The notes under the pieces were generated by a model, which saw nothing but the letters and a program-made list of their open reading frames with translations, made no database searches and had not been told where the DNA came from. Both the position numbers and the translations under genes were made by a program. DNA of 64,000 bases, from NCBI GenBank assembly GCA_027483505.1, contig JAIXUP010000076.1:62001-126000 (forward strand), in the 5' to 3' direction. Shown here one piece after another: positions 1 to 64,000 of this stretch. The DNA comes from Hyphomicrobiales bacterium (GTDB taxonomy: Bacteria; Pseudomonadota; Alphaproteobacteria; Rhizobiales; Beijerinckiaceae). Every line of letters begins with the position of its first letter. Positions within the stretch are counted from its first letter, which is position 1.

Positions 1-585
1 GTCCTCGGCCGCTACCCGGCGCAGCGTCCAACCGACGTAATCATCAATGTCCGATGCGAAGCGGAACGCGCCGCCCGGACGCAGGACCCGGCTGATCTGC
101 GCGAGTGTCTCAGGAGAAACAAAGCGCCGCTTGCGCTGCCGTCGTTTGGGCCAGGGATCGGGATAGAACAGGTCCACGCGCGCAAGGCTGGCCGCCGGCA
201 GGCGCAGCAGCAGCGGCGCCGCGTCATCGGGCCAGACCCTCAGATTGTCCAGACCCTCGCGCTGGATCACGACCAGCAGCTTGGCCATGCCATTGATGAA
301 CGGCTCGCAGCCGATGAAGCCGACATCGGGCTCGGCGCGGGCTGCGGCAAGGAGGTGTTCGCCGCCGCCGAAACCGATCTCGAGCCTCACCTCGCGCGGC
401 TGCCTGGCAAACAGCGCTCCGAGATCATGGGGCAGGCTGTCAGGAAGGGTGAGCCGCGGCAGGAGCGTCTCGAACAGGTCCGATTGCCCGCCGCGCAGCT
501 TCTTCGCCTTGCGGCGGCCGAAAAAGGAACCGCCCGCACCGGAGGGCGGGCGGGCGGTTCCGGATCGGGCAGGCGTCTCGGGCAT
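1..585 (-). CDS. trmB: tRNA (guanine-N7-)-methyltransferase TrmB, 3' end outside window
   Basis: This enzyme makes m7G46 in the tRNA variable loop using S-adenosylmethionine. The first 195 codons are visible and the C-terminus lies beyond base 1. The SAM-binding loop EIGFGGGEHLL is at about residues 69-79, and the family motif YPDPWPKRR is at 141-149. The start ATG at 585 overlaps the metK stop as TGATG, so the two genes look translationally coupled. The segment SFFGRRKAKKLR (20-31) resembles the usual beginning of alphaproteobacterial TrmB. The codons just before it coincide with a strong terminator-like hairpin (526-561), so the annotated start could be questioned. Identity is confident. 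Confidence 0.93.
   Translation of the reverse strand, partial: MPETPARSGTARPPSGAGGSFFGRRKAKKLRGGQSDLFETLLPRLTLPDSLPHDLGALFARQPREVRLEIGFGGGEHLLAAARAEPDVGFIGCEPFINGMAKLLVVIQREGLDNLRVWPDDAAPLLLRLPAASLARVDLFYPDPWPKRRQRKRRFVSPETLAQISRVLRPGGAFRFASDIDDYVGWTLRRVAAED
521..561 (-). terminator. Terminator-like hairpin after metK, inside the 5' end of trmB
   Basis: On the minus strand, GGAACCGCCCGC (561-550) and GCGGGCGGTTCC (537-526) form a perfect 12-bp GC-rich stem with a 12-nt loop, followed directly by five T residues (525-521). This has the form of an intrinsic terminator for metK. It lies about 25 bases past the metK stop, inside the first 22 codons of trmB. It may attenuate transcription into trmB. 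Confidence 0.7.
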
Positions 586-1790
586 CAGGCCAGGGCGGCC
601 TTCAGCGGCTTGACCAGATCGGTCCGCTCCCAGGAGAAGCCGCCATCACGCGTCGCCTTGCGGCCGAAATGGCCATAGGCGGAGGTGCGCGCATAGATCG
701 CCTTGTTGAGGCCGAGATGCTCGCGAATGCCGCGCGGCGACAGGTCCATGACCTTGGCGACCGCCGCTTCGAGCTTGTCGTCGGAGACCTTTCCGGTGCC
801 GTGGCTGTCGACATAGACCGACAGGGGCTGGGCAACGCCGATCGCGTAGGAGAGCTGGATGGTGCAGCGGTCGGCGAGCTTGGCGGCCACGATGTTCTTG
901 GCCAGATAACGCGCGGCATAGGCGGCCGAGCGGTCAACCTTGGTCGGGTCCTTGCCGGAGAAGGCGCCGCCGCCATGGGGGGCCGCGCCGCCATAGGTGT
1001 CGACGATGATCTTGCGGCCCGTGAGGCCCGAATCACCGTCAGGCCCGCCAATCAGGAACTTGCCCGTCGGGTTGATCCACCACTTGCAGTCCGGATCGAT
1101 GGCGAGTTCGCCGAGTGTCTCGCGGATGATCGGCTCCACGACCTTGCGCACGTCGGCGGAGGTCATGCTCTCGTCGAGATGCTGCGTCGACAGAACGATC
1201 TGGGTCACTGCGGCGGGACGGCCGTTCTCATAGCGCACGGTGACCTGGCTCTTGGCGTCCGGGCCGAGCTTGCCGCAGCCGCGTTCGTTGGCCTTGCGGT
1301 GGCGCGTGAGATTTTCGAGAATCTTGTGGGCGAAATAGATCGGTGCCGGCATGAGGTCCGGCGTTTCCGTGCAGGCGTAGCCGAACATGATGCCCTGGTC
1401 GCCAGCGCCGACATCCTTGTTGCCGGATGAATCGACGCCCTGCGCGATGTCGACCGACTGAGGATGCAGCAGCACATCGATCTTGGCAGTCTTCCAGTGA
1501 AAGCCGTCCTGCTCGTACCCGATGTCGCGGATGGCGCGGCGGGCCACCGACTTCACCTTGCTCTTCATGGCTTTCTCGTCCAGCGAGGTCCTGACCTCGC
1601 CCGCGATCACCACCCGGTTGGTGGTTGCAAGCGTTTCGCAAGCAACACGGACCTGCGCGGCTTCCATGCCAGCCTTGGCGGCTTCCCTGAAGAAGAGATC
1701 GACGACTTCGTCGGAGATGCGGTCGCAAACCTTGTCGGGATGGCCCTCGGACACGGATTCGCTGGTGAAGAGATAGCTCGAACGGGCCAC
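585..1790 (-). CDS. metK: S-adenosylmethionine synthetase MetK
   Basis: The enzyme condenses methionine and ATP to form S-adenosylmethionine, a cytosolic reaction that supplies the methyl donor used by the downstream TrmB. The family signatures are GHPDK (16-20), [12 protein letters not shown] (128-139) and GGGAFSGKD (273-281). The chosen start is a GTG at 1790, giving [19 protein letters not shown], the normal family N-terminus, and a 401-residue protein. A GAGG ribosome site lies 8-9 bases upstream. An in-frame start further upstream (1901) would add 37 residues not typical of the family. The gene follows an HTH regulator and overlaps trmB by one base. Confidence 0.96.
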
Positions 1791-1819
1791 GGGAACATCC
1801 TCAGGGCTGTTGGTGAATA

Positions 1820-1851
1820 GGACAGGCACTCTCAGCGGCAACGTCCTGTCT
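1820..1851 (-). promoter_or_regulatory. Possible leader hairpin upstream of metK
   Basis: GACAGG (1850-1845 on the minus strand) can pair with CCTGTC (1826-1821) around an 18-nt loop, with one extra G-U pair possible. It sits about 30 bases before the metK GTG. It does not match a SAM riboswitch class that I can recognise. It could be a chance stem. Confidence 0.25.
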
Positions 1852-1947
1852 GCGACAAGAGCGCGGCGCGCGCTTCTGCCATTGCCCGCCTTGCGCGTCA
1901 AGCCGATTGACCGATGCGCCGGACGTTCGTTCGATTCAAAGAACGGT

Positions 1948-2373
1948 TCAGGCGTCTGCCGGAGGACCCGCAGCGAGCGCCTCGGCCAGATCGATCAGAC
2001 GGCGGCGCACCTGGGCATCGGGGATGCGGACGAAAGCCCTGGTCAGCTGAATGCCTTCCGATGTCGACATGAAATCCGACATCAGCTTCTGCTGCGGCAT
2101 TTCCGCAAAGCCAGCGGCCATCCCGACATCGCCGGACGGGGCGCCGTCAAAAAAGAACTCGACCGGCACGCCGAGGATCTTGGCGATCTGCTGCAGCCGG
2201 CTGGCGCCGATCCGGTTGGCGCCCTTCTCGTACTTCTGGATTTGCTGGAAGGTGATGCCAAGCGCCTCGCCCAAACGCTCCTGGCTCATGCTGACAAGCA
2301 ACCGGCGCATTCGGACGCGTGCGCCCACGTGCCTGTCGATCGGATTGGGAAGTTTCTTCGGTACCACTGACAT
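1948..2373 (-). CDS. XRE-family HTH regulator, PraR/PhrR-like
   Basis: This is a 141-residue DNA-binding protein with a Cro/C1-type helix-turn-helix at about residues 17-72. The core [20 protein letters not shown] (29-48) is highly characteristic of the rhizobial PhrR/PraR group. Family members regulate processes such as quorum sensing, biofilm formation and stress responses. The same gene lies between lnt and metK in many Hyphomicrobiales. The start at 2373 ([17 protein letters not shown]) matches family N-termini and avoids a 52-base overlap with lnt that the longer frame from 2484 would need. Targets cannot be read from this sequence. Confidence 0.85.
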
Positions 2374-2432
2374 AACCTGCGCAAACCCCAAGATGTTAAG
2401 GCTCCGAGCGTTTCCGCTCGAGTCAAACGTGA

Positions 2433-4058
2433 TCAATCTATCCTCATGCGCCGCATCCGCAGGAAACCGGCCATGGCAAGGCACAACAGCACCAGGGACA
2501 TGGCAAGCAGATTTCCGACTCGCGAAAAGGTTGTAAGGCCGATCGCACGCGGGAGTCCAGTGTCAAGCACGCCATCGCTACCCAGCGGAAGGCTGCCGAT
2601 GCTGCGGCCATAGGCGTCGATGACGCCCGATACACCATTGTTGGCCGCGCGGATCATCGGCATGCCCTCCTCGATGGCGCGGAGCCTCGCCTGGCTCGCG
2701 TGCTGATGGGGACCGGGCGTCTGGCCAAACCAGGCGTCATTGGTCACGTTCAGCAAAAGCTGGGGCCGTCGTCCCCCGGGCTGGGCGAGGTGCGGCAGAA
2801 CCTCCGCAGGAAAGATCGCCTCATAGCAGATGCTCGCGGCGACCGGCGGCAGGCCGGGCACGGACAGCGCGACACGCGCAGGCGACGCCGAAAAGCCGCC
2901 CGGGATGGCCACGAACGCCGTCAGCCCGAGCGACTGCAGCGCCACGGCGAAGGGCGAGGGCAGATACTCTCCGAAAGGCACCAGGTGATGCTTGTCATAG
3001 GACGCGACGATGCCGCCCTCGCGTGTGATGACCTGGATGGCGTTGAAGATCGGCGGATTCTCCTCGCCGGGCAGCGCTACGCCCGCGCGCGCCGCTCCCG
3101 TGATCAGGGTCACGCCCGGCGGCAATACGCTGGTGATCCGCGACAGGGCCTGTGGCGTCCGGCCGAGCAGGAACGGGAAGGCTGATTCGGGCCAGACCAG
3201 ATGGGTCACATCCTGAAGCCCCAGCGTGCGGGGCGACGTCGCCTTGTCGGACAACGTCAGATAGCGGTCGAGGATCTCGCGCGCCTTCTCCGGCCGAAAC
3301 TTGTCATCCTGAGGCAGATTGGGCTGCATGATCCGGAGCTTGACGCCGGCGACCAGCGGACTTGGCGCCGATGGAATGCGCCACCAGCCGAAGGCAAGCA
3401 ACAAGGCAAGGCCGCATGCTCCGAACGTGCTGAGAATCCAAGCTGTTTTCGGCGCTTTCAGCGTGATCACGATGGCCGGGAGCGCACCGAGCACGACCGC
3501 GACCAGCGTCAGCCCATAGAGGCCGAACACGGAGGCCGACTGCGCGAGCCACAGATTCTCCGCCAGCGCCTGCCCGTGGCTGTTCCAGGGAAAGCCGGTG
3601 AAGAGGTTGCCGCGGGCGAACTCCAGCGCCCCCAGCGCGCCGCCGAGCGCGAGCAGCCGCGACGCGCCCGGACGCCAGACAAGCTGCGCCACGACAAATC
3701 CCAGCGCGGGAAAGACGGCCAGCAGCGCCGGCAAGCCGAGAACCCCGAGGGGAATGGCCCAGGCGAACTTGTCAGCCTCGACGAGAAAGGCCGCGCCGAG
3801 CCACCACAGGCCGGCGACAAAATAGCCGAAACCCCAGAACCAGCCATCGGCGAACGCCTGCAAGGCCCGCCGCCCAACAGACGGCGCTGCAACGCCGTCG
3901 AGCAGCCAGACGGCCACCGAAAACTGAATGACGAGCAGCGGCCAGAGCCCGAAGGGCGCCAGCGTGAGCGCGCCGACCGCGCCTCCCGCCACGGCGATCA
4001 GCGGGCGCCGCCAGCCCCAGCTCAGCATCACGGCCTCAGCCAGCCGGGCGAGGTTCAT
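2433..4058 (-). CDS. lnt: Apolipoprotein N-acyltransferase Lnt
   Basis: Lnt is an inner-membrane enzyme that adds the third acyl chain to the N-terminal cysteine of lipoproteins, the last step after Lgt and LspA. The 541-residue protein has a hydrophobic N-terminal half with several membrane spans (up to about residue 230) and a C-terminal nitrilase-like domain. The expected Glu-Lys-Cys catalytic triad is visible as E291 in WPESAF, K356 in YDKHHLVPFGEYLP and C411 in SICYEAIFP. A final hydrophobic segment lies near the C-terminus. Its ATG overlaps the corC stop by four bases (ATGA), indicating one operon. Confidence 0.96.
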   Translation of the reverse strand: MNLARLAEAVMLSWGWRRPLIAVAGGAVGALTLAPFGLWPLLVIQFSVAVWLLDGVAAPSVGRRALQAFADGWFWGFGYFVAGLWWLGAAFLVEADKFAWAIPLGVLGLPALLAVFPALGFVVAQLVWRPGASRLLALGGALGALEFARGNLFTGFPWNSHGQALAENLWLAQSASVFGLYGLTLVAVVLGALPAIVITLKAPKTAWILSTFGACGLALLLAFGWWRIPSAPSPLVAGVKLRIMQPNLPQDDKFRPEKAREILDRYLTLSDKATSPRTLGLQDVTHLVWPESAFPFLLGRTPQALSRITSVLPPGVTLITGAARAGVALPGEENPPIFNAIQVITREGGIVASYDKHHLVPFGEYLPSPFAVALQSLGLTAFVAIPGGFSASPARVALSVPGLPPVAASICYEAIFPAEVLPHLAQPGGRRPQLLLNVTNDAWFGQTPGPHQHASQARLRAIEEGMPMIRAANNGVSGVIDAYGRSIGSLPLGSDGVLDTGLPRAIGLTTFSRVGNLLAMSLVLLCLAMAGFLRMRRMRID

Positions 4059-5059
4059 CCGCTCTGGTCCCGGCGCCCCGCCGATCCCGCCGATGGGTCC
4101 TCCGAAGCGGATGCCGAGGCCCGGTGAATGCGCACCCGCTTCAGGCGGCGCGGATCGGCATCCAACACCTCGAATTCAAGTCCGTCCGGACCCTTGATCA
4201 GTTCGCCACGGGCGGGCACGCGCCCGACGATGCTGACGATCAGCCCTCCGAGGGTGTCGACGTCCTCGGCCTGCCGGGCGGAGACGAGATCGAAGCCGAG
4301 GCTTTCGGAAATGTCCTCCAGCGGCACCCGCGCGTCCGCCACGACACGGCCGTCGGCCTGCACGGCGATGCCGTTGACCTGCGCCTCGTCGTGCTCGTCC
4401 TCGATGTCTCCGACCACGATCTCGACGAGGTCCTCGATCGAGACAAGCCCATCCGTGCCGCCATATTCGTCGATCACCAGCGCCATGTGGGTGCGCGTGG
4501 CCTGCATCCTGACCAAAAGGTCGATGGCGGGCATCGAGGCGGGCACATACAGCACGGGGCGCAGAATCCGTGCGCTGGCCAGTTTGGCGGACAGGTCAAC
4601 CGCGCCGAGATCCGGTCCTGCCGCCTCGCCGCCGGCCTTGCGGCGTCGTTTTCGGCTCGCCTCCGCGCGGGCCGCGAGAAAATCGAGATAATCGCGGATA
4701 TGGACCATGCCGCGGGGATCGTCGAGCGATTCGCCATAGACCGGCAGTCGCGAGTGGCCGGCCGTGCGGAAGAGGTTCAGCAATTCACCAAGCGAGATTT
4801 CCGCCGGCGCGGCGACGATGTCAGCCCTTGGAACCAGAACGTCGGCCACGCGCTTGGTGCGCAGGCTCAGCACGTTCGAGAGCATGGCCCGCTCTTGCGG
4901 GGACAACTCGGCGTCGCGTCCGTTCTGGGCAAGCGCGCCTTCGATCTCGTCACGCAGCGACGGGCCGCCCTTCAGCTTGAGTGCGGCCATCAGACGCGCG
5001 ATGACTCCGCTGGGACTGGCTTGGGTGCGTTCGCTCGTCGGTCGACTGTCGTCGGTCAT
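4055..5059 (-). CDS. corC: CorC/HlyC-type CBS-domain protein
   Basis: This 334-residue protein belongs to the CorC/YbeX group. It has two CBS motifs (about residues 80-140 and 155-210; [16 protein letters not shown] is near the first) and a C-terminal CorC_HlyC transporter-associated domain (about 225-315). It has no DUF21 membrane domain, as is normal for YbeX. Family members are linked to Mg2+/Co2+ homeostasis and to ribosome-related functions; the exact role is uncertain. The position between ybeY and lnt is the conserved one, and the gene overlaps lnt by four bases. Confidence 0.88.
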
Positions 5060-5095
5060 GGCTGGCGCTGGAATGACCCGAAGCCCGGTGCTTCG

Positions 5096-5587
5096 TCAAG
5101 GCTTATCGTCATAGGGGTCCGCGATCCCGAGCGTCGCCAGGATGTGGCGCTCCTGCTCCTCCATCACTTCGGCGTCCGCGTCATTCAGATGGTCAAAGCC
5201 AAGCAGGTGCAGGAAGCCGTGCACCACCAGATGTGTGGTGTGATCGGTCAAGCTCTTGCCTTCCGCCGCCGCTTCGCGGGCCACGGTCTCATAGGCGAGA
5301 GCGATGTCCCCGAGCATTGGAGCCGTGGCCACCTTGTCGGGACTGGCAGCCGGAAAGGACAGGACGTTGGTGGGCTTGTCCTGGCGGCGCCAGCTCTTGT
5401 TGAGGGCGCGGACGGTCGCGTCGTCTGTCAGGAGCACGCTGACTTCGGCACCCTGCCGGAACGGCCTGGCAAGATGCCGGGCTGAAGCCGCAATGGCATT
5501 GGCCGCCAGCGCTTCGATGTCCGCGACCTGCAGCCAGCCGTCACAGTCGACCGAGACATCCGTCTCGGGCAGGGAGGCTCCGGTCAA
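5096..5587 (-). CDS. ybeY: Endoribonuclease YbeY, 16S rRNA maturation
   Basis: YbeY is a zinc-dependent endoribonuclease involved in 16S rRNA 3' maturation and late ribosome quality control. The signature THLVVHGFLHLLGFDH contains the three zinc-binding histidines H123, H127 and H133 in an H-x3-H-x5-H arrangement. The protein is 163 residues, the usual size. The reading frame starts with TTG at 5587, overlapping the phoH stop (TTGA). No in-frame ATG lies before the conserved domain, so the TTG is likely real. The neighbours phoH, corC and lnt match the classic ybeZYX-lnt cluster. Confidence 0.94.
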   Translation of the reverse strand: MTGASLPETDVSVDCDGWLQVADIEALAANAIAASARHLARPFRQGAEVSVLLTDDATVRALNKSWRRQDKPTNVLSFPAASPDKVATAPMLGDIALAYETVAREAAAEGKSLTDHTTHLVVHGFLHLLGFDHLNDADAEVMEEQERHILATLGIADPYDDKP

Positions 5588-6666
5588 CGCGGCGCAGCCT
5601 TGTCAGTCGCCGGTTCGCGCGATGCGTCCTCATAGGCCTTGACGATCTTGCGGACCAGGTCGTGGCGGACGACGTCGCCCTCGCGGAACGTGACATGACC
5701 GATGCCGTCGACTCCGGACAGAAGCCGAACGGCCTCCACGAGGCCGGATTTCTGCTGGGGCGGCAGGTCGATCTGGGTCGGATCGCCCGTGATGATCATG
5801 CGCGAGCCTTCCCCGAGACGGGTCAGGAACATCTTCATCTGCATGCTCGTGGTGTTCTGTGCCTCGTCGAGCAGGACCACCGCGTTGGTCAGCGTGCGGC
5901 CGCGCATGAAGGCCAGCGGCGCGATTTCGATCATGCCGGTCTGCAACGCGCGCTCGACATGGCGCGCCTCCATGAAATCATAGAGTGCGTCGTAGATCGG
6001 CCTGAGATAGGGATCGACCTTCTCGCGCATGTCGCCGGGCAAGAAGCCGATGCGCTCGCCGGCCTCGACAGCCGGACGCGACAGGATCATGCGCTCGACC
6101 ACGCCCTGCTCGATCAGCGAGACGGCATGCCCGACCGCGAGCCAGGTCTTGCCGGTGCCGGCCGGGCCTTCTGCAAAGACCAGTTCGTTGCGCTTCATCG
6201 CACGCAGATAGGCGTCCTGGGCGGCGGAGCGGGCGCGCACCGGGCCGCGCTTGCGGGTCACGACCGCATCGAATGAGACGCCGTCGCCATTACCGGGATT
6301 CGGAAACAGCGAGCGCTGCTGGGCGCTTTCCTCAATGGCGCCGTCGACATCGCCGGGGCTGATCGGCGCGCCGTCCCTGGCGCGCCTGTACAGCGCTTCC
6401 AGCACGAGGCGCGCGCGCTCGGTCGTGTCCGAGGGACCTTTCAGGATGACGCGATTGCCATTGGCATGGGCGACGATCTGCAGCCGTCGTTCGAGATGGG
6501 CGAGATTCTGGTCATACTGGCCGAAGACGATGCCGGCGAGGCGGTTGTCTTCGAGCGTCAGCGACACCTCCTGGACTTCCCGCAACTGGGGAGCGGAGAC
6601 AGCTCCGGGGCCCGTCAGGGAGGGGCGATGCAGGCCTTTTGCAGGCGCAAGATCGGATCGTGCCAA
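5584..6666 (-). CDS. ybeZ: PhoH-like ATPase (YbeZ)
   Basis: This cytosolic P-loop ATPase of the PhoH family is a partner of YbeY in ribosome/RNA metabolism. The Walker A motif GPAGTGKTW is at about residue 160, followed by the Walker B-like VVLLDEAQNT. The N-terminal part (about 25-110) resembles a small KH-like RNA-binding region. I chose the TTG at 6666 as start because AAAGGAGA (6683-6676) lies at good spacing. An upstream ATG at 6693 is possible but leaves the Shine-Dalgarno inside the gene. The gene overlaps ybeY by four bases. Confidence 0.92.
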   Translation of the reverse strand: MARSDLAPAKGLHRPSLTGPGAVSAPQLREVQEVSLTLEDNRLAGIVFGQYDQNLAHLERRLQIVAHANGNRVILKGPSDTTERARLVLEALYRRARDGAPISPGDVDGAIEESAQQRSLFPNPGNGDGVSFDAVVTRKRGPVRARSAAQDAYLRAMKRNELVFAEGPAGTGKTWLAVGHAVSLIEQGVVERMILSRPAVEAGERIGFLPGDMREKVDPYLRPIYDALYDFMEARHVERALQTGMIEIAPLAFMRGRTLTNAVVLLDEAQNTTSMQMKMFLTRLGEGSRMIITGDPTQIDLPPQQKSGLVEAVRLLSGVDGIGHVTFREGDVVRHDLVRKIVKAYEDASREPATDKAAPR

Positions 6667-6723
6667 GTGAGCGTGTCTCCTTTGCCCAACCATGAAGCAG
6701 CCAAACCACGACGCGGACGCGAA

Positions 6724-8085
6724 TCACGCCACCGATGCAACAGCTTTGTCTGAAACGATTCGTCCGAACAGAGTGTTCGTCGTCTGTGACAGGATGTCCA
6801 CCGAAACGATGTCGCCGATGTGACAGGCGTCCGTCTCGACCTGGACCGTCTGCAGATAGGGCGACTTGCCGGACAGCTGGCCGGGATGACGCCCGGCACG
6901 CTCGAGCAGTACATCGACCCGGCGGCCGATCATCGCCGCGTTGAAGGCCTGGCGATGCTCCTCGACACGCGCCTGGAGAACCGCCAGCCGCTCGGACTTG
7001 ACCGCCTCGGGAACCTGGTCCGCCGCGTCCGACGCCGGCGTGCCGGGTCTGGGCGAGTATTTGAACGAGAACACGGTTGCGTACCTGACCTCATCGATGA
7101 GGCGCATCGTGGCGTCGAAGTCGGCATCGGTCTCGCCGGGAAAACCGACGATGAAATCCGACGACAGCGCGATGTCGGGACGCACCGCCCTCACCTTCGC
7201 GATGATGTCGCGATAGCCTGCAGCGCTGTGCTTGCGGTTCATCGCATCCAGAACCGCGTCGGAACCTGACTGCACGGGCAGATGCAGGAAGGGCATCAGC
7301 GCCGGCAGATCACCATGGGCCCGGATCAGGCCTTCGTCCATGTCATTGGGGTGGCTGGTCATGTAGCGCAGCCGCCGGATGCCATCGAGGCTGGCGAGCC
7401 GTTCGAGCAGCCGCCAGAGCGGCCATGGCCGGCCATCCGGCCCCTCGCCGTGATAGGCGTTCACATTCTGCCCGATCAGGGTCAGTTCACAGACGCCGCC
7501 GGCGACGAGGGCCTCCGCCTCTGCAATGATCTTGCCCACCGGGCGGGAGACTTCGGCGCCGCGCGTATAGGGCACGACGCAAAAGGAGCAGAACTTGTCG
7601 CAGCCCTCCTGCACGGTCAGGAACGCCGTCACGCCGCGCGCGCGGGTCCGGCTCCTGTCCGGCGCGGGGAGAAAGCCGAACTTGTCCTCGATGGGAAACT
7701 CGGTGTCGACGACCTTGCGCCGCTCCGACCGGGCGAGAAGGTCCGGCAGGCGGTGATAGCTCTGCGGGCCGACCACCAGGTCGACGGCTGTCTGGCGGCG
7801 CTGGATCTCGGCCCCTTCCGCCTGCGCCACGCAGCCGGCGACCACGATCCGTGTGTCCTTGCCTTGCAGAGCCCTCTGTTCCTTGCCCTCGCGCACGCGG
7901 CCAAGCTCGGAATAGACCTTGTCGACGGCTTTCTCGCGGATGTGGCAGGTGTTCAGGATGACGAGGTCGGCGTCGGCCTGATCGGCGGTCTCGGCATAGC
8001 CTTCGTTCGCCAGGACATCGGCCATGCGCTGCCCGTCATAGACGTTCATCTGGCAGCCATAGGATTTGATGAAGACCTTTTTCAT
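6724..8085 (-). CDS. miaB: tRNA-2-methylthio-N6-dimethylallyladenosine synthase MiaB
   Basis: MiaB is a radical-SAM methylthiotransferase that converts i6A37 to ms2i6A37 in tRNAs. The auxiliary cluster cysteines are C11 (SYGCQMN), C47 (NTCHIREKA) and C85 (GCVAQAEG). The radical-SAM CxxxCxxC motif is C162/C166/C169 (GCDKFCSFC). A C-terminal TRAM domain follows. The start at 8085 ([15 protein letters not shown]) is the family N-terminus; the frame extends 20 codons upstream into the gap before plsC without conserved sequence. Length is 453 residues. It lies between plsC and phoH in the conserved order. Confidence 0.96.
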
Positions 8086-8141
8086 GGCGCTCGGAGCTGT
8101 GAGATGGATTGACCGCCTTTTAGGACCAGCGCGGCCGAAAC

Positions 8142-9002
8142 TCAATCAGCCCGATCCGGTCCGGTCCGCTCGCGGCCCGTGAAGTGCTTCAGCGCGGCCT
8201 GCTTCACGGACAGTTCCGCCAGGCGCGCCGCCTCCTTGCGCGAATGCTCGCGGCCCATCCTGATCGGCTCGCCCCAGACGAGCCGGACATCGATCGGGCC
8301 ACCTGACAGGATTTCCTTCAGATGCGGCAGCAGTTCGGTGTCGCCATACCAGGCGAGCCGCGCCCGTTCAGCGCGGCCGCCGGGAATTCCATGGCGGCCA
8401 ACATAAAGAAGCGCCAGAGGCTGGACGGTGATTTCGCCGTCATCTTCGGGACCGAGCGCTTCCTTCACGGCCCCCAGAAGCGACGACTTGAAGGGCAGGA
8501 TGCGCGTTCCGTCCCCCGTGGTGCCTTCGGCAAACAGCACCACGCTCTCTCCGGAGGACAGGCGCTGGGCCATTTCGGAGGCGATCACCGCCGTATGGGT
8601 CTTGCGCGCCCGATCGATGAACAAGGTGCGCTGCAGCCGCGCCATCGCGCCGATGCCGGGCCATTCCGAGATTTCGGATTTGGCGATGAACGACAGGGGC
8701 CCGGTCGAACCGATCACCGGCACATCGAGCCACGACACATGATTGGCCACGATCAGGGTCCGGGCGGACGGATCGGGCGGCGAGCCCTCGACAACGCAGC
8801 GGACACCGATGACTGCGCAGATCATCCGGTGGAAGATTTGCGGCAGGACATGGCTCCTGCGCGGCGCGATGCGGCTGACGAGCGCCTGCGCCGGAATGCC
8901 GACAAGGCTCACGGCTGCAATCAGGCCGACCTTGAACGTCGCGCCGGCGCTCCAGCGCGGTCCTTGCAGGGAATCGGGGTCCTTCCGGCTCATCATCCGC
9001 AT
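8142..9002 (-). CDS. plsC: 1-acyl-glycerol-3-phosphate acyltransferase family protein
   Basis: This is a 286-residue lysophospholipid acyltransferase (PlsC/LPLAT superfamily). The catalytic HX4D box is NHVSWLD with H88 and D93, and the substrate-binding FAEGTT motif is at 157-162. An N-terminal hydrophobic segment (about 22-45) anchors it to the inner membrane. It probably makes phosphatidic acid; some relatives acylate ornithine lipids (OlsA), so the exact acceptor is not certain. The start at 9002 overlaps the rimI stop (TGATG); longer frames run through rimI and are not real. Confidence 0.85.
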
Positions 9003-9514
9003 CAGTCCAGATTGCGCTGCAGGATCAGGGCCAGGGCGCGGCTGCCGTCCGCCATCGCGTAGTAGCCGGGCCGCTCGCCCACCTGGGCAAAGCCAAAATG
9101 ACGGTAAAGCCGGAGCGCCGAGGTGTTGTGCGCGTCCACTTCCAGAAACAACTTCGCCACGCCGCGCCGGGCTAGATGGTCCATATGGCGCTCCAGCAGC
9201 AAGGTCGCGAGGCCCTGGCACTGCCTGTGCGATGCGACGCAGATTGTCAGGACCTCGGCCTCGTCGGCGGCCAGCCGGGACATCACGAAGCCGGACGGCT
9301 CGCGCTCGCTGCCGGCAAACACGGCATCGGCAAGGATGTTGGCTTCAGCCAGCATGCGTCCGACGTCCGGCTGGTCCCAGCCGCGCGCGAAGCTGGCCTG
9401 ATGCAGACCTGCCGCCGCGGCCGAATGCGCGGCCCGCAAGGGTTCGATCCGGAGCGTCAGCCGGCCCCGGAGGCGGGCTTTCAACGCGGCGACCAGTTGC
9501 ATCACCGGCCTCAC
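9002..9514 (-). CDS. rimI: Ribosomal-protein-alanine N-acetyltransferase RimI
   Basis: This GNAT-fold acetyltransferase probably acetylates the N-terminal alanine of ribosomal protein S18. The acetyl-CoA loop is the VASHRQCQGLATLLL region (the family's R/Q-x-x-G-x-G/A pattern), and the conserved LFLEVDAHNTSALRLYRHFG stretch follows. Length is 170 residues. The start is a GTG at 9514 overlapping the tsaB stop (GTGA); an ATG four codons later (9502) is an alternative. Adjacency to tsaB is the classic arrangement. Confidence 0.9.
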   Translation of the reverse strand: MRPVMQLVAALKARLRGRLTLRIEPLRAAHSAAAAGLHQASFARGWDQPDVGRMLAEANILADAVFAGSEREPSGFVMSRLAADEAEVLTICVASHRQCQGLATLLLERHMDHLARRGVAKLFLEVDAHNTSALRLYRHFGFAQVGERPGYYAMADGSRALALILQRNLD

Positions 9515-10206
9515 GGTGCCTCGGTCTGGCGCGGCAGGCGGCCATTGTCCTGCGGTTGGGCGTCGGCCGCCCGCAGGTAAAGCGGACGCGGCAGCGCCGT
9601 TTGTTCATCGGCCAGCAGTCCGAGCCGTGCAACCCAGCGGATGTCCGGACCTGCCGCGGCCTCGACCACGACGGCGTCGAGGCCGATGGACCAGGCTTCC
9701 TGTGCCACCAGCAGCGCGCCCGAACCCGACAGGCTGACAGGACCCTTCCCGATACTGCGGACGGCGTCACGGACGCTGCATTGCCGTGCCCCGGCGAGCA
9801 CTGACCCATCTGGGGCGAGCGCCTGGAAATAGACCTGCCCGTGACGGGCATCGATGGCCGCGGCCGTCATGCGCCCGGCCTCGCGGCCGATCATCGGCGC
9901 GCAATAGGCGGCGAGGGTGGTGACGCCGACAACGGGCCGGCTGGCGGCGAGCCCCATCGCACGGGCGGCGGAGAGGCCGACGCGCAGCCCAGTGAAGCTG
10001 CCGGGACCGACCGTGACGGCGATGCGGCCCAGCGCCGCAAAGCCACCCTGGACCTTGGCCATGACCCGCGCGACCAGAGGCATCAGCGCCTCGGCATGGC
10101 CCCGCTCGATGACAAGCTGCTCGAGGGCCAGCGCATCCGGCTGGCCTTGCTCAAGGACACAGGCCGAACAGGAGCCGAGCGCCGTGTCGATGGCAAGAAT
10201 GCGCAT
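9511..10206 (-). CDS. tsaB: tRNA threonylcarbamoyladenosine biosynthesis protein TsaB
   Basis: TsaB is the inactive ASKHA-fold partner of TsaD in the complex that makes t6A37 in ANN-decoding tRNAs. The N-terminus MRILAIDTALGSCSACVLE and the segment VTVGPGSFTGLRVGLSAARA are family signatures. The 231-residue length is typical. It overlaps rimI and is preceded by nfuA with an 18-base gap, so nfuA-tsaB-rimI-plsC may be one transcript. Confidence 0.94.
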   Translation of the reverse strand: MRILAIDTALGSCSACVLEQGQPDALALEQLVIERGHAEALMPLVARVMAKVQGGFAALGRIAVTVGPGSFTGLRVGLSAARAMGLAASRPVVGVTTLAAYCAPMIGREAGRMTAAAIDARHGQVYFQALAPDGSVLAGARQCSVRDAVRSIGKGPVSLSGSGALLVAQEAWSIGLDAVVVEAAAGPDIRWVARLGLLADEQTALPRPLYLRAADAQPQDNGRLPRQTEAP

Positions 10207-10224
10207 GCGTCCGGCCAGTTCCGT

Positions 10225-10785
10225 TCAGATGGCCTGGACTTCGCGCACATCCGGGAGGAAGTGCTTCAGCAAATTCTGGATGCCGTGCTTCAGCGTCGCC
10301 GTGGACGAGGGGCAGCCTGCGCACGATCCCTTCATGGCCAGGAAGACCACGCCGTCCCTGAAGCCGCGGAAGGTGATGTCGCCGCCATCGCCGGCGACGG
10401 CCGGGCGGATGCGTGTTTCAAGCAAATCCTTGATGGTCTCGACGGTCTTGGCGTCGCTCTCATCGAAGAACTCGCCCTCGGTGTCCGGCGTTGCGACATG
10501 GCCATGGCGCACGATGGGCTGGCCGGACATGAAATGCTCCATGATCGCGCCCAGGATGGCCGGCTTGAGGTGCTGCCACTCGCCGTCCGCTTTACTGACG
10601 GTGACAAAGTCGTTGCCGAAAAACACGGCGCTGACGCCGGGCACCTGGAACAGGCGCTGCGCCAGCGGCGAGGCTGCGGCGGCCTCCTCGTCGCGCATGT
10701 CGAGCGTACCGTCCGGCATGACGGTGCGGCCCGGAATGAACTTCAAGGTGGCCGGGTTCGGCGTGGCCTCGGTCTGGATGAACAT
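10225..10785 (-). CDS. nfuA: Fe-S cluster carrier NfuA-like protein
   Basis: This 186-residue protein has an N-terminal Nfu domain (about 1-88, beginning MFIQTEATPNPATLKFIPG) and a C-terminal NifU-like domain (about 110-185). The latter holds the cluster-binding CxxC as C155/C158 in GSCAGCPSS. Such proteins carry 4Fe-4S clusters to target enzymes; MiaB encoded nearby is a known client type. The start at 10785 is set by the universally conserved N-terminus. A frame extension of seven codons upstream (10806) is unlikely to be used. Confidence 0.93.
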   Translation of the reverse strand: MFIQTEATPNPATLKFIPGRTVMPDGTLDMRDEEAAAASPLAQRLFQVPGVSAVFFGNDFVTVSKADGEWQHLKPAILGAIMEHFMSGQPIVRHGHVATPDTEGEFFDESDAKTVETIKDLLETRIRPAVAGDGGDITFRGFRDGVVFLAMKGSCAGCPSSTATLKHGIQNLLKHFLPDVREVQAI

Positions 10786-10894
10786 GGTCTTTCTCCCGCG
10801 CATCAAGCCGGTTCAAGGCCGGCGGATTCCGCTGGCTTCAACATAAGCGTCAGGGCAGCGGCTTGCCAGCCCCTTTTGCCGGTGCAGCCCGTCC

Positions 10895-12043
10895 TCAACG
10901 CGCTTTCAGGCGGGCCAGGCGCTCCAGCGCCGCATCGAGGGTCGAATCATGCTTGGCGAAGCAGAAGCGGACCACCGAAGTCACGCCACGTTCGGCATAG
11001 AAGGCGCTCACCGGGATGGCCGCGACGCCGTGGGCCGCAACCAGTTCCTTGCAGAAGGCGACATCATCCGCCTGCCCCAGCCCAGTGATGTCGATGTTGA
11101 CGAAGTAGGTGCCGGCGGAGGGCAGGACCTCGAAGCCGAGCGACGTGAGGCCGCTGCCGAAGCGGTCGCGCGAGCGCTGGAACGCGGCGCGCATGCCGTC
11201 GAAATAGGCCGCGTCCTTGCCAAGGCCGAAGGCGGCGGCGGCCTGAAGATTGGGGGGCGTGGTGAAGGTGATGTACTGGTGGGCTTTCGCCAGAACCCGC
11301 ATAAGCTCCGGCGCGGCCATGACGAAGCCGACCTTCCAGCCGGTCAGGGAGAAGATCTTGCCGGCGGAGGAGATCTTGACGGTGCGCTCGCGCATGCCGG
11401 GGCGCGCCATCATCGAGACATGGCGATGGCCATCGAAGACCACATGTTCCCAGACCTCGTCGCACAGCGCGACCGCGTCGAAACGCCGGCAATAGCTGGC
11501 CAGCAGGTCGAGATCCTCGTCCGGAAAGATCGTGGCCGTCGGGTTGAGCGGATTGTTGAGCAGGGCAAGGCGGGTGCGCGGCGAGAAGGCGGCGGCGAGA
11601 GCCTCCTCCGTGATGCGGAAGTGCGGCGGCTTCAGGGTGACGAAACGTGGGATGCCGCCGGCGCGGAGCACGAGCGGCAGATAGGCGTCGTACATGGGCT
11701 CGAACAGGACGACCTCGTCACCCGGTTCGATCAGCGCGAACAGGGCTCCCGCCAGGGCTTCGGTTGCGCCCGACGTCACCATGACTTCGCGATCCGGATC
11801 CAGCGCCAGTCCCTGCCAGTGGCGGTAATGCGCCGCGATCGCCTGCCGCAGCTCCGGCAGCCCCATCATCGGCGGATACTGGTTCCAGCCGTGGAGGACG
11901 GCATCGGCCGCCTTCTGCCGGACATCGGCTGGTCCCGGGTCGTCGGGAAAGCCCTGGCCGAGATTGACGGCGTTGTGCTCGCGCGCAAGCCGCGACATCT
12001 CCTCGAAGACGCTGGTCTGCAGTTTGGCGAAAATCGGGTTCAT
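10895..12043 (-). CDS. Class I/II pyridoxal-phosphate aminotransferase
   Basis: This 382-residue fold-type I aminotransferase has the PLP lysine at K229 (SSAGKIFSLTGWKVG), the cofactor aspartate at D195 (VALCDEVWEH) and the substrate-contact segment NNPLNPT (163-169). The N-terminus MNPIFAKLQTSVFEEMSRLA and the GQGFPDDPGP motif resemble the kynurenine/methionine aminotransferase group (YbdL, KAT). Substrate cannot be assigned. The start at 12043 fits the family; the open frame runs upstream into the kinase gene but is a shadow there. The gap from the kinase gene is 25 bases, suggesting co-transcription. Confidence 0.87.
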   Translation of the reverse strand: MNPIFAKLQTSVFEEMSRLAREHNAVNLGQGFPDDPGPADVRQKAADAVLHGWNQYPPMMGLPELRQAIAAHYRHWQGLALDPDREVMVTSGATEALAGALFALIEPGDEVVLFEPMYDAYLPLVLRAGGIPRFVTLKPPHFRITEEALAAAFSPRTRLALLNNPLNPTATIFPDEDLDLLASYCRRFDAVALCDEVWEHVVFDGHRHVSMMARPGMRERTVKISSAGKIFSLTGWKVGFVMAAPELMRVLAKAHQYITFTTPPNLQAAAAFGLGKDAAYFDGMRAAFQRSRDRFGSGLTSLGFEVLPSAGTYFVNIDITGLGQADDVAFCKELVAAHGVAAIPVSAFYAERGVTSVVRFCFAKHDSTLDAALERLARLKAR

Positions 12044-12068
12044 GGCGCCTCGCGGATGGCTCCGGCCG

Positions 12069-13067
12069 TCAGAGCAGGCCGTTCTGCCGGGCCAGATCGG
12101 ACAGGCTGGCCTGCGGCCGTGCGCCGATGTGGGAGATGATCTCCGCCGCCGCCAGCGCGCCAAGCCGGAGGGAATCGCGATGATCCCGTCCCGTCGCCAG
12201 TCCAAAGAGGAAACCGGCCGCGAACAGGTCGCCGGCGCCCGTCGTGTCGACCACGCGTTCGACCGGGAAGGCCGGAACCGCCACCGTCTCCGAACGGGTG
12301 ACCGCCAGCGCGCCATGCTCGGACCGGGTCACGACGCCGATGACGTCCTCCCCGCGCAGGGCCGCGATGGCCGTGTCGATGTCGCCGGTCTGGTACAGGC
12401 TCTTCAGCTCGTGTTCGTTGGCGAAGACGATGTCGACCACGCCATTGCGGATCAGGCCGAGGAACTCCTCCCGCCAACGGTCGACGCAGAAGGAATCCGA
12501 CAGGGTCAGCGCCACCTGCGAGCCGGCGGCATGGGCAATCTGGGATGCCTTGCGGAAGGCATCCTTAGCGGCCGGCGGGTCCCACAGGTAGCCCTCAAGA
12601 TAGACAATCCGCGAGGCGCGGACGAGATCGGCCTCGATGTCGAGGGTGGACAGTCCCTGACAGGCCCCCAGATAGGTGCTCATCGAACGCTGGCCGTCCG
12701 GCGTCACGGCAATCAGGCAGCGGGCCGTCGTCGGGCCGCTGGTGGCGTCCTCGGAACGGAAGGTCACCCCGGTCGCGGTCAGGTCATGGCGGTAGAGTTG
12801 GCCGAGCTGGTCATTGCGGACCTTGCCGATGAAGGCGCCCTTGCCGCCCAGCGAGGCGATGCCCGCGATGGTGTTGGCAGCCGAGCCTCCCGAGATCACC
12901 TGTCCGGGGCCCATCACGGCGTAGAGTTTTTCGGCCCGATCCTCGTCGATCAGGGTCATGCCACCCTTTTGAATCGCATGCGAAACGAGAAAATCATCCT
13001 CGGCGGTCGCGATGACGTCGACGATGGCGTTTCCGATGGCGAGCACATCGTGGTTGGCAGCTGTCAT
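12069..13067 (-). CDS. PfkB-family kinase, adenosine-kinase-like
   Basis: This 332-residue ribokinase/PfkB-fold kinase starts MTAANHDVLAIGNAIVDVIA. It carries the N-terminal glycine pair in GPGQVISGGSAANTIAGIASLGG and the C-terminal anion-hole/catalytic signature DTTGAGDLFAAGF (near residue 265), whose Asp is the base. In Hyphomicrobiales, close relatives are annotated as adenosine kinases, which would make it a purine salvage enzyme. Other PfkB substrates cannot be excluded. The start at 13067 is preferred because homologues begin there; the longer frame (13130) overlaps the xre stop. Confidence 0.82.
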   Translation of the reverse strand: MTAANHDVLAIGNAIVDVIATAEDDFLVSHAIQKGGMTLIDEDRAEKLYAVMGPGQVISGGSAANTIAGIASLGGKGAFIGKVRNDQLGQLYRHDLTATGVTFRSEDATSGPTTARCLIAVTPDGQRSMSTYLGACQGLSTLDIEADLVRASRIVYLEGYLWDPPAAKDAFRKASQIAHAAGSQVALTLSDSFCVDRWREEFLGLIRNGVVDIVFANEHELKSLYQTGDIDTAIAALRGEDVIGVVTRSEHGALAVTRSETVAVPAFPVERVVDTTGAGDLFAAGFLFGLATGRDHRDSLRLGALAAAEIISHIGARPQASLSDLARQNGLL

Positions 13068-13126
13068 GGCGAGGTCGTGTCCTGTGAGCGCTGAAAGCGC
13101 GCCTGTCGCATCCGGGGCGCGCCCGG

Positions 13127-13504
13127 TCAACCTCCCGCTCGGCCACGGCGCTGCGATTCTTCCAGAACCGCGTCGAGTTCCGCGATCGCGCCGCCATCGA
13201 GCGAGGCGATCTCCCGCGCCAGGCGGTTGGCCAGCAAGGTCGCGGCCGGGTCAAGGCCCGCCGTATCAATCACGACGCGCGGAGCGGACAATTCCGCCAG
13301 CCTCACCAGTTCGTCTGCCTCGTCCCAGATGACGCCCAGCGTGTGGATGACCCCTTGCACGAAGGCGAAGCTCGGCCGGCCGCGCCGCCCATGCTCCAGC
13401 GCCGAAACATAGGCGCTGGATACGCCAAGCTGGCGCGCGAAGGCCTGCTGCGACAGGCCCTGACGCTGCCGGATTTCCCGCAGGCGGGCGCCGAACGGCG
13501 TCAC
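13127..13504 (-). CDS. Small XRE-family HTH protein
   Basis: This 125-residue protein has an N-terminal Cro/C1 HTH (about residues 5-62: LREIRQRQGLSQQAFARQLG followed by SSAYVSALEHGRRGRPSF) and a C-terminal helical region with no recognised motif. It is a likely transcription regulator. Its ATG overlaps the smr stop (ATGA), so it is made with the Smr/MltA/Tim44 proteins. Its targets are not known; autoregulation of this operon is possible but not shown. Confidence 0.85.
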   Translation of the reverse strand: MTPFGARLREIRQRQGLSQQAFARQLGVSSAYVSALEHGRRGRPSFAFVQGVIHTLGVIWDEADELVRLAELSAPRVVIDTAGLDPAATLLANRLAREIASLDGGAIAELDAVLEESQRRGRAGG

Positions 13505-14073
13505 GGGCTGTGATCCTTGAGACGGCGCAAGCGGACATACATCGCGCCTGTGCCGCCATGCTGGTGCGCCGCGTCCTCGAAGCCGAGCACCACCGGCCGC
13601 AGGTCGGCCATCCGGAGCCAGTGCGGCACCATGCGCTTGAGCACGCCACGCTCATCGCCGTCCATCGCCGTGCCGGCGGCGCCCTTGCCGGTGATCACCA
13701 GCACAAGCCGCGCACCGCGCTGCTGCTCCCGCATCAGGAAGCCACGCAGGCGATCATGCGCCTGCGACTGCCGCAGACCATGAAGGTCGAGCACCGCTTC
13801 GAGCGATTGCGTACCCCGGCGCAGAGCCGTCAGCGTGCGGCGTTCGAGTGGAACGAGGGGCGCCAGCGCGGGCCTTGGCGGCGCGACAGGGTCGGCTTGT
13901 CGCGATGGACGAAGCGCCGCTTCGCCGGGCAGGGAGGGCGCAGCCTCGGGCGCGGCCACATCTTCCGGCGGAAGCGGCAGGGCGCGGCCGGCGAAGGGCT
14001 TCACCGTGCGCGCGACATGGCTCCAGAGCTGGATCTCCTCGCCGGTCAGCGGACGGCCACGACGCCTGCGCAT
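13501..14073 (-). CDS. Smr-domain protein
   Basis: This 190-residue protein has a basic, proline-rich N-terminal half and a C-terminal Smr domain (about 95-185). It shows the LDLHGL motif with QSQAHDRLRGFL and the later ITGKGAAG loop. Smr domains are associated with nicking or RNase activity; the cellular role of these short alphaproteobacterial proteins is unknown. The start at 14073 (MRRRRGRPLTGEE) overlaps the mltA stop as TGATG. It is cotranscribed with mltA and the xre gene. Confidence 0.85.
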   Translation of the reverse strand: MRRRRGRPLTGEEIQLWSHVARTVKPFAGRALPLPPEDVAAPEAAPSLPGEAALRPSRQADPVAPPRPALAPLVPLERRTLTALRRGTQSLEAVLDLHGLRQSQAHDRLRGFLMREQQRGARLVLVITGKGAAGTAMDGDERGVLKRMVPHWLRMADLRPVVLGFEDAAHQHGGTGAMYVRLRRLKDHSP

Positions 14074-15236
14074 CAGGGCAGATCCGCGCGCGGCCACAGG
14101 ATGGTGGCGTCAACGCCGTGGCGGGTCAGGCCGGCGACGAACCCGGCCTCGGCGCCGGACCCGAAATACAGGTCGAACCGGGCCGGGCCGACGATGGCGG
14201 AGCCGGTGTCCTGAATGACGGCCAGCCGCCGCAAGGACTCCGTCTGCCCGCGATCTGCGGTCGGGATGGTTCCGTCCAGCCAGATCGGCAGGCCATAGGG
14301 CCAGATGGCGCGGTCCGCAGCCACGCTGCGATGGGCGGTGAGCGGCAGGCCGGCCCCGCCGATCGGCCCGCTGCCCGGCGCCAGTTCGGCTGCGGCGCGA
14401 AAAAACACGAACGAGGCGTTGTTCCACATGAAGCGCCTGGCCCAGCCGGGATCGCCCTTCAGGCGCGCCACGAGACGGTCCATGGTGATCTCGGCCGGGG
14501 GAATCGCCTCCGTTTGTGAAAGGAGACGTCCGAGCGACGTATAGGGATGACCATTGCGGCCGGCATAGGCCACGCGCAGCACCAAACCATCCGGAAAACG
14601 CAGCCGCGCCGAACCCTGCACCTGCATCACGAAGCGATCGACCTCGTCGGCGAGCCAGGCGACGACCGGAAGACCGGGAACGGCGCCCTCCTCAATCTCG
14701 CGGCGGGTCGGATATGGGCCCAGTGCTCCATCCGCGGCGCGCCGCGCCGCCTGAAAACCCGTCGGCACTCCTGCGGCCGATTCCCCTTGCCCGAGCGTGA
14801 CCAGGTCATCGGGCCGGCCGAACAATGGCACGGGAAACGCATCGGTTCGGACAGGTGATCCACGGAATTCCGGCTCGAAATAGCCGGTCAGGAAACCGCG
14901 CTGGCTCTCAGGCCGGATGGTGAGAGGGACAAACCTGTTCTCGAAGAAAAGCCGCGCCTGCTGCCTGTCCGGGGCGATCAGGGCGAGGGCGTCGGCGCAG
15001 GCCCGTGCCAGGGCAGCGGGCGGCTCAAGGCCCTGTCGCAAGACATCCGCCCTTTGGCAGCCCATGACAAAGGCGGTAAGGGCGGCGGCATGGTCATCCT
15101 CATGCCAGCCGGCCAGCGAATCGAATGAACCGCGTTCAAGCTCGGCTCCCGCCACGGTCGACGGAACCTGTTCGACAGAATGGGACGTGCCGGTGGTCAG
15201 GCTCATGACAACCGCCAGCAGCCAGCGCCTGATCAA
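14073..15236 (-). CDS. mltA: Membrane-bound lytic murein transglycosylase A (MltA)
   Basis: MltA cleaves peptidoglycan glycan strands with formation of 1,6-anhydro-muropeptides. The 387-residue protein starts with a short signal-like stretch (MIRRWLLAVVMSLTTGTS) without an obvious lipobox, so it may be periplasmic rather than a lipoprotein. The MltA domain includes LTGYFEPEFRGS, and the C-terminal 3D domain includes the aspartates of VIQDTGSAIVGPARFDLYFG. Its ATG overlaps the Tim44 stop by four bases. Confidence 0.93.
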   Translation of the reverse strand: MIRRWLLAVVMSLTTGTSHSVEQVPSTVAGAELERGSFDSLAGWHEDDHAAALTAFVMGCQRADVLRQGLEPPAALARACADALALIAPDRQQARLFFENRFVPLTIRPESQRGFLTGYFEPEFRGSPVRTDAFPVPLFGRPDDLVTLGQGESAAGVPTGFQAARRAADGALGPYPTRREIEEGAVPGLPVVAWLADEVDRFVMQVQGSARLRFPDGLVLRVAYAGRNGHPYTSLGRLLSQTEAIPPAEITMDRLVARLKGDPGWARRFMWNNASFVFFRAAAELAPGSGPIGGAGLPLTAHRSVAADRAIWPYGLPIWLDGTIPTADRGQTESLRRLAVIQDTGSAIVGPARFDLYFGSGAEAGFVAGLTRHGVDATILWPRADLP

Positions 15237-15934
15237 TCGTCGGAGCCGGTGGCGACCAGAAGCCAGTTTGGATCTCGCGCGCCGAGTTGACGGGAGAAGG
15301 TCCAGGTCTCTGTGACGTCAACCACTGTGTCGGGGCTGCCGTCGATCGTCGCACCGGCCTTGTTCTTCAAAGCCTTGATCAGCTTGGGGGAGAACTGAAC
15401 GGTGATCATGCCGGTCTTGCCCTTGACCTCGGCGGCCACGATCTCCGCGCTGTCCATCGAGACAAAGGTTGTCTCGACTGTCTCGCCGCGCTTCTCGCGT
15501 TCGCTGATCGCCTGGTCGAAGTCGTCATAGACCTCTTTCGACAGCAGGCCTTTCAGCGTCTTGCGGTCGCCGCGGGCGAAACTCATCACGATCATCTCGT
15601 AGGCCGCCTTCGAGCCGTCGAGAAAGCCGCGCCCATCAAAGCCGCGCTCTTCGCGCTCGATCGCATCGAGGCCGTTGGCCACAGGTGTTCCCGGGAGCGC
15701 GAGGCCCGTCCAGCGGAAGGGTTGCTCCGGCACGGCGTCATTGGCGGCGACACCGGGCAAGCGGATGACATTGCTATCTGCCGCTGGCGCCTGAGGCGGC
15801 GGCTTGCGCCCGAAAACGTCCCCCGGCGGCTGCTCGTGGCCGGTCTTCTGACCCAGAACCGAGCGCAGTTTCCAGGCGACGAAGACCGCCAGCGCCAGAA
15901 AAACGAGGGTGAAGATGTCAAACGAACCTTGCAT
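15233..15934 (-). CDS. Tim44-domain membrane protein
   Basis: This 233-residue protein has an N-terminal membrane anchor (about residues 6-28, IFTLVFLALAVFVAWKL), a proline-rich linker and a C-terminal Tim44-like domain (about 85-230). Mitochondrial Tim44 links the import motor to the translocon; bacterial homologues occur in Alphaproteobacteria and appear to act at the inner membrane in envelope protein assembly. Coupling to mltA and divergence from secB, an export chaperone, fit an envelope function, but that is inference. Confidence 0.88.
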   Translation of the reverse strand: MQGSFDIFTLVFLALAVFVAWKLRSVLGQKTGHEQPPGDVFGRKPPPQAPAADSNVIRLPGVAANDAVPEQPFRWTGLALPGTPVANGLDAIEREERGFDGRGFLDGSKAAYEMIVMSFARGDRKTLKGLLSKEVYDDFDQAISEREKRGETVETTFVSMDSAEIVAAEVKGKTGMITVQFSPKLIKALKNKAGATIDGSPDTVVDVTETWTFSRQLGARDPNWLLVATGSDD

Positions 15935-16232
15935 CGCTGTCCTTGTCCCGACGATCCCTTGCGGACGCCACGCGCGCCAGCCGGACCATTTCTGAAATCA
16001 TTGTCGGTTGTCGTACCATCCAGCCCGGCTGCCCACAAGCCGATGCGCCGCGTCATCACGCCCGGGAACAGCGTCTGTGAAACCGGCCCTTGCAAGGCGG
16101 CCGGCGTCGGTTTCGATCAGCTCCGGCGATCCCTTCCTTGTCGCAGCGGCCGGATCGTGCTAGCCGCCCTGCCAGTCGGGTTGACCGCAGCGTCCCGCTG
16201 AAGACCGATCCGGACCCAGATCAACCCGAAGA
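15935..16232. other. Intergenic gap between Tim44 gene and secB
   Basis: This is a 298-bp divergent gap that must carry the promoters for the Tim44 operon (minus) and secB (plus). I saw no RNA gene or strong hairpin. In several related genomes an fxsA gene sits in this neighbourhood; no FxsA-like frame is visible here. Confidence 0.5.
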
Positions 16233-16730
16233 ATGGCGAACCAGACCATGGCCACTGACGCAACCAACGGCGCCGCCCAGCAGAACAGCGGACCTTCGCT
16301 CACCGCACTTGTGCAGTATGTGAAGGACATCTCCTTCGAGAACCCGAACGCCCCGCGTGTGTTCGGCAACGCCCAGCAGAACCCGCAAATCCAGCTCCAG
16401 GTCAATGTCGGCGCGACGCAGCTCAGCGAAACCGATGTCGAATCCGTCCTGACGCTCGAGGGCAAGGCCGAGATCGGCCCCGACAAGCTGTTCGTGTTCG
16501 AGCTGTCCTATGCCGGCGTGTTCCGTATCGTCGGCGTGCCCGCCGAACACATGTCGGCGGTCGTGATGATCGAATGCCCGCGTCTTCTGTTCCCCTTCGC
16601 CCGTCAGATCGTGGCAGATGCCGTGCGCAATGGCGGCTTTCCGCCGCTCTACATCGACCCGGTCGACTTCCAGGCCCTGTTCCAGCAGCGCATGGCCGAG
16701 GTGCAGGGGCAGCAGCCCGCTGCCTCTTGA
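16233..16730 (+). CDS. secB: Protein-export chaperone SecB
   Basis: SecB is a cytosolic tetrameric chaperone that keeps preproteins unfolded and delivers them to SecA. The 165-residue protein contains the conserved [13 protein letters not shown] (about 29-41) and the C-terminal [14 protein letters not shown] and [13 protein letters not shown] signatures. A second ATG at 16248 is possible but the first gives a normal N-terminal tail. It is the only plus-strand gene in the first 20 kb. It converges with dnaQ, whose stop is 14 bases away. Confidence 0.96.
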
Positions 16731-16743
16731 GGCGCAATTGCCA

Positions 16744-17499
16744 TCACTCGGCGGCGGCCTCCTGCTTGGTCAGATAGGCTGTCCAGAGCGCACCGGCACC
16801 CGGCGCTGATCCTGCGCTCCGGGCGAGCGCGGCCACGAAGGCTGCATGCGCCTCCTGCTCTTCCGGCGTGATCCGGGGCGCGCGGACACTGGTTCGTTGA
16901 ATCGCGCGCATTGCGCGGGTGCGGGTTGCAGGCGCCCCGGCCCTCGCGTCGGTCGACGACGGCGTCGCCAGGCCCAGATTGGTCTGCCGGCCTCCGAGAA
17001 GTTCAATATAGACATCCGACAGGATCTCGGCGTCGAGCAGGGCTCCGTGCTTCACCCGGCGGGTTGTGTCGATACCGTAGCGGGCGCACAGGGCATCGAG
17101 GCTGTTGGACGCCCCGGGATGCTTGCGCCGGGCCATGACCAGGGTATCGACGACCGTCTGGGGTTCGAGCTTCGGCCTGCTGACGCGCGCTAACTCCATG
17201 TCGAGAAAGCCGACATCGAACGGCGCGTTGTGGATCACCAGCCGGGCGCCGGCAATGAAATCGACGAAAGCATCGGCGATATCGGCAAAGGGGGGCTTGT
17301 CCGCGAGGAAGGCGTCGGACAAGCCGTGGACGGCGAAGGCGCCCTCGGACACCGGCCGGCCCGGATTGAGATAGGTGTGGAAGCTTCGCCCTGTGGGACA
17401 GTGATTGACCAGTTCAACGCAACCGATCTCGATGATGCGGTCGCCGTTGCGGGCATCGACGCCGGTGGTTTCGGTGTCCAGAACCACTTCCCGATTCAT
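16744..17499 (-). CDS. dnaQ: DNA polymerase III epsilon subunit (3'-5' proofreading exonuclease)
   Basis: This is the DEDDh-family proofreading exonuclease of the replicative polymerase. Exo I is VLDTETTG (about 5-12), Exo II includes HNAPFDVGFLDMEL, and the Exo III His-Asp region is HGALLDAEILSDVYIELLGG. The 251-residue length and the C-terminal tail for binding the alpha subunit are normal. Its ATG overlaps the coaE stop (ATGA). It is the last gene of the ppsR-maf-aroE-coaE-dnaQ group. Confidence 0.95.
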   Translation of the reverse strand: MNREVVLDTETTGVDARNGDRIIEIGCVELVNHCPTGRSFHTYLNPGRPVSEGAFAVHGLSDAFLADKPPFADIADAFVDFIAGARLVIHNAPFDVGFLDMELARVSRPKLEPQTVVDTLVMARRKHPGASNSLDALCARYGIDTTRRVKHGALLDAEILSDVYIELLGGRQTNLGLATPSSTDARAGAPATRTRAMRAIQRTSVRAPRITPEEQEAHAAFVAALARSAGSAPGAGALWTAYLTKQEAAAE

Positions 17500-18113
17500 T
17501 GCGCCGGTCCGCCCTGTGTGGATTGCGAATCAGCTGTGAGCTTAGCCACGATCGCGGCGACTTCGGCACGGGCGCTGTCGAAGCCCCGGCTGGTGTCCAC
17601 AATGAAATCGGCCCTGCGGCGCTTCTCCGCGTCCGGCATCTGGCGTGCGAGGATGGCGGCGAGGCGATCTTCGGTCATGCCCGGCCGGGCGAGAACCCGC
17701 GCGCGCTGCACCTCCGGCGGCGCCGTGACAACAACGATCCTGTCGCACCGGGCGGCAGCGCCGCTCTCGAACAGCAGGGGGATGTCGAGGACGACGAGGG
17801 GGACGCCGCTCGCCCGTGCCGCCTGCAGGAAGGTCTCTTCCGCCTCCCGCACCAGCGGGTGGATCAGGGCCTCAAGCTCAGCCAGCCGATCCGGCCGGCC
17901 CAGAACCTCGCGGGCGAGGGCTTCCCTGTCGACCCGCTGTCCGGCCGCGGCGGCGGGAAAGAGCGCCCTGACCGGCTCGACCGCCGCACCCGCATAAAGT
18001 TGATGCACGGCGGCATCGGCATCATGGACCGGGCAGCCAAGGTCCCTGAACATGGCTGCCGTCGTGGACTTGCCCATGCCGATCGAGCCGGTCAATCCGA
18101 CAACGACGGTCAT
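17496..18113 (-). CDS. coaE: Dephospho-CoA kinase CoaE
   Basis: CoaE phosphorylates dephospho-CoA in the last step of coenzyme A synthesis. The P-loop is GLTGSIGMGKST (about 6-17). The lid/CoA-binding region includes DIPLLFESGAAARCD and VVTAPPEVQRARVLAR. Length is 205 residues. Its ATG overlaps the aroE stop (TGATG), and it overlaps dnaQ by four bases. Confidence 0.95.
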   Translation of the reverse strand: MTVVVGLTGSIGMGKSTTAAMFRDLGCPVHDADAAVHQLYAGAAVEPVRALFPAAAAGQRVDREALAREVLGRPDRLAELEALIHPLVREAEETFLQAARASGVPLVVLDIPLLFESGAAARCDRIVVVTAPPEVQRARVLARPGMTEDRLAAILARQMPDAEKRRRADFIVDTSRGFDSARAEVAAIVAKLTADSQSTQGGPAQ

Positions 18114-18976
18114 CAGCCGGCGGTCCGTGTAATGTCGGCGGCGACCATGGCCCAGAGATCAGGCGTCACTTGCGGGGTCGTGCCGAACCAGAAACCGAAA
18201 GCTGTGGCGGCCTGATGCAGAAGCATGCCCAGACCGTCGACCGTCCTCGCGCCGCGGCGGCGCGCCTGCAGCAGCAGGTCGGTCTCCAGCGGGACGTAGA
18301 CAATGTCGTAGACAATCGTGCCGTCCAGTCGCTCAGGCCAATCGAGCGCAAGGGCTGGCTGTCCGACCATTCCCAGCGACGTCGTGTTGATCACAAGCTG
18401 GCTCGAAGCCATCGCCGCCGACGGGACAGGCCAGGGCACGATAGCAATCTGAGCGGCGCGGACGAGGCCGCCGAAGGATTCGATCAACGCCTGCGCCCGC
18501 GCGGCGGACCGGTTTGTGATCAGAATCTGGCGGATCTGCCGTTGCAACAATCCATAGATGACGGCACGCGCCGCCCCGCCTGCTCCCAGAACCAGGACCT
18601 GATCGACGGAACGCTGCCAGCCGGGACAGGTTTCGTCCAGATGCGCGAAGAATCCGGGCACGTCCGTGTTGGCGCCGGTCAGTGCCCCCCGATCCATGAA
18701 CACCGTGTTCACAGCTCCCAAGGCAGCAGCGTCGTCAGTGAGGGTGTCGAGGGCCGGCAGGGCCGCCTCCTTCAGCGGCTTGGTCAGGTTGCCGCCGAGA
18801 AGCTCCCCGTTGCGGACGCGGGCCAGCAAGCCCGGCAGCGCGTCGGGCTGGGCCTCGATCCGAACATAGGCGGCGTCCAGTCCAAGCTCCGCGATCCAGC
18901 GGCCATGGATCATCGGCGATCGGGACTGCGCGATCGGTGAGCCTGCAACGAAGCATGTCCGGGTCATGGTTGTCAT
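18113..18976 (-). CDS. aroE: Shikimate 5-dehydrogenase AroE
   Basis: AroE reduces 3-dehydroshikimate to shikimate with NADPH in aromatic amino acid biosynthesis. The substrate-binding segment SPIAQSRSPMIHG is near residues 13-25. The catalytic lysine lies in GGNLTKPLKEAAL, and the NADP-binding loop is VLGAGGAARAVIYGL. Length is 287 residues. The start at 18976 overlaps the maf stop (ATGA); an internal ATG three codons later is also possible. Confidence 0.95.
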   Translation of the reverse strand: MTTMTRTCFVAGSPIAQSRSPMIHGRWIAELGLDAAYVRIEAQPDALPGLLARVRNGELLGGNLTKPLKEAALPALDTLTDDAAALGAVNTVFMDRGALTGANTDVPGFFAHLDETCPGWQRSVDQVLVLGAGGAARAVIYGLLQRQIRQILITNRSAARAQALIESFGGLVRAAQIAIVPWPVPSAAMASSQLVINTTSLGMVGQPALALDWPERLDGTIVYDIVYVPLETDLLLQARRRGARTVDGLGMLLHQAATAFGFWFGTTPQVTPDLWAMVAADITRTAG

Positions 18977-19620
18977 TCCGCCACAGCGCCGAGGTCGCGC
19001 AGCATTGCCAGCACGGCCAGAAGCGGCAGGCCGAGCACGGTGAAGTGATCGCCCGCCACGGCGCTGAACAGGTGGCTGCCGAGACGCTCGAGTTGATAGC
19101 CGCCAACGGAGGCCGTCGCCTCTTCGGGGCCGGCGTTGAGATAGCGCCCGAGGAAGTCATCGGAAAGAGCACGCATGGTCATCAACGCGGTGGCGCTGCC
19201 CGTGCCCAGGATCGCACCGCCTCTGGCCAAGGCAAAGGCCGAGGTGAGCTGGTGTGTCCTGCCCGACAAGTCCCTCAACTGGCTGATGGCGTCAGCACGG
19301 TTGGCCGGTTTGTGAAAGGCGCGGCCGTTCATTGTCAGTGTCTGGTCTGCGCCCAGAACAACCCTGTCCGGGCGCAGTTCGCTGACATGGAGCGCCTTGG
19401 CGCTGGCCAGCGTCGCAGCGACGGTGTCCGATGGTGCGCCGGCGTCAACTTGCGCCTGCTCGACCGCGCGTTCATCGATCTGTGCCGGTTGGATGTCCAC
19501 GGGCAGCCCCGCCGCAACCAGCATCGCGCGCCGCGTGACGCTGGCGGAGGCCAGCAACAAGGGCTGCTCAGGCAGCCATAGCGTGGCCAGTCGGTCTGGA
19601 GCATGGTGCGTTGGGGACAT
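18973..19620 (-). CDS. Maf/YceF family nucleotide pyrophosphatase
   Basis: This 215-residue Maf-family protein hydrolyses nucleoside triphosphates to monophosphates, with roles in removing modified nucleotides and in septum-related arrest. The N-terminal LLLASASVTRRAML and the central VVLGADQT motif with the catalytic Asp are family signatures. Distinguishing the dTTP/UTP (YhdE) from the m7GTP (YceF) subgroup is not safe by eye. It lies 7 bases after ppsR and overlaps aroE. Confidence 0.9.
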   Translation of the reverse strand: MSPTHHAPDRLATLWLPEQPLLLASASVTRRAMLVAAGLPVDIQPAQIDERAVEQAQVDAGAPSDTVAATLASAKALHVSELRPDRVVLGADQTLTMNGRAFHKPANRADAISQLRDLSGRTHQLTSAFALARGGAILGTGSATALMTMRALSDDFLGRYLNAGPEEATASVGGYQLERLGSHLFSAVAGDHFTVLGLPLLAVLAMLRDLGAVAE

Positions 19621-19627
19621 GGCCAGG

Positions 19628-20455
19628 TCACATCGCGATGAATTTGAGGCGGTGGTCGCGGAGATGCTCGAGGATCGCTGCGGCGGTTTCCTCGATCGAA
19701 CGGCGGGTCACATCGATGACGGGCCAACCCCGGCGCGCGAACAGCTTCCGCGATGTGGCGATCTCGGCCGCGACTGCGTCGTGATCGACATAGGCGGTGT
19801 CGTCATCGGCCTTGAGTGACAGCAGCCGGTTCTGCCGGATCTGCACGATGCGCTCCGGCGCGGCCACGAGCCCGACGATCAGCGGCTTGCGCAGGGTTTC
19901 GAGCTGCGGCGGGGGCGGCACGCCAGGAACAAGCGGAATGTTCGCGGTTTTGACGCCGCGGTTGGCGAGATAGATGCTGGTCGGCGTTTTCGAGGTCCGG
20001 CTGACGCCCAGCAGCACGATGTCGGCACTTTCGAGGTCATCGGTCAGTTGGCCGTCGTCGTGCAGCATGGTGTAATTCATGGCGTCGATGCGCTTGAAAT
20101 ACTCCGCGTTCAGCATGTGCTGCGCGCCGGGGCGGGCCGACGAGGCGGCGCCCAGATAGGATTGGAACAGCGTCAGGATCGGGTTGAGGATCGACATCGT
20201 CGGCGAGCCGATCCGCGTGCAGAAGTTTTCGAGCGTAGCCGCCAGATCCTGATCGACAAGGGTGTAGAGCACGATGCCTGGTGCGGTCTCGATCTCGTTC
20301 AGCACCCGGTCGAGCTGGGTTCGAGACCGCACCAGAGGATAGACATGTTCGATCGCGGACACGCCTTCGTATTGCGCAGCAGCAGCGCGGCTGATGGCGA
20401 TGAGGGTCTCTCCCGTCGCATCCGATACAAGGTGCAGGTGGAAATAGCTGCGCAT
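19628..20455 (-). CDS. ppsR: Pyruvate,phosphate dikinase / PEP synthase regulatory protein (DUF299)
   Basis: This bifunctional serine/threonine kinase and Pi-dependent pyrophosphorylase family controls PPDK or PEP synthase. The N-terminus [18 protein letters not shown] and the P-loop-like [16 protein letters not shown] (near 150) are diagnostic. I chose ATG 20455 (275 residues); the open frame extends to 20518 into the origin region without conservation. This is the RP001-family gene that borders the replication origin in Caulobacter and Rickettsia. It is also first in the run towards dnaQ. Confidence 0.93.
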
Positions 20456-20582
20456 GTGGTGTCCTGCGGGATGGCTGGGTCTGGGCATAACGCTGGGGAC
20501 GGGTGGGGACAAGTGCATGAGGATACAGGCATGACGCGCCCAGGCGGGCGCAAAACCGTCGCCGTCGCCTTCGATCAGAGGC

Positions 20583-20591
20583 TGTGGATGA
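20583..20591 (-). promoter_or_regulatory. Near-consensus DnaA box
   Basis: The plus strand reads TGTGGATGA; its complement TCATCCACA differs from the consensus TTATCCACA at one position. It lies in the predicted origin, about 75 bp from the CtrA box. Alphaproteobacterial origins commonly use such degenerate boxes. Confidence 0.6.
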
Positions 20592-20662
20592 ATTGATGTG
20601 GAGACGGCGGCGTTGTAAGGACTCTGTGGTTGTTGTTGAGATGAGCCCAGATTTCGATCGGG

Positions 20663-20677
20663 TTAACAATAGGTTAA
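20663..20677. promoter_or_regulatory. CtrA-binding box in predicted origin
   Basis: The sequence TTAACAATAGGTTAA is an exact TTAA-N7-TTAA, the consensus for the cell-cycle regulator CtrA. In Caulobacter, CtrA binds such sites in the origin and blocks initiation. TTAA is rare in this GC-rich window, so an exact spaced pair is unlikely by chance. Confidence 0.8.
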
Positions 20678-20839
20678 TGGCAGGATGAGCAATCTGTGTC
20701 GCGACAGGCGCGTTTCGGAGATGGGGGGTTCCTGTGAACCGGCTGTTGATGAATTCGCGCCGGTGTTTGCGAGGGCTCCAGCAGAAAAAACAGAAGACCA
20801 AGTTCAATTCTATCTATTATAGAGGGCTATCGGGGGACA

Positions 20840-21874
20840 ATGATGACAACGACACTGATGCGCCTCTTCGTAGGGGAGACACTGGCAACGCCGCCCATCT
20901 GGCTGATGCGACAGGCCGGGCGCTATCTGCCCGAATACCGCGAAACGAGGGCAAAGGCCGGATCATTCCTCGATTTGTGTTTCAACACCGAACTTGCGAC
21001 GGAAGTCACGCTTCAGCCGATCCGCCGGTTCGGCTTCGATGCATCGATTCTCTTCTCGGATATCCTGGTGGTCCCGCACGCAATGGGCCAGAAGGTCTGG
21101 TTTGAAGAGGGTGAAGGCCCACGACTGGAGCAAATCGAGACAGCGGAGGCTTTGCGCCAGAGGCCGCTGCGGTTTGATCTTGATCGCCTTTCGCCGGTCA
21201 TCCGCACTGTCGAACGGCTGCGGCGTGAGTTGCCGGCCGAGACGACGCTGATCGGGTTCTGCGGCGCGCCCTGGACAGTGGCCAGCTACATGATTGCCGG
21301 CAAGGGCACGGCTGATCAGGCTCCGGCCCGTCTCGTTGCTTATCGCGATCCTGACTTCCTGTCCGCGATGATCGATCAGCTTGTCGATGCCTCGATTGTC
21401 TATCTGAAGGCCCAACTGGCTGCCGGGGCTGAGGTTGTCCAGATTTTCGAAAGCTTCGCGAGTGCGTTGACACCGGACGGGCTGGAACGGTGGTCCATCG
21501 AACCCATCCGCCGCATCATTGCCGGGGTAAAGGCGTCCTATCCTGCTGCGAGGGTCATTGTCTTCGCGCGTGGGGCAGCGGGGGTCTTGGGACAGTATGC
21601 AACGATTACCGGTGCGGATGGGTTCGGGATCGATTGGGGAGCTGACCTTGCGCAGACGGTCAGGCAATTGCCGGAGACGGTTGTCTCTCAGGGTAATCTT
21701 GACCCGCTTGCGCTGGTGGCCGGCGGTGAGGCTCTCGACAGGGGCGTGAAGGCGATGCTGGCTGTCGCCCGCAGCCGGAGGCACATTCTCAATCTTGGTC
21801 ACGGGATCGTGCCTCAGACGCCAATCGCGCATGTCGAACGGATGATGACGCTGGTGCGCGAAGGAGCCGTGTGA
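20840..21874 (+). CDS. hemE: Uroporphyrinogen III decarboxylase HemE
   Basis: HemE converts uroporphyrinogen III to coproporphyrinogen III in haem synthesis. The signatures PPIWLMRQAGRYLPEYR (about 18-34) and, further on, GFCGAPWTVASYM are present. The 344-residue length is standard. A GGGGGA ribosome site precedes ATG 20840; the next codon is also ATG. It is the first plus-strand gene right of the predicted origin, and in Caulobacter the hemE promoter overlaps the origin. Its stop lies six bases before hemJ, indicating co-transcription. Confidence 0.96.
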   Translation: MMTTTLMRLFVGETLATPPIWLMRQAGRYLPEYRETRAKAGSFLDLCFNTELATEVTLQPIRRFGFDASILFSDILVVPHAMGQKVWFEEGEGPRLEQIETAEALRQRPLRFDLDRLSPVIRTVERLRRELPAETTLIGFCGAPWTVASYMIAGKGTADQAPARLVAYRDPDFLSAMIDQLVDASIVYLKAQLAAGAEVVQIFESFASALTPDGLERWSIEPIRRIIAGVKASYPAARVIVFARGAAGVLGQYATITGADGFGIDWGADLAQTVRQLPETVVSQGNLDPLALVAGGEALDRGVKAMLAVARSRRHILNLGHGIVPQTPIAHVERMMTLVREGAV

Positions 21875-21880
21875 GCGACG

Positions 21881-22303
21881 ATGTATGAGTGGATCAAGGT
21901 GCTGCATGTCGTTGCCATCATCTCGTGGATGGCGGCGATCCTGTATCTGCCGCGGCTGATGATCTATCACTGCGCCGCCGAGCATGGATCGGGACAGTCC
22001 GAGACGTTCAAGGTGATGGAGCGGCGGTTGCTGAAAGCGATCATGACGCCTGCGATGATCGTGGCCTGGGCGAGCGGCCTGTACTTGGCGTGGCGTGGGG
22101 CCTGGCTCGTTGCTGGCTGGTTTCATGTGAAGTTGGCGGCCGTGATCGCGCTTTCTGCCGCCCACGGATTTCTGGCCGGTCAGGTCCGGGTCTTTGCTGA
22201 AGACAGGAACGAGCGTCCAGCCCGGTTCTTCCGGATTGTGAACGAAGTGCCCACCGTTCTGATGCTGGTCATTGTGGCGATGGTGATTGTGAAGCCGTTT
22301 TGA
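21881..22303 (+). CDS. hemJ: Protoporphyrinogen IX oxidase HemJ
   Basis: HemJ is the membrane-embedded, haem-binding protoporphyrinogen oxidase used by bacteria that lack HemG/HemY. The 140-residue protein has about four hydrophobic helices. It has the conserved WIKVLHVVAIISWMAAILYL start, the YLPRLMIYH segment and the C-terminal NEVPTVLMLVIVAMVIVKP. It directly follows hemE in the same pathway, six bases downstream. Confidence 0.92.
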   Translation: MYEWIKVLHVVAIISWMAAILYLPRLMIYHCAAEHGSGQSETFKVMERRLLKAIMTPAMIVAWASGLYLAWRGAWLVAGWFHVKLAAVIALSAAHGFLAGQVRVFAEDRNERPARFFRIVNEVPTVLMLVIVAMVIVKPF

Positions 22304-22514
22304 CGTGAATTCCGTCTTCTACGACAGGGCTTGAGAGTTTGCGGGAAACGGGGTAGAAGATCGGGTCTTCTCTCATTGCAGATCGAATGAGGTTCGGCGG
22401 CACCGTGGTGTCATCGATGTCGATCCCTCCCTTTTTTGTCTGCCGTTCGGTCCAGCCTCCTGCGCAATGGCGCAGGCCTCGCCTGCCGACAGCACAACCA
22501 TGACCGATACCTTC
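22304..22514 (+). promoter_or_regulatory. rho leader with mutually exclusive pairings
   Basis: This 211-bp region between hemJ and rho holds GTAGAAGA (22353-22360), which can pair either with TCTTCTAC (22315-22322) upstream or, through AGAAGA, with TCTTCT (22366-22371) downstream. A C/T-rich run with six T residues follows near 22427-22437. This has the form of an attenuator or autoregulatory leader. The pairings are short and could be chance. Confidence 0.35.
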
Positions 22515-23780
22515 ATGCGCGAAATCAAACTTCAGGACCTCAAGTCCAAGTCTCCGACGGAACTGATCAGCTTTGCCGAGGAGGTAGAGGTTGAGAATGC
22601 GGGGACCTTGCGCAAGCAGGAGCTGATGTTCGCGATCCTGAAGCAGCTGGCCGCGCGCGATGTCGAGATCATCGGGGAAGGTGTCGTCGAAGTTCTGCAG
22701 GACGGTTTCGGCTTCCTGCGCTCGCCTGACTCAAACTATCTGGCCGGTCCCGACGACATCTATGTCTCGCCGACACAGATCCGCAAATTCGGCCTGCGGA
22801 CGGGGGACACGGTCGAGGGGCCGATTCGCGGTCCGAAGGACGCCGAGCGCTATTTCGCGCTGCTGAAGGTCAATTTGATCAACTTCGAGGATCCGGAAAA
22901 GACCAAGCACAAGGTCAACTTCGACAATCTGACGCCGCTGTATCCTGATTCCCGGCTGAAGATGGAGGTTCCTGACCCGACCCGAAAGGATTTTTCCGCG
23001 CGGGTGATCGACATCGTCTCGCCGATCGGCAAGGGCCAGCGCGCGCTGATCGTTGCGCCACCGCGCACCGGCAAGACGGTGCTGCTGCAGAATATCGCGC
23101 AGTCGATCACATCGAACCATCCCGAGTGCTATCTGATCGTCCTGCTGATCGACGAGCGTCCGGAAGAAGTGACGGACATGCAACGGTCGGTGAAGGGCGA
23201 GGTCGTGTCCTCAACTTTTGACGAACCGGCGTCCCGGCACGTTCAGGTAGCGGAGATGGTGATCGAGAAGGCCAAGCGCCTCGTCGAGCATAACCGCGAT
23301 GTGGTCATCCTCCTGGATTCCATCACGCGCCTCGGCCGTGCCTACAACACGGTTGTTCCCTCATCGGGGAAGGTTCTGACCGGCGGTGTCGACGCCAACG
23401 CGCTGCAGCGGCCGAAGCGTTTCTTCGGAGCCGCGCGCAACATCGAGGAAGGCGGATCGCTGACGATCATCGCCACGGCGCTGATCGACACCGGCAGCCG
23501 CATGGACGAGGTGATCTTCGAGGAATTCAAGGGCACAGGCAATTCGGAGATCGTGCTCGACCGGAAGGTGGCGGACAAGCGCGTGTTCCCGGCCATCGAC
23601 ATCCTCAAATCCGGCACGCGCAAGGAAGAGCTCATCACGCCGCGCGACCAGTTGCAGAAGACCTACGTGCTGCGGCGCATTCTCAATCCGATGGGCCCTC
23701 AGGACGCGATCGAGTTCCTGATCGACAAGCTCAGGCAGACCAAACAGAACAGCGAATTTTTCGAGTCGATGAACACCTGA
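22515..23780 (+). CDS. rho: Transcription termination factor Rho
   Basis: Rho is the hexameric RNA-dependent ATPase that terminates untranslated transcripts. The N-terminal and RNA-binding regions contain [10 protein letters not shown] and GFGFLRSPD, the Walker A is [12 protein letters not shown], and [11 protein letters not shown] and [12 protein letters not shown] follow. I chose ATG 22515 ([17 protein letters not shown], 421 residues), which matches family N-termini. In-frame ATGs at 22467 and 22500 are possible and would give up to 437 residues. None has a clear ribosome site. Confidence 0.96.
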
Positions 23781-23829
23781 CCGTCCGCGTCCGATTCGGG
23801 TCCGTACCGATCAGGCAGGGAAACGCGCT

Positions 23830-25137
23830 GTGTCGAATCAGACGATCGTTGCGTTGTCTTCAGGCGCCAACCGGGCGGCAATAGCGGTCGTTCGCGTCTC
23901 AGGTAAGCTCGCTCGATTCGCTGCCGATACAATTCTGGACAAAACTCTTCTGCACCGCAGAGCGCAGCGCGCGGTCCTTCGTGACCCTACATCAGGCGCG
24001 CGGATCGATGATTGCATCGCCATCCTGTTTATCGGCCCGCACAGCGCTACTGGCGAGGATGTGCTGGAACTTCATGTCCACGGCAGTCCTGCCGTCATCA
24101 GCGCCGTCCTGAGGCTTCTCACAGCCCTTTCCGATGATATCCGACTGGCTGAACCGGGAGAGTTCAGTCGGCGATCATTGTACAACGGCAAGCTTGATTT
24201 GCTGCAGGTTGAAGCGCTCGGTGAGTTGCTGGTGGCGGAGACTGACGCCCAATTGCAGCAGGCGCAACGTCAACTGAGCGGAGAGTTGGGACGGGTCGCG
24301 CGGCGTTGGGCCGATGAACTTGTCAAGGTGCGGTCCTGGATCGAGGCGGAACTGGATTTCTCGGACGAGGGTGATGTGGACGCAGGCGCTTTCGGACGTG
24401 CCCGGAACTCCGTAATGGCCTTGCGCGGGGACGTTGTTGCTGTCCTTACCGGTGAGGCCCATGGGCGCCGGATTCGCGAAGGTTTCAGCGTGGTGATCAC
24501 GGGTCGTCCGAACGCCGGGAAGTCTTCCCTGCTGAATGCCTTGACCGGGCGTGACGTGGCCATCGTCTCCGATAGGCCCGGGACGACGCGGGATGTTATC
24601 GAGACGACCGTGTCGCTGGAAGGATGGCCAGTGGTCTATGTGGATTCGGCGGGCATCCAGGAGAGCTCCGATCCGATCGAACAGGAGGGCATACGCCGAG
24701 CGTTAAGCCGGTCGCAGCGCGCCGATGTGGTTGTTTCGGTATTCAGCCATGATGTGCCCGAGCTGGACGTGGTGAGCAATGGTGCCTTGGGAACGGTGCG
24801 GGTGTGCAGCAAAGCCGATCTTGGAGGTTGTGCTCCTGTAGGCGCCTTGATGGTTTCGAGTCAGACCGGGCAAGGCTTGGAGCTGCTCAAGCTGGAGATC
24901 ATCCGGAAGCTCAACGCGTCGGGCCCCGCTGAGGCCTCATTGGTCTCCCGGGAACGGCATCGTCGCTGTCTGGTTGAGACGCTGGAATGCCTTGATCGCT
25001 CGCTGGCGGCGGGATTGCCCGAATTGGCCGCGGAAGATCTCCGCGGCGCGAGCAGCGCGCTTTCACGGCTGGTCGGCCAAACCGACCTTGACACTGTCCT
25101 GGACAGCTTGTTCGAGGGCTTCTGTATCGGTAAGTAA
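23830..25137 (+). CDS. mnmE: tRNA modification GTPase MnmE
   Basis: MnmE works with MnmG to install (carboxymethyl)aminomethyl groups at U34 of tRNAs. The N-terminal folate-binding domain is about 1-115. The G domain has G1 GRPNAGKSS, the DRPGTTRD segment and G3 DSAGI, and the C-terminus ends with the essential FCIGK. The G4 motif, normally NKxD, reads SKAD here. The protein is 435 residues with a GTG start at 23830. The sequence is somewhat divergent, but every core motif remains. mnmG follows after a parS-bearing gap. Confidence 0.93.
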   Translation: MSNQTIVALSSGANRAAIAVVRVSGKLARFAADTILDKTLLHRRAQRAVLRDPTSGARIDDCIAILFIGPHSATGEDVLELHVHGSPAVISAVLRLLTALSDDIRLAEPGEFSRRSLYNGKLDLLQVEALGELLVAETDAQLQQAQRQLSGELGRVARRWADELVKVRSWIEAELDFSDEGDVDAGAFGRARNSVMALRGDVVAVLTGEAHGRRIREGFSVVITGRPNAGKSSLLNALTGRDVAIVSDRPGTTRDVIETTVSLEGWPVVYVDSAGIQESSDPIEQEGIRRALSRSQRADVVVSVFSHDVPELDVVSNGALGTVRVCSKADLGGCAPVGALMVSSQTGQGLELLKLEIIRKLNASGPAEASLVSRERHRRCLVETLECLDRSLAAGLPELAAEDLRGASSALSRLVGQTDLDTVLDSLFEGFCIGK

Positions 25138-25165
25138 CGCGTCGGCAGCGTTGTGCCTTGCGTGA

Positions 25166-25181
25166 TGTTTCACGTGAAACA
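25166..25181. promoter_or_regulatory. parS: parS centromere site 1
   Basis: TGTTTCACGTGAAACA is a perfect 16-bp palindrome equal to the consensus parS site bound by ParB. Flanking A and T extend the palindrome to 18 bp. It lies in the mnmE-mnmG gap, 50 bp before the mnmG start. Confidence 0.95.
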
Positions 25182-25231
25182 TGTCCGTGTCGATCCTGTT
25201 TGCACCCAACTCAGTTCACGAGGGTAAGCCT

Positions 25232-27127
25232 ATGGCCGGGTATGATGTTGTTGTCGTTGGTGGCGGCCATGCCGGCGTTGAAGCTGCGGCTGCGGCCGCG
25301 CGCATGGGCGCTTCCACACTGCTGGTCACCCACAGTATCTCGACAATCGGCGTCATGTCCTGCAATCCGGCCATAGGCGGGCTCGGCAAGGGGCATCTTG
25401 TCCGCGAGGTCGACGCACTCGATGGGCTGATGGCGCGCGCGGCCGATGCCGCCGGTATCCAGTTTCGTCTCCTCAATAGGCGCAAGGGACCGGCTGTCCG
25501 GGGTCCAAGAGCGCAGGCAGACCGCCTCCGCTATCGTGAGGCAATCCAGGGGTTCCTGTTAAGCCAGGGCAACCTGACAATCATCGAGGGCGACGTTGTC
25601 AGTTTTGATCAGACCGGGAGAAGGGTTTCGGGCGTCCATCTTGCCGACGGACAGCGATTCGGTTGCGGAACGCTTGTCATCACCACCGGCACCTTCCTCC
25701 GCGGCATGATCCATATCGGATCACGGCAGATTCCTGCGGGGCGCATGGGCGACGATCGATCGGTTGGGTTATCGATGCAATTCGATCAGCTTGGCCTTCC
25801 GATGGGCCGACTCAAGACCGGCACACCGCCACGCCTGTCCAGCAAGACGATCCGTTGGGATGGGCTCGAAATGCAGGAGGGTGATTCCGACCCGGAGCCG
25901 TTCTCTCTCATGACCGATGTGCTCCCGCTGCGTCAGGTCGCGTGTGGAATCACGCGAACAACCAAGGCCACCCATGATCTGATCCGCGCCAATCTGCATG
26001 CATCGCCGATGTATGCCGGGTTCATCGAAGGACGCGGTCCGCGATACTGCCCCTCAATAGAAGACAAGGTTGTCCGATTCGGCGATCGCGACGGGCATCA
26101 AATCTTTCTGGAGCCTGAGGGGCTGGATGACGACACGGTATACCCGAACGGCATTTCGACATCGCTTCCGGAGGAGGTTCAGGCTGCCTTGCTGAAAACG
26201 ATTCCAGGGCTGGAGGAGGTGTCGATCCTCAGACCTGGCTACGCGATCGAGTATGACTTCATCGATCCGCGCGCCTTGTACCCCACACTCGAATTGCGTG
26301 CCGTCGAAGGCTTGTTTCTCGCGGGCCAGATCAACGGAACGACGGGCTATGAGGAAGCCGCTGCCCAGGGATTGGCCGCCGGGCTCAACGCGGCCCTCAA
26401 GGCATCCGGGCGGGATGGGCACATCTTTGACCGGGCGACGTCCTATATCGGTGTCATGATCGATGATCTTGTCTCTCGGGGGGTCACCGAGCCCTATCGC
26501 ATGTTCACATCGCGATGCGAATTCAGGCTGTCGCTGCGGATCGACAATGCAGATGAGCGGTTGAGCGCGGTCGGGATACGCTATGGTCTTCTGGGCAGCG
26601 AGCGTCAAAGGCGGGTGTCGGATCGAGCCGAGAAGATCATGCGATTCGGTTCCGAACTGAAATCGCTGTCCGTTACGCCGACGGAAGGGCTGCGTCAGGG
26701 CTTACCGATGAAGCTGGATGGCATCCGACGCAGTGCGTTCGATTTGTTGTCCTATCAAGACGTTACGCTTGAACAACTGACACGGCTATGGCCGCATCTT
26801 GCCGAGGTCGAGCCCCGGATCGCCGACCGGGTGGTCTCCGATGCTGTCTACGCGGTGTATATGGATCGGCAACAGGCCGATATCGATATCTTCCGGCGCG
26901 ATGCCTCCATAGCCCTTCCTGCTGAACTGGAATTCGCGACCATGCCAGGGCTGTCGAACGAGTTGAAGATGAAGCTCGAAGAACGTCGGCCGCCAACGCT
27001 TGGTCATGCCGCGCGGATGGAAGGCGTGACTCCGGCAGCTTTGACGATCCTGGCCATTCAAGCGCGCAAGCACCGCGCAAACCTTGCGGCGGAAGCCGCT
27101 GGCAGGGATGACAGTCGTGTCGGATGA
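25232..27127 (+). CDS. mnmG: tRNA uridine-5-carboxymethylaminomethyl modification enzyme MnmG
   Basis: MnmG is the FAD-dependent partner of MnmE. The dinucleotide-binding start [13 protein letters not shown], the signature [12 protein letters not shown] and the C-terminal region with THxxMxR-like [18 protein letters not shown] fit the family. The 631-residue length is standard. ATG 25232 is chosen because it gives [15 protein letters not shown] with a GAGG ribosome site; the frame opens earlier at 25181, inside parS site 1, but that extension is not conserved. The gene overlaps rsmG by 20 bases. Confidence 0.96.
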
Positions 27128-27773
27128 TGTCCGGGGGCGGGCTCTTGTTGCGGCGTCCGCGCATGTTTCACGTGAAACATTGGCGAAACTGGATGTCCTG
27201 ACGGATGAGTTGGCGCGCTGGCAAGCCATCAAGAATCTGGTGGGCCAGTCCACGCTGAACCAGGTCTGGACACGCCACATCGCGGACTCGCTTCAGCTTC
27301 TCGATCACATCGAACAGCCGGGCGCGTGGCTTGACCTGGGGTCCGGGGGCGGCTTTCCGGGGTTGGTCGTCGCGATCGTGCGAACCGCGAGGCGAGATGG
27401 GCCAACGCATCTTGTCGAGAGCAACGGCCGGAAATGCGCATTCCTGCGGCACATCTGCCGTTTGCTCGAGCTTGATGCCGTCGTGCATGAGGGGCGAATC
27501 GAGAAGGTGCTGCCGAAGCTTGAGCAAGCTTTCTGCGTCGTGAGCGCGCGGGCGCTCGCGCCACTGACTGCCCTGATCGGGTGGTCTAACGAGTTGTTGA
27601 GAAGGGGCGCTCTGGGTATCTTTCCAAAGGGACAAGATGTAGAGAATGAACTGCATGAAGCCGCAACATCTTGGGTGTTCACCGCTGATGTGCGACAAAG
27701 CCTGACGGACCGGGACGCGCGGATTGTTCTGGTCAGGATGAGCCAGCCAAAGGTGCAGACGGATGTCACTTGA
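27108..27773 (+). CDS. rsmG: 16S rRNA (guanine527-N7)-methyltransferase RsmG
   Basis: RsmG methylates G527 of 16S rRNA with SAM. The SAM-binding motif [13 protein letters not shown] (near residues 73-85) is diagnostic, and HIADSLQLL precedes it. The start at 27108 overlaps mnmG by 20 bases; the frame opens earlier at 27084. Residues HVSRET at about 19-24 are encoded by a perfect parS site, a known arrangement in Alphaproteobacteria. The stop overlaps the parA start by 11 bases. Confidence 0.95.
27164..27179. promoter_or_regulatory. parS: parS centromere site 2, inside rsmG
   Basis: A second TGTTTCACGTGAAACA, identical to site 1, lies 1998 bp from it in the rsmG coding sequence, where it encodes most of HVSRET. 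parA begins 584 bp downstream. Confidence 0.95.
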
Positions 27774-28599
27774 GCGAGAAATTCTTCTCACAGTTCCTTC
27801 GCGCAGCGGCGCCAGCCGTGTCCTAGCGCTGGCGAACCAGAAGGGCGGCGTCGGCAAGACCACGACGGCGATCAACCTCGGGACGGCGCTCGCGGCCATC
27901 GGCGAACGGGTCCTGATCATTGACCTCGATCCGCAGGGCAATGCATCGACGGGTCTCGGTCTTGACCGCAAGAGCCGCCGGTCTTCAACCTACGACGTGA
28001 TGAGCGCAGAGCGCTCCCTGCCCGAGGTCGTGCATGAGACGGCTGTGCCAAACCTGTTCATCGCGCCATCGACCCTGGATCTGCTCGGCGTCGAACTTGA
28101 GATCGCCTCGCAACGGGATCGGGTGACGCGGCTTCGGAATGCAATCGCGCAATTGCCGACCGGGGAAGATCGATTCGGTTACGTGCTGATCGACTGCCCT
28201 CCCTCGCTGAATTTGCTGACGATCAACGCCTTGACCGCTTCCGACGCGGTTCTCGTGCCGCTGCAATGCGAGTTCTTCGCGCTTGAGGGACTCAGCCAGC
28301 TGATCGCCACCGTCGAGCAGGTGCGGACGACGCTGAATCCCAGGCTGACGATCCAGGGCGTGGTCTTGACCATGTACGACCCGCGCAACAACCTGTCCGG
28401 ACAGGTGATGGCCGATGTCCGCCAGTTCATGGGCGACAAGGTTTATGACACCGTGATTCCGCGCAACGTGCGGGTGTCGGAGGCGCCGTCCTATGGCAAG
28501 CCCGCCTTGCTCTATGATTTGAAATGCGCAGGGTCGCAGGCTTATCTGAAGCTCGCCTCGGAAGTCATTCAGCGGGAGCATCGCCTGAGGGCGAACTGA
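27763..28599 (+). CDS. parA: Chromosome partitioning ATPase ParA
   Basis: ParA is the deviant-Walker ATPase that forms a nucleoid gradient pulling ParB-parS complexes to the new pole. The signature KGGVGKTTTAINLG (about 28-41), VLIIDLDPQGNASTGLG and DCPPSLNLLT are present. The 278-residue length is that of chromosomal ParA (Soj), without the N-terminal HTH of plasmid types. It overlaps rsmG and precedes parB by 55 bases. Two parS sites lie upstream. Confidence 0.96.
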   Translation: MSLEREILLTVPSRSGASRVLALANQKGGVGKTTTAINLGTALAAIGERVLIIDLDPQGNASTGLGLDRKSRRSSTYDVMSAERSLPEVVHETAVPNLFIAPSTLDLLGVELEIASQRDRVTRLRNAIAQLPTGEDRFGYVLIDCPPSLNLLTINALTASDAVLVPLQCEFFALEGLSQLIATVEQVRTTLNPRLTIQGVVLTMYDPRNNLSGQVMADVRQFMGDKVYDTVIPRNVRVSEAPSYGKPALLYDLKCAGSQAYLKLASEVIQREHRLRAN

Positions 28600-28654
28600 C
28601 GTTACCGGTTGTTGAGTGCGATGATGGCGTCGATGCGTGACCAGGAGAACCGTG

Positions 28655-29527
28655 ATGGCAGATGAACCGGGACGATCGCGTCTGGGGCGCGGTCTGGCCG
28701 CCCTGATTGGCGATGTCGGCGACGAAATGGGCGCGGTCGAGCGCGCGCGGGGCCAGCGGCTTGCGCCGATCGAGTTCCTGCGTCCGAACCCGCGCAACCC
28801 GCGCAAAAGCTTTGATGACAGCGATCTCGATGATCTCGCCCAATCGATTCGGGAGCGTGGCATCATTCAGCCGATCCTGGTCCGTTCCGTTCCGGGTCTG
28901 GTGGACGTGTTCGAGATCATCGCCGGGGAACGACGCTGGCGAGCCGCGCAGCGCGCCGGCCTGCATGAGGCCCCGATCATCCTCGTCGAAGCCAGCGACA
29001 AGGATGCGCTCGAGATCGCGATTGTCGAAAATGTCCAGCGTTCGGACCTGAATGCGCTCGACGAGGCGCGGGGCTATGAGCAGTTGTTGAACGAGTTCGG
29101 CTACACCCAACTGGATCTGTCGAAGGTGATCGGCAAGAGCCGCAGCCATGTCGCCAACACATTGCGGCTGATGAAGCTGCCGGACAGCGTCCGCAAGAAG
29201 CTCGCCGATGGTCAGTTGTCCGCTGGCCATGCTCGCGCCCTGCTGGCGCTGCCCGATCCGGAGGCCGTGGCGCGCAAGGTTGTCGCGGAAGGCCTCACGG
29301 TGCGGGATGTCGAGCGCCTTGCGCAGGAGCCTGCTGGCCCGGCTGAGACGTCCGCCAAGGCGAGAGCAGCAAAGGACCCCGACACCAGAGCGCTCGAGCA
29401 GGCCCTGGAGGATGTGCTTGGCCTCAAGGTGGACATCGCGCACAAGAGCCATGGCGGCGGGCAGTTGACGATCCGGTACAAGACACTCGATCAACTCGAA
29501 GGGGTGTGCCGTCGCCTCAAGAGCTGA
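28655..29527 (+). CDS. parB: Chromosome partitioning protein ParB
   Basis: ParB is the parS-binding CTPase clamp protein. The N-terminal box SRLGRGLAALIGD binds ParA; the CTPase domain includes NPRNPRKSF and GERRWRAAQRAG; the HTH is near SKVIGKSRSHVANTLRLMKL; and the C-terminal dimerisation domain ends GVCRRLKS. The start at 28655 (MADEPGRS) has AGGAGA upstream; the frame opens six codons earlier. Length is 290 residues. It converges with holA with a 4-base gap. Confidence 0.96.
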   Translation: MADEPGRSRLGRGLAALIGDVGDEMGAVERARGQRLAPIEFLRPNPRNPRKSFDDSDLDDLAQSIRERGIIQPILVRSVPGLVDVFEIIAGERRWRAAQRAGLHEAPIILVEASDKDALEIAIVENVQRSDLNALDEARGYEQLLNEFGYTQLDLSKVIGKSRSHVANTLRLMKLPDSVRKKLADGQLSAGHARALLALPDPEAVARKVVAEGLTVRDVERLAQEPAGPAETSAKARAAKDPDTRALEQALEDVLGLKVDIAHKSHGGGQLTIRYKTLDQLEGVCRRLKS

Positions 29528-29531
29528 CGGT

Positions 29532-30557
29532 TCACTCGCGGGCGCCGGCCCTGGTGAGGTTCCACAGGGCGCGCGCCACCAGCTCTTCCGACAGGGCCGG
29601 ATGCCGGCGGGCCTGGATCATGGCGCTTTGGAGCGTCCCCAGCGCCCTGATCAGGGTCTCGACCGACCATCGTCCGAGCGCGCTTTCGATGGCGGGACTT
29701 CGTGTGAACGACATTCCCCGCATGCCGGCCACCACCTCGGCCAAGGGCGTGCGATCTTGCTCCAGACTGCGCCGCGCGGCCAGAAGAGCCAGCCCGTGCC
29801 GGACTGCAAAGCCCAGAAGCACCACAGGGTCCTCGCCTGCCAGCGTGAGGCGTTTCAGCGAGCGGTCCATGCGCTCCATGGACCCGGTGAACAGCCCGTC
29901 CACGACATCATCGACATCACGCGCTGCGGCGTCGCCGACGATCATGTCGACATCGGCCACCTCGATTCGTGCCTTGCCCATGCAATAGGCCGCAAGCTTC
30001 TCGATCTCGCGGCGCGATAGCTGCCGATCTGCCCCAAGCCGTGATAAAAGCAAGGTTCTCGCATCTCGTTCGATCGATAAGCCATGATCTTGCAAAATTG
30101 GATCAATCAATGCATCAAGCGTGCGCCCCGTATCAGCATAGCACGGCACTGCAAGCCCGGCCTTCGCCCGCTCCACCATCACCCGGAGAGCGTGGTTGCG
30201 GGCCAGATCGCCGCCCTCGAGCACGATCAGCGCATCAACGGGCGGCGCCGCGAGCAGCGGTTCGACCGCAACCGTCAGCGATCGGGAGGTCGATGAAACC
30301 CGGATGGCGCGCTGACCGCCGAACAACCCGATCGTGTTGGCTTCGTCCACCAGCCTCATCGGGTCGGCGGCGACATCCGACCCGTCAAGCCGGACCAGCT
30401 GGAACGGATCAGCGCCGCCTGCGACATGCTGATTCGCCAGTGCCTCGGCGCGCTCGCTGACAAGGCCGTGATCCGGGCCGTAGATCAGGACCACACGGAT
30501 ATCCCTGCCGAGCGAACGGAGCGCGCGGTCGGCCTCGTGAGCCTTGACGGCAACCAT
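29532..30557 (-). CDS. holA: DNA polymerase III delta subunit HolA
   Basis: HolA is the clamp-loader delta subunit that opens the beta clamp. The 341-residue protein shows the family pattern VLIYGPDHGLVSERAEAL near the N-terminus, without a functional P-loop, and the central SRREIEKLAAY segment. It lies six bases downstream of lptE, a common bacterial pairing, with leuS further upstream. The whole leuS-lptE-holA string is conserved. Confidence 0.92.
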   Translation of the reverse strand: MVAVKAHEADRALRSLGRDIRVVLIYGPDHGLVSERAEALANQHVAGGADPFQLVRLDGSDVAADPMRLVDEANTIGLFGGQRAIRVSSTSRSLTVAVEPLLAAPPVDALIVLEGGDLARNHALRVMVERAKAGLAVPCYADTGRTLDALIDPILQDHGLSIERDARTLLLSRLGADRQLSRREIEKLAAYCMGKARIEVADVDMIVGDAAARDVDDVVDGLFTGSMERMDRSLKRLTLAGEDPVVLLGFAVRHGLALLAARRSLEQDRTPLAEVVAGMRGMSFTRSPAIESALGRWSVETLIRALGTLQSAMIQARRHPALSEELVARALWNLTRAGARE

Positions 30558-30563
30558 CGCGGC

Positions 30564-31109
30564 TCAGGACGGTTCCGCCGCGAGGCGCGTCGCCAGCTGC
30601 AGATGAATCTGTTCGGCCAGATGGCGGGCGACACGCTGCTGTGCATCGCGCGCGGCGCGCAGGTTCGAAAAGCGCTGCGGCGTGCGCTCGTAGGTCGCAA
30701 AACCCGTGACGCTGCCGTTCAGGATCACGCGGGACTCGTCCGCCGTCAGCAGGCGATAGTTCGCGGTGGCCTGCACGCTGGCGGCGTCGGCGCGCTGGAA
30801 GGCGCTGTTGACCACGGTGGTCGCGACGCTCTCGTTGGTGGCGATCAGCAGCTTGTAGCGCTTGGGCGTCTGGCCATTGCGGCCTTCGAGCAGGTAGACC
30901 AGCTCATTGCGCATGGTGTGGCCCAGCCCGTCCGGAACCATGGGAACATCGATCGCGGCGAGTGTGGAGCGGATGCTGGCGCCCTGCGTCGACATGGTGG
31001 TGTCGCTGTAGAGCGGCCGGATGCATCCCGACAGCGCCAGCGCGGCGGTGACGGCTGCAACCGCGCGGAAGGACTTCCGCCGACCGGCGATGGATTCACC
31101 CGACGACAT
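30564..31109 (-). CDS. lptE: LPS-assembly lipoprotein LptE
   Basis: LptE is the outer-membrane lipoprotein that plugs LptD and helps insert lipopolysaccharide. The 181-residue protein has a signal peptide with lipobox LALSGC (cysteine at about residue 29), followed by IRPLYS, a hallmark of alphaproteobacterial LptE. The body is poorly conserved in general, so gene context supports the call: it overlaps leuS by 14 bases and precedes holA. Confidence 0.9.
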
Positions 31110-33735
31110 TGACGATCCTCCGTGGCACCACGATGACTTTCTTGATCTGCCGGCCCTCCATAGCCCGAATCACGCTGGCAAGCGAGCGGACAGTGGCCTC
31201 AATCGAAGCGGCGTCCGCATTGGCCGAAACCAGAACCTCGTCGCGTTTGCGTCCGTTGACCTGGACCGGCAACAGGATGGTGTCATCGACCAGAAGCGCG
31301 GGATCGGCAACGGGCCATGGCGCTTCGGCGACGAAGCCTCCGCAGCCAAGGGCGAGCCAGCACTCCTCACCGAGGTGCGGCATCATCGGCGACACCATCT
31401 GGACCAGGAACCCGGCCGCTTCGCGCAAGGCAAAGGCCATGTCCGCATCCGGGTTGTCGGTCGTCATCTGGTCGATCGCCTTCGAGATCTGGTTGGCGAG
31501 GCTGTAGATGTGCGCCACACAGCGGTTGAAGGCGAGTTTCTCGAGATCCGTTTCGACGGCATGCAGCGCCTTGTGGGCGACGCGGCGCAAGGCGGTGGCC
31601 TCCTCGCCAAAGGCGTCCGGCCTCGCACGGGCGGGCCCGGCCAGCGCCTGGATCTCGTTGGTGAGCCGCCAGAGGCGGTGGACGAAGCGTGACGCCCCCT
31701 GCACGCCCTCTTCCGACCAAATCACATCGCGGTCAGGCGGTGAATCCGACAGGACGAACCAGCGCGCCGTGTCGGCGCCGTAGGAGGCGATGATTTCATC
31801 GGGGTCAACGACGTTCTTCTTCGACTTCGACATCTTCTCGATCGGGCCGATCTCGATCTCGGCCCCGGTTTCGAGATGGACGGCGCGACGCGTGGTCCCG
31901 TCGCTGTCGATCCGGACATCGGCTGGGAGGACAAAGACGCCGGCGCTGTCACGGTAGGTTTCGTGAACCACCATCCCTTGCGTGAACAGGCCCTCAAACG
32001 GCTCTTCGACCGTGTTGAGATGGCCCGTCAGCTTCATCGCGCGGGTGAAGAAGCGGGAGTAGAGCAGGTGCAGGATCGCATGCTCGACGCCGCCGATATA
32101 TTGCCGGACCGGGAGCCAGCCCGTCGGTCCGTCCACCGCCGACAGGGTTGTCGGCGCCTGTGCATTGTCCGGATCGGTGAAGCGGGCAAAGTACCAGGAC
32201 GAATCACCGAACGTGTCCATGGTGTCGGTCTCGCGTCGCGCCGGCTTGCCGCAGGACGGGCAGGCGCAATGCTTCCATGTCGGGTGATGATCGAGCGGAT
32301 TGCCCGGCCGGTCGAAGCTGACATCGTCGGGCAGCACCACGGGAAGGCTGGCCCGGTCTGCCGGGACCGCACCGCAATCGTCGCAATGAATGACTGGAAT
32401 CGGGCATCCCCAGAAGCGCTGGCGCGAAATCAGCCAGTCGCGCAGGCGGAAATTGACCTTGAGCTGGCCGACCGGACGACCGTCGAGTTGGAGCGATTCC
32501 AATCGGGCGGCGACAGCATCAAACGCATCCGCCGTGGTCATGCCGTCCAGAAAGCGCGAGTTGATCATCACGCCGTCATCGACATGAGGTCCGTCCTCGA
32601 CCGAGAATGTGCGGGCATCGGCGTCAGCCGGCATGACGACCGGAATGATCGGCAGGTGGTACTTGCGGGCAAAGTCGAAGTCGCGCTGGTCGCCTGAAGG
32701 GCAACCAAAAATCGCGCCGGTGCCGTAATCCATCAGGATGAAGTTCGCCACGTAGACCGGCAGCGACCATGCCGGGTCAAGCGGATGAATGGCCCTTATG
32801 CCGGTGTCGTATCCCAGTTTCTCCGCCGTTTCGATCTCGGCAGCCGATGTTCCCATGCGGCGGCACATGTCGCAAAATTCGGACAGGGCCGGATTTGAGT
32901 CAGCCGCAGCCTTGGCCAGCGGGTGATCGGGGGCGATCGCCATGAACGAGGCGCCGAACAGCGTGTCGGGCCGGGTAGTGTAGATTTCGAGTTCGGTGAA
33001 GCCCGATGGCGCCGTCCCGGCCGCGAGCGCCCAGCGCAGCTGCAGGCCCTCCGAGCGCCCGATCCAGTTGCGCTGCATCAGCTTCACCTTGTCCGGCCAG
33101 TGCTCGAGGCCGTCAAGGCCATCCAGCAGCTCCTGGGCATAATTGGTGATCTTCAGGAACCACTGGGTCAGATCGCGCTGCTCGACCACGGCACCCGAGC
33201 GCCAGCCCCGTCCGTCGATGACCTGCTCATTGGCGAGCACCGTCATGTCGACCGGGTCCCAATTCACCTTGGCCGATTTGCGCTCGACCAACCCGGCCTG
33301 CCAGAAATCCAGGAACAGCGCCTGCTGGTGCTTGTAGTAGGAGGGATCGCAGGTCGCGATCTCGCGCGACCAGTCCCATGACAGGCCCATGTTGAGCAAC
33401 TGGGCCTTCATCGTCGCGATGTTGGCATAGGTCCATTCGCGCGGATTGACCCTGTTGTCGCGCGCAGCATTCTCGGCCGGCAGACCGAAGGCGTCCCATC
33501 CGATCGGGTGCAGCACGTTGAAGCCCTTGGCCCGCTTGTAGCGCGCGACCACATCGCCGAGCGTATAGTTGCGGACATGGCCCATGTGGATGCGGCCCGA
33601 CGGGTAGGGGAACATCTCGAGCACGTAGTATTTCGGGCGCGGGTCGTCGTTTTCGGTGCGGTACAGCGACCGCTCATCCCAGGCCTTGCGCCAGCGCGGT
33701 TCGACATCCTTGGGGTTGTAACGTTCAGTGCTCAT
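31096..33735 (-). CDS. leuS: Leucyl-tRNA synthetase LeuS
   Basis: LeuS is a class I synthetase charging tRNA-Leu. The HIGH-type motif is in [16 protein letters not shown] (about 44-59), the editing (CP1) domain follows, and KMSKSKKNV is near residue 635. Start 33735 gives [19 protein letters not shown], the usual N-terminus (879 residues). An ATG three codons upstream (33744) is an alternative; longer frames reach into the divergent yggS promoter region. The gene is divergent from the PLP-homeostasis gene. Confidence 0.97.
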
Positions 33736-33907
33736 GTCAATCATTCTGTCGCTGCGGGGCAGCCATCCTGGGGTCGCGCAGGCACAGTCCGCCGTCGCGC
33801 AAACGCGTGTTGCATGCACAGTGCCGAAGCGACTAGGACACGATCATGTTCCGGTGGTCAACGGCGTTGGGCCGGTTTGCCGGGCCAGACAGCACTTTGA
33901 GGGCATC

Positions 33908-34570
33908 ATGGGCGTGATCGAGCGTTTCAACGACGTGAGGGAGATGGTTGCCCGCGCCGCGCGCGATGCCGACCGCGCCGCCGGCGATGTCGCGCTTGTG
34001 GCCGTCTCCAAGCTGTTCGATGCCGCCGCCATCACGCCGGTGCTGGAGGCCGGCCACCGGCGTTTCGGCGAGAACTACGTACAGGAGGCGCGGGCCAAAT
34101 GGCCCGGGTTGCGGGCCTCCCATGGCGATGTCGTGTTGCACATGATCGGGCCGCTGCAGTCGAACAAGGCGCGCGACGCGGTCGAACTGTTCGATGTGAT
34201 CGAGACCCTCGACCGCGAGAGCCTCGCCAAAGAGCTCGCGAAGGAAATCGCGCGGCAGGGGCGCAGCCCCGCCCTTCTGGTGCAGGTCAACACGGGTGAC
34301 GAGCCGCAGAAGGGCGGCGTCAGCCCGCGTGATGCGGATGCCTTTATCGGCATGTGCCGCGAGCGGCACGGCCTCGCCATTGCGGGCCTGATGTGCATTC
34401 CGCCTGCGGACCAGCCGCCTTCGCCCCACTTTGCCTTTCTGGGGCAGATCGCGCGCAGGCATGGCCTCAAGACCCTGTCGATGGGCATGAGCGCCGACTT
34501 TGCCGCCGCAATCCAGCTTGGCGCGACCCATGTCCGGATCGGCAGCGCCATTTTCGGGCAGCGTGCCTGA
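33908..34570 (+). CDS. YggS-family pyridoxal-phosphate homeostasis protein
   Basis: This 220-residue PLP-binding protein of the YggS/PROSC family has the PLP lysine at K35 (VALVAVSKLF). It also has the family motifs RRFGENYVQEA, HMIGPLQSNK and MGMSADFAAAI with a C-terminal RIGSAIFGQR. Members bind PLP without known catalysis and affect B6 and amino-acid balance. ATG 33908 is the only start fitting the family; the frame opens earlier inside the divergent gap. Confidence 0.94.
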   Translation: MGVIERFNDVREMVARAARDADRAAGDVALVAVSKLFDAAAITPVLEAGHRRFGENYVQEARAKWPGLRASHGDVVLHMIGPLQSNKARDAVELFDVIETLDRESLAKELAKEIARQGRSPALLVQVNTGDEPQKGGVSPRDADAFIGMCRERHGLAIAGLMCIPPADQPPSPHFAFLGQIARRHGLKTLSMGMSADFAAAIQLGATHVRIGSAIFGQRA

Positions 34571-34579
34571 TGCGGCCTG

Positions 34580-35152
34580 TTACAGCCTGATCACGGCACG
34601 CTTCGACAGACGCGGCAGGACCTTGAAGAAGACGTCGCGCGGTGTCGCGATGCAGCCCGCTGTGGGCGTCAGACCGGTGCGCGGCAGATGCCAGAAAATC
34701 GCGCTGCCGCGCCCGCGCCGCACAGGTTGGTCGTTCCAGCCCAGTTCGACGATGATGTCGTAGAGATGATCCTCGCGCCAAAGACGCTCTTCCGCCTCGC
34801 CGGGCGGCCGCTTGATCAACCGGTTGTAGCGCCGGTCGTGCAGATCGTCGCACCAGGCGTCGGAGCGCGTCATCAGCCGGGCCTTGAGCAGGCTGCGCGG
34901 CTTCGGTCCCTTGTCCGGGCGCAGAAAGAGCCGCCGGAGGGGCAGCGAAGCGCGGGGCGTGCCGCCATCGCCTTCACGCTTGTTCACGATGATGCCGGAG
35001 CGGCCGAGCGCGCAGGAAAACAGGCTCTGCCCCGCCATCAGAAAGCCGCGCGAGCGGTCCCGCACGGACGGCACGACCCGCAGCGTGCCGAGAAGCAGGC
35101 CGCGCGGCGTGCTTCCTGGCTGTCTGCAACGTGAGCGAGGGCCGGCTTGCAA
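34580..35152 (-). CDS. L,D-transpeptidase (YkuD-domain) family protein
   Basis: This 190-residue protein has a YkuD catalytic domain. GSAIFWH supplies the catalytic His and TAGCIATPRD the nucleophilic Cys. The middle ALGRSG-KREGDGGTPRA region is typical of short alphaproteobacterial members, which may cross-link peptidoglycan or attach outer-membrane proteins. No clear signal peptide is seen, so its route to the periplasm is unclear. The likely start is a TTG at 35152 with AGGTGA about 7 bases upstream; an ATG at 35038 would delete conserved sequence. It is convergent with the yggS-family gene. Confidence 0.82.
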   Translation of the reverse strand: MQAGPRSRCRQPGSTPRGLLLGTLRVVPSVRDRSRGFLMAGQSLFSCALGRSGIIVNKREGDGGTPRASLPLRRLFLRPDKGPKPRSLLKARLMTRSDAWCDDLHDRRYNRLIKRPPGEAEERLWREDHLYDIIVELGWNDQPVRRGRGSAIFWHLPRTGLTPTAGCIATPRDVFFKVLPRLSKRAVIRL

Positions 35153-35231
35153 TCGATTTCACCTTTCAGCACAAACACTCTATCGTGCCGCAGCTGACGC
35201 TTCACGGCATCCCAACCGGTTTTTGCACCAC

Positions 35232-35918
35232 ATGTCCCAGACCTACAAGCTTCTGCTCGTCGACGACGAAGACACGCTGCGCGAGACGCTCGTCGACCAG
35301 CTCAGCCAGTATGAGGAGTTCGGCGTCCTGCAGGCGGCCAATGCGCAGGCCGCGATCAAACTGGCGAAGACCGAACGCATCGACCTTGTCGTCATGGATG
35401 TGGGACTGCCCGACATGGACGGCCGCGACGCCGTCAAGCAGATGCGCCGCGGCGGCTTCAAGAGCCCTATCATCATGCTGACGGCGCAGGGTTCCGACGC
35501 CGACACGGTCCTCGGGCTGGAGGCCGGCGCCAACGACTACGTGGTCAAGCCTTTCCGCTTCGCCGTGCTGCTGGCGCGCATCCGTGCGCATCTGCGGCAG
35601 CATGAAGCCAGCGAAGACGCGGTGTTCCAGATCGGGCCCTACACCTTTCATCCCGGCTCCAAGCTTCTGATCGCGGCCAAGGGCTCGAAGCTGAAGCTGA
35701 CCGAGAAGGAAACGGCGATCCTGCGTTTCCTGTACCGGGCCGGGCGCAAGCCGGTGCCGCGCGACGTGCTCCTCCAGGAGGTCTGGGGCTACAACGCGGC
35801 GGTGACGACACACACGCTCGAGACCCATATCTACCGGCTGCGCCAGAAGATCGAGCCTGAGTCCGGCCGTGCGACGATCCTGATGACCGATCCGGGCGGC
35901 TACAGGCTCGAACCGTGA
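35232..35918 (+). CDS. OmpR/PhoB-family response regulator
   Basis: This 228-residue DNA-binding response regulator has an N-terminal receiver domain with acidic residues D11/D12, phospho-acceptor D56 (VVMDVGLPDMDG) and K106 (YVVKPF). A C-terminal winged helix (about 130-225) includes LTEKETAILRFL and THTLETHIYRLRQK. No histidine kinase is encoded nearby, so the partner is unknown. The start at 35232 is set by the receiver domain; longer frames run over the divergent transpeptidase gene. The divergent gap of 79 bp suggests shared regulation. Confidence 0.9.
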   Translation: MSQTYKLLLVDDEDTLRETLVDQLSQYEEFGVLQAANAQAAIKLAKTERIDLVVMDVGLPDMDGRDAVKQMRRGGFKSPIIMLTAQGSDADTVLGLEAGANDYVVKPFRFAVLLARIRAHLRQHEASEDAVFQIGPYTFHPGSKLLIAAKGSKLKLTEKETAILRFLYRAGRKPVPRDVLLQEVWGYNAAVTTHTLETHIYRLRQKIEPESGRATILMTDPGGYRLEP

Positions 35919-35951
35919 TGGCTGGTTTCTCGTCATTGATGGAAGGGCGCA

Positions 35952-36413
35952 ATGGCGCTTGATGACGACATGGAGCTGCTCGCGCGCCAGCCGCTGCTTG
36001 GCCTGATGCCGCGCGAGGCGTTGCGCCTTGTGGCGTTCGCTGCGGAAACCCGTCTGCTGCGGGCGGGCGACATCCTGTTCCGCAAGGGCGAGACCGCCGA
36101 TTGCGGCTACATCATCATGTCCGGAGCGGTTGCGCTTGATCCGCGCGACGACGGCTCACCGGCGATGGAGGTGGCGACAGCCGGGCATCTTCTCGGCGAA
36201 ACCGCGCTTTTCGCAGAGATTCAGCGCCCGGCCACGGCCGTTGCGCGCGAAACGACCACCGCCCTGCGCATCAGCCGCCCGGTGATGGCCCGCGTTCTCG
36301 GCGAGTTTCCCGAGGCCGCGGTTCTGTTGCACCGGATACTGTCGCAACGGATGCAGGAGATGTCGGGTCAACTGCACGCCGTGCGGCAGCGCATCGTCGC
36401 CATCGACAGCTGA
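35952..36413 (+). CDS. Stand-alone cyclic-nucleotide-binding domain protein
   Basis: This 153-residue protein consists of a Crp-type cyclic-nucleotide-binding beta-barrel (about 15-125, with FRKGETADCGYIIMSGAVAL and the phosphate-cassette-like GHLLGETALFAEIQRPATAVA) and a C-terminal helix. There is no DNA-binding HTH. The cassette has GE and a following R-P-A-T, as in functional binders. It lies 33 bases after the response regulator and may be cotranscribed; it could be an allosteric partner, but that is inference. Confidence 0.82.
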   Translation: MALDDDMELLARQPLLGLMPREALRLVAFAAETRLLRAGDILFRKGETADCGYIIMSGAVALDPRDDGSPAMEVATAGHLLGETALFAEIQRPATAVARETTTALRISRPVMARVLGEFPEAAVLLHRILSQRMQEMSGQLHAVRQRIVAIDS

Positions 36414-36421
36414 TCCGCCTG

Positions 36422-37237
36422 TCAGAGGGCGAGCCTCACCGTGACGGGCACATGGTCGGAAGGCCTCTCCCAGCCGCGCGCTTGTCTGTGGATGCTGGTG
36501 GTTTGCAGCTTTGGTCCCAGATCGGGCGAGAGCCAGACATGGTCCAGCCTGCGGCCGCGGTCAGCCGCCTCCCAATCCTGGGCCCGGTAGCTCCACCAGG
36601 TATACACCCGCTCCGGCTCCGGCCGATGCGTGCGGATGGCGTCGATCCAGCCATGATCGGCGCGCAGTTTCTCGAGCGTCTGCGTCTCGATCGGCGTGTG
36701 GCTGACCACGCCCAGCAGCTGCTTGTGGCTCCAGACATCGGTCTCATAGGGCGCGATGTTGAGATCGCCGACAAGAATGGCGGGGCGCGATGTCGGCGCG
36801 GTGCTGCCGCACCAGCGGTCCATCTCGGCAAGAAACGCAAGCTTGTGCGCAAACTTGTCGTTCACGACCGGATCAGGCTCGTCGCCGCCGGCCGGCACGT
36901 AGAAATTGTGCACTGTGATCCCGGCGGCCTTGCGGGCGTCCGGCGCGAGGGTGACCGACTGGTGCCGGGCATCCGGCCGTCCGCACATCTGCATCGCGTC
37001 GCGCGCGGCGAAGGGCAGACGCGACAGGATCGCCACCCCGTTGTAGCCCTTGTTCCCGACGAAGGCCTGATGGAGGTAGCCGAGGGCCTTGAAGTCATTG
37101 GCGGGAAACCTGTCGTCGGGCGTCTTGGTTTCCTGCAGGCACAGGATGTCCGGACGCTCCGCCTCCAGGAAGTCTTTCACGATCGGAAAACGCAGGCGGA
37201 CCGAGTTGATGTTCCAGGTGGTGATGGCGAGGTTCAT
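36422..37237 (-). CDS. xthA: Exodeoxyribonuclease III
   Basis: This is an AP endonuclease and 3'-5' exonuclease for base-excision repair. The family motifs are ITTWNINSVR, CLQETKTPDDRFP, VGDLNIAPYETDVW, RRLDHVWLS and the C-terminal RPSDHVPV, carrying the metal-binding and catalytic residues. ATG 37237 gives the standard N-terminus (271 residues); the frame opens earlier over a terminator and is not likely translated. It converges with the cyclic-nucleotide-binding gene with an 8-base gap. Confidence 0.95.
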   Translation of the reverse strand: MNLAITTWNINSVRLRFPIVKDFLEAERPDILCLQETKTPDDRFPANDFKALGYLHQAFVGNKGYNGVAILSRLPFAARDAMQMCGRPDARHQSVTLAPDARKAAGITVHNFYVPAGGDEPDPVVNDKFAHKLAFLAEMDRWCGSTAPTSRPAILVGDLNIAPYETDVWSHKQLLGVVSHTPIETQTLEKLRADHGWIDAIRTHRPEPERVYTWWSYRAQDWEAADRGRRLDHVWLSPDLGPKLQTTSIHRQARGWERPSDHVPVTVRLAL

Positions 37238-37271
37238 GAGCAGCCGTCGGCCCCCGGGTGTGGACAGGGTC

Positions 37272-37312
37272 GGGAAAACAACAGCGCCCAACCCCGGGGG
37301 GAGGTTGGGCGC
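37272..37312 (-). terminator. Intrinsic terminator after the LolA-like gene
   Basis: GCGCCCAACC (37284-37293) and GGTTGGGCGC (37303-37312) form a perfect 10-bp stem. On the minus strand it is followed by the T-rich TGTTGTTTT. It lies about 195 bases past the LolA-like stop and 47 bases before xthA. Confidence 0.75.
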
Positions 37313-37506
37313 TTGCGCTGGAACGCGCTGCCGCATGGAGGGGGACTCCAGCGGCGGGGCTGAAGCTCGGGCCGAGACGGGGGAGGTCGGACAGAGCGGT
37401 CAGTGGTCCCCGACCATCAAATGTGGCGCCATCAAACCGATTCAAGCACCCGCCTCATGTTTTGAGCGCTTGCATCTGCAAAGAATCCGCTTCCCCACCG
37501 GGAGCG

Positions 37507-38295
37507 TCAATTGCGGGTGTCAAGCACGCGCTCGAGATTGATCCTGAACAGGGCCGGGTCAGGGCGCTGGGTCGTGTCGAGATTGGCGACCTGAACGGAG
37601 GTTTCGTAGCCCTGCGGATCAACAATCATCCATTGCTTCAGCACATTCTCCTTGGGATCGAACTGCAAGGTGATGCGCGAGGTGCCGCCGAGGGTTGCGG
37701 TGTCCTCGACCGTGATGCTGATCATGTCCGGCGTCGAATTGATGCGTGTGACCTTCACATCGCGCTTGAGGTCAATCTGCTCCTTGAGGAGGAACTTGAG
37801 CGGCGTCTGTCCGATCAGGTATGGATCTTGCGTGCCCAGACGCTTGTCGCGCACGGCGACAGTGGTGCCGTCCGAAATGACCTCGATCGTGGCGGGCGGG
37901 CGATATTCAAAGCGCATGCGGCCCGGCCGCTGGATGTAGAGCTTGCCGGTGAACTTGCGGCCGTCCGCGCCGATCTGGACAAAATCCGCGATCAGCGTCC
38001 GGAAGGAATTCATGTAGGCGTTGACCTTTTCAAGCGCTTCCTGGTCGCTCAGCGGCCCGGCGGCTGTCGGCGCGCGGACCGGCGCGGGGCTGACGCCCGG
38101 CGGCATCGGAACCGGCCTGTCCGTCTGCAGACGCATCGGCCCGGTGGCGGAGGCGGGAGGAGCAGCCAGTACGGAGGGTTCGGCGCCGGTGCCCAGGTCA
38201 GCGGGCCTGCGCGGCGGCGCGGGGATTGCCTGGGCCATGGCCATATCCGCCGCGCCGAGAAGCAGGAGCAGGGGCAGGATCAACATGCGCTTCAT
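37507..38295 (-). CDS. lolA: LolA-like outer-membrane lipoprotein carrier protein
   Basis: This 262-residue periplasmic protein has a signal peptide (MKRMLILPLLLLLGAADMAMA). An unusual proline-rich stretch (about 24-80) precedes a LolA fold (about 85-260), with IADFVQIGADGRKFTGKLYIQRPGRMRFEY and the typical FLLKEQIDL segment. LolA chaperones lipoproteins from LolCDE to LolB. The conserved location downstream of ftsK supports it, as ftsK-lolA adjacency is widespread. The long Pro-rich linker is not found in enterobacterial LolA. Confidence 0.88.
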   Translation of the reverse strand: MKRMLILPLLLLLGAADMAMAQAIPAPPRRPADLGTGAEPSVLAAPPASATGPMRLQTDRPVPMPPGVSPAPVRAPTAAGPLSDQEALEKVNAYMNSFRTLIADFVQIGADGRKFTGKLYIQRPGRMRFEYRPPATIEVISDGTTVAVRDKRLGTQDPYLIGQTPLKFLLKEQIDLKRDVKVTRINSTPDMISITVEDTATLGGTSRITLQFDPKENVLKQWMIVDPQGYETSVQVANLDTTQRPDPALFRINLERVLDTRN

Positions 38296-38429
38296 CTTCG
38301 GCAGCCTTCCAGCGTCTTCCGCGACAGCGCCTCTTCAGACGCCTGACATTCCGGCATGAACCGGGAGAGGTATCCGGTCCCCCATGGCGATCTGTTACCC
38401 TCGTCACATGGTCATTTGAAGGCCGGACT

Positions 38430-41033
<2,604 letters not shown>

Positions 41034-41128
41034 GGTTTGTGGCCCAGTGTTGAGCGCCATGCGGTCCACAAGGCGCGCAGCCCCCGCAAGCGAGGCCGAC
41101 AACTCTGTGGACAGTAGCGAAAGGCGGG

Positions 41129-41143
41129 TTAAGGCCCGCTTAA
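41129..41143. promoter_or_regulatory. CtrA-binding box upstream of ftsK
   Basis: TTAAGGCCCGCTTAA is an exact TTAA-N7-TTAA. It lies 96 bp upstream of the ftsK start, between ftsK and the amt terminator. It is the second exact CtrA box in the window, the first being in the predicted origin, and implies cell-cycle control of ftsK. Confidence 0.75.
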
Positions 41144-41180
41144 CCCTGTCGTCAGCCTGACGTGTGGGAGTGCCGTTGAC

Positions 41181-41213
41181 CAAAAGAAAAAGCCCCGGCC
41201 GCGAGGCCGGGGC
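41181..41213 (-). terminator. Intrinsic terminator after amt
   Basis: GCCCCGGCC (41192-41200), a GCGA loop and GGCCGGGGC (41205-41213) form a perfect 9-bp stem, followed on the minus strand by TTTTTCTTTTG (41191-41181). It ends the glnK-amt transcript 23 bases past the amt stop. Confidence 0.9.
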
Positions 41214-41236
41214 GTATGCTGCGATGAGGCGTGCGC

Positions 41237-42721
41237 TCAGTAGTTGTAGGCGCGCTCACCGTGCTCGGCGATGTCCAGGCCTTCGCGCTCCTGCTCGGTG
41301 GTGACGCGCAGGCCGACGATCACATCCACGATCTTGTAGATGATGAACGAGCCGATGCCGGACCATGCAATGGTGAGAAGCACCGCCTTGGTCTGGGCCC
41401 AGAGCTGGGTTCCGAGGGCGTAGGCGCCGACCGAGAGCTCTCCGGGCTTGGTGGTGTAGTCCGGGACGCCGGTGCCGCCGAGCGCGGTGTTGACCAGAAT
41501 GCCGGTCGCCAGCGCGCCGAGGATGCCGCCGACGCAATGGATGCCGAAAACGTCCAGCGAGTCGTCGTAGCCAAAGCTGTTCTTCACCGTCGAGCAGAAG
41601 ACGAAGCAGACGGCGCCCGCGGCGAGGCCGAGGACCAGCGAACCCATCGGACCGGCGAAACCGGAGGCCGGGGTCACCGCCACGAGGCCGGCGACCACGC
41701 CGGACGCCAGGCCGAGCAAGGAGGGCTTGCCCTTCGTGGCCCACTCGATCAGCAGCCAGGAGAGGCCGGCCGCTGCGGCAGCGACGAAGGTGTTGGCCAT
41801 GGCCAGACCGGCCGTGCCGTTGGCTTCCAGGTTGGAGCCGGCATTGAAGCCGAACCAGCCGACCCAGAGCAAGGCCGCGCCGATCATCGTCATGGTCAGC
41901 GAGTGCGGGGCCATCAGCTCCTTGCCGTAGCCGATGCGCTTGCCGAGGACGAGGCAGCCGACGAGGCCGGCGATGCCCGAGTTGATGTGCACGACCGTGC
42001 CGCCGGCGAAGTCGAGGGCGCCCCACTGGAAGATCAGGCCTGCATCGGCGGTGACCTTGGCCAGTTCAGCCTCGGCTGCAGCCTTCTTGGCGGCATCCGC
42101 GCCGGCTTCGGCGACAGCCTTGGCGGCTGCGGCAAGCGCGTCCGGTCCGGCCCAGTACCAGACCATATGGGCGATCGGCAGATAGACGAAGGTGCACCAC
42201 AGAACCGTGAACAGCAGCAGGGCCGAGAACTTCATGCGCTCGGCGAAGGCTCCGACGATCAGCGCGCAGGTGATGCAGGCAAAGGTCATCTGGAACATGA
42301 TGTAGACCAGCTCGGGCACATAGTAGCCGTTCGAGAAGGTCGCAGCCGTTGCGTCGACGATCGTTTTGCCTTCGGGCGCGATGTTCAGGAATGCCTTCGA
42401 CAGGCCGCCAATATAGTCGTTGAGACCGCCGCCGCTGGTGAAGGCGAGCGAGTAGCCATACGTCACCCAGATGATCATCACCACGCAGACGATGGCGAAG
42501 ACCTGGGTCAGGACCGAAAGCATGTTCTTGCTGCGGACAAGGCCGCCATAGAACAGCGCGAGCCCCGGAATGGTCATGAGAAGCACGAGGACCGTGCAGA
42601 TCATCAGGAAGGCGGTGTCGCCCTTGTTGACCGTCGGCGCCTGGGCGAGGGCCGGCGTCGCTGCAATCAGGAGCGACGTCAGCCCGGCGAGGCCTGCTCC
42701 TGCAAAACGTGAAATGGACAT
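41237..42721 (-). CDS. amt: Ammonium transporter Amt
   Basis: This 494-residue ammonium channel has a cleaved signal peptide (ends near TPALAQA) and about eleven membrane helices. Amt signatures include [33 protein letters not shown], split over the first helices, a His-containing pore region FGIHCVGGI, and the C-terminal [20 protein letters not shown] that contacts PII. It lies 30 bases downstream of glnK. A charged alanine-rich insertion around residues 180-220 lies in an extracytoplasmic loop. Confidence 0.95.
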
Positions 42722-42751
42722 GGGGTTACTCTCCAGAAAAAAGGCGCGGGC

Positions 42752-43090
42752 TCAGAGCGCGTCCTGATCGGTTTCGCCGGTGCGGATGCGGACGGCGCGT
42801 TCAATTGAGGACACGAAGATTTTTCCATCGCCGATCTGCCCGGTGCGGGCAGCGCCGGTGATGGCGTCGATCACCTTGCCGACCAGATCATTGGCCACGG
42901 CCACTTCGATCTTGATCTTCGGCAGAAAGCTGACGGCGTACTCGGCGCCACGGTAGATTTCGGTGTGACCCTTCTGGCGGCCGTAGCCTTTCACCTCGGT
43001 CACGGTCAGGCCATGGACCCCGAGAGAGGTCAGCGCGTCACGCACCTCCTCGAGCTTGAATGGCTTGATGATGGCCATCACGATTTTCAT
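42752..43090 (-). CDS. glnK: Nitrogen regulatory PII protein GlnK
   Basis: This 112-residue PII protein blocks Amt when nitrogen is plentiful and reports 2-oxoglutarate and ATP status. The T-loop GYGRQKGHTEIYRGAEY contains the uridylylation site Tyr51, and the C-terminal signature TGAARTGQIGDGKIFV is present. The start at 43090 (MKIVMAIIKPFKLEEV) is the family start; four codons further upstream are open. It is cotranscribed with amt, the classic glnK-amtB arrangement. Confidence 0.95.
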   Translation of the reverse strand: MKIVMAIIKPFKLEEVRDALTSLGVHGLTVTEVKGYGRQKGHTEIYRGAEYAVSFLPKIKIEVAVANDLVGKVIDAITGAARTGQIGDGKIFVSSIERAVRIRTGETDQDAL

Positions 43091-43194
43091 GTTGCCTCGC
43101 ACCCCGTCTGGTTGTCGCCGGCACCCAGGGTTGGAGACCGGACGCTTGATTGCAGCACGGCGACCCGATTGCGCCGGACGCCTCGACTTCAGCT

Positions 43195-43210
43195 ATCAAG
43201 GAGCGTGCCA
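43195..43210 (-). promoter_or_regulatory. Candidate sigma-54 promoter for glnK-amt
   Basis: The minus strand reads TGGCACGCTCCTTGAT. The -24 element TGGCACG is exact and the spacing is right, but the -12 element is TTGAT rather than TTGCW, lacking the usual GC. It lies about 105 bases before glnK, a gene pair usually under NtrC and sigma-54. I saw no clear NtrC site. Confidence 0.4.
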
Positions 43211-43354
43211 AAGCCGGCGCGGACAGCCCAAGGAATGCGGCCCACAGGGATTCCACGCCATGCCGGCCCCTGGCCTGGTGGCTGGGCGCCTGACCCAGCC
43301 GTCACGGACTGCTCAAATTTTCGGCATCTGCTGCTATTCGTGGCAATCGGATCG

Positions 43355-44221
43355 TCAGGCCAGATCGTCCCGACGCCTGATCAATCCCTCCTGGGCGACA
43401 GAAGCGACCAATTCGCCACGCAGATTAAAGATCAGGCCGCGCGCAAAGCCGAGCGCTCCGTGGGCGGACGGGCTGTCTTGCGCGTACAGAAGCCACTCGT
43501 CCACCCTGAACGGGCGATGGAGCCAGAGAGCGTGGTCGAGGCTGGCAGCCTGGATCGTGCGCTCGAACACCGTGCGCCCATGGGCGATGAGCGAGGCGTC
43601 CAGCAGGGTCATGTCCGAGGCGTAGGCCAGCACGCACTGGTGCAGCGCCGGGTTGTCCGGCAGCCGGTGGCTGGCGCGGAGCCACACATGGAACTTCGGC
43701 GGCAGCGGCTCTCCCTTGCGATAGCGGGACAGCTCCACCGGCTTCAACTCGATCGGCCGGTCACTTTCGAAATAGGCGCGGACCTCTGCGGGCAGGGAAG
43801 GCAGGATCGTCCGGCGCATCTCGTCAGCGTCGGGCAACTCGTCGGGCCGCGGTACATCGGGCATCGGCATCTGGTGAACATAACCGGTCTCCTCGGCGTG
43901 GAAGGAGGCCGACATGGCGAAGATCGCTTCGCCTTTCTGGATCGCCACGACCCGGCGTGTGGTGAAGGAGCGGCCGTCGCGGATTCGGTCCACGTCATAG
44001 ATGATCGGGATCGACGGATCGCCGGGCAACAGGAAATAGGCATGCAGCGAGTGCAGCTGCCGGGCCTCGACGGTGCGGCAGGCAGCGACCAGCGCCTGCG
44101 CCACCACCTGTCCGCCGAAGACGCGGCTCCGGCCGGTCAGCGGGGTGCGACCACGGAACAGGTTGCGCTCCAGAGGCTCGAGGTCAAGGATATCGAGAAG
44201 GACGTCGACCGCGTTTGACAT
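43355..44221 (-). CDS. tesB: Acyl-CoA thioesterase II (TesB)
   Basis: TesB hydrolyses medium- and long-chain acyl-CoAs with a double hotdog fold. The 288-residue protein has LERNLFRGRTPLTGRSRVFGGQVVAQALVAA near the N-terminus (split over two family blocks), the segment GRSFTTRRVVAIQKG, and the C-terminal hotdog with SLDHALWLHRPFRVDEWLLY. The start at 44221 is the family start. A very long frame reaching 45241 is only a shadow of the divergent hydroxylase gene. Confidence 0.94.
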   Translation of the reverse strand: MSNAVDVLLDILDLEPLERNLFRGRTPLTGRSRVFGGQVVAQALVAACRTVEARQLHSLHAYFLLPGDPSIPIIYDVDRIRDGRSFTTRRVVAIQKGEAIFAMSASFHAEETGYVHQMPMPDVPRPDELPDADEMRRTILPSLPAEVRAYFESDRPIELKPVELSRYRKGEPLPPKFHVWLRASHRLPDNPALHQCVLAYASDMTLLDASLIAHGRTVFERTIQAASLDHALWLHRPFRVDEWLLYAQDSPSAHGALGFARGLIFNLRGELVASVAQEGLIRRRDDLA

Positions 44222-44329
44222 GCCGTATGATCCTCCGGTGACTTGCCAGCCGCATCTGGCAGGTCCACAGGGGATGACGTCAAGCTCCGCCGCCATGAGC
44301 GGGGCCAGTTCGACGTGGAGAAAGCGACC

Positions 44330-45574
44330 GTGGCGCAGCGCATCATCATTGCCGGGGGAGGACTTGGCGGGCTCAGCCTGGCGCTGGCGCTGAAGCAGGC
44401 GCTCGGAGCGGGCCATGATGTCGTGCTGGCCGATCCGGTTCTGGCGCAGCCCGGGCGCGCCGATGGCCGAGCCTACGCGATCTCCGCCGCAGGACGGCGC
44501 ATGTTCGCCGCGCTCGGGGTCTGGGGCGCGATGCAGGACGGGGCGCAGCCGATAACCGACATGCTGGTCACGGACAGCAAGACCCGCGATGTCGTGCGTC
44601 CCGGTTACCTGACGTTTGCGTACGGCGGGGCCGACGGCGGTGCGGATGGCGGCGAGCCCTTCGCCCATATGGTGTGGAGCCGGGTGATCAATCGGGTCCT
44701 GACCGAGGCATGCCGGGAGGCCGGCGTGACGCTGCGTCCCGGCAGCGTCCAGCGTGTCACGGCGGATCAGGACGCCGCCACCGTCAGTTATGCGGATGGC
44801 GGGCAGCAGCGGGCCGCGCTGGTCGTTGCCGCCGACGGTGCACGCTCGCGCCTGCGGGAGGGCGCCGCGATCGGCTGGGTCGGATGGGACTATGGACAGT
44901 CCGGCATCGTGGCCACCATCTCCCATGAAAGGCCCCATGGCGGGCGGGCGCTCGAGCATTTCCTGCCGGCTGGCCCTTTTGCAGTCCTGCCCCTGCCCGA
45001 CGACGCAGAGGGGGGCCATCAATCGTCCATCGTCTGGACGGAAGCGACCAGCGACGCGCAGACGCTCCTGACACTGCAGCCGGATGATCTGCTCGACGAG
45101 CTGGAAATCCGCTTTGGCCTGCAACTCGGGGCGCTGCGGTTCGCCAGCGCGCCGAGGGCATATCCGCTCTCCTTCGGCATCGCGCGGCGTTTCATTGCGC
45201 CGCGGCTGGCGCTGCTGGGGGATGCGGCGCATGTGATTCACCCGATTGCCGGGCAGGGCCTCAATCTCGGCCTCAAGGACGCGGCCTCCCTCGCGCAGGC
45301 CGTGGTGGAGGCGGCCCGGCTTGGCCTCGACGTCGGAACCGAGGCCGCGCTCGCGCCCTATCAGGCCGCGCGGCGCTTCGACACCGTGGCGATGGGCGTG
45401 GTGACGGATGGGCTCAACCGCCTGTTCTCGAACGACGTGACCCCGGTGCGCCTCGCCCGCGACCTCGGCCTCGGGCTGGTGGACCGCATGCCCGGATTGA
45501 AGGCGATGTTCATCCGCGAGGCCTCGGGCAACAGCACAACGCAGCCGCGGCTGCTTCGGGGCGAGGCTGTCTGA
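44330..45574 (+). CDS. UbiH/UbiF-family FAD-dependent ring hydroxylase
   Basis: This 414-residue FAD monooxygenase belongs to the ubiquinone-biosynthesis hydroxylase (COQ6/UbiH) family. The FAD-binding GxGxxG region is IAGGGLGGLSLAL (about 6-18), and the second FAD motif is ALLGDAAHVIHPIAGQGLN. It most likely hydroxylates a polyprenyl-phenol ring position; which carbon is not decidable here. The GTG at 44330 with GGAG about 9 bases upstream is the best start; an ATG frame opening at 44243 would add a non-conserved tail. Confidence 0.87.
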   Translation: MAQRIIIAGGGLGGLSLALALKQALGAGHDVVLADPVLAQPGRADGRAYAISAAGRRMFAALGVWGAMQDGAQPITDMLVTDSKTRDVVRPGYLTFAYGGADGGADGGEPFAHMVWSRVINRVLTEACREAGVTLRPGSVQRVTADQDAATVSYADGGQQRAALVVAADGARSRLREGAAIGWVGWDYGQSGIVATISHERPHGGRALEHFLPAGPFAVLPLPDDAEGGHQSSIVWTEATSDAQTLLTLQPDDLLDELEIRFGLQLGALRFASAPRAYPLSFGIARRFIAPRLALLGDAAHVIHPIAGQGLNLGLKDAASLAQAVVEAARLGLDVGTEAALAPYQAARRFDTVAMGVVTDGLNRLFSNDVTPVRLARDLGLGLVDRMPGLKAMFIREASGNSTTQPRLLRGEAV

Positions 45575-45582
45575 AGCCGGGC

Positions 45583-45786
45583 CTATTCGATCGGTCGCGC
45601 TTCTTCCGGCAGCATGATGGGGATGCCATCGCGGATCGGGTAGGCCAGCTTGGCCGCCATCGAGACCAGTTCCTGCCGTGCCGCGTCGTAGACCAGCGTC
45701 GTCTTGGTGACGGGGCAGACGAGAAGCTCCAGCAGCTTGGGGTCGGCGCGCAAACCGTTGCCGGCGTCACTCTGGTCCTGGTTCAT
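45583..45786 (-). CDS. Trm112-family small protein (YcaR-like)
   Basis: This 67-residue protein of the Trm112/UPF0434 family has the central pattern [17 protein letters not shown] and the C-terminal [18 protein letters not shown]. Bacterial members are small zinc-ribbon-like or degenerate proteins; only one cysteine is visible here, so metal binding is doubtful. The start at 45786 is preferred; the open frame to 45987 runs into the GDH gene. Function in bacteria is not established. Confidence 0.85.
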
Positions 45787-45845
45787 GGCTGCCCTCCTCC
45801 TTGTGCGGCGGTCTAGCGCAGAGTCGCGGCCATGACCAGCTGGCC

Positions 45846-48800
45846 TCAGCGCTTCGCCGCCGATCGGGCCAGATCGTCCATCAGGCTGGCGGCGACCGAG
45901 AGCTTGGCTGGCGTCAGGCCGCTGTCGAGCAGGTCCGCGATCGATGCGCCGAGCTGGGCAACCCCGGCCTGCCGCAGTCCGCGCCACGTATCCAGCGCCG
46001 CGCGCCCCTTGCCATGCTGCTTGAGCACATCAACGGACATGGCCCGTAGCGAAAGGTCAATCCGCTCCACTGCTCGGTCAATGGCAAGCCGTTCGAAGCG
46101 GTCTGTCGCCTTCAGGGCGGCCCCCGCCTGTTTGAGCTGGCCGGCGCCGAACGCCTCAGTGACGGCGAACAGCATCGACACCGCGTCCGAAACCGTTGCG
46201 CCGCTCTGCTCGGCGATCAGCACGCCGTCGGGGGCCGCCTGCAGGGCAGGCAGATCGACGATGCGCGTGGCGAGTTCGTCTGGCACCCCGGCCTCTGTCC
46301 AGAGCTTGATGGCGGCGCTGCGCCGTGTCTGGTCCGTGGCCAGGCTCGTGCCTGCCGCCGCAATGGCCGCGACACCGGCGCCGAAACGCGTCACCTGCTC
46401 GTCCAGCGGACGGCTGACATCGGCGTTGCGCAGGAACCAGACCATGCGTGCCACCAACGTTTCCTGCACCGCGGCATAGAGCGCCAGCTGGAGCGCGCCG
46501 CCCAGCTTCGCATCGAGCCGGTCGATGGCGAGGTTGAGGTCGAGCAGGCCGAAGGCGTCGCGGGTCAGTATATAGGCGCGGGCGATGGCCGAGGCATCCG
46601 CCCCGGTCTCGTCCGAGAGCCGCGCCACAACACCCGCTCCGGCGCGGTTGACGACCGCATTGGCCAGCTGCGTCGAGATGATCTCGCGGCGCAGGCGATG
46701 ACCGTTGATGGCGTCGGGAAAGCGCTCGCGCATCGCCGCCGGGAAATACCGGGTCAGCTCGTTCGCGAGGTATGGCTCGTCCGGCAGCCCACTGGCCAGC
46801 AGGTCGTCGTAGAGCGCGAGCTTGGCATAGGCGAGCAGCACCGCCAGTTCAGGCCGCGTCATGCCTTCCTGGCGCTGCTCACGGCCGGCCAGCACGGCGT
46901 CGGCGGGCAGGAACTCGACGGCACGGTCGAGGCGCCCTTCCTTCTCCAGCTTGCGCATCTGCGCCCGCGCCAGTGGAAGTTCAGCCGCGCCGCGCCGTTC
47001 GGCCAGCGACAGCGCCAGCGACTGCAGATAGTTGTTGCGCAGGACCAACTGCCCGACCTCGTCGGTCATGTCCGCCAGCAAGGCGTTGCGGGCATCGGAG
47101 GTCAGGCGGCCGTCCCGCTCGGGTGCTGTCAGGCCAATCTTGATGTTGACCTCGACGTCGGACGTGTTGACGCCCGCCGAATTGTCGATCGCGTCGGTGT
47201 TGAGCCGGACGCCGGCGCGCGCCGCCTCGATGCGTCCGCGCTGGGTGGCGCCGAGATTGGCGCCCTCGCCGACCACCTTGGCGCGGATGTCGAGCCCGGT
47301 GATCCGGATCGCATCATTGGCCCGGTCGCCAACTTCCGCGTCGGTCTCGCCCGAGGCGCGGATATAGGTGCCGATGCCGCCGAACCAGAGCAGGTCGACC
47401 CGGGCCTTGAGGATGGCGCCCATGACCTCCTGCGGTGTGGCTTCGGGCTTGTCGAGATCGAGCAGCTCGCGGATTGTCGCGGAGAGCGGGATCGATTTTG
47501 CGCTGCGCGAGAACACGCCGCCGCCGACCGATATCAGCGCGACGTCATAGTCCTGCCAGCTCGAGCGCGGCAGGGCGAACAGGCGCTCGCGCTCCTTGAG
47601 CGATACGGCCGTATCGGGGGTGGGGTCGAGGAAGATGTCGCGGTGATCAAAGGCCGCCACCAGCCGGATGGCGGGGGAAAGCAGCATGCCGTTGCCGAAC
47701 ACGTCGCCGGACATGTCGCCGACCCCGGCCACGGTGAACGGCGTCACCTGGATGTCGTGGTCGATCTCGCGGAAGTGGCGTTTGACGGCTTCCCAGGCGC
47801 CGCGCGCCGTGATGCCCATCTTCTTGTGGTCGTAGCCCTGGCTGCCGCCCGAGGCGAAGGCGTCGCCGAGCCAGTGGCCCTTTTCGGCGGACAGGGCGTT
47901 CGCCGTGTCAGAGAAGGTGGCGGTGCCCTTGTCGGCGGCCACCACGAGATAGGGATCATCGCCGTCATAGCGGATGGTGTTGGCGGGCGGGACGATCCGC
48001 TCGCCGTCGAGGTTGTCGGTCAGCTCCAGGAGCGTGCGGACGAAGATCCGGTAGCTCTCGGTGCCTTCGGCGAACCAGGCCGCGCGGTCCGAGGCGGGCG
48101 GCAACTGCTTCGGCACGAAGCCGCCCTTGGCGCCGACCGGCACGATGACGGCGTTCTTGACCTGCTGGGCCTTGACCAGGCCGAGCACCTCGGTGCGGAA
48201 GTCCTGCGGGCGGTCCGACCAGCGCAGCCCACCGCGTGCAACCTTGCCGAAGCGCAGATGCACGCCCTCGACGCGCGGCGAATAGACGAAAATCTCGTAG
48301 AGCGGCCGAGGCGCCGGCAGGCCCTCGACCTTGCCGCTGTCAAACTTGAACGAGATCACCGGACGGGCGAAGCCGTCGGTGCCGATCTGGAAGTAGTTGG
48401 TGCGCAGCGCGGCGTCGATCAGATTGGCGAAGCGCCGCAGGATGCGGTCATCGTCAAGGCTGCTGACCGCAGACAGTTGCTCGTCGAGCGTATGGGCCAG
48501 GTCCGCTGCGGCGCGGCTGCGGGCGGCCTGCTCGATGCGCGGATCGAAGCGGTTGTGGAAGCTCCTGGCGAGGGTCCGCGTGATGTCGCGGTGACGGGCG
48601 AGTGTGCCGGCGAGGTAATCCTGGCCATAAGGGACGCCAACCTGTCTGAGATAGCGGCCCAGCGCGCGCATCAGCGCCACTTCACGCCAGGCCAGACCGG
48701 CCTCCAGCACGAGGGCGTCGTAACGGTCGGGCTCTGTCAGGCCGGCGAACTGGGCCATGAGCGCAGCCTCGACCGCCGGTTCCGCAACCGTGATGTCGAT

Positions 48801-50678
48801 TTCTCCGCCCGCTGCCCGCTCCAGGGTCATGTCATGGAGCCAGACGCGTTCGGCCTCCGACGAGCCGGCCGGGACAACGCGGTAGGTGCGTTCGTTGACC
48901 ACCGTGAAGCCCATGTTCTCCAGCATCGGCACGCGCTGGGACAACGGCATCGGCGTGGCGCGCGTAAAGACCTTGAGATTGACGCGCCCGTTCGGGTCGC
49001 CTTCGCGCCGGTAGAAGTCGACGGCGCGCGGCTTGTCGGCGGACAAGGTATCGAGAATCGCGATGTCCCCGAGCGCCTCCGCGGCGGCGAAGTTCTCGCG
49101 GTAGGCAGCTCCGAAGGCGTCGGCATAGCGCTCGGCCGAGAGCCTCGCCTTCGCATCGCCCTTCACGCGGGCGAGCGCGTCCTTCAGCCCGTCGGCCCAG
49201 GTGCGGACGATCGCCGCGATGCCGGCTTCCAGCGTGGCGCGGTCGACACGCGGCGTTTCGCCGTCGTCCCGCCCGATGATGTAGTGGGTGCGGGCGAGCG
49301 GCCCCTCCGGGTAGGCCGGGTAGGCGGCCGACAGCCGGCCGGCAAAGACCCGGCACAGGAAATCCCCGACTCGGCGGCGCACGGAGGTGTCGTAGCGGTC
49401 CTTGGGGATATAGACGAGCACCGAGACAAAGCGGTCGAACTCGTCGATCCGCGCCAGGGCGCGGATGCGGGGGCGCTCGGTGAGCTGCTGGATGTCCAAC
49501 GCGAAGCGGTGCAGCGTCTCGACATTGATCTGGAAGAGCTCGTCGCGCGGATAGGAATCGAGCACGTTCATCAGCGAGCGGCCAGAATAGCTGGCCTGAT
49601 CGAAGCCCGCCATCTTGGCCACCTGCGCAACCTTGAGGCGCAGATAGGGCACGGATGCCGCTGTTCCCGTGTAGGCGCTCGAGGTCAGGAGGCCGACGAT
49701 CCGCAGTTCGCCGTCAAGCCGTCCGTCGGCGGTGAAGAGCTTGATGCCGACGTAGTCGAGATGGACGCGGCGGTGCACCCGGCTCTTCACGTTCGCTTTG
49801 GTGATGATCAAGGCCTGCGGGCGGTTGAGAAAGGCGCGGATTTCGGGCGTCGTCGCCACCAGCTCGCGCCCGCGCCTGAGCACCATCACGGAGGGATCGC
49901 GCAGGATGCCGAGGCCGGTTCCGCCGACCTGGTCCGCGGCCTCCGAGCCCTTGGCGAAGCGGTACTCGCGCATGCCGAGGAAGGTGAAATTGTCCGCGCT
50001 GATCCAGTCGAGGAAGCGCATGGCCTCGGCCATTTCCTCCTCGGGCAATGGTGGCGGATTGCTGCGGTAGGCCTGCATGGCGGTTCCGAGCCGCGTGCGC
50101 ATCGACGACCAGTCATCGACGGCCACCCGGACATCGGCATAGACCCTGTTCAGGCCGGCGACGAGCCGGTCACGCTGGGCAAGGTCGGGAAGGGCCTCGA
50201 CATGGATATGGATCAGGCTTTCGCGCAGTGTGCCCTCCGGCGCGCGGGCCGACGCGTCGCCCGCCATGCGCACAAGTCCGCCGGCCTCGTCACGGGCCAC
50301 CGCGACGATCGGATGGGCAACGAGATTCGGCTCGATTCCCTGCTCGGCCAACTCCGAGAGGGTCGAATCGAGCAGGAACGGCATGTTGTCATTGACGATC
50401 TCGATGATCGTCAGTTCGCGGCGCACGCCGCCGTGGCTGACGGTCTCGTCGCGCAGGTTCACGCGGCTCGTGTGCGGCAGGCGCGCCGTCCGCAGCTGCG
50501 CCAGCGCGCCGTCGGCAAAGCGGCTGAGATCGTCCCCGTCATAGGCGGCGATGTCCTCGGCGGCCACATGGGCGAACAGAAGGTCGGTGAAGGCTTTCAG
50601 CTCCGCCCCGGCCGGCATGATGCCCGGGGCGGACCTGACGGGAGGGCTGGCAGTCTTGCCTGACGGCGTCCGGGCCAT
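45846..50678 (-). CDS. gdhB: Large NAD-specific glutamate dehydrogenase
   Basis: This 1610-residue enzyme of the 180-kDa class deaminates glutamate to 2-oxoglutarate and ammonia with NAD+. The N-terminal regulatory half contains ACT-like regions. The catalytic domain holds [12 protein letters not shown] with its lysine (near 849) and the nucleotide-binding/active-site segment [15 protein letters not shown] (near 985). A helical C-terminal extension (about 1290-1610) is normal for this class. The whole gene is intact. A long open frame on the opposite strand is a codon-bias shadow. Confidence 0.95.
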
Positions 50679-50840
50679 AATCGCTCCCCCTCATGCACCC
50701 ATTCGGGCGTCCGTGTTGTCCGACGGATGACATATGCGCAGGTCTTGTGCAACTTTCGTCGCACAAGCCTGCATCACGCCGCCGCCGCAAGCATGCGGTC
50801 CTGCCGGCGGGCACAGTCAGCCACCTGAAGGAGAATGCGC

Positions 50841-51452
50841 ATGTCACATGACAAGAAGGCGACGGGCGAGGTTCCGTCCCGGCAGGATCAGCCGGAACAT
50901 GTCATGGCCTTGCAACTGCCGCAGGCGGCGCTGTCCCCCGACATGGCGGCCTATTTCGCCAAATGCGATGAGAAGATCGGCTTCGTGCCGAATGTGCTGC
51001 AGGCCTTCGCCCATGACGACGCCCATCTCAAGGCTTTCGCCGCGCTCTACAACGACCTGATGCTGGCGCCTTCCGGCTTGTCCAAGCTGGAGCGCGAGAT
51101 GATCGCGGTGGTCGTGTCAGCCGCAAACCGCTGCTATTACTGCCTGACCGCGCACGGCGCCGCGGTGAGGCAGATGTCGGGCGATCCGGTTCTGGGTGAG
51201 ATCCTGGTGATGAACTGGCGTTGCGCCATGCTGTCGGAGCGGCACCGTGCCATGTTGTCCTTCGCCGACAAGCTCACCGTGACGCCGCATCTGGTGGGCG
51301 ATGAAGACCGCGCCGCCCTGCGCGGCGCCGGATTCGGCGAGCGCGAGATCTGGGACATCGCAGCGGTGGCGGCCTTCTACAACATGTCGAATCGCGTGGC
51401 CTCCGCCACCGACATGCGCCCGAACCGCGCCTACCACGCGACGGCCCGCTAG
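50841..51452 (+). CDS. AhpD-like peroxidase-related protein (carboxymuconolactone decarboxylase fold)
   Basis: This 203-residue helical protein has the redox motif CYYCLTAHG (C-x-x-C plus His), as in AhpD alkylhydroperoxidases, in the segment LSKLEREMIAVVVSAANRCYYC. It is a likely peroxide- or disulphide-related enzyme; the electron partner is unknown. ATG 50841 has AAGGAG seven bases upstream; the ATG at 50835 sits too close to it. It is divergent from the GDH gene. Confidence 0.88.
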   Translation: MSHDKKATGEVPSRQDQPEHVMALQLPQAALSPDMAAYFAKCDEKIGFVPNVLQAFAHDDAHLKAFAALYNDLMLAPSGLSKLEREMIAVVVSAANRCYYCLTAHGAAVRQMSGDPVLGEILVMNWRCAMLSERHRAMLSFADKLTVTPHLVGDEDRAALRGAGFGEREIWDIAAVAAFYNMSNRVASATDMRPNRAYHATAR

Positions 51453-51782
51453 ATATCCTGTTCGCGAAAAGAAAGGCCGGCCCGGGCGAGAACGCCCAAG
51501 GCCGGCCAAGGAACCTCGACAAAGTGGCCCGGCCAGATCGAACCCCGGGGGGCTGGGGGGCTGACGTGTCCAGAGCGCAACCAGACCGGGCCGTCGAGGC
51601 AACGAGGTTCATTATCGCTGGCAAGATGGTCATCGCTGGGCGTGAAGCGGGCCAAAATGGGGCATCTCCGACAGTCCCGTGAAGCCGTCCGGATCACGGC
51701 GCGCCAGCAAACGATCGCGGCTTGCCAGCCGCCGCGTGCGAGCCCATCATGTGCGCAGTCGCAACGTGGCGGAGTCGGCCTG
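51453..51782. other. Structured 330-bp intergenic region, possible small RNA
   Basis: Between the AhpD-like gene and the DUF2794 gene lies a palindrome-rich stretch. GGCCGGCC (51475-51482) repeats at 51500-51507 around an inner GGGCG-AGAA-CGCCC hairpin. Then CCTCGAC (51514-51520) and GGCCCGG (51526-51532) pair with the contiguous CCGGGCC (51586-51592) and GTCGAGG (51593-51599). An outer GAACCTCG/CGAGGTTC pair (51511-51518, 51603-51610) is an alternative. No protein or known RNA family is recognised. Confidence 0.4.
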
Positions 51783-52148
51783 GTGGCGGAAGCGGATATC
51801 CCCGAGACAGAGCGCGAAGCCACAGTCGTGCCGCTGCACCGGGCCATGGCAGAGCGTGTTTCGTTCGACCGGCATGAGTTGAGGCTCATCCTCAACCTGT
51901 ATGGGCGCAAGGTCGCGGAGGGCGAGTGGCGGGACTACGCCATCGACTTTCTCAGGGAGGCGGCCGTTTTCTCGATCTTCCGGCGCACCTCCGAAATGCC
52001 GTTGTACCGGGTGGTCAAGAACCCGGCGCTTGCCCGGAAGCAAGGGGCCTACAGCGTCACGACCACGGGCGGCCTGATCCTGAAACGCGGGCAGGACCTC
52101 GCGCGGGTCCTTCAGGTTCTCGACAAGCCTGTGAAGCTGGTGCGCTGA
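51783..52148 (+). CDS. DUF2794 protein
   Basis: This small protein of unknown function, conserved in Alphaproteobacteria, has 121 residues if the GTG at 51783 is used. The DUF2794 core is SFDRHELRLILNLYGRKVAEGEWRDYAIDF (in two parts), then FSIFRRTSEMPLYRVVKNPALARKQGAYSV and LILKRGQDLARVLQVL, ending PVKLVR. The GTG has GGAG eight bases upstream; the frame stays open to an ATG at 51642 but that segment has no family similarity. No function is known. Confidence 0.85.
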   Translation: MAEADIPETEREATVVPLHRAMAERVSFDRHELRLILNLYGRKVAEGEWRDYAIDFLREAAVFSIFRRTSEMPLYRVVKNPALARKQGAYSVTTTGGLILKRGQDLARVLQVLDKPVKLVR

Positions 52149-52196
52149 GGCCGGAAAGGCCGGCCTGCTCCTCCCCTGGAGCCGGGTCACCGTCGT

Positions 52197-52228
52197 CAAA
52201 ACAAAACCCCGGCGCTTGCGCGCCGGGG
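52197..52228 (-). terminator. Intrinsic terminator after the Bax-inhibitor-1 gene
   Basis: CCCCGGCGC (52207-52215), a TTGC loop and GCGCCGGGG (52220-52228) form a perfect 9-bp stem. On the minus strand it is followed by TTTTGTTTTG (52206-52197). It lies 30 bases past the Bax-inhibitor-1 stop. Confidence 0.9.
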
Positions 52229-52257
52229 CGTGTCTCGTCAGCCAGGGCTGAAGAGAA

Positions 52258-53025
52258 TTATTCCTTCTGGCCGAACAGGTTCAGCAGCATCTGGAACATG
52301 TTGATGAAGTTCAGGTAGAGCGAGAGCGCGCCGTTGATCGACAGCTTGGCGAGTTCCTCGGCCGTGCCCTCACCGTAGAGGTACATTTCCTTCAGGCGCT
52401 GGGTGTCCCAGGCGGTCAAGCCAGCGAAGACCAGCACGCCGATCGCGGAGATGGCGAAGGTGAGCGCGCTCGACTGCATGAACAGGTTGACGATCGAGGC
52501 GATCATCAGGCCGATCAGACCCATGATCAGGAACGAGCCAAGGCCCGAGAGCGACTTCTTCGTGGTGTAGCCGAACAGGCTCAGGCCGCCGAAGGCAGCA
52601 GCCGTCACGAAGAACATCTGCACGATCGAACCCTTGGTGAAGACCACCAGGATGGTCGACAGCGACAGACCCATCACCGCCGCGAAGGCGTAGAACATGG
52701 CGCGGGCGCTCGAGGCCGACATCTTCTCGGCCCGGAACGTGAACAGCAGGATGAAGGCCAGCGGCGCCAGCATGATCACCCACTTCAGCGGGCTGACATA
52801 GAGCATCTGGCCGATGGGGGTGAGAACGGTGCGGCCAGCCGCATTGGTGGCGGTGGCGAGCATGTTGGTGCCCATGGCGACCAGGCCGGAGATGGCCAGG
52901 CCGAGAATCATGTGATTGTACACGCCGAGCATGAAGGACCGGAGGCCCTGATCGACCTCGGCTGCGCTGCGCTGCTGGGCATAAGGTGTGCCCCAGGCCG
53001 AAGCGTTAGGATCGAAATTGCTCAT
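52258..53025 (-). CDS. Bax inhibitor-1 family membrane protein (YbhL/YccA-like)
   Basis: This 255-residue inner-membrane protein has about seven hydrophobic helices, the family block FVFAGLTAWDTQRLKEMY-like (LVFAGLTAWDTQRLK) near the C-terminus and the final LYLNFINMFQMLLNLFG. Family members include E. coli YccA, which modulates FtsH, and calcium-leak channels such as BsYetJ. The start at 53025 (MSNFDPNASAWGTPYAQQR) is chosen; the frame opens ten codons earlier. Confidence 0.93.
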   Translation of the reverse strand: MSNFDPNASAWGTPYAQQRSAAEVDQGLRSFMLGVYNHMILGLAISGLVAMGTNMLATATNAAGRTVLTPIGQMLYVSPLKWVIMLAPLAFILLFTFRAEKMSASSARAMFYAFAAVMGLSLSTILVVFTKGSIVQMFFVTAAAFGGLSLFGYTTKKSLSGLGSFLIMGLIGLMIASIVNLFMQSSALTFAISAIGVLVFAGLTAWDTQRLKEMYLYGEGTAEELAKLSINGALSLYLNFINMFQMLLNLFGQKE

Positions 53026-53253
53026 GGAGAAGCTCCACTCCCTTGGGAAGACCAATGGACCAAAAAAACCGCCGGGACTGTCCAGGCCCCGTCGGCGCCG
53101 GCAACCGGCGTCGGTGAGGAATATGGGGAAAAGCCACGAAATTTACAAGAGGCTGTCTGAACCTGGCTTACAAAGCGTAAACTCAGCCCGCGTCATCGGA
53201 GACAAAATATCCACAAAAGTTATGTGAATTATGTAGTGGGAGTGGTTCTTCAT

Positions 53254-55866
53254 CTATAGAGACCGAAGATAGCTGGCGGGTTTCTTGCCAAGAATATGAA
53301 GTGTTCCGACAAGACCAAAAACAACTGCAACAGCCACAGTCGCACATGACAAAAGTATTGCGGAAGACGGCGTGAATGCGAAGGCAATGTTCATGGCGCG
53401 TGTCGTCACCGCCCATCCGGCGGCTGTTCCGGCGAGCAGGCCGAACAGCGCGGCGATGAGACCCGTCAGGGCGTATTCAAGGGCGTAGGCGCGCAGGATG
53501 CGGCCGCGCGTCGCGCCCAGCGTCTTCAGGATCATGGCGTCGTAGAGCCGCGCGCGCTGTCCGGCCGCCAGCGCTCCGGCCAGCACAAGCAGGCTTGCAG
53601 CGACGGCGATGCCGCTTGCCGCCCTGATGGCGAGGGTGAGTTTGCCGACAAGCGCGTTGGCCGCCTCGATCGCGTCCCTGACCCGCACGGCGGTCACCGA
53701 CGGGAAGGTCTGCGCCAGGGCGCGCAGCAGCGCCGCGTCCTGCGCTGCGGTCAGGGCGGAGTCCTGCGCCCGCTCCGCGGCCGACGGGGTCAGCGTGGCG
53801 AGATGGGTGTGGGGCGCGCCCGCGAAGGTGTTCGGCGAGAACAGCATCACGAAGTTGATGCCAAGATTGCGCCATTCGACCCTGCGCGTGTTGGCGAGGC
53901 GCGCCGTGATGTTGCGGCCCAGGACGTTGACCGTGACACGGTCGCCGACGACAAGGCCCAGCCCCGCAGCGAGTTCGTCGTCGAAGGAGACGAGCGGCTC
54001 GCCGCGATGGTCCTTTGACCACCATTCACCGCTGATGAGCCGGGAATCCTGCGGCAGCGCGTCGGCATAGGTGATGCCGCGATCACCTTCGAGAACCCAG
54101 CTGAAACGGTCGGCGACCTTGACCTGATCGACCGGCACGCCGTTGAGGGCGACCATGCGGCCGCGCATCACCGGTACGCGCGCAAGGGCGCCGCCGGGGG
54201 AGCGGCTGGAGACGAAGCCGTCGAATTCTGCCGTGCGCGTGCTGGGAATGTCGAGGAAGTAGAAGCTCGGGGCGCGCTCGGGCAGGTTCTGCGTCAGCGC
54301 CCGCGTCAGGCTGGAGTCGATGAAGGCGAGCGCCGAGAGCAGCGCCACGCCAAGCCCGAGAGAGAGCACGAGGGCCGGCGTCATGGCGCCGGGCCGGTGC
54401 ATGTTGGCGATGGCCATGCGCAGGGACGGCTGGCGGGCGCGCGGCAGCGCGGCGGCCACTTTCATGATGCCGGCGCTGACCATGCGCAGCATCACGAAGG
54501 CCGCCGCAATGACGCTGATGTAGATCGCGGCGATGCGCGCGTCATAGGCGAACAGGATGGTGATTCCGATCATCACCGCCAGCGCCAACGCGAAAGCTGC
54601 CAGATAGAGTCGGCGCGGACGGCGATTGTCCGCCGCCACCGCATCGCGGAACAGGGCCGAAACCGGCGTGTCATGGGCCTGGCCAAGCGGCAGGATCGCG
54701 AAGACCAGCGCCGTGATTAGGCCATACAGCGCGGCGACGCCGAGTTGGGTCCAGGCGATGGTGGGCGTGATCGGCAAGGGCAGGCTGTCGCCAAGCGTGG
54801 CGGCCAGCACATAGGGCAGGCCGGCTCCCGCCACGAGGCCGATGGTGATGCCGAGGATGGCCACGAGCATGACTTCGGCGAGGTGGATCGCGACGACCTG
54901 CGAGCCGGGTGCGCCCAGCGCCTTCAGGGTGGCGAAGTCCATGCGCTTCATGTCGACGAAGCGGCGCACGGCATTGGCGACACCGACGCCGCCAACCAGC
55001 AGCGCCGTCAGGCCGACCAGCGTCAGGAACTGGCTGAACCGGTCGATGTTGCGGGCAAAGCGGGGGTCCGCATTGGCGCGGGTCCGGATTTCCCAGCCCG
55101 CCTCGGGCAGCGCCATCTTCACGTCGGCCTCAAGGGCGGCCAGCGCCGCGCCGTCCGTGGCGCCGCCAGCGGCCGACAGATCGAGGCGATAGGTCCAGCG
55201 GATCATGCTGCCGGGCTGGACAAGGCCCGAGGCACGCAGGCCCGCTTCGGAGGTGAGGAAGCGTGGGCCAAGGCCGATGCCCGCCGCGACCTTGTCGGGT
55301 TCGGACTGCACGGTGCCGCTGATCCGGAACCGGGCCGATCCCACATCGACCACGTCTCCGACCCGAAGATCGAGGCGCGCCAGAATCAGCGGATCGGCCA
55401 GGGCGCCAAATGCCCCGTCCCGTTCGGCGAGGAGGCCAGCCAGCGGGGCGGCAGGCTCGCTGACGAGTTCGCCGACGACCGGGTAGGCCCCGTCAACCGC
55501 CTTGATCTCCACCAGCGCCGCGCCCTTGGGGCCGGCATTGACCATGGCCCGCATGGTCGCCATGGCGGACAGGGCGCCCTTGCCGGCAAGATAGGCGCGC
55601 TCGCCAGGCGTCGCCTCGCGCTGGACCAGGGCGAAGGCGGCGTCGCCGCCCAGAATGCGGCGGCCTTCGCGGCTGAGGCCTTCCTCGACGCTGCGGGCTG
55701 TGGAGGTGACAGCCGCGATCGCGGCCACGCCGAGGGCAAGGCAGGCGATGAAGACGCCGAAGCCCCTCAGGCCGCCGCGCAGGTCGCGCAGCGCCAATCT
55801 CAGCGCCAAAGCCGCCGATGACAGGAGTCCAGGCCGTTTGGCCGTCGCGGGCAGGGTTCCATGCAT
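53254..55866 (-). CDS. ABC transporter permease, FtsX/YbbP type
   Basis: This 870-residue permease has an N-terminal anchor (about 20-55), large periplasmic MacB-like domains, and two FtsX-type membrane blocks (about 275-445 and 735-865). LRDLRGGLRGFGVFIACLALGV is at the front. It is paired with the adjacent ATPase gene (gap of four bases). The ybbA-ybbP-tesA neighbourhood is widely conserved. The substrate is unknown, possibly an envelope lipid or lipoprotein. The upstream region of BI-1 (53026-53253) is AT-rich and separates the two genes. Confidence 0.9.
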   Translation of the reverse strand: MHGTLPATAKRPGLLSSAALALRLALRDLRGGLRGFGVFIACLALGVAAIAAVTSTARSVEEGLSREGRRILGGDAAFALVQREATPGERAYLAGKGALSAMATMRAMVNAGPKGAALVEIKAVDGAYPVVGELVSEPAAPLAGLLAERDGAFGALADPLILARLDLRVGDVVDVGSARFRISGTVQSEPDKVAAGIGLGPRFLTSEAGLRASGLVQPGSMIRWTYRLDLSAAGGATDGAALAALEADVKMALPEAGWEIRTRANADPRFARNIDRFSQFLTLVGLTALLVGGVGVANAVRRFVDMKRMDFATLKALGAPGSQVVAIHLAEVMLVAILGITIGLVAGAGLPYVLAATLGDSLPLPITPTIAWTQLGVAALYGLITALVFAILPLGQAHDTPVSALFRDAVAADNRRPRRLYLAAFALALAVMIGITILFAYDARIAAIYISVIAAAFVMLRMVSAGIMKVAAALPRARQPSLRMAIANMHRPGAMTPALVLSLGLGVALLSALAFIDSSLTRALTQNLPERAPSFYFLDIPSTRTAEFDGFVSSRSPGGALARVPVMRGRMVALNGVPVDQVKVADRFSWVLEGDRGITYADALPQDSRLISGEWWSKDHRGEPLVSFDDELAAGLGLVVGDRVTVNVLGRNITARLANTRRVEWRNLGINFVMLFSPNTFAGAPHTHLATLTPSAAERAQDSALTAAQDAALLRALAQTFPSVTAVRVRDAIEAANALVGKLTLAIRAASGIAVAASLLVLAGALAAGQRARLYDAMILKTLGATRGRILRAYALEYALTGLIAALFGLLAGTAAGWAVTTRAMNIAFAFTPSSAILLSCATVAVAVVFGLVGTLHILGKKPASYLRSL

Positions 55867-55870
55867 CGGG

Positions 55871-56566
55871 TCAGACCTCAGCCAGCGGAGACGCTTCGGG
55901 AGCCAGGATCACCCCGGACCGCAGGCGGATCGTCCGGTCGCATTTCGCGGCCAGCCCCGCATCATGGGTGACCAGCACGAGGGTCGCGCCTCTCTCACGC
56001 TTCAACGCGAAGAGCAGGTCGACGATGGACGCGCCGTTGGTCTCGTCGAGGTTCCCGGTCGGCTCGTCAGCGACAATAATGGCGGGGTCGGGCGCCACGG
56101 CACGCGCGATCGCGACGCGCTGCTGCTCGCCGCCCGACAGTTGCGCGGGATAGTGGTGCAGCCTGTCGCCAAGGCCGACGGCGCGCAGTTCGGCTTCGGC
56201 GCGGGCGAAGGCGTCGTTGCGGCCGGCCAGTTCAAGCGGCAGGGCGACGTTTTCGCGCGCCGTCATCGTCGGCACGAGGTGGAAGGACTGGAAAACGATT
56301 CCGATGCGCTTGCCGCGGAAGACCGCCAGCGCGTCCTCGCCCATGGCGGCCAGATCGACGCCCTCGATCAGGACCGAACCGCTGTCGGCCCGCTCAAGCC
56401 CGGCCATGACCATCAGCAGGCTGGACTTGCCGGACCCCGACGGCCCGACAAGGCCGACGGCCTCGCCCGGTTCAATTGCGAGTGATATGCCCTTCAGGAT
56501 GTGGACGCGTGCGGCATCCTTGCCCAGACTGAGTTCCACATTCTTCAATTCAATCAGGGCGGACAT
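55871..56566 (-). CDS. ABC transporter ATP-binding protein, YbbA/LolD type
   Basis: This 231-residue ABC ATPase has Walker A GPSGSGKSS (about 40-48), the signature LSGGEQQRVAIARA and Walker B ADEPTGNLD. It pairs with the FtsX-type permease directly downstream (four-base gap). It is divergent from the TesA-like esterase gene, 76 bases away, matching the E. coli tesA-ybbA arrangement. Confidence 0.93.
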   Translation of the reverse strand: MSALIELKNVELSLGKDAARVHILKGISLAIEPGEAVGLVGPSGSGKSSLLMVMAGLERADSGSVLIEGVDLAAMGEDALAVFRGKRIGIVFQSFHLVPTMTARENVALPLELAGRNDAFARAEAELRAVGLGDRLHHYPAQLSGGEQQRVAIARAVAPDPAIIVADEPTGNLDETNGASIVDLLFALKRERGATLVLVTHDAGLAAKCDRTIRLRSGVILAPEASPLAEV

Positions 56567-56642
56567 GGCGTTGATGACGATCTTTCAGGGCGCGGAGACA
56601 ACAATCCGCTTCGCGCCGGTGTTTCGGCGCTTTCGGCAGGTC

Positions 56643-57326
56643 ATGCTTCGTTACGCAGGTTTCAAGGCATCGGATGGTCTTTTCCGCATGTTGTCCGGGA
56701 TTGTCGTGTCGGCAGCCATCCTGTCGGCGGCGTCCGGCGGCCCCGCTGCGGCCTCGGACCGGCCTCTCAGGATTGCCGCTTTCGGCGACAGCCTGACGGC
56801 CGGCTACGGATTGCCGGCGGCGGCGGCCTTTCCTGTCCAGCTGCAGCGCGCGCTTGCGGCAAAGGGGCGCACGGTGATCATCGAGAATGCCGGCGTCTCG
56901 GGCGACACCACCCAGTCCGGGCTTGACCGTCTCGACTGGTCGATCGCCGACGGCGTCGACGGGGTGATCGTCGAACTGGGCGCGAACGACGCCCTGCGCG
57001 GGCTCGATCCGGACCAGACCCGGACCGCGCTGGAGGCGATCATCCTGCGCCTGAAGGAGCGAAGGATGGCCATCATGCTCGCCGGCATGCGCGCCCCACC
57101 GAACATGGGGCCGCAATACACGTCACGTTTCGACCGGATCTTCACCGATCTGGCCGAGAAGCACGGCCTTGTGCTCTATCCCTTCTTTCTCGACGGCGTC
57201 GCCGCCGACCGGGCCCTCAACCAGCCCGACGGCATCCATCCCACGGCCGAGGGGGTCGGGGTGATCGTCGGACGCATCCTGCCAACCGTCGAGAAGTTTC
57301 TTGACAGCATCAGGCCTGCCGGCTGA
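56643..57326 (+). CDS. tesA: TesA-like SGNH arylesterase / lysophospholipase
   Basis: This periplasmic SGNH hydrolase has block I AAFGDSLTAGYGL with the nucleophilic Ser, block II AGVSGDTTQSG, block III GANDALRG and block V DGIHPTAEG with the catalytic Asp/His. A signal peptide (hydrophobic run then AAAS) precedes the fold. ATG 56643 gives a 227-residue protein; ATGs at 56565 and 56688 are alternatives. E. coli TesA is a thioesterase/lysophospholipase. It is divergent from the ABC genes. Confidence 0.92.
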   Translation: MLRYAGFKASDGLFRMLSGIVVSAAILSAASGGPAAASDRPLRIAAFGDSLTAGYGLPAAAAFPVQLQRALAAKGRTVIIENAGVSGDTTQSGLDRLDWSIADGVDGVIVELGANDALRGLDPDQTRTALEAIILRLKERRMAIMLAGMRAPPNMGPQYTSRFDRIFTDLAEKHGLVLYPFFLDGVAADRALNQPDGIHPTAEGVGVIVGRILPTVEKFLDSIRPAG

Positions 57327-57379
57327 TCAGCCAGCGGACGTTCCCGGTCCCCATCCCGTCCTTCTTCCGGAGTTTCCCC

Positions 57380-58438
57380 ATGCAGTACCGCTCGCTTGGC
57401 CGCAGTGACCTCAAGGTGTCGGAGATCTGCCTCGGCACGATGACCTGGGGCCAGCAGAACACCGAGGCGGAAGGCCATCAGCAGATGGACTACGCGCTGG
57501 ATCAGGGCATCAATTTCTTCGATACGGCCGAGCTGTATTCGATTCCGCCGAAGGCCGAGACGCAAGGCTCAACCGAGCGCATCATCGGTTCGTGGTTCAA
57601 GGCCCGCAAGAACCGGGACAAGGTGATTCTCGCGACCAAGACGATCGGCCGTTCGGCGATGACCTGGTTCCGCGACCCGCCGCAGGAGGGCCGTCTTGAC
57701 AAGGCCCAGATGACCTACGCGCTCGAAAACTCGCTGAAGCGGCTGCAAACCGACCATGTCGACCTGTATCAGCTGCACTGGCCGGAGCGGCCGATGCCGT
57801 GGGGCTCGAACCCGACACGGTTCAGCGCCGCCGGCACCGCGCCGCTGCCCGACGAGAACAGCATCGAAGGCCAGCTCGAGGTGCTGGATGGCTTTGTGAA
57901 GGCGGGCAAGGTCCGCCATATCGGTCTGTCGAACGAAAGCGCCTGGGGAACGATGCGCTTCCTGTTCGGGTCCGAGGCGAAGGGGCTGCCGCGCGTCCAG
58001 ACGGTGCAGAACGCCTACAACCTGCTCAACCGGACCTATGAGACGGCCATGGCGGAAATCCACCTGCGCGAACAGGTCGGCCTCCTGGCCTATTCGCCCC
58101 TGGCGCAGGGCTTCCTGACGGGGAAATACCTCAACGGCGCCAGACCAGCCGGTGCGCGCACCACGCTGTTCGACCGCGCCCAGCGCTACCAGACGCCTGG
58201 TTCGGAGGAGGCTGTCGCCGACTATGTGGCGATTGCGCGCAAGCACGGGCTTGACCCCGCCGCGATGGCGATCGCCTTTGTCACCAGCCGCGCCTTCACC
58301 ACCTCGAACATCATTGGCGCGACCTCGATGGAGCAGCTCAAGGTCTGCGTGGAGGGATCGCTCGCCTGCCGGATCACGCCCGAACTCGAGGCCGAACTCG
58401 ACGCCGTCCACCAGCTTCGCGGCAATCCCTGCCCCTGA
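57380..58438 (+). CDS. NADP(H)-dependent aldo/keto reductase, Tas-like
   Basis: This 352-residue aldo/keto reductase shows the family start MQYRSLGRSDLKVSEICLGT and a catalytic tetrad in FDTAELYS (Asp and Tyr), LATKTIG (Lys) and YQLHWPE (His). It closely resembles E. coli Tas over GQQNTEAEGHQQMDYALDQG and the PPKAETQGSTE segment. The physiological substrate is unknown. It stands alone between the esterase and thpR genes. Confidence 0.92.
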   Translation: MQYRSLGRSDLKVSEICLGTMTWGQQNTEAEGHQQMDYALDQGINFFDTAELYSIPPKAETQGSTERIIGSWFKARKNRDKVILATKTIGRSAMTWFRDPPQEGRLDKAQMTYALENSLKRLQTDHVDLYQLHWPERPMPWGSNPTRFSAAGTAPLPDENSIEGQLEVLDGFVKAGKVRHIGLSNESAWGTMRFLFGSEAKGLPRVQTVQNAYNLLNRTYETAMAEIHLREQVGLLAYSPLAQGFLTGKYLNGARPAGARTTLFDRAQRYQTPGSEEAVADYVAIARKHGLDPAAMAIAFVTSRAFTTSNIIGATSMEQLKVCVEGSLACRITPELEAELDAVHQLRGNPCP

Positions 58439-58606
58439 GCCGTGCGCACAAAGGGCGATGCCATCTCAATGCGGGATGATCCAAGCCCGGCACCGAGGTG
58501 AATTGACAGCGCCCGGCCGGTTGTCCAGCTTCGTGCGGTGGCGTTGCGTCCGCCGCAACGGCAACTGTCTCGCAAATGTCGCAGGTTTCGGGAAAGCTCG
58601 CGAATC

Positions 58607-59161
58607 ATGCCTCGTCTGTTCACCGGCCTCGAAGTCCCGCCTGATATCGCGCTTCTTCTGTCCCTTCACCGCGGCGGCCTCTCGGGCGCGCGCTGGATCG
58701 AGCCATCCGATTACCACATCACCTTGCGCTTCATCGGCGATGTGGATCGATCAACCGCCCGCGACGCCTTCGATTTCCTGGCGGACATCCAGCGCGGGCC
58801 GGTCACCGTCACGCTTGACGAGATCGCCAGCTTCGGTGGCGACAAGCCCCATTCGATCTTCGCGCGGGTTTTGCCAAGCGCGGCTCTCGCCGAATTGCAG
58901 GGCGAACATGAGCGGCTGATGCGGCGTATCGGCCTGCCGGCGGAAACGCGCAAGTTCGTGCCCCATGTCACGCTCGGACGCCTCAAGGGCGCGTCGCCCC
59001 TCGCGGTGGCCGATTATCTCTCGACGCGGGCGCTGCTGCGTCCGCTGCAGTTCACGGCGAGCCGGTTTGTCCTGTACTCGTCCCGCGCCTCGACCGGCGG
59101 CGGCCCCTACATCGTGGAAGCGGCCTATCCGCTTGTCGAACGTCTCAGGCGGGCCATCTGA
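58607..59161 (+). CDS. thpR: RNA 2',3'-cyclic phosphodiesterase ThpR
   Basis: This 184-residue 2H-superfamily enzyme opens 2',3'-cyclic phosphate ends of RNA. The two HxTx motifs are HITL (37-40) and HVTL (120-123), with the start [14 protein letters not shown] typical. ATG 58607 is chosen; the open frame begins at 58538 but without conservation. It is followed 32 bases later by phhB. Confidence 0.92.
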
Positions 59162-59193
59162 GATCCGACAGGTTTCGATCACGGGAGAAGGCC

Positions 59194-59481
59194 ATGGCCA
59201 GCAAACTCGATCCGGCAACGCGCAGCCAGGCGCTCGCGTCGCTCAGCGGCTGGGCCGAAGTGCAGGGCCGCGACGCCATCACCAAGCGCTTTGTCTTCGC
59301 CGACTTCAACGCAGCCTTCGGCTGGATGACGCGCGTGGCGCTGATCGCCGAGAAAATGGACCATCACCCCGAATGGTTCAATGTCTACCGCACCGTGGAT
59401 GTCACGCTCTCGACCCATGATGCGGGTGGTGTCAGCGCGCTCGACATCACGTTGGCCAGGGCCATGGACGCGATCGCCTGA
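59194..59481 (+). CDS. phhB: 4a-hydroxytetrahydrobiopterin dehydratase (PhhB/PCD)
   Basis: This 95-residue pterin-4a-carbinolamine dehydratase recycles oxidised tetrahydropterin. The family signature is [21 protein letters not shown], in which two adjacent His bind the pterin, with [19 protein letters not shown] before it. No phenylalanine hydroxylase gene is seen nearby, so the partner reaction is not known. It converges with the RluA-type gene, four bases between stops. Confidence 0.93.
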
Positions 59482-59484
59482 GGC

Positions 59485-60258
59485 TCAGCCCGGCCAGCCG
59501 CAGGCGGTGAGGCGCCCGCGCATGTGGGCGGGCGCGGGGGCCTCGACTTGAACCGGGGGCCTGTTCGGATGGAGCGGAATGGTGATCGCGCGGGCATGCA
59601 GATGCAGCCCCGGCCCGCCGAAGCGCGGACCCAGGCCATAGACGGGATCACCGAGAATCGGCCAGCCGGAGGCCTGGCAGTGGACGCGGAGCTGATGGGT
59701 GCGTCCGGTCAGCGGTTCAAGCTCAAGCCAGGTCAGCGAGCGGTCCTCCGCGCGGCCAAGGACCGTCCAGCGCGTCGCGGATGGCAGGCCGTTCGCATCG
59801 ACCTTCATCCACCAGCCGCGGGCAGGGTCGAGCTTGCCGAGCGGCAGGTCGATGCGTCCGGCATCTTCCGCGGGCGATCCTTCGACGATGGCCCAATAGG
59901 TCTTCGCGATCGCCCCGGCCTTGAAAAGGTCGCCGAGCCGGGTCAGGGCCTGACGGTGGCGCCCGAGGACCAGACAGCCCGAGGTATCGCGGTCCAGCCG
60001 GTGCGCCAGTTCCGGCGGTCTGGGCAGGCCAAAGCGCAGCGCGGGAAAGTAGCGGTCGAGCGGCACGTCGGCATGGCCGCCCGTCTTTCTTGCGGCGTTG
60101 AGCTTGCTTTGCGCGCTCTCAGGGCCCTTGTGAACCGGCATTCCCGCCGGCTTGTCGATCACAAGCATCATCGCGTCGCGATGAAGCACGCGCGCCAGCA
60201 TGTCCGCCTCTGTCGGCGGCGTCGCGGGCTGTTGCGCGATGGTGTCTTTCGGTGTCAT
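59485..60258 (-). CDS. RluA-family RNA pseudouridine synthase
   Basis: This 257-residue pseudouridine synthase has the catalytic motif HRLDRDTSGCLVLGR with the nucleophilic Asp, the start LVIDKPAGMPVHKGP and the later LTGRTHQLRVHC. It has no S4 domain. The target (23S rRNA or tRNA) is not assignable. ATG 60258 is chosen; frames to 60501 run into the ftsY 5' region. It is divergent from ftsY by 65 bases. Confidence 0.9.
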   Translation of the reverse strand: MTPKDTIAQQPATPPTEADMLARVLHRDAMMLVIDKPAGMPVHKGPESAQSKLNAARKTGGHADVPLDRYFPALRFGLPRPPELAHRLDRDTSGCLVLGRHRQALTRLGDLFKAGAIAKTYWAIVEGSPAEDAGRIDLPLGKLDPARGWWMKVDANGLPSATRWTVLGRAEDRSLTWLELEPLTGRTHQLRVHCQASGWPILGDPVYGLGPRFGGPGLHLHARAITIPLHPNRPPVQVEAPAPAHMRGRLTACGWPG

Positions 60259-60323
60259 GCGGAACCGGGTAACGACAGTGAAGGCCTGCCGCAAGGCTGG
60301 CAGCGTCAGGATGCAGTGCGCCG

Positions 60324-61481
60324 ATGAGCGATGAGACCAAGAAGCCGGGCTTTCTGGCCCGTCTGTTCGGGCGCGGGGACAAGCCCCCGCCAAACCCGCA
60401 GCCGGAACCGGACGTCGCCCTGCCGTTGCTTCCGGAGCCGTCAGGAGTCGCCGCGCCGTCCGCTCCTGACATCCAGGCGCCCCGGAGCGAGAGCCTGCCA
60501 CCGCCTGCGGTCTTGCCCGTGGCGCGCGAGGCGGCGGCGTCTCCCGCCCAGCCGAAGAAGAGCTGGTGGACCCGCCTCAGCGAGGGGTTGTCCCGCACGT
60601 CATCCCAGCTGACAAGCGGAATCACCGACCTTTTCACCAAGCGCAAACTCGATGCGGCGACCCTTGATGATCTGGAAGACATCCTGATCCAGGCTGATCT
60701 CGGCGTCGACACGGCCGCACGCGTCGCCAAAGTGGTCGGATCAAGCCGCTACGAGAAGGGCATCAGCGGCGACGAGGTCAGGGCGATCCTGGCGCGGGAA
60801 GTCGAGGACATCCTCGCGCCCGTGGCGAAGCCGCTGGTTGTGGACAGCGCCCAACGGCCTTTCGTGCTCCTGATGGTCGGCGTCAACGGTTCGGGCAAGA
60901 CGACCACCATCGGCAAGCTGGCCGCAAAGTTCCGGTCCGAGGGACGTTCGGTGATGCTGGCGGCGGGCGACACGTTCCGCGCTGCGGCGATCGAACAGCT
61001 CAAGGTCTGGGGTGAGCGGACCGGCGCGGAGGTGGTGGCGCGCGAGCAAGGCGCCGACGCGGCCGGGCTCGCCTTCGATGCGCTGACCCAGGCGCGGGCG
61101 GCCGGAACCGACGTGCTCCTCGTCGACACGGCGGGGCGGCTGCAGAACAAGACCGAACTGATGGCGGAGCTTGCCAAGGTCGTCCGCGTCCTGCGCAAGG
61201 TCGACGCCTCGGCGCCGCATGCGGTGCTGCTCGTGCTGGATGCGACGGTCGGCCAGAATGCGCTGGCGCAGGTCGAGGTCTTCCGCGACGTGGCCGGGGT
61301 GACGGGGCTGGTGATGACCAAGCTCGACGGCACGGCGCGCGGCGGCATCCTGGTGTCGCTCGCCTCGAAATTCGGCCTGCCGGTGCATTTCATCGGGGTC
61401 GGCGAGGCCGTCGACGATCTCGAGCCCTTCGATGCGGGCGATTTCGCCCGGGCCGTGGCGGGACTGGAGAGGGGACCATGA
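60324..61481 (+). CDS. ftsY: Signal recognition particle receptor FtsY
   Basis: FtsY is the membrane-associated SRP receptor GTPase. The 385-residue protein has an acidic/proline-rich A region (about 1-85), an N domain and a G domain. The G domain has [31 protein letters not shown] and [10 protein letters not shown]. It overlaps yciB by four bases, the common alphaproteobacterial ftsY-yciB order. Confidence 0.96.
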
Positions 61482-62101
61482 CGGACAAGGCGCGATCCGC
61501 ACCGGATCATCAGGTCAACCCGCTGCTTAAGCTTGGCCTTGAATTCGGGCCGCTGGCGATCTTCTTCTTCGCCAACTCCTATGGCGACCGCTGGTTCGGC
61601 GTCAGCAGCGAGCAGCGCATCTTCGTGGCGACGGGCATCTTCATGGCGGCGTCGCTTGCGTCGCTCGTGCTGTCGAAGATCCTGCTCAACCATCTGCCAC
61701 GCATGGCGCTGATCAATGCGGTGGTGGTGACCGTGTTCGGCGGCTTGACGCTGGCCCTGCACGACGAACTGTTCATCAAACTCAAGCCAACCATCGTCAA
61801 TACCCTGTTCGGCTGCGTGCTGCTGGGCGGCCTGGCGCTGGGCCGTCCGCTGTTACCCTATGTGCTCGACAGCGTGATGAGCCTGACCGACGAGGGCTGG
61901 CGCAAGCTGACCTTCCGCTGGGGGCTGTTCTTCTTCGTGCTCGCCACCGTCAACGAGGTTGTCTGGCGGAATTTCTCGACCGACTTCTGGGTCGGCTTCA
62001 AGGTCTGGGGAATCATGCCGCTGACGGTCGCCTTCGCGCTCAGCCAGACGCCGCTGATCCTGAAACACGAGGTCAAGGACGAGGACCACCAGCCGGGCTG
62101 A
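61478..62101 (+). CDS. yciB: Inner-membrane septation protein YciB/IspZ
   Basis: This 207-residue inner-membrane protein has about five helices. The family pattern [15 protein letters not shown] is near residues 25-39, and [21 protein letters not shown] and [13 protein letters not shown] are conserved. It has roles in septation and envelope integrity. Its ATG overlaps the ftsY stop. Confidence 0.92.
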
Positions 62102-62176
62102 GCGCCGCTGCCGGGGATGCTTGCCATCGCAAAGCAAGCCGGTGCATGCTGACGCGATCAACAAGGATCCGCGCAG

Positions 62177-63262
62177 ATGCAGTCCATCCCGCCACTGTCA
62201 TCCCGACTGAGCCGCCGGCGGTTCCTGGCCGCATCGTCGGCGCTCGCGCTGTCCGGTCCCGCCTTCGCGCAGAACGCGTCCGTCTCGGGCCAGATCACGC
62301 TGATGGCCTATGCCGGCATTTTCCAGGACAACTACATCCGCACCGTGGTCGAGCCGTTCCAGCGCGCCTTCCCGAATGTGAAGGTGAACTACACCGCCGG
62401 CGGCACCTCCGCCCAGATGCTCGGCACGATCCGGGCGCAGAAGGCCGATCCGCAGGTCGATATCGTGATCTTCGACGTCTCGACCTCGGGCATCGGCAAT
62501 GCCGAGGGGTTGTTCTCGCGCATCACGCCGGAGGAAGCGCCGTCGCTCGCCGAACTCTACCCCGAAGCGCGGGCCGTGGGCGGCCCCTTCGGCCCGGCCG
62601 TGACCTATGACCACCTCGTGCTGGTGTTCGACCGGCAGAACCTCACTCCGCCGCTGACGAAGCTCGCCGATCTGTGGCGGCCGGACCTTCGCGGCCTTCT
62701 GGCCATTTCGGCGCCACCGAACATCCAGGGCCTCGCCATGACAGCGATGGTCACGAAGATGGCGGGCGGCGACCACGTGCGCAGCATCGATCCGGGCATC
62801 AGCAAGCTGCGCGAGCTGGCGCCATCGATCCAGACCTATGATCCAAACCCCGACGGCTACACTCTGATCCTCAACGGCATCGTGCGGGTCGCGACCGGAT
62901 GGAACGCGCGGGCCCAGCTCTACTCGGATGAAACCAACGGCCGGCTGGGCGTCGTCCTGCCGCCGGAAGGGTCGGTGTTCCAGATCAACACCATCAACAT
63001 CCCCGAGGGCGCGAAGAACCGGGCCGCTGCCGTGGCCTTCGTCAATTATGCGCTCTCGCGCGCAGCCCAGAAGGCCTTCACCGAACGCATGTTCTACGCG
63101 CCGACCAATGCGCAGGCCGATGTCGCGCCCGCAGCGCTGGCGCGGACGGCTGCTTCGGCGGAAAACCGGGCCCGGATGATTCCTGTCGACTGGGCCGAGA
63201 TCGCCAAGGTGCGCGATCAATGGAACAACCGCTGGCGGCGCGAAATCATCAGTGCGCGCTGA
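62177..63262 (+). CDS. ABC transporter substrate-binding protein, polyamine/iron-type (PotD-like)
   Basis: This 361-residue extracytoplasmic solute-binding protein starts with a Tat-like signal (SRRRFLAASSALALSG, twin Arg, then AFAQ). The body resembles family 1/PotD-type binding proteins with INTINIPEGAKNRAAAVAFVNYALS. The ligand cannot be deduced. The ATPase gene of the same transporter begins nine bases downstream. Confidence 0.88.
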   Translation: MQSIPPLSSRLSRRRFLAASSALALSGPAFAQNASVSGQITLMAYAGIFQDNYIRTVVEPFQRAFPNVKVNYTAGGTSAQMLGTIRAQKADPQVDIVIFDVSTSGIGNAEGLFSRITPEEAPSLAELYPEARAVGGPFGPAVTYDHLVLVFDRQNLTPPLTKLADLWRPDLRGLLAISAPPNIQGLAMTAMVTKMAGGDHVRSIDPGISKLRELAPSIQTYDPNPDGYTLILNGIVRVATGWNARAQLYSDETNGRLGVVLPPEGSVFQINTINIPEGAKNRAAAVAFVNYALSRAAQKAFTERMFYAPTNAQADVAPAALARTAASAENRARMIPVDWAEIAKVRDQWNNRWRREIISAR

Positions 63263-63270
63263 CCCGCCGT

Positions 63271-64000
63271 ATGTCGCACCTCACCCTGAACCGGCTGTCG
63301 AAGCGCTATGGCGAGACGGTCGCTGTGGCGGATGTGTCGCTCTCGGTGGCGAGGGGTGAGTCGGTCGCGCTTCTCGGCCCGTCCGGCTGCGGCAAGACCA
63401 CGACGCTGCGCATGATCGCCGGGCTGATCCAGCCCTCTGCCGGAGCGATCGAGGTGCTGGGCGTCGACGTGACGCAGGTTCCGGCGCACCGGCGCAACAT
63501 GGGCTATGTCTTCCAGTCCTATGCCTTGTTTCCGCACATGTCGGTCGCGGCCAATGTCGGCTTCGGGCTCGACGAGCGTGGCGTCGGACGCAGCGAGCGT
63601 GACCGGCGGGTCGCGGCGGCACTGTCCCAGGTGCGGCTCGAGGGATTGTCGGCCCGAAAGCCGCGCGAACTCTCCGGCGGCCAGCAGCAGCGGGTGGCGC
63701 TTGCCCGCGCGCTGGTGATCGAACCGGATGTCCTGCTGCTCGACGAAAGCCTGTCGAACCTTGACGCCAGGCTGCGCGACGCCATGCGTCTTGAAATCCG
63801 CGACCTGCAGCGGTCGCTCGGCATCACCACGCTGTTCGTCACCCATGACCAGACCGAGGCGCTGACGCTGTGCGACCGCATCGCCGTGATGCACGCGGGC
63901 CGCGTCGAACAGATCGCCGATCCGGTCACGATCTACGAGCGTCCCGCCTCCCGCTTCGTGGCTGAGTTCGTCGGCCGCAGCGTGGTCCTGCCCGTCGAGC
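63271..64000 (+). CDS. ABC transporter ATP-binding protein (PotA-like), partial
   Basis: This ABC importer ATPase is cut by the window end, with 243 codons visible. Walker A is GPSGCGKTTT, the signature is LSGGQQQRVALARA and Walker B is LLLDESLSNLD. The Q-loop VFQSYALFPHMSV is typical of polyamine, iron and sulphate importers. It is cotranscribed with the binding protein; the permeases should lie beyond the window. Confidence 0.92.
   Translation, partial: MSHLTLNRLSKRYGETVAVADVSLSVARGESVALLGPSGCGKTTTLRMIAGLIQPSAGAIEVLGVDVTQVPAHRRNMGYVFQSYALFPHMSVAANVGFGLDERGVGRSERDRRVAAALSQVRLEGLSARKPRELSGGQQQRVALARALVIEPDVLLLDESLSNLDARLRDAMRLEIRDLQRSLGITTLFVTHDQTEALTLCDRIAVMHAGRVEQIADPVTIYERPASRFVAEFVGRSVVLPVE

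Follow-up and report, generated by a model that had tools for sequence, protein, structure and literature searches.

Sinorhizobium meliloti, which like the bacterium analysed here belongs to the order Hyphomicrobiales, is one of several species whose chromosomal origins can be set beside the present locus, the others being Caulobacter crescentus, Brucella, and the Rickettsia prowazekii/Wolbachia group, for which Brassinga 2002 is reportedly a further reference. In the account given in PMC1914354, the Caulobacter origin (Cori) lies between hemE and COG1806/CC0001 and contains an AT-rich segment; its DnaA sites depart from consensus and are accompanied by CtrA sites of the form TTAA-N7-TTAA (PMC1914354, PMC4468827). 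Among these DnaA sites, weak G and W boxes as well as competition between DnaA and CtrA have been described (PMC4468827, PMC4588119), and weak DnaA boxes are thus not strange in this class. The gene hemE is also a boundary gene of the R. prowazekii and Wolbachia-group origins, for which DnaA sites and IHF sites are reported, together with CtrA sites in most, their number ranging from 0 to 7 by species (Ioannidis 2007, PMC1914354). As to S. meliloti, the relevant passages of PMC4433202 report an origin without CtrA motifs or CtrA binding, and Brucella CtrA is reported in PMC2877005 not to bind the Brucella origin. A literature search, with most subscription journals outside its reach, yielded no account of CtrA at the origin in the hyphomicrobial branch considered here.

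The window analysed here, a stretch of 64,000 nucleotides, sits in a contig of 136,153 bp, one of 87 in a 3.9-Mb assembly, and contains a divergent intergenic gap of 384 bp (20456-20839, no strand assigned) which, judged from its sequence, is very probably the chromosomal replication origin (oriC). Coordinates and family matches bear out the borders given in the original prediction, namely ppsR (COG1806/RP001-type; 19628-20455, minus strand; NF003742, 342 bits, cut-off 225) and hemE (20840-21874, plus strand; TIGR01464, 385.4 bits, cut-off 302.95), and the gene strand switches beside the gap, as had been stated. The parallel drawn at that time with the Caulobacter origin, between hemE and an RP001-type gene, also holds, in that the flanks match those of the mapped origin, and also those of the Rickettsia origin, described in PMC1914354. 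To the left of the gap lie three leftward genes, a Maf-like gene (family match below the cut-off) followed by aroE and coaE, which were named by reading their translations; a plus-strand frame is found on this side at 16233-16730. To the right, hemE, hemJ, rho, mnmE, mnmG, rsmG, a parA-like gene, and parB all run rightward up to 29527, after which the minus strand resumes, the next long frame being at 29532-30557. The nearest named relatives (L002-L005, hemE identity 81-97%) are Hyphomicrobiales metagenome assemblies from lakes and ponds; a probable origin has now been pinned for this hyphomicrobial lineage, and a list of candidate sites within the gap is available for testing.

The claim of a nearby parABS system stands as well, with all its elements to the right of the gap. 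Two exact copies of TTTCACGTGAAA, which we take to be the parS consensus, are located at 25168-25179 and 27166-27177 (no strand assigned), 4.3 and 6.3 kb from the gap. They are followed by parB (28637-29527, plus strand; TIGR00180, 184.8 bits, cut-off 58.45) and, beside it, by a gene for a ParA-type ATPase (27763-28599, plus strand), which is named from this position and from matches to ParA/RepA-type families that all fall below their cut-offs (best 110 bits).

The gap holds six matches over 5 bits to a DnaA matrix trained on 83 sites from relatives with the window's clade left out; all six are degenerate, and all lie on the minus strand. When the 127,984 nine-mers of the window are ranked with this matrix, box 2 (TCATCCACA, 20583-20591) comes fourth and box 1 (TTGTCCCCA, 20504-20512) ninth, followed by the degenerate box 3 (TCATCAACA, 20744-20752, beside the AT-rich segment) at rank 40 and by weak DnaA-like sites at ranks 43 (GTCTCCACA, 20597-20605), 46 (TTATGCCCA, 20482-20490), and 65 (GTATCCTCA, 20518-20526). 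Boxes 1 and 3 were missed by the original prediction, which had named a one-mismatch DnaA box, recovered here as box 2 (one mismatch from TTATCCACA), and two weaker TGTGG motifs in the same orientation, which indeed start at 20597 and 20625. The window contains four one-mismatch TTATCCACA sites against 2.57 expected, so that box 2 alone is not above chance, and a lone box of this kind was rejected as evidence for an origin; given the comparison with relatives described below, box 2 is no longer judged as such a lone chance-level site. Box 1 has the weak sites at 20482 and 20518 on either side, and the three may form a small array towards ppsR within the gap.

Together, the six sites constitute the densest same-strand DnaA-like cluster read in the 136-kb contig, of which all but 2 kb (60001-62000) was scanned. 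No other place read has six same-strand matches over 5 bits, and each of five thresholds (2 to 6.5 bits) leaves the same-strand count of the gap unmatched. With stricter thresholds, the gap retains two matches and is tied by three other places (8 bits) or by one (10 bits). Five same-strand matches over 5 bits occur at one other place in the contig. This place lies approx. 2 kb from the start of the contig (C75) and approx. 60 kb to the left of the window. At the position of box 1 in a 16-row alignment, 14 of the 15 other rows have TGTGGA-type sites; the window and L003 carry TGGGGACAA (minus-strand reading TTGTCCCCA), and within the close group TTGTCCACA is the form in three of the five relatives and TTGTCCCCA in the other two. 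Across the six genomes of this group (window included), eight of nine columns are invariant in box 1 and also in box 2, compared with 31% over the gap; in box 3, the figure is four of nine. In most dereplicated relatives (78 of 94; 3.9 expected from mononucleotide shuffles), TGTGGA occurs within the final 160 bp of the gap, unlike in the window with its degenerate box 3.

The exact DnaA consensus TTATCCACA was found neither in the gap nor anywhere in the 87-contig assembly, and the genome-wide count of 0 stands against 12 for the reversed pattern, which is an imperfect control. Among the 101 genomes searched, TTATCCACA is wholly missing from two, the other being G026, a member of the window's close group; two further members, G031 and G034, have five and two copies. 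In same-genus genomes, the sequence is rare (0 to 9 copies) and usually falls below the reversed-pattern control, G031 being an exception (five copies, control 4), and in several other families of the order the counts are near that control. Absence of TTATCCACA as a special trait was rejected, zero being a mild extreme of the same-genus range. Altered DnaA specificity is not indicated either: the genome encodes one full-length DnaA (contig C42), the C-terminal domain of which carries GRDHTTV, presumably the reader of the DnaA box, as in its relatives (28 of 30 aligned proteins, the window's included, the exceptions being L130 with GRDHSTV and L126 with NRDHTTV). An origin linked to dnaA was also rejected: across the 4.4 kb of the dnaA locus, no DnaA-like site scores above 7 bits.

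The AT-rich sequence noted earlier before hemE coincides with the 50-bp segment of lowest stability in the window (20782-20831, no strand assigned; rank 1 of 63,951) and is a candidate unwinding element; on an 80-bp scale, a region near 53.2 kb is less stable, and the best stretch of the gap reaches only rank 107 of 63,921. The gap contains a single GANTC (CcrM-type) site at 20620-20624 (no strand assigned), and neither of its strands has a match to the IHF consensus WATCAN5WTR. A minimum of cumulative GC skew at the locus had been proposed as a check on the complete chromosome; over the 136-kb contig, to which this analysis applies, there is a change of slope and no strict minimum. The cumulative G-C count is nearly flat or rises slowly to approx. 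80 kb of the contig and then climbs steeply, with a change point at approx. window position 19000, some 1.5 kb from the gap (block-permutation p 0.002); the skew to the left of the gap is approx. zero, not negative, and its sign does not change at this point. Across complete relatives, the picture is mixed. In five genomes with chromosome-length contigs (G010, G012, G055, Rhizobiales bacterium YIM 77505 (G243), and Rhodoblastus sp. SSC7 (G244)), each sampled as 20 stretches of 20 kb, the half downstream of hemE is the more G-rich in four. When gene orientation is also fitted, G010, G243, and G244 place the best-fitting origin at most 7.5% of the chromosome away from hemE; the offset is 12.5-15% in G055 and 20% in G012, the skew of which gives no support for an origin at hemE; in G055 and G244, both chromosome halves are positive in skew.

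The exact CtrA box (TTAA-N7-TTAA) that had been read in the gap is indeed present as TTAACAATAGGTTAA at 20663-20677 on the plus strand, between boxes 2 and 3. With up to one mismatch allowed, this pattern is matched twice in the window, exactly in both cases; 0.42 matches are expected, and a count of two is attained in 5 of 100 shuffles. A CtrA protein is encoded on C81 (426.8 bits, family cut-off 350). The genome as a whole has TTAA-N7-TTAAC at 12 places (15 matches; reversed control 5), and a CtrA box alone is therefore no mark of an origin. Within the window, a further full CtrA site is located at 41128-41144 (both strands). One of the 12 places is upstream of dnaA, where a full site on both strands (C42:152069-152085) precedes the dnaA match (C42:150350-151714, minus strand) by approx. 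355-371 bp; judging from this position, CtrA may also act on dnaA transcription. Within the gap, the CtrA box is 80 bp from box 2, which is the figure under the rule applied to the relatives (first regular box), and 159 bp from box 1, a spacing that is valid only when the degenerate box 1 is counted. In the closest group, the CtrA box is missing from three of six genomes, in which boxes 1 and 2 are kept, and 7 of its 15 columns are invariant.

The comparison with relatives covered 110 loci (80 + 30), of which 106 yield a ppsR-hemE gap; L005 and L070 end too soon, and ppsR is missing from the flank of L057 and L064. The 106 include the window's own locus (L082) and the identical pair L004 and L083; with the window's clade left out (L001-L004, L082, and L083), 101 gaps remain. 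An exact TTAA-N7-TTAA is present in 87 of these (one copy in 57, two in 30), the mean of dinucleotide shuffles being 0.58. With a DnaA-like motif set picked after viewing the gap sequences, a minus-strand box is found in 83 gaps (shuffle mean 1.24) and a plus-strand box in three (shuffle mean 0.79). It should be noted that common ancestry raises such counts; once near-duplicates are removed, 94 of the 101 gaps remain, and the CtrA box is then counted in 80 and the minus-strand box in 76. In the 68 dereplicated gaps that have both, the first box is 145-165 bp from the first CtrA site in 46, and the spacing is exactly 148, 149, or 162 bp in 39; a spacing of 49-50 bp occurs in five, and the order is reversed in four. 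For other families of the order (24, of which 22 were read and 17 have the gap in the stretch read), the CtrA box is present in 6 of 17, L090 and L098 from this set being also counted within the 101. At the level of the class, the 29 loci compared were not drawn at random but represent the top scorers among 119 other matching genomes; the gap is found in 28 of these 29 and the CtrA box in 2 of the 28, and L229 and L230, which belong to the window's own family, are both without it. The CtrA box is patchy in its occurrence, from 87/101 near relatives through 6/17 for the families to 2/28 among those best-scoring class-level loci, and these genomes provide a natural series in which to study at what point replication came under direct CtrA control or escaped from it.

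Since the flanking genes, the conserved motifs, the same-strand cluster of DnaA-like sites, the least stable segment, the parS-type sites, and the nearby skew change point agree, the gap is predicted to be oriC, and the main claim of the original prediction is thereby supported. Several observations count against it, namely the missing exact TTATCCACA and IHF matches, the five-match place elsewhere in the contig and the ties at 8 and 10 bits, the 80-bp melting rank, the 80-bp spacing between box 2 and the CtrA box, the loss of that box from half of the closest genomes, the near-zero skew to the left of the gap, and the skew patterns of G012, G055, and G244. The weakness of the GC-skew support, along with the spread of TTAA-N7-TTAAC over 12 places of which one precedes dnaA, would fit a divergent promoter and nothing more, at which CtrA and DnaA sites regulate ppsR and hemE while oriC lies elsewhere. 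However, such an arrangement is hard to reconcile with six same-strand DnaA-like sites in the densest cluster read in the contig, with the window's least stable 50 bp adjoining that cluster, with parS-type sites, parB, and a skew change point in the neighbourhood, and with the mapping of the Caulobacter origin to the equivalent gap (PMC1914354), and we consider it very improbable.

If the gap is oriC, DnaA would bind several weak same-facing boxes (20504, 20583, and 20744, with their weaker satellites), the sites and their conservation being what is observed, and would then melt the AT-rich sequence at 20782-20831 beside hemE, where the helicase would be loaded. ParB and ParA would move the new origin by way of the parS-type sites to its right. 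Phosphorylated CtrA, from its box between boxes 2 and 3, might be in competition with DnaA, or might repress a promoter that reads into hemE, and in this manner hold back initiation for part of the cell cycle; the chances that CtrA controls initiation directly appear evenly balanced. It is also conceivable, with a probability not far below even, that the gap is oriC and yet its CtrA box is no origin control site, serving hemE transcription only or persisting as a relic. The reports on the S. meliloti origin (no CtrA motifs or CtrA binding; PMC4433202) and on Brucella CtrA (no binding to the origin; PMC2877005) point in this direction, as does the loss of the box from three of the six closest genomes that retain boxes 1 and 2, whereas its presence in 87 of 101 relatives and, for 39 of the 68 dereplicated gaps, its exact spacing from a DnaA-like box count against this view. 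A fuller version of the origin reading, which we put forward tentatively and at somewhat less than even chances, is that in this hyphomicrobial branch, in contrast to the Sinorhizobium and Brucella origins, CtrA directly controls initiation via one or two operators placed most often at 148-163 bp from a DnaA box, and that the window's species, with no consensus DnaA box in its assembly, initiates on weak DnaA sites alone.

Within the context of its class, the locus is unremarkable and follows an origin layout that is already known. It shares with Cori the flanking genes, an AT-rich segment, non-consensus DnaA sites, and the TTAA-N7-TTAA pattern; however, five CtrA sites and an IHF site are described for Cori, whereas the gap has one exact CtrA site (imperfect half sites uncounted) and no IHF consensus match. 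Unlike Cori with its G boxes, the gap also has no exact TGATCCACA, which we take to be the letters of the Caulobacter G box. With the described R. prowazekii and Wolbachia-group origins it has in common hemE as a boundary gene, DnaA sites, and, for most of them, CtrA sites, and it differs from them in the IHF sites reported there. The S. meliloti origin belongs to the same order and is reported without CtrA motifs or binding, unlike the gap with its exact CtrA box. In this respect, the sequences suggest a modest twist on the known layout: a candidate CtrA site appears to have been kept in most of this branch, unlike in some of its well-studied relatives.
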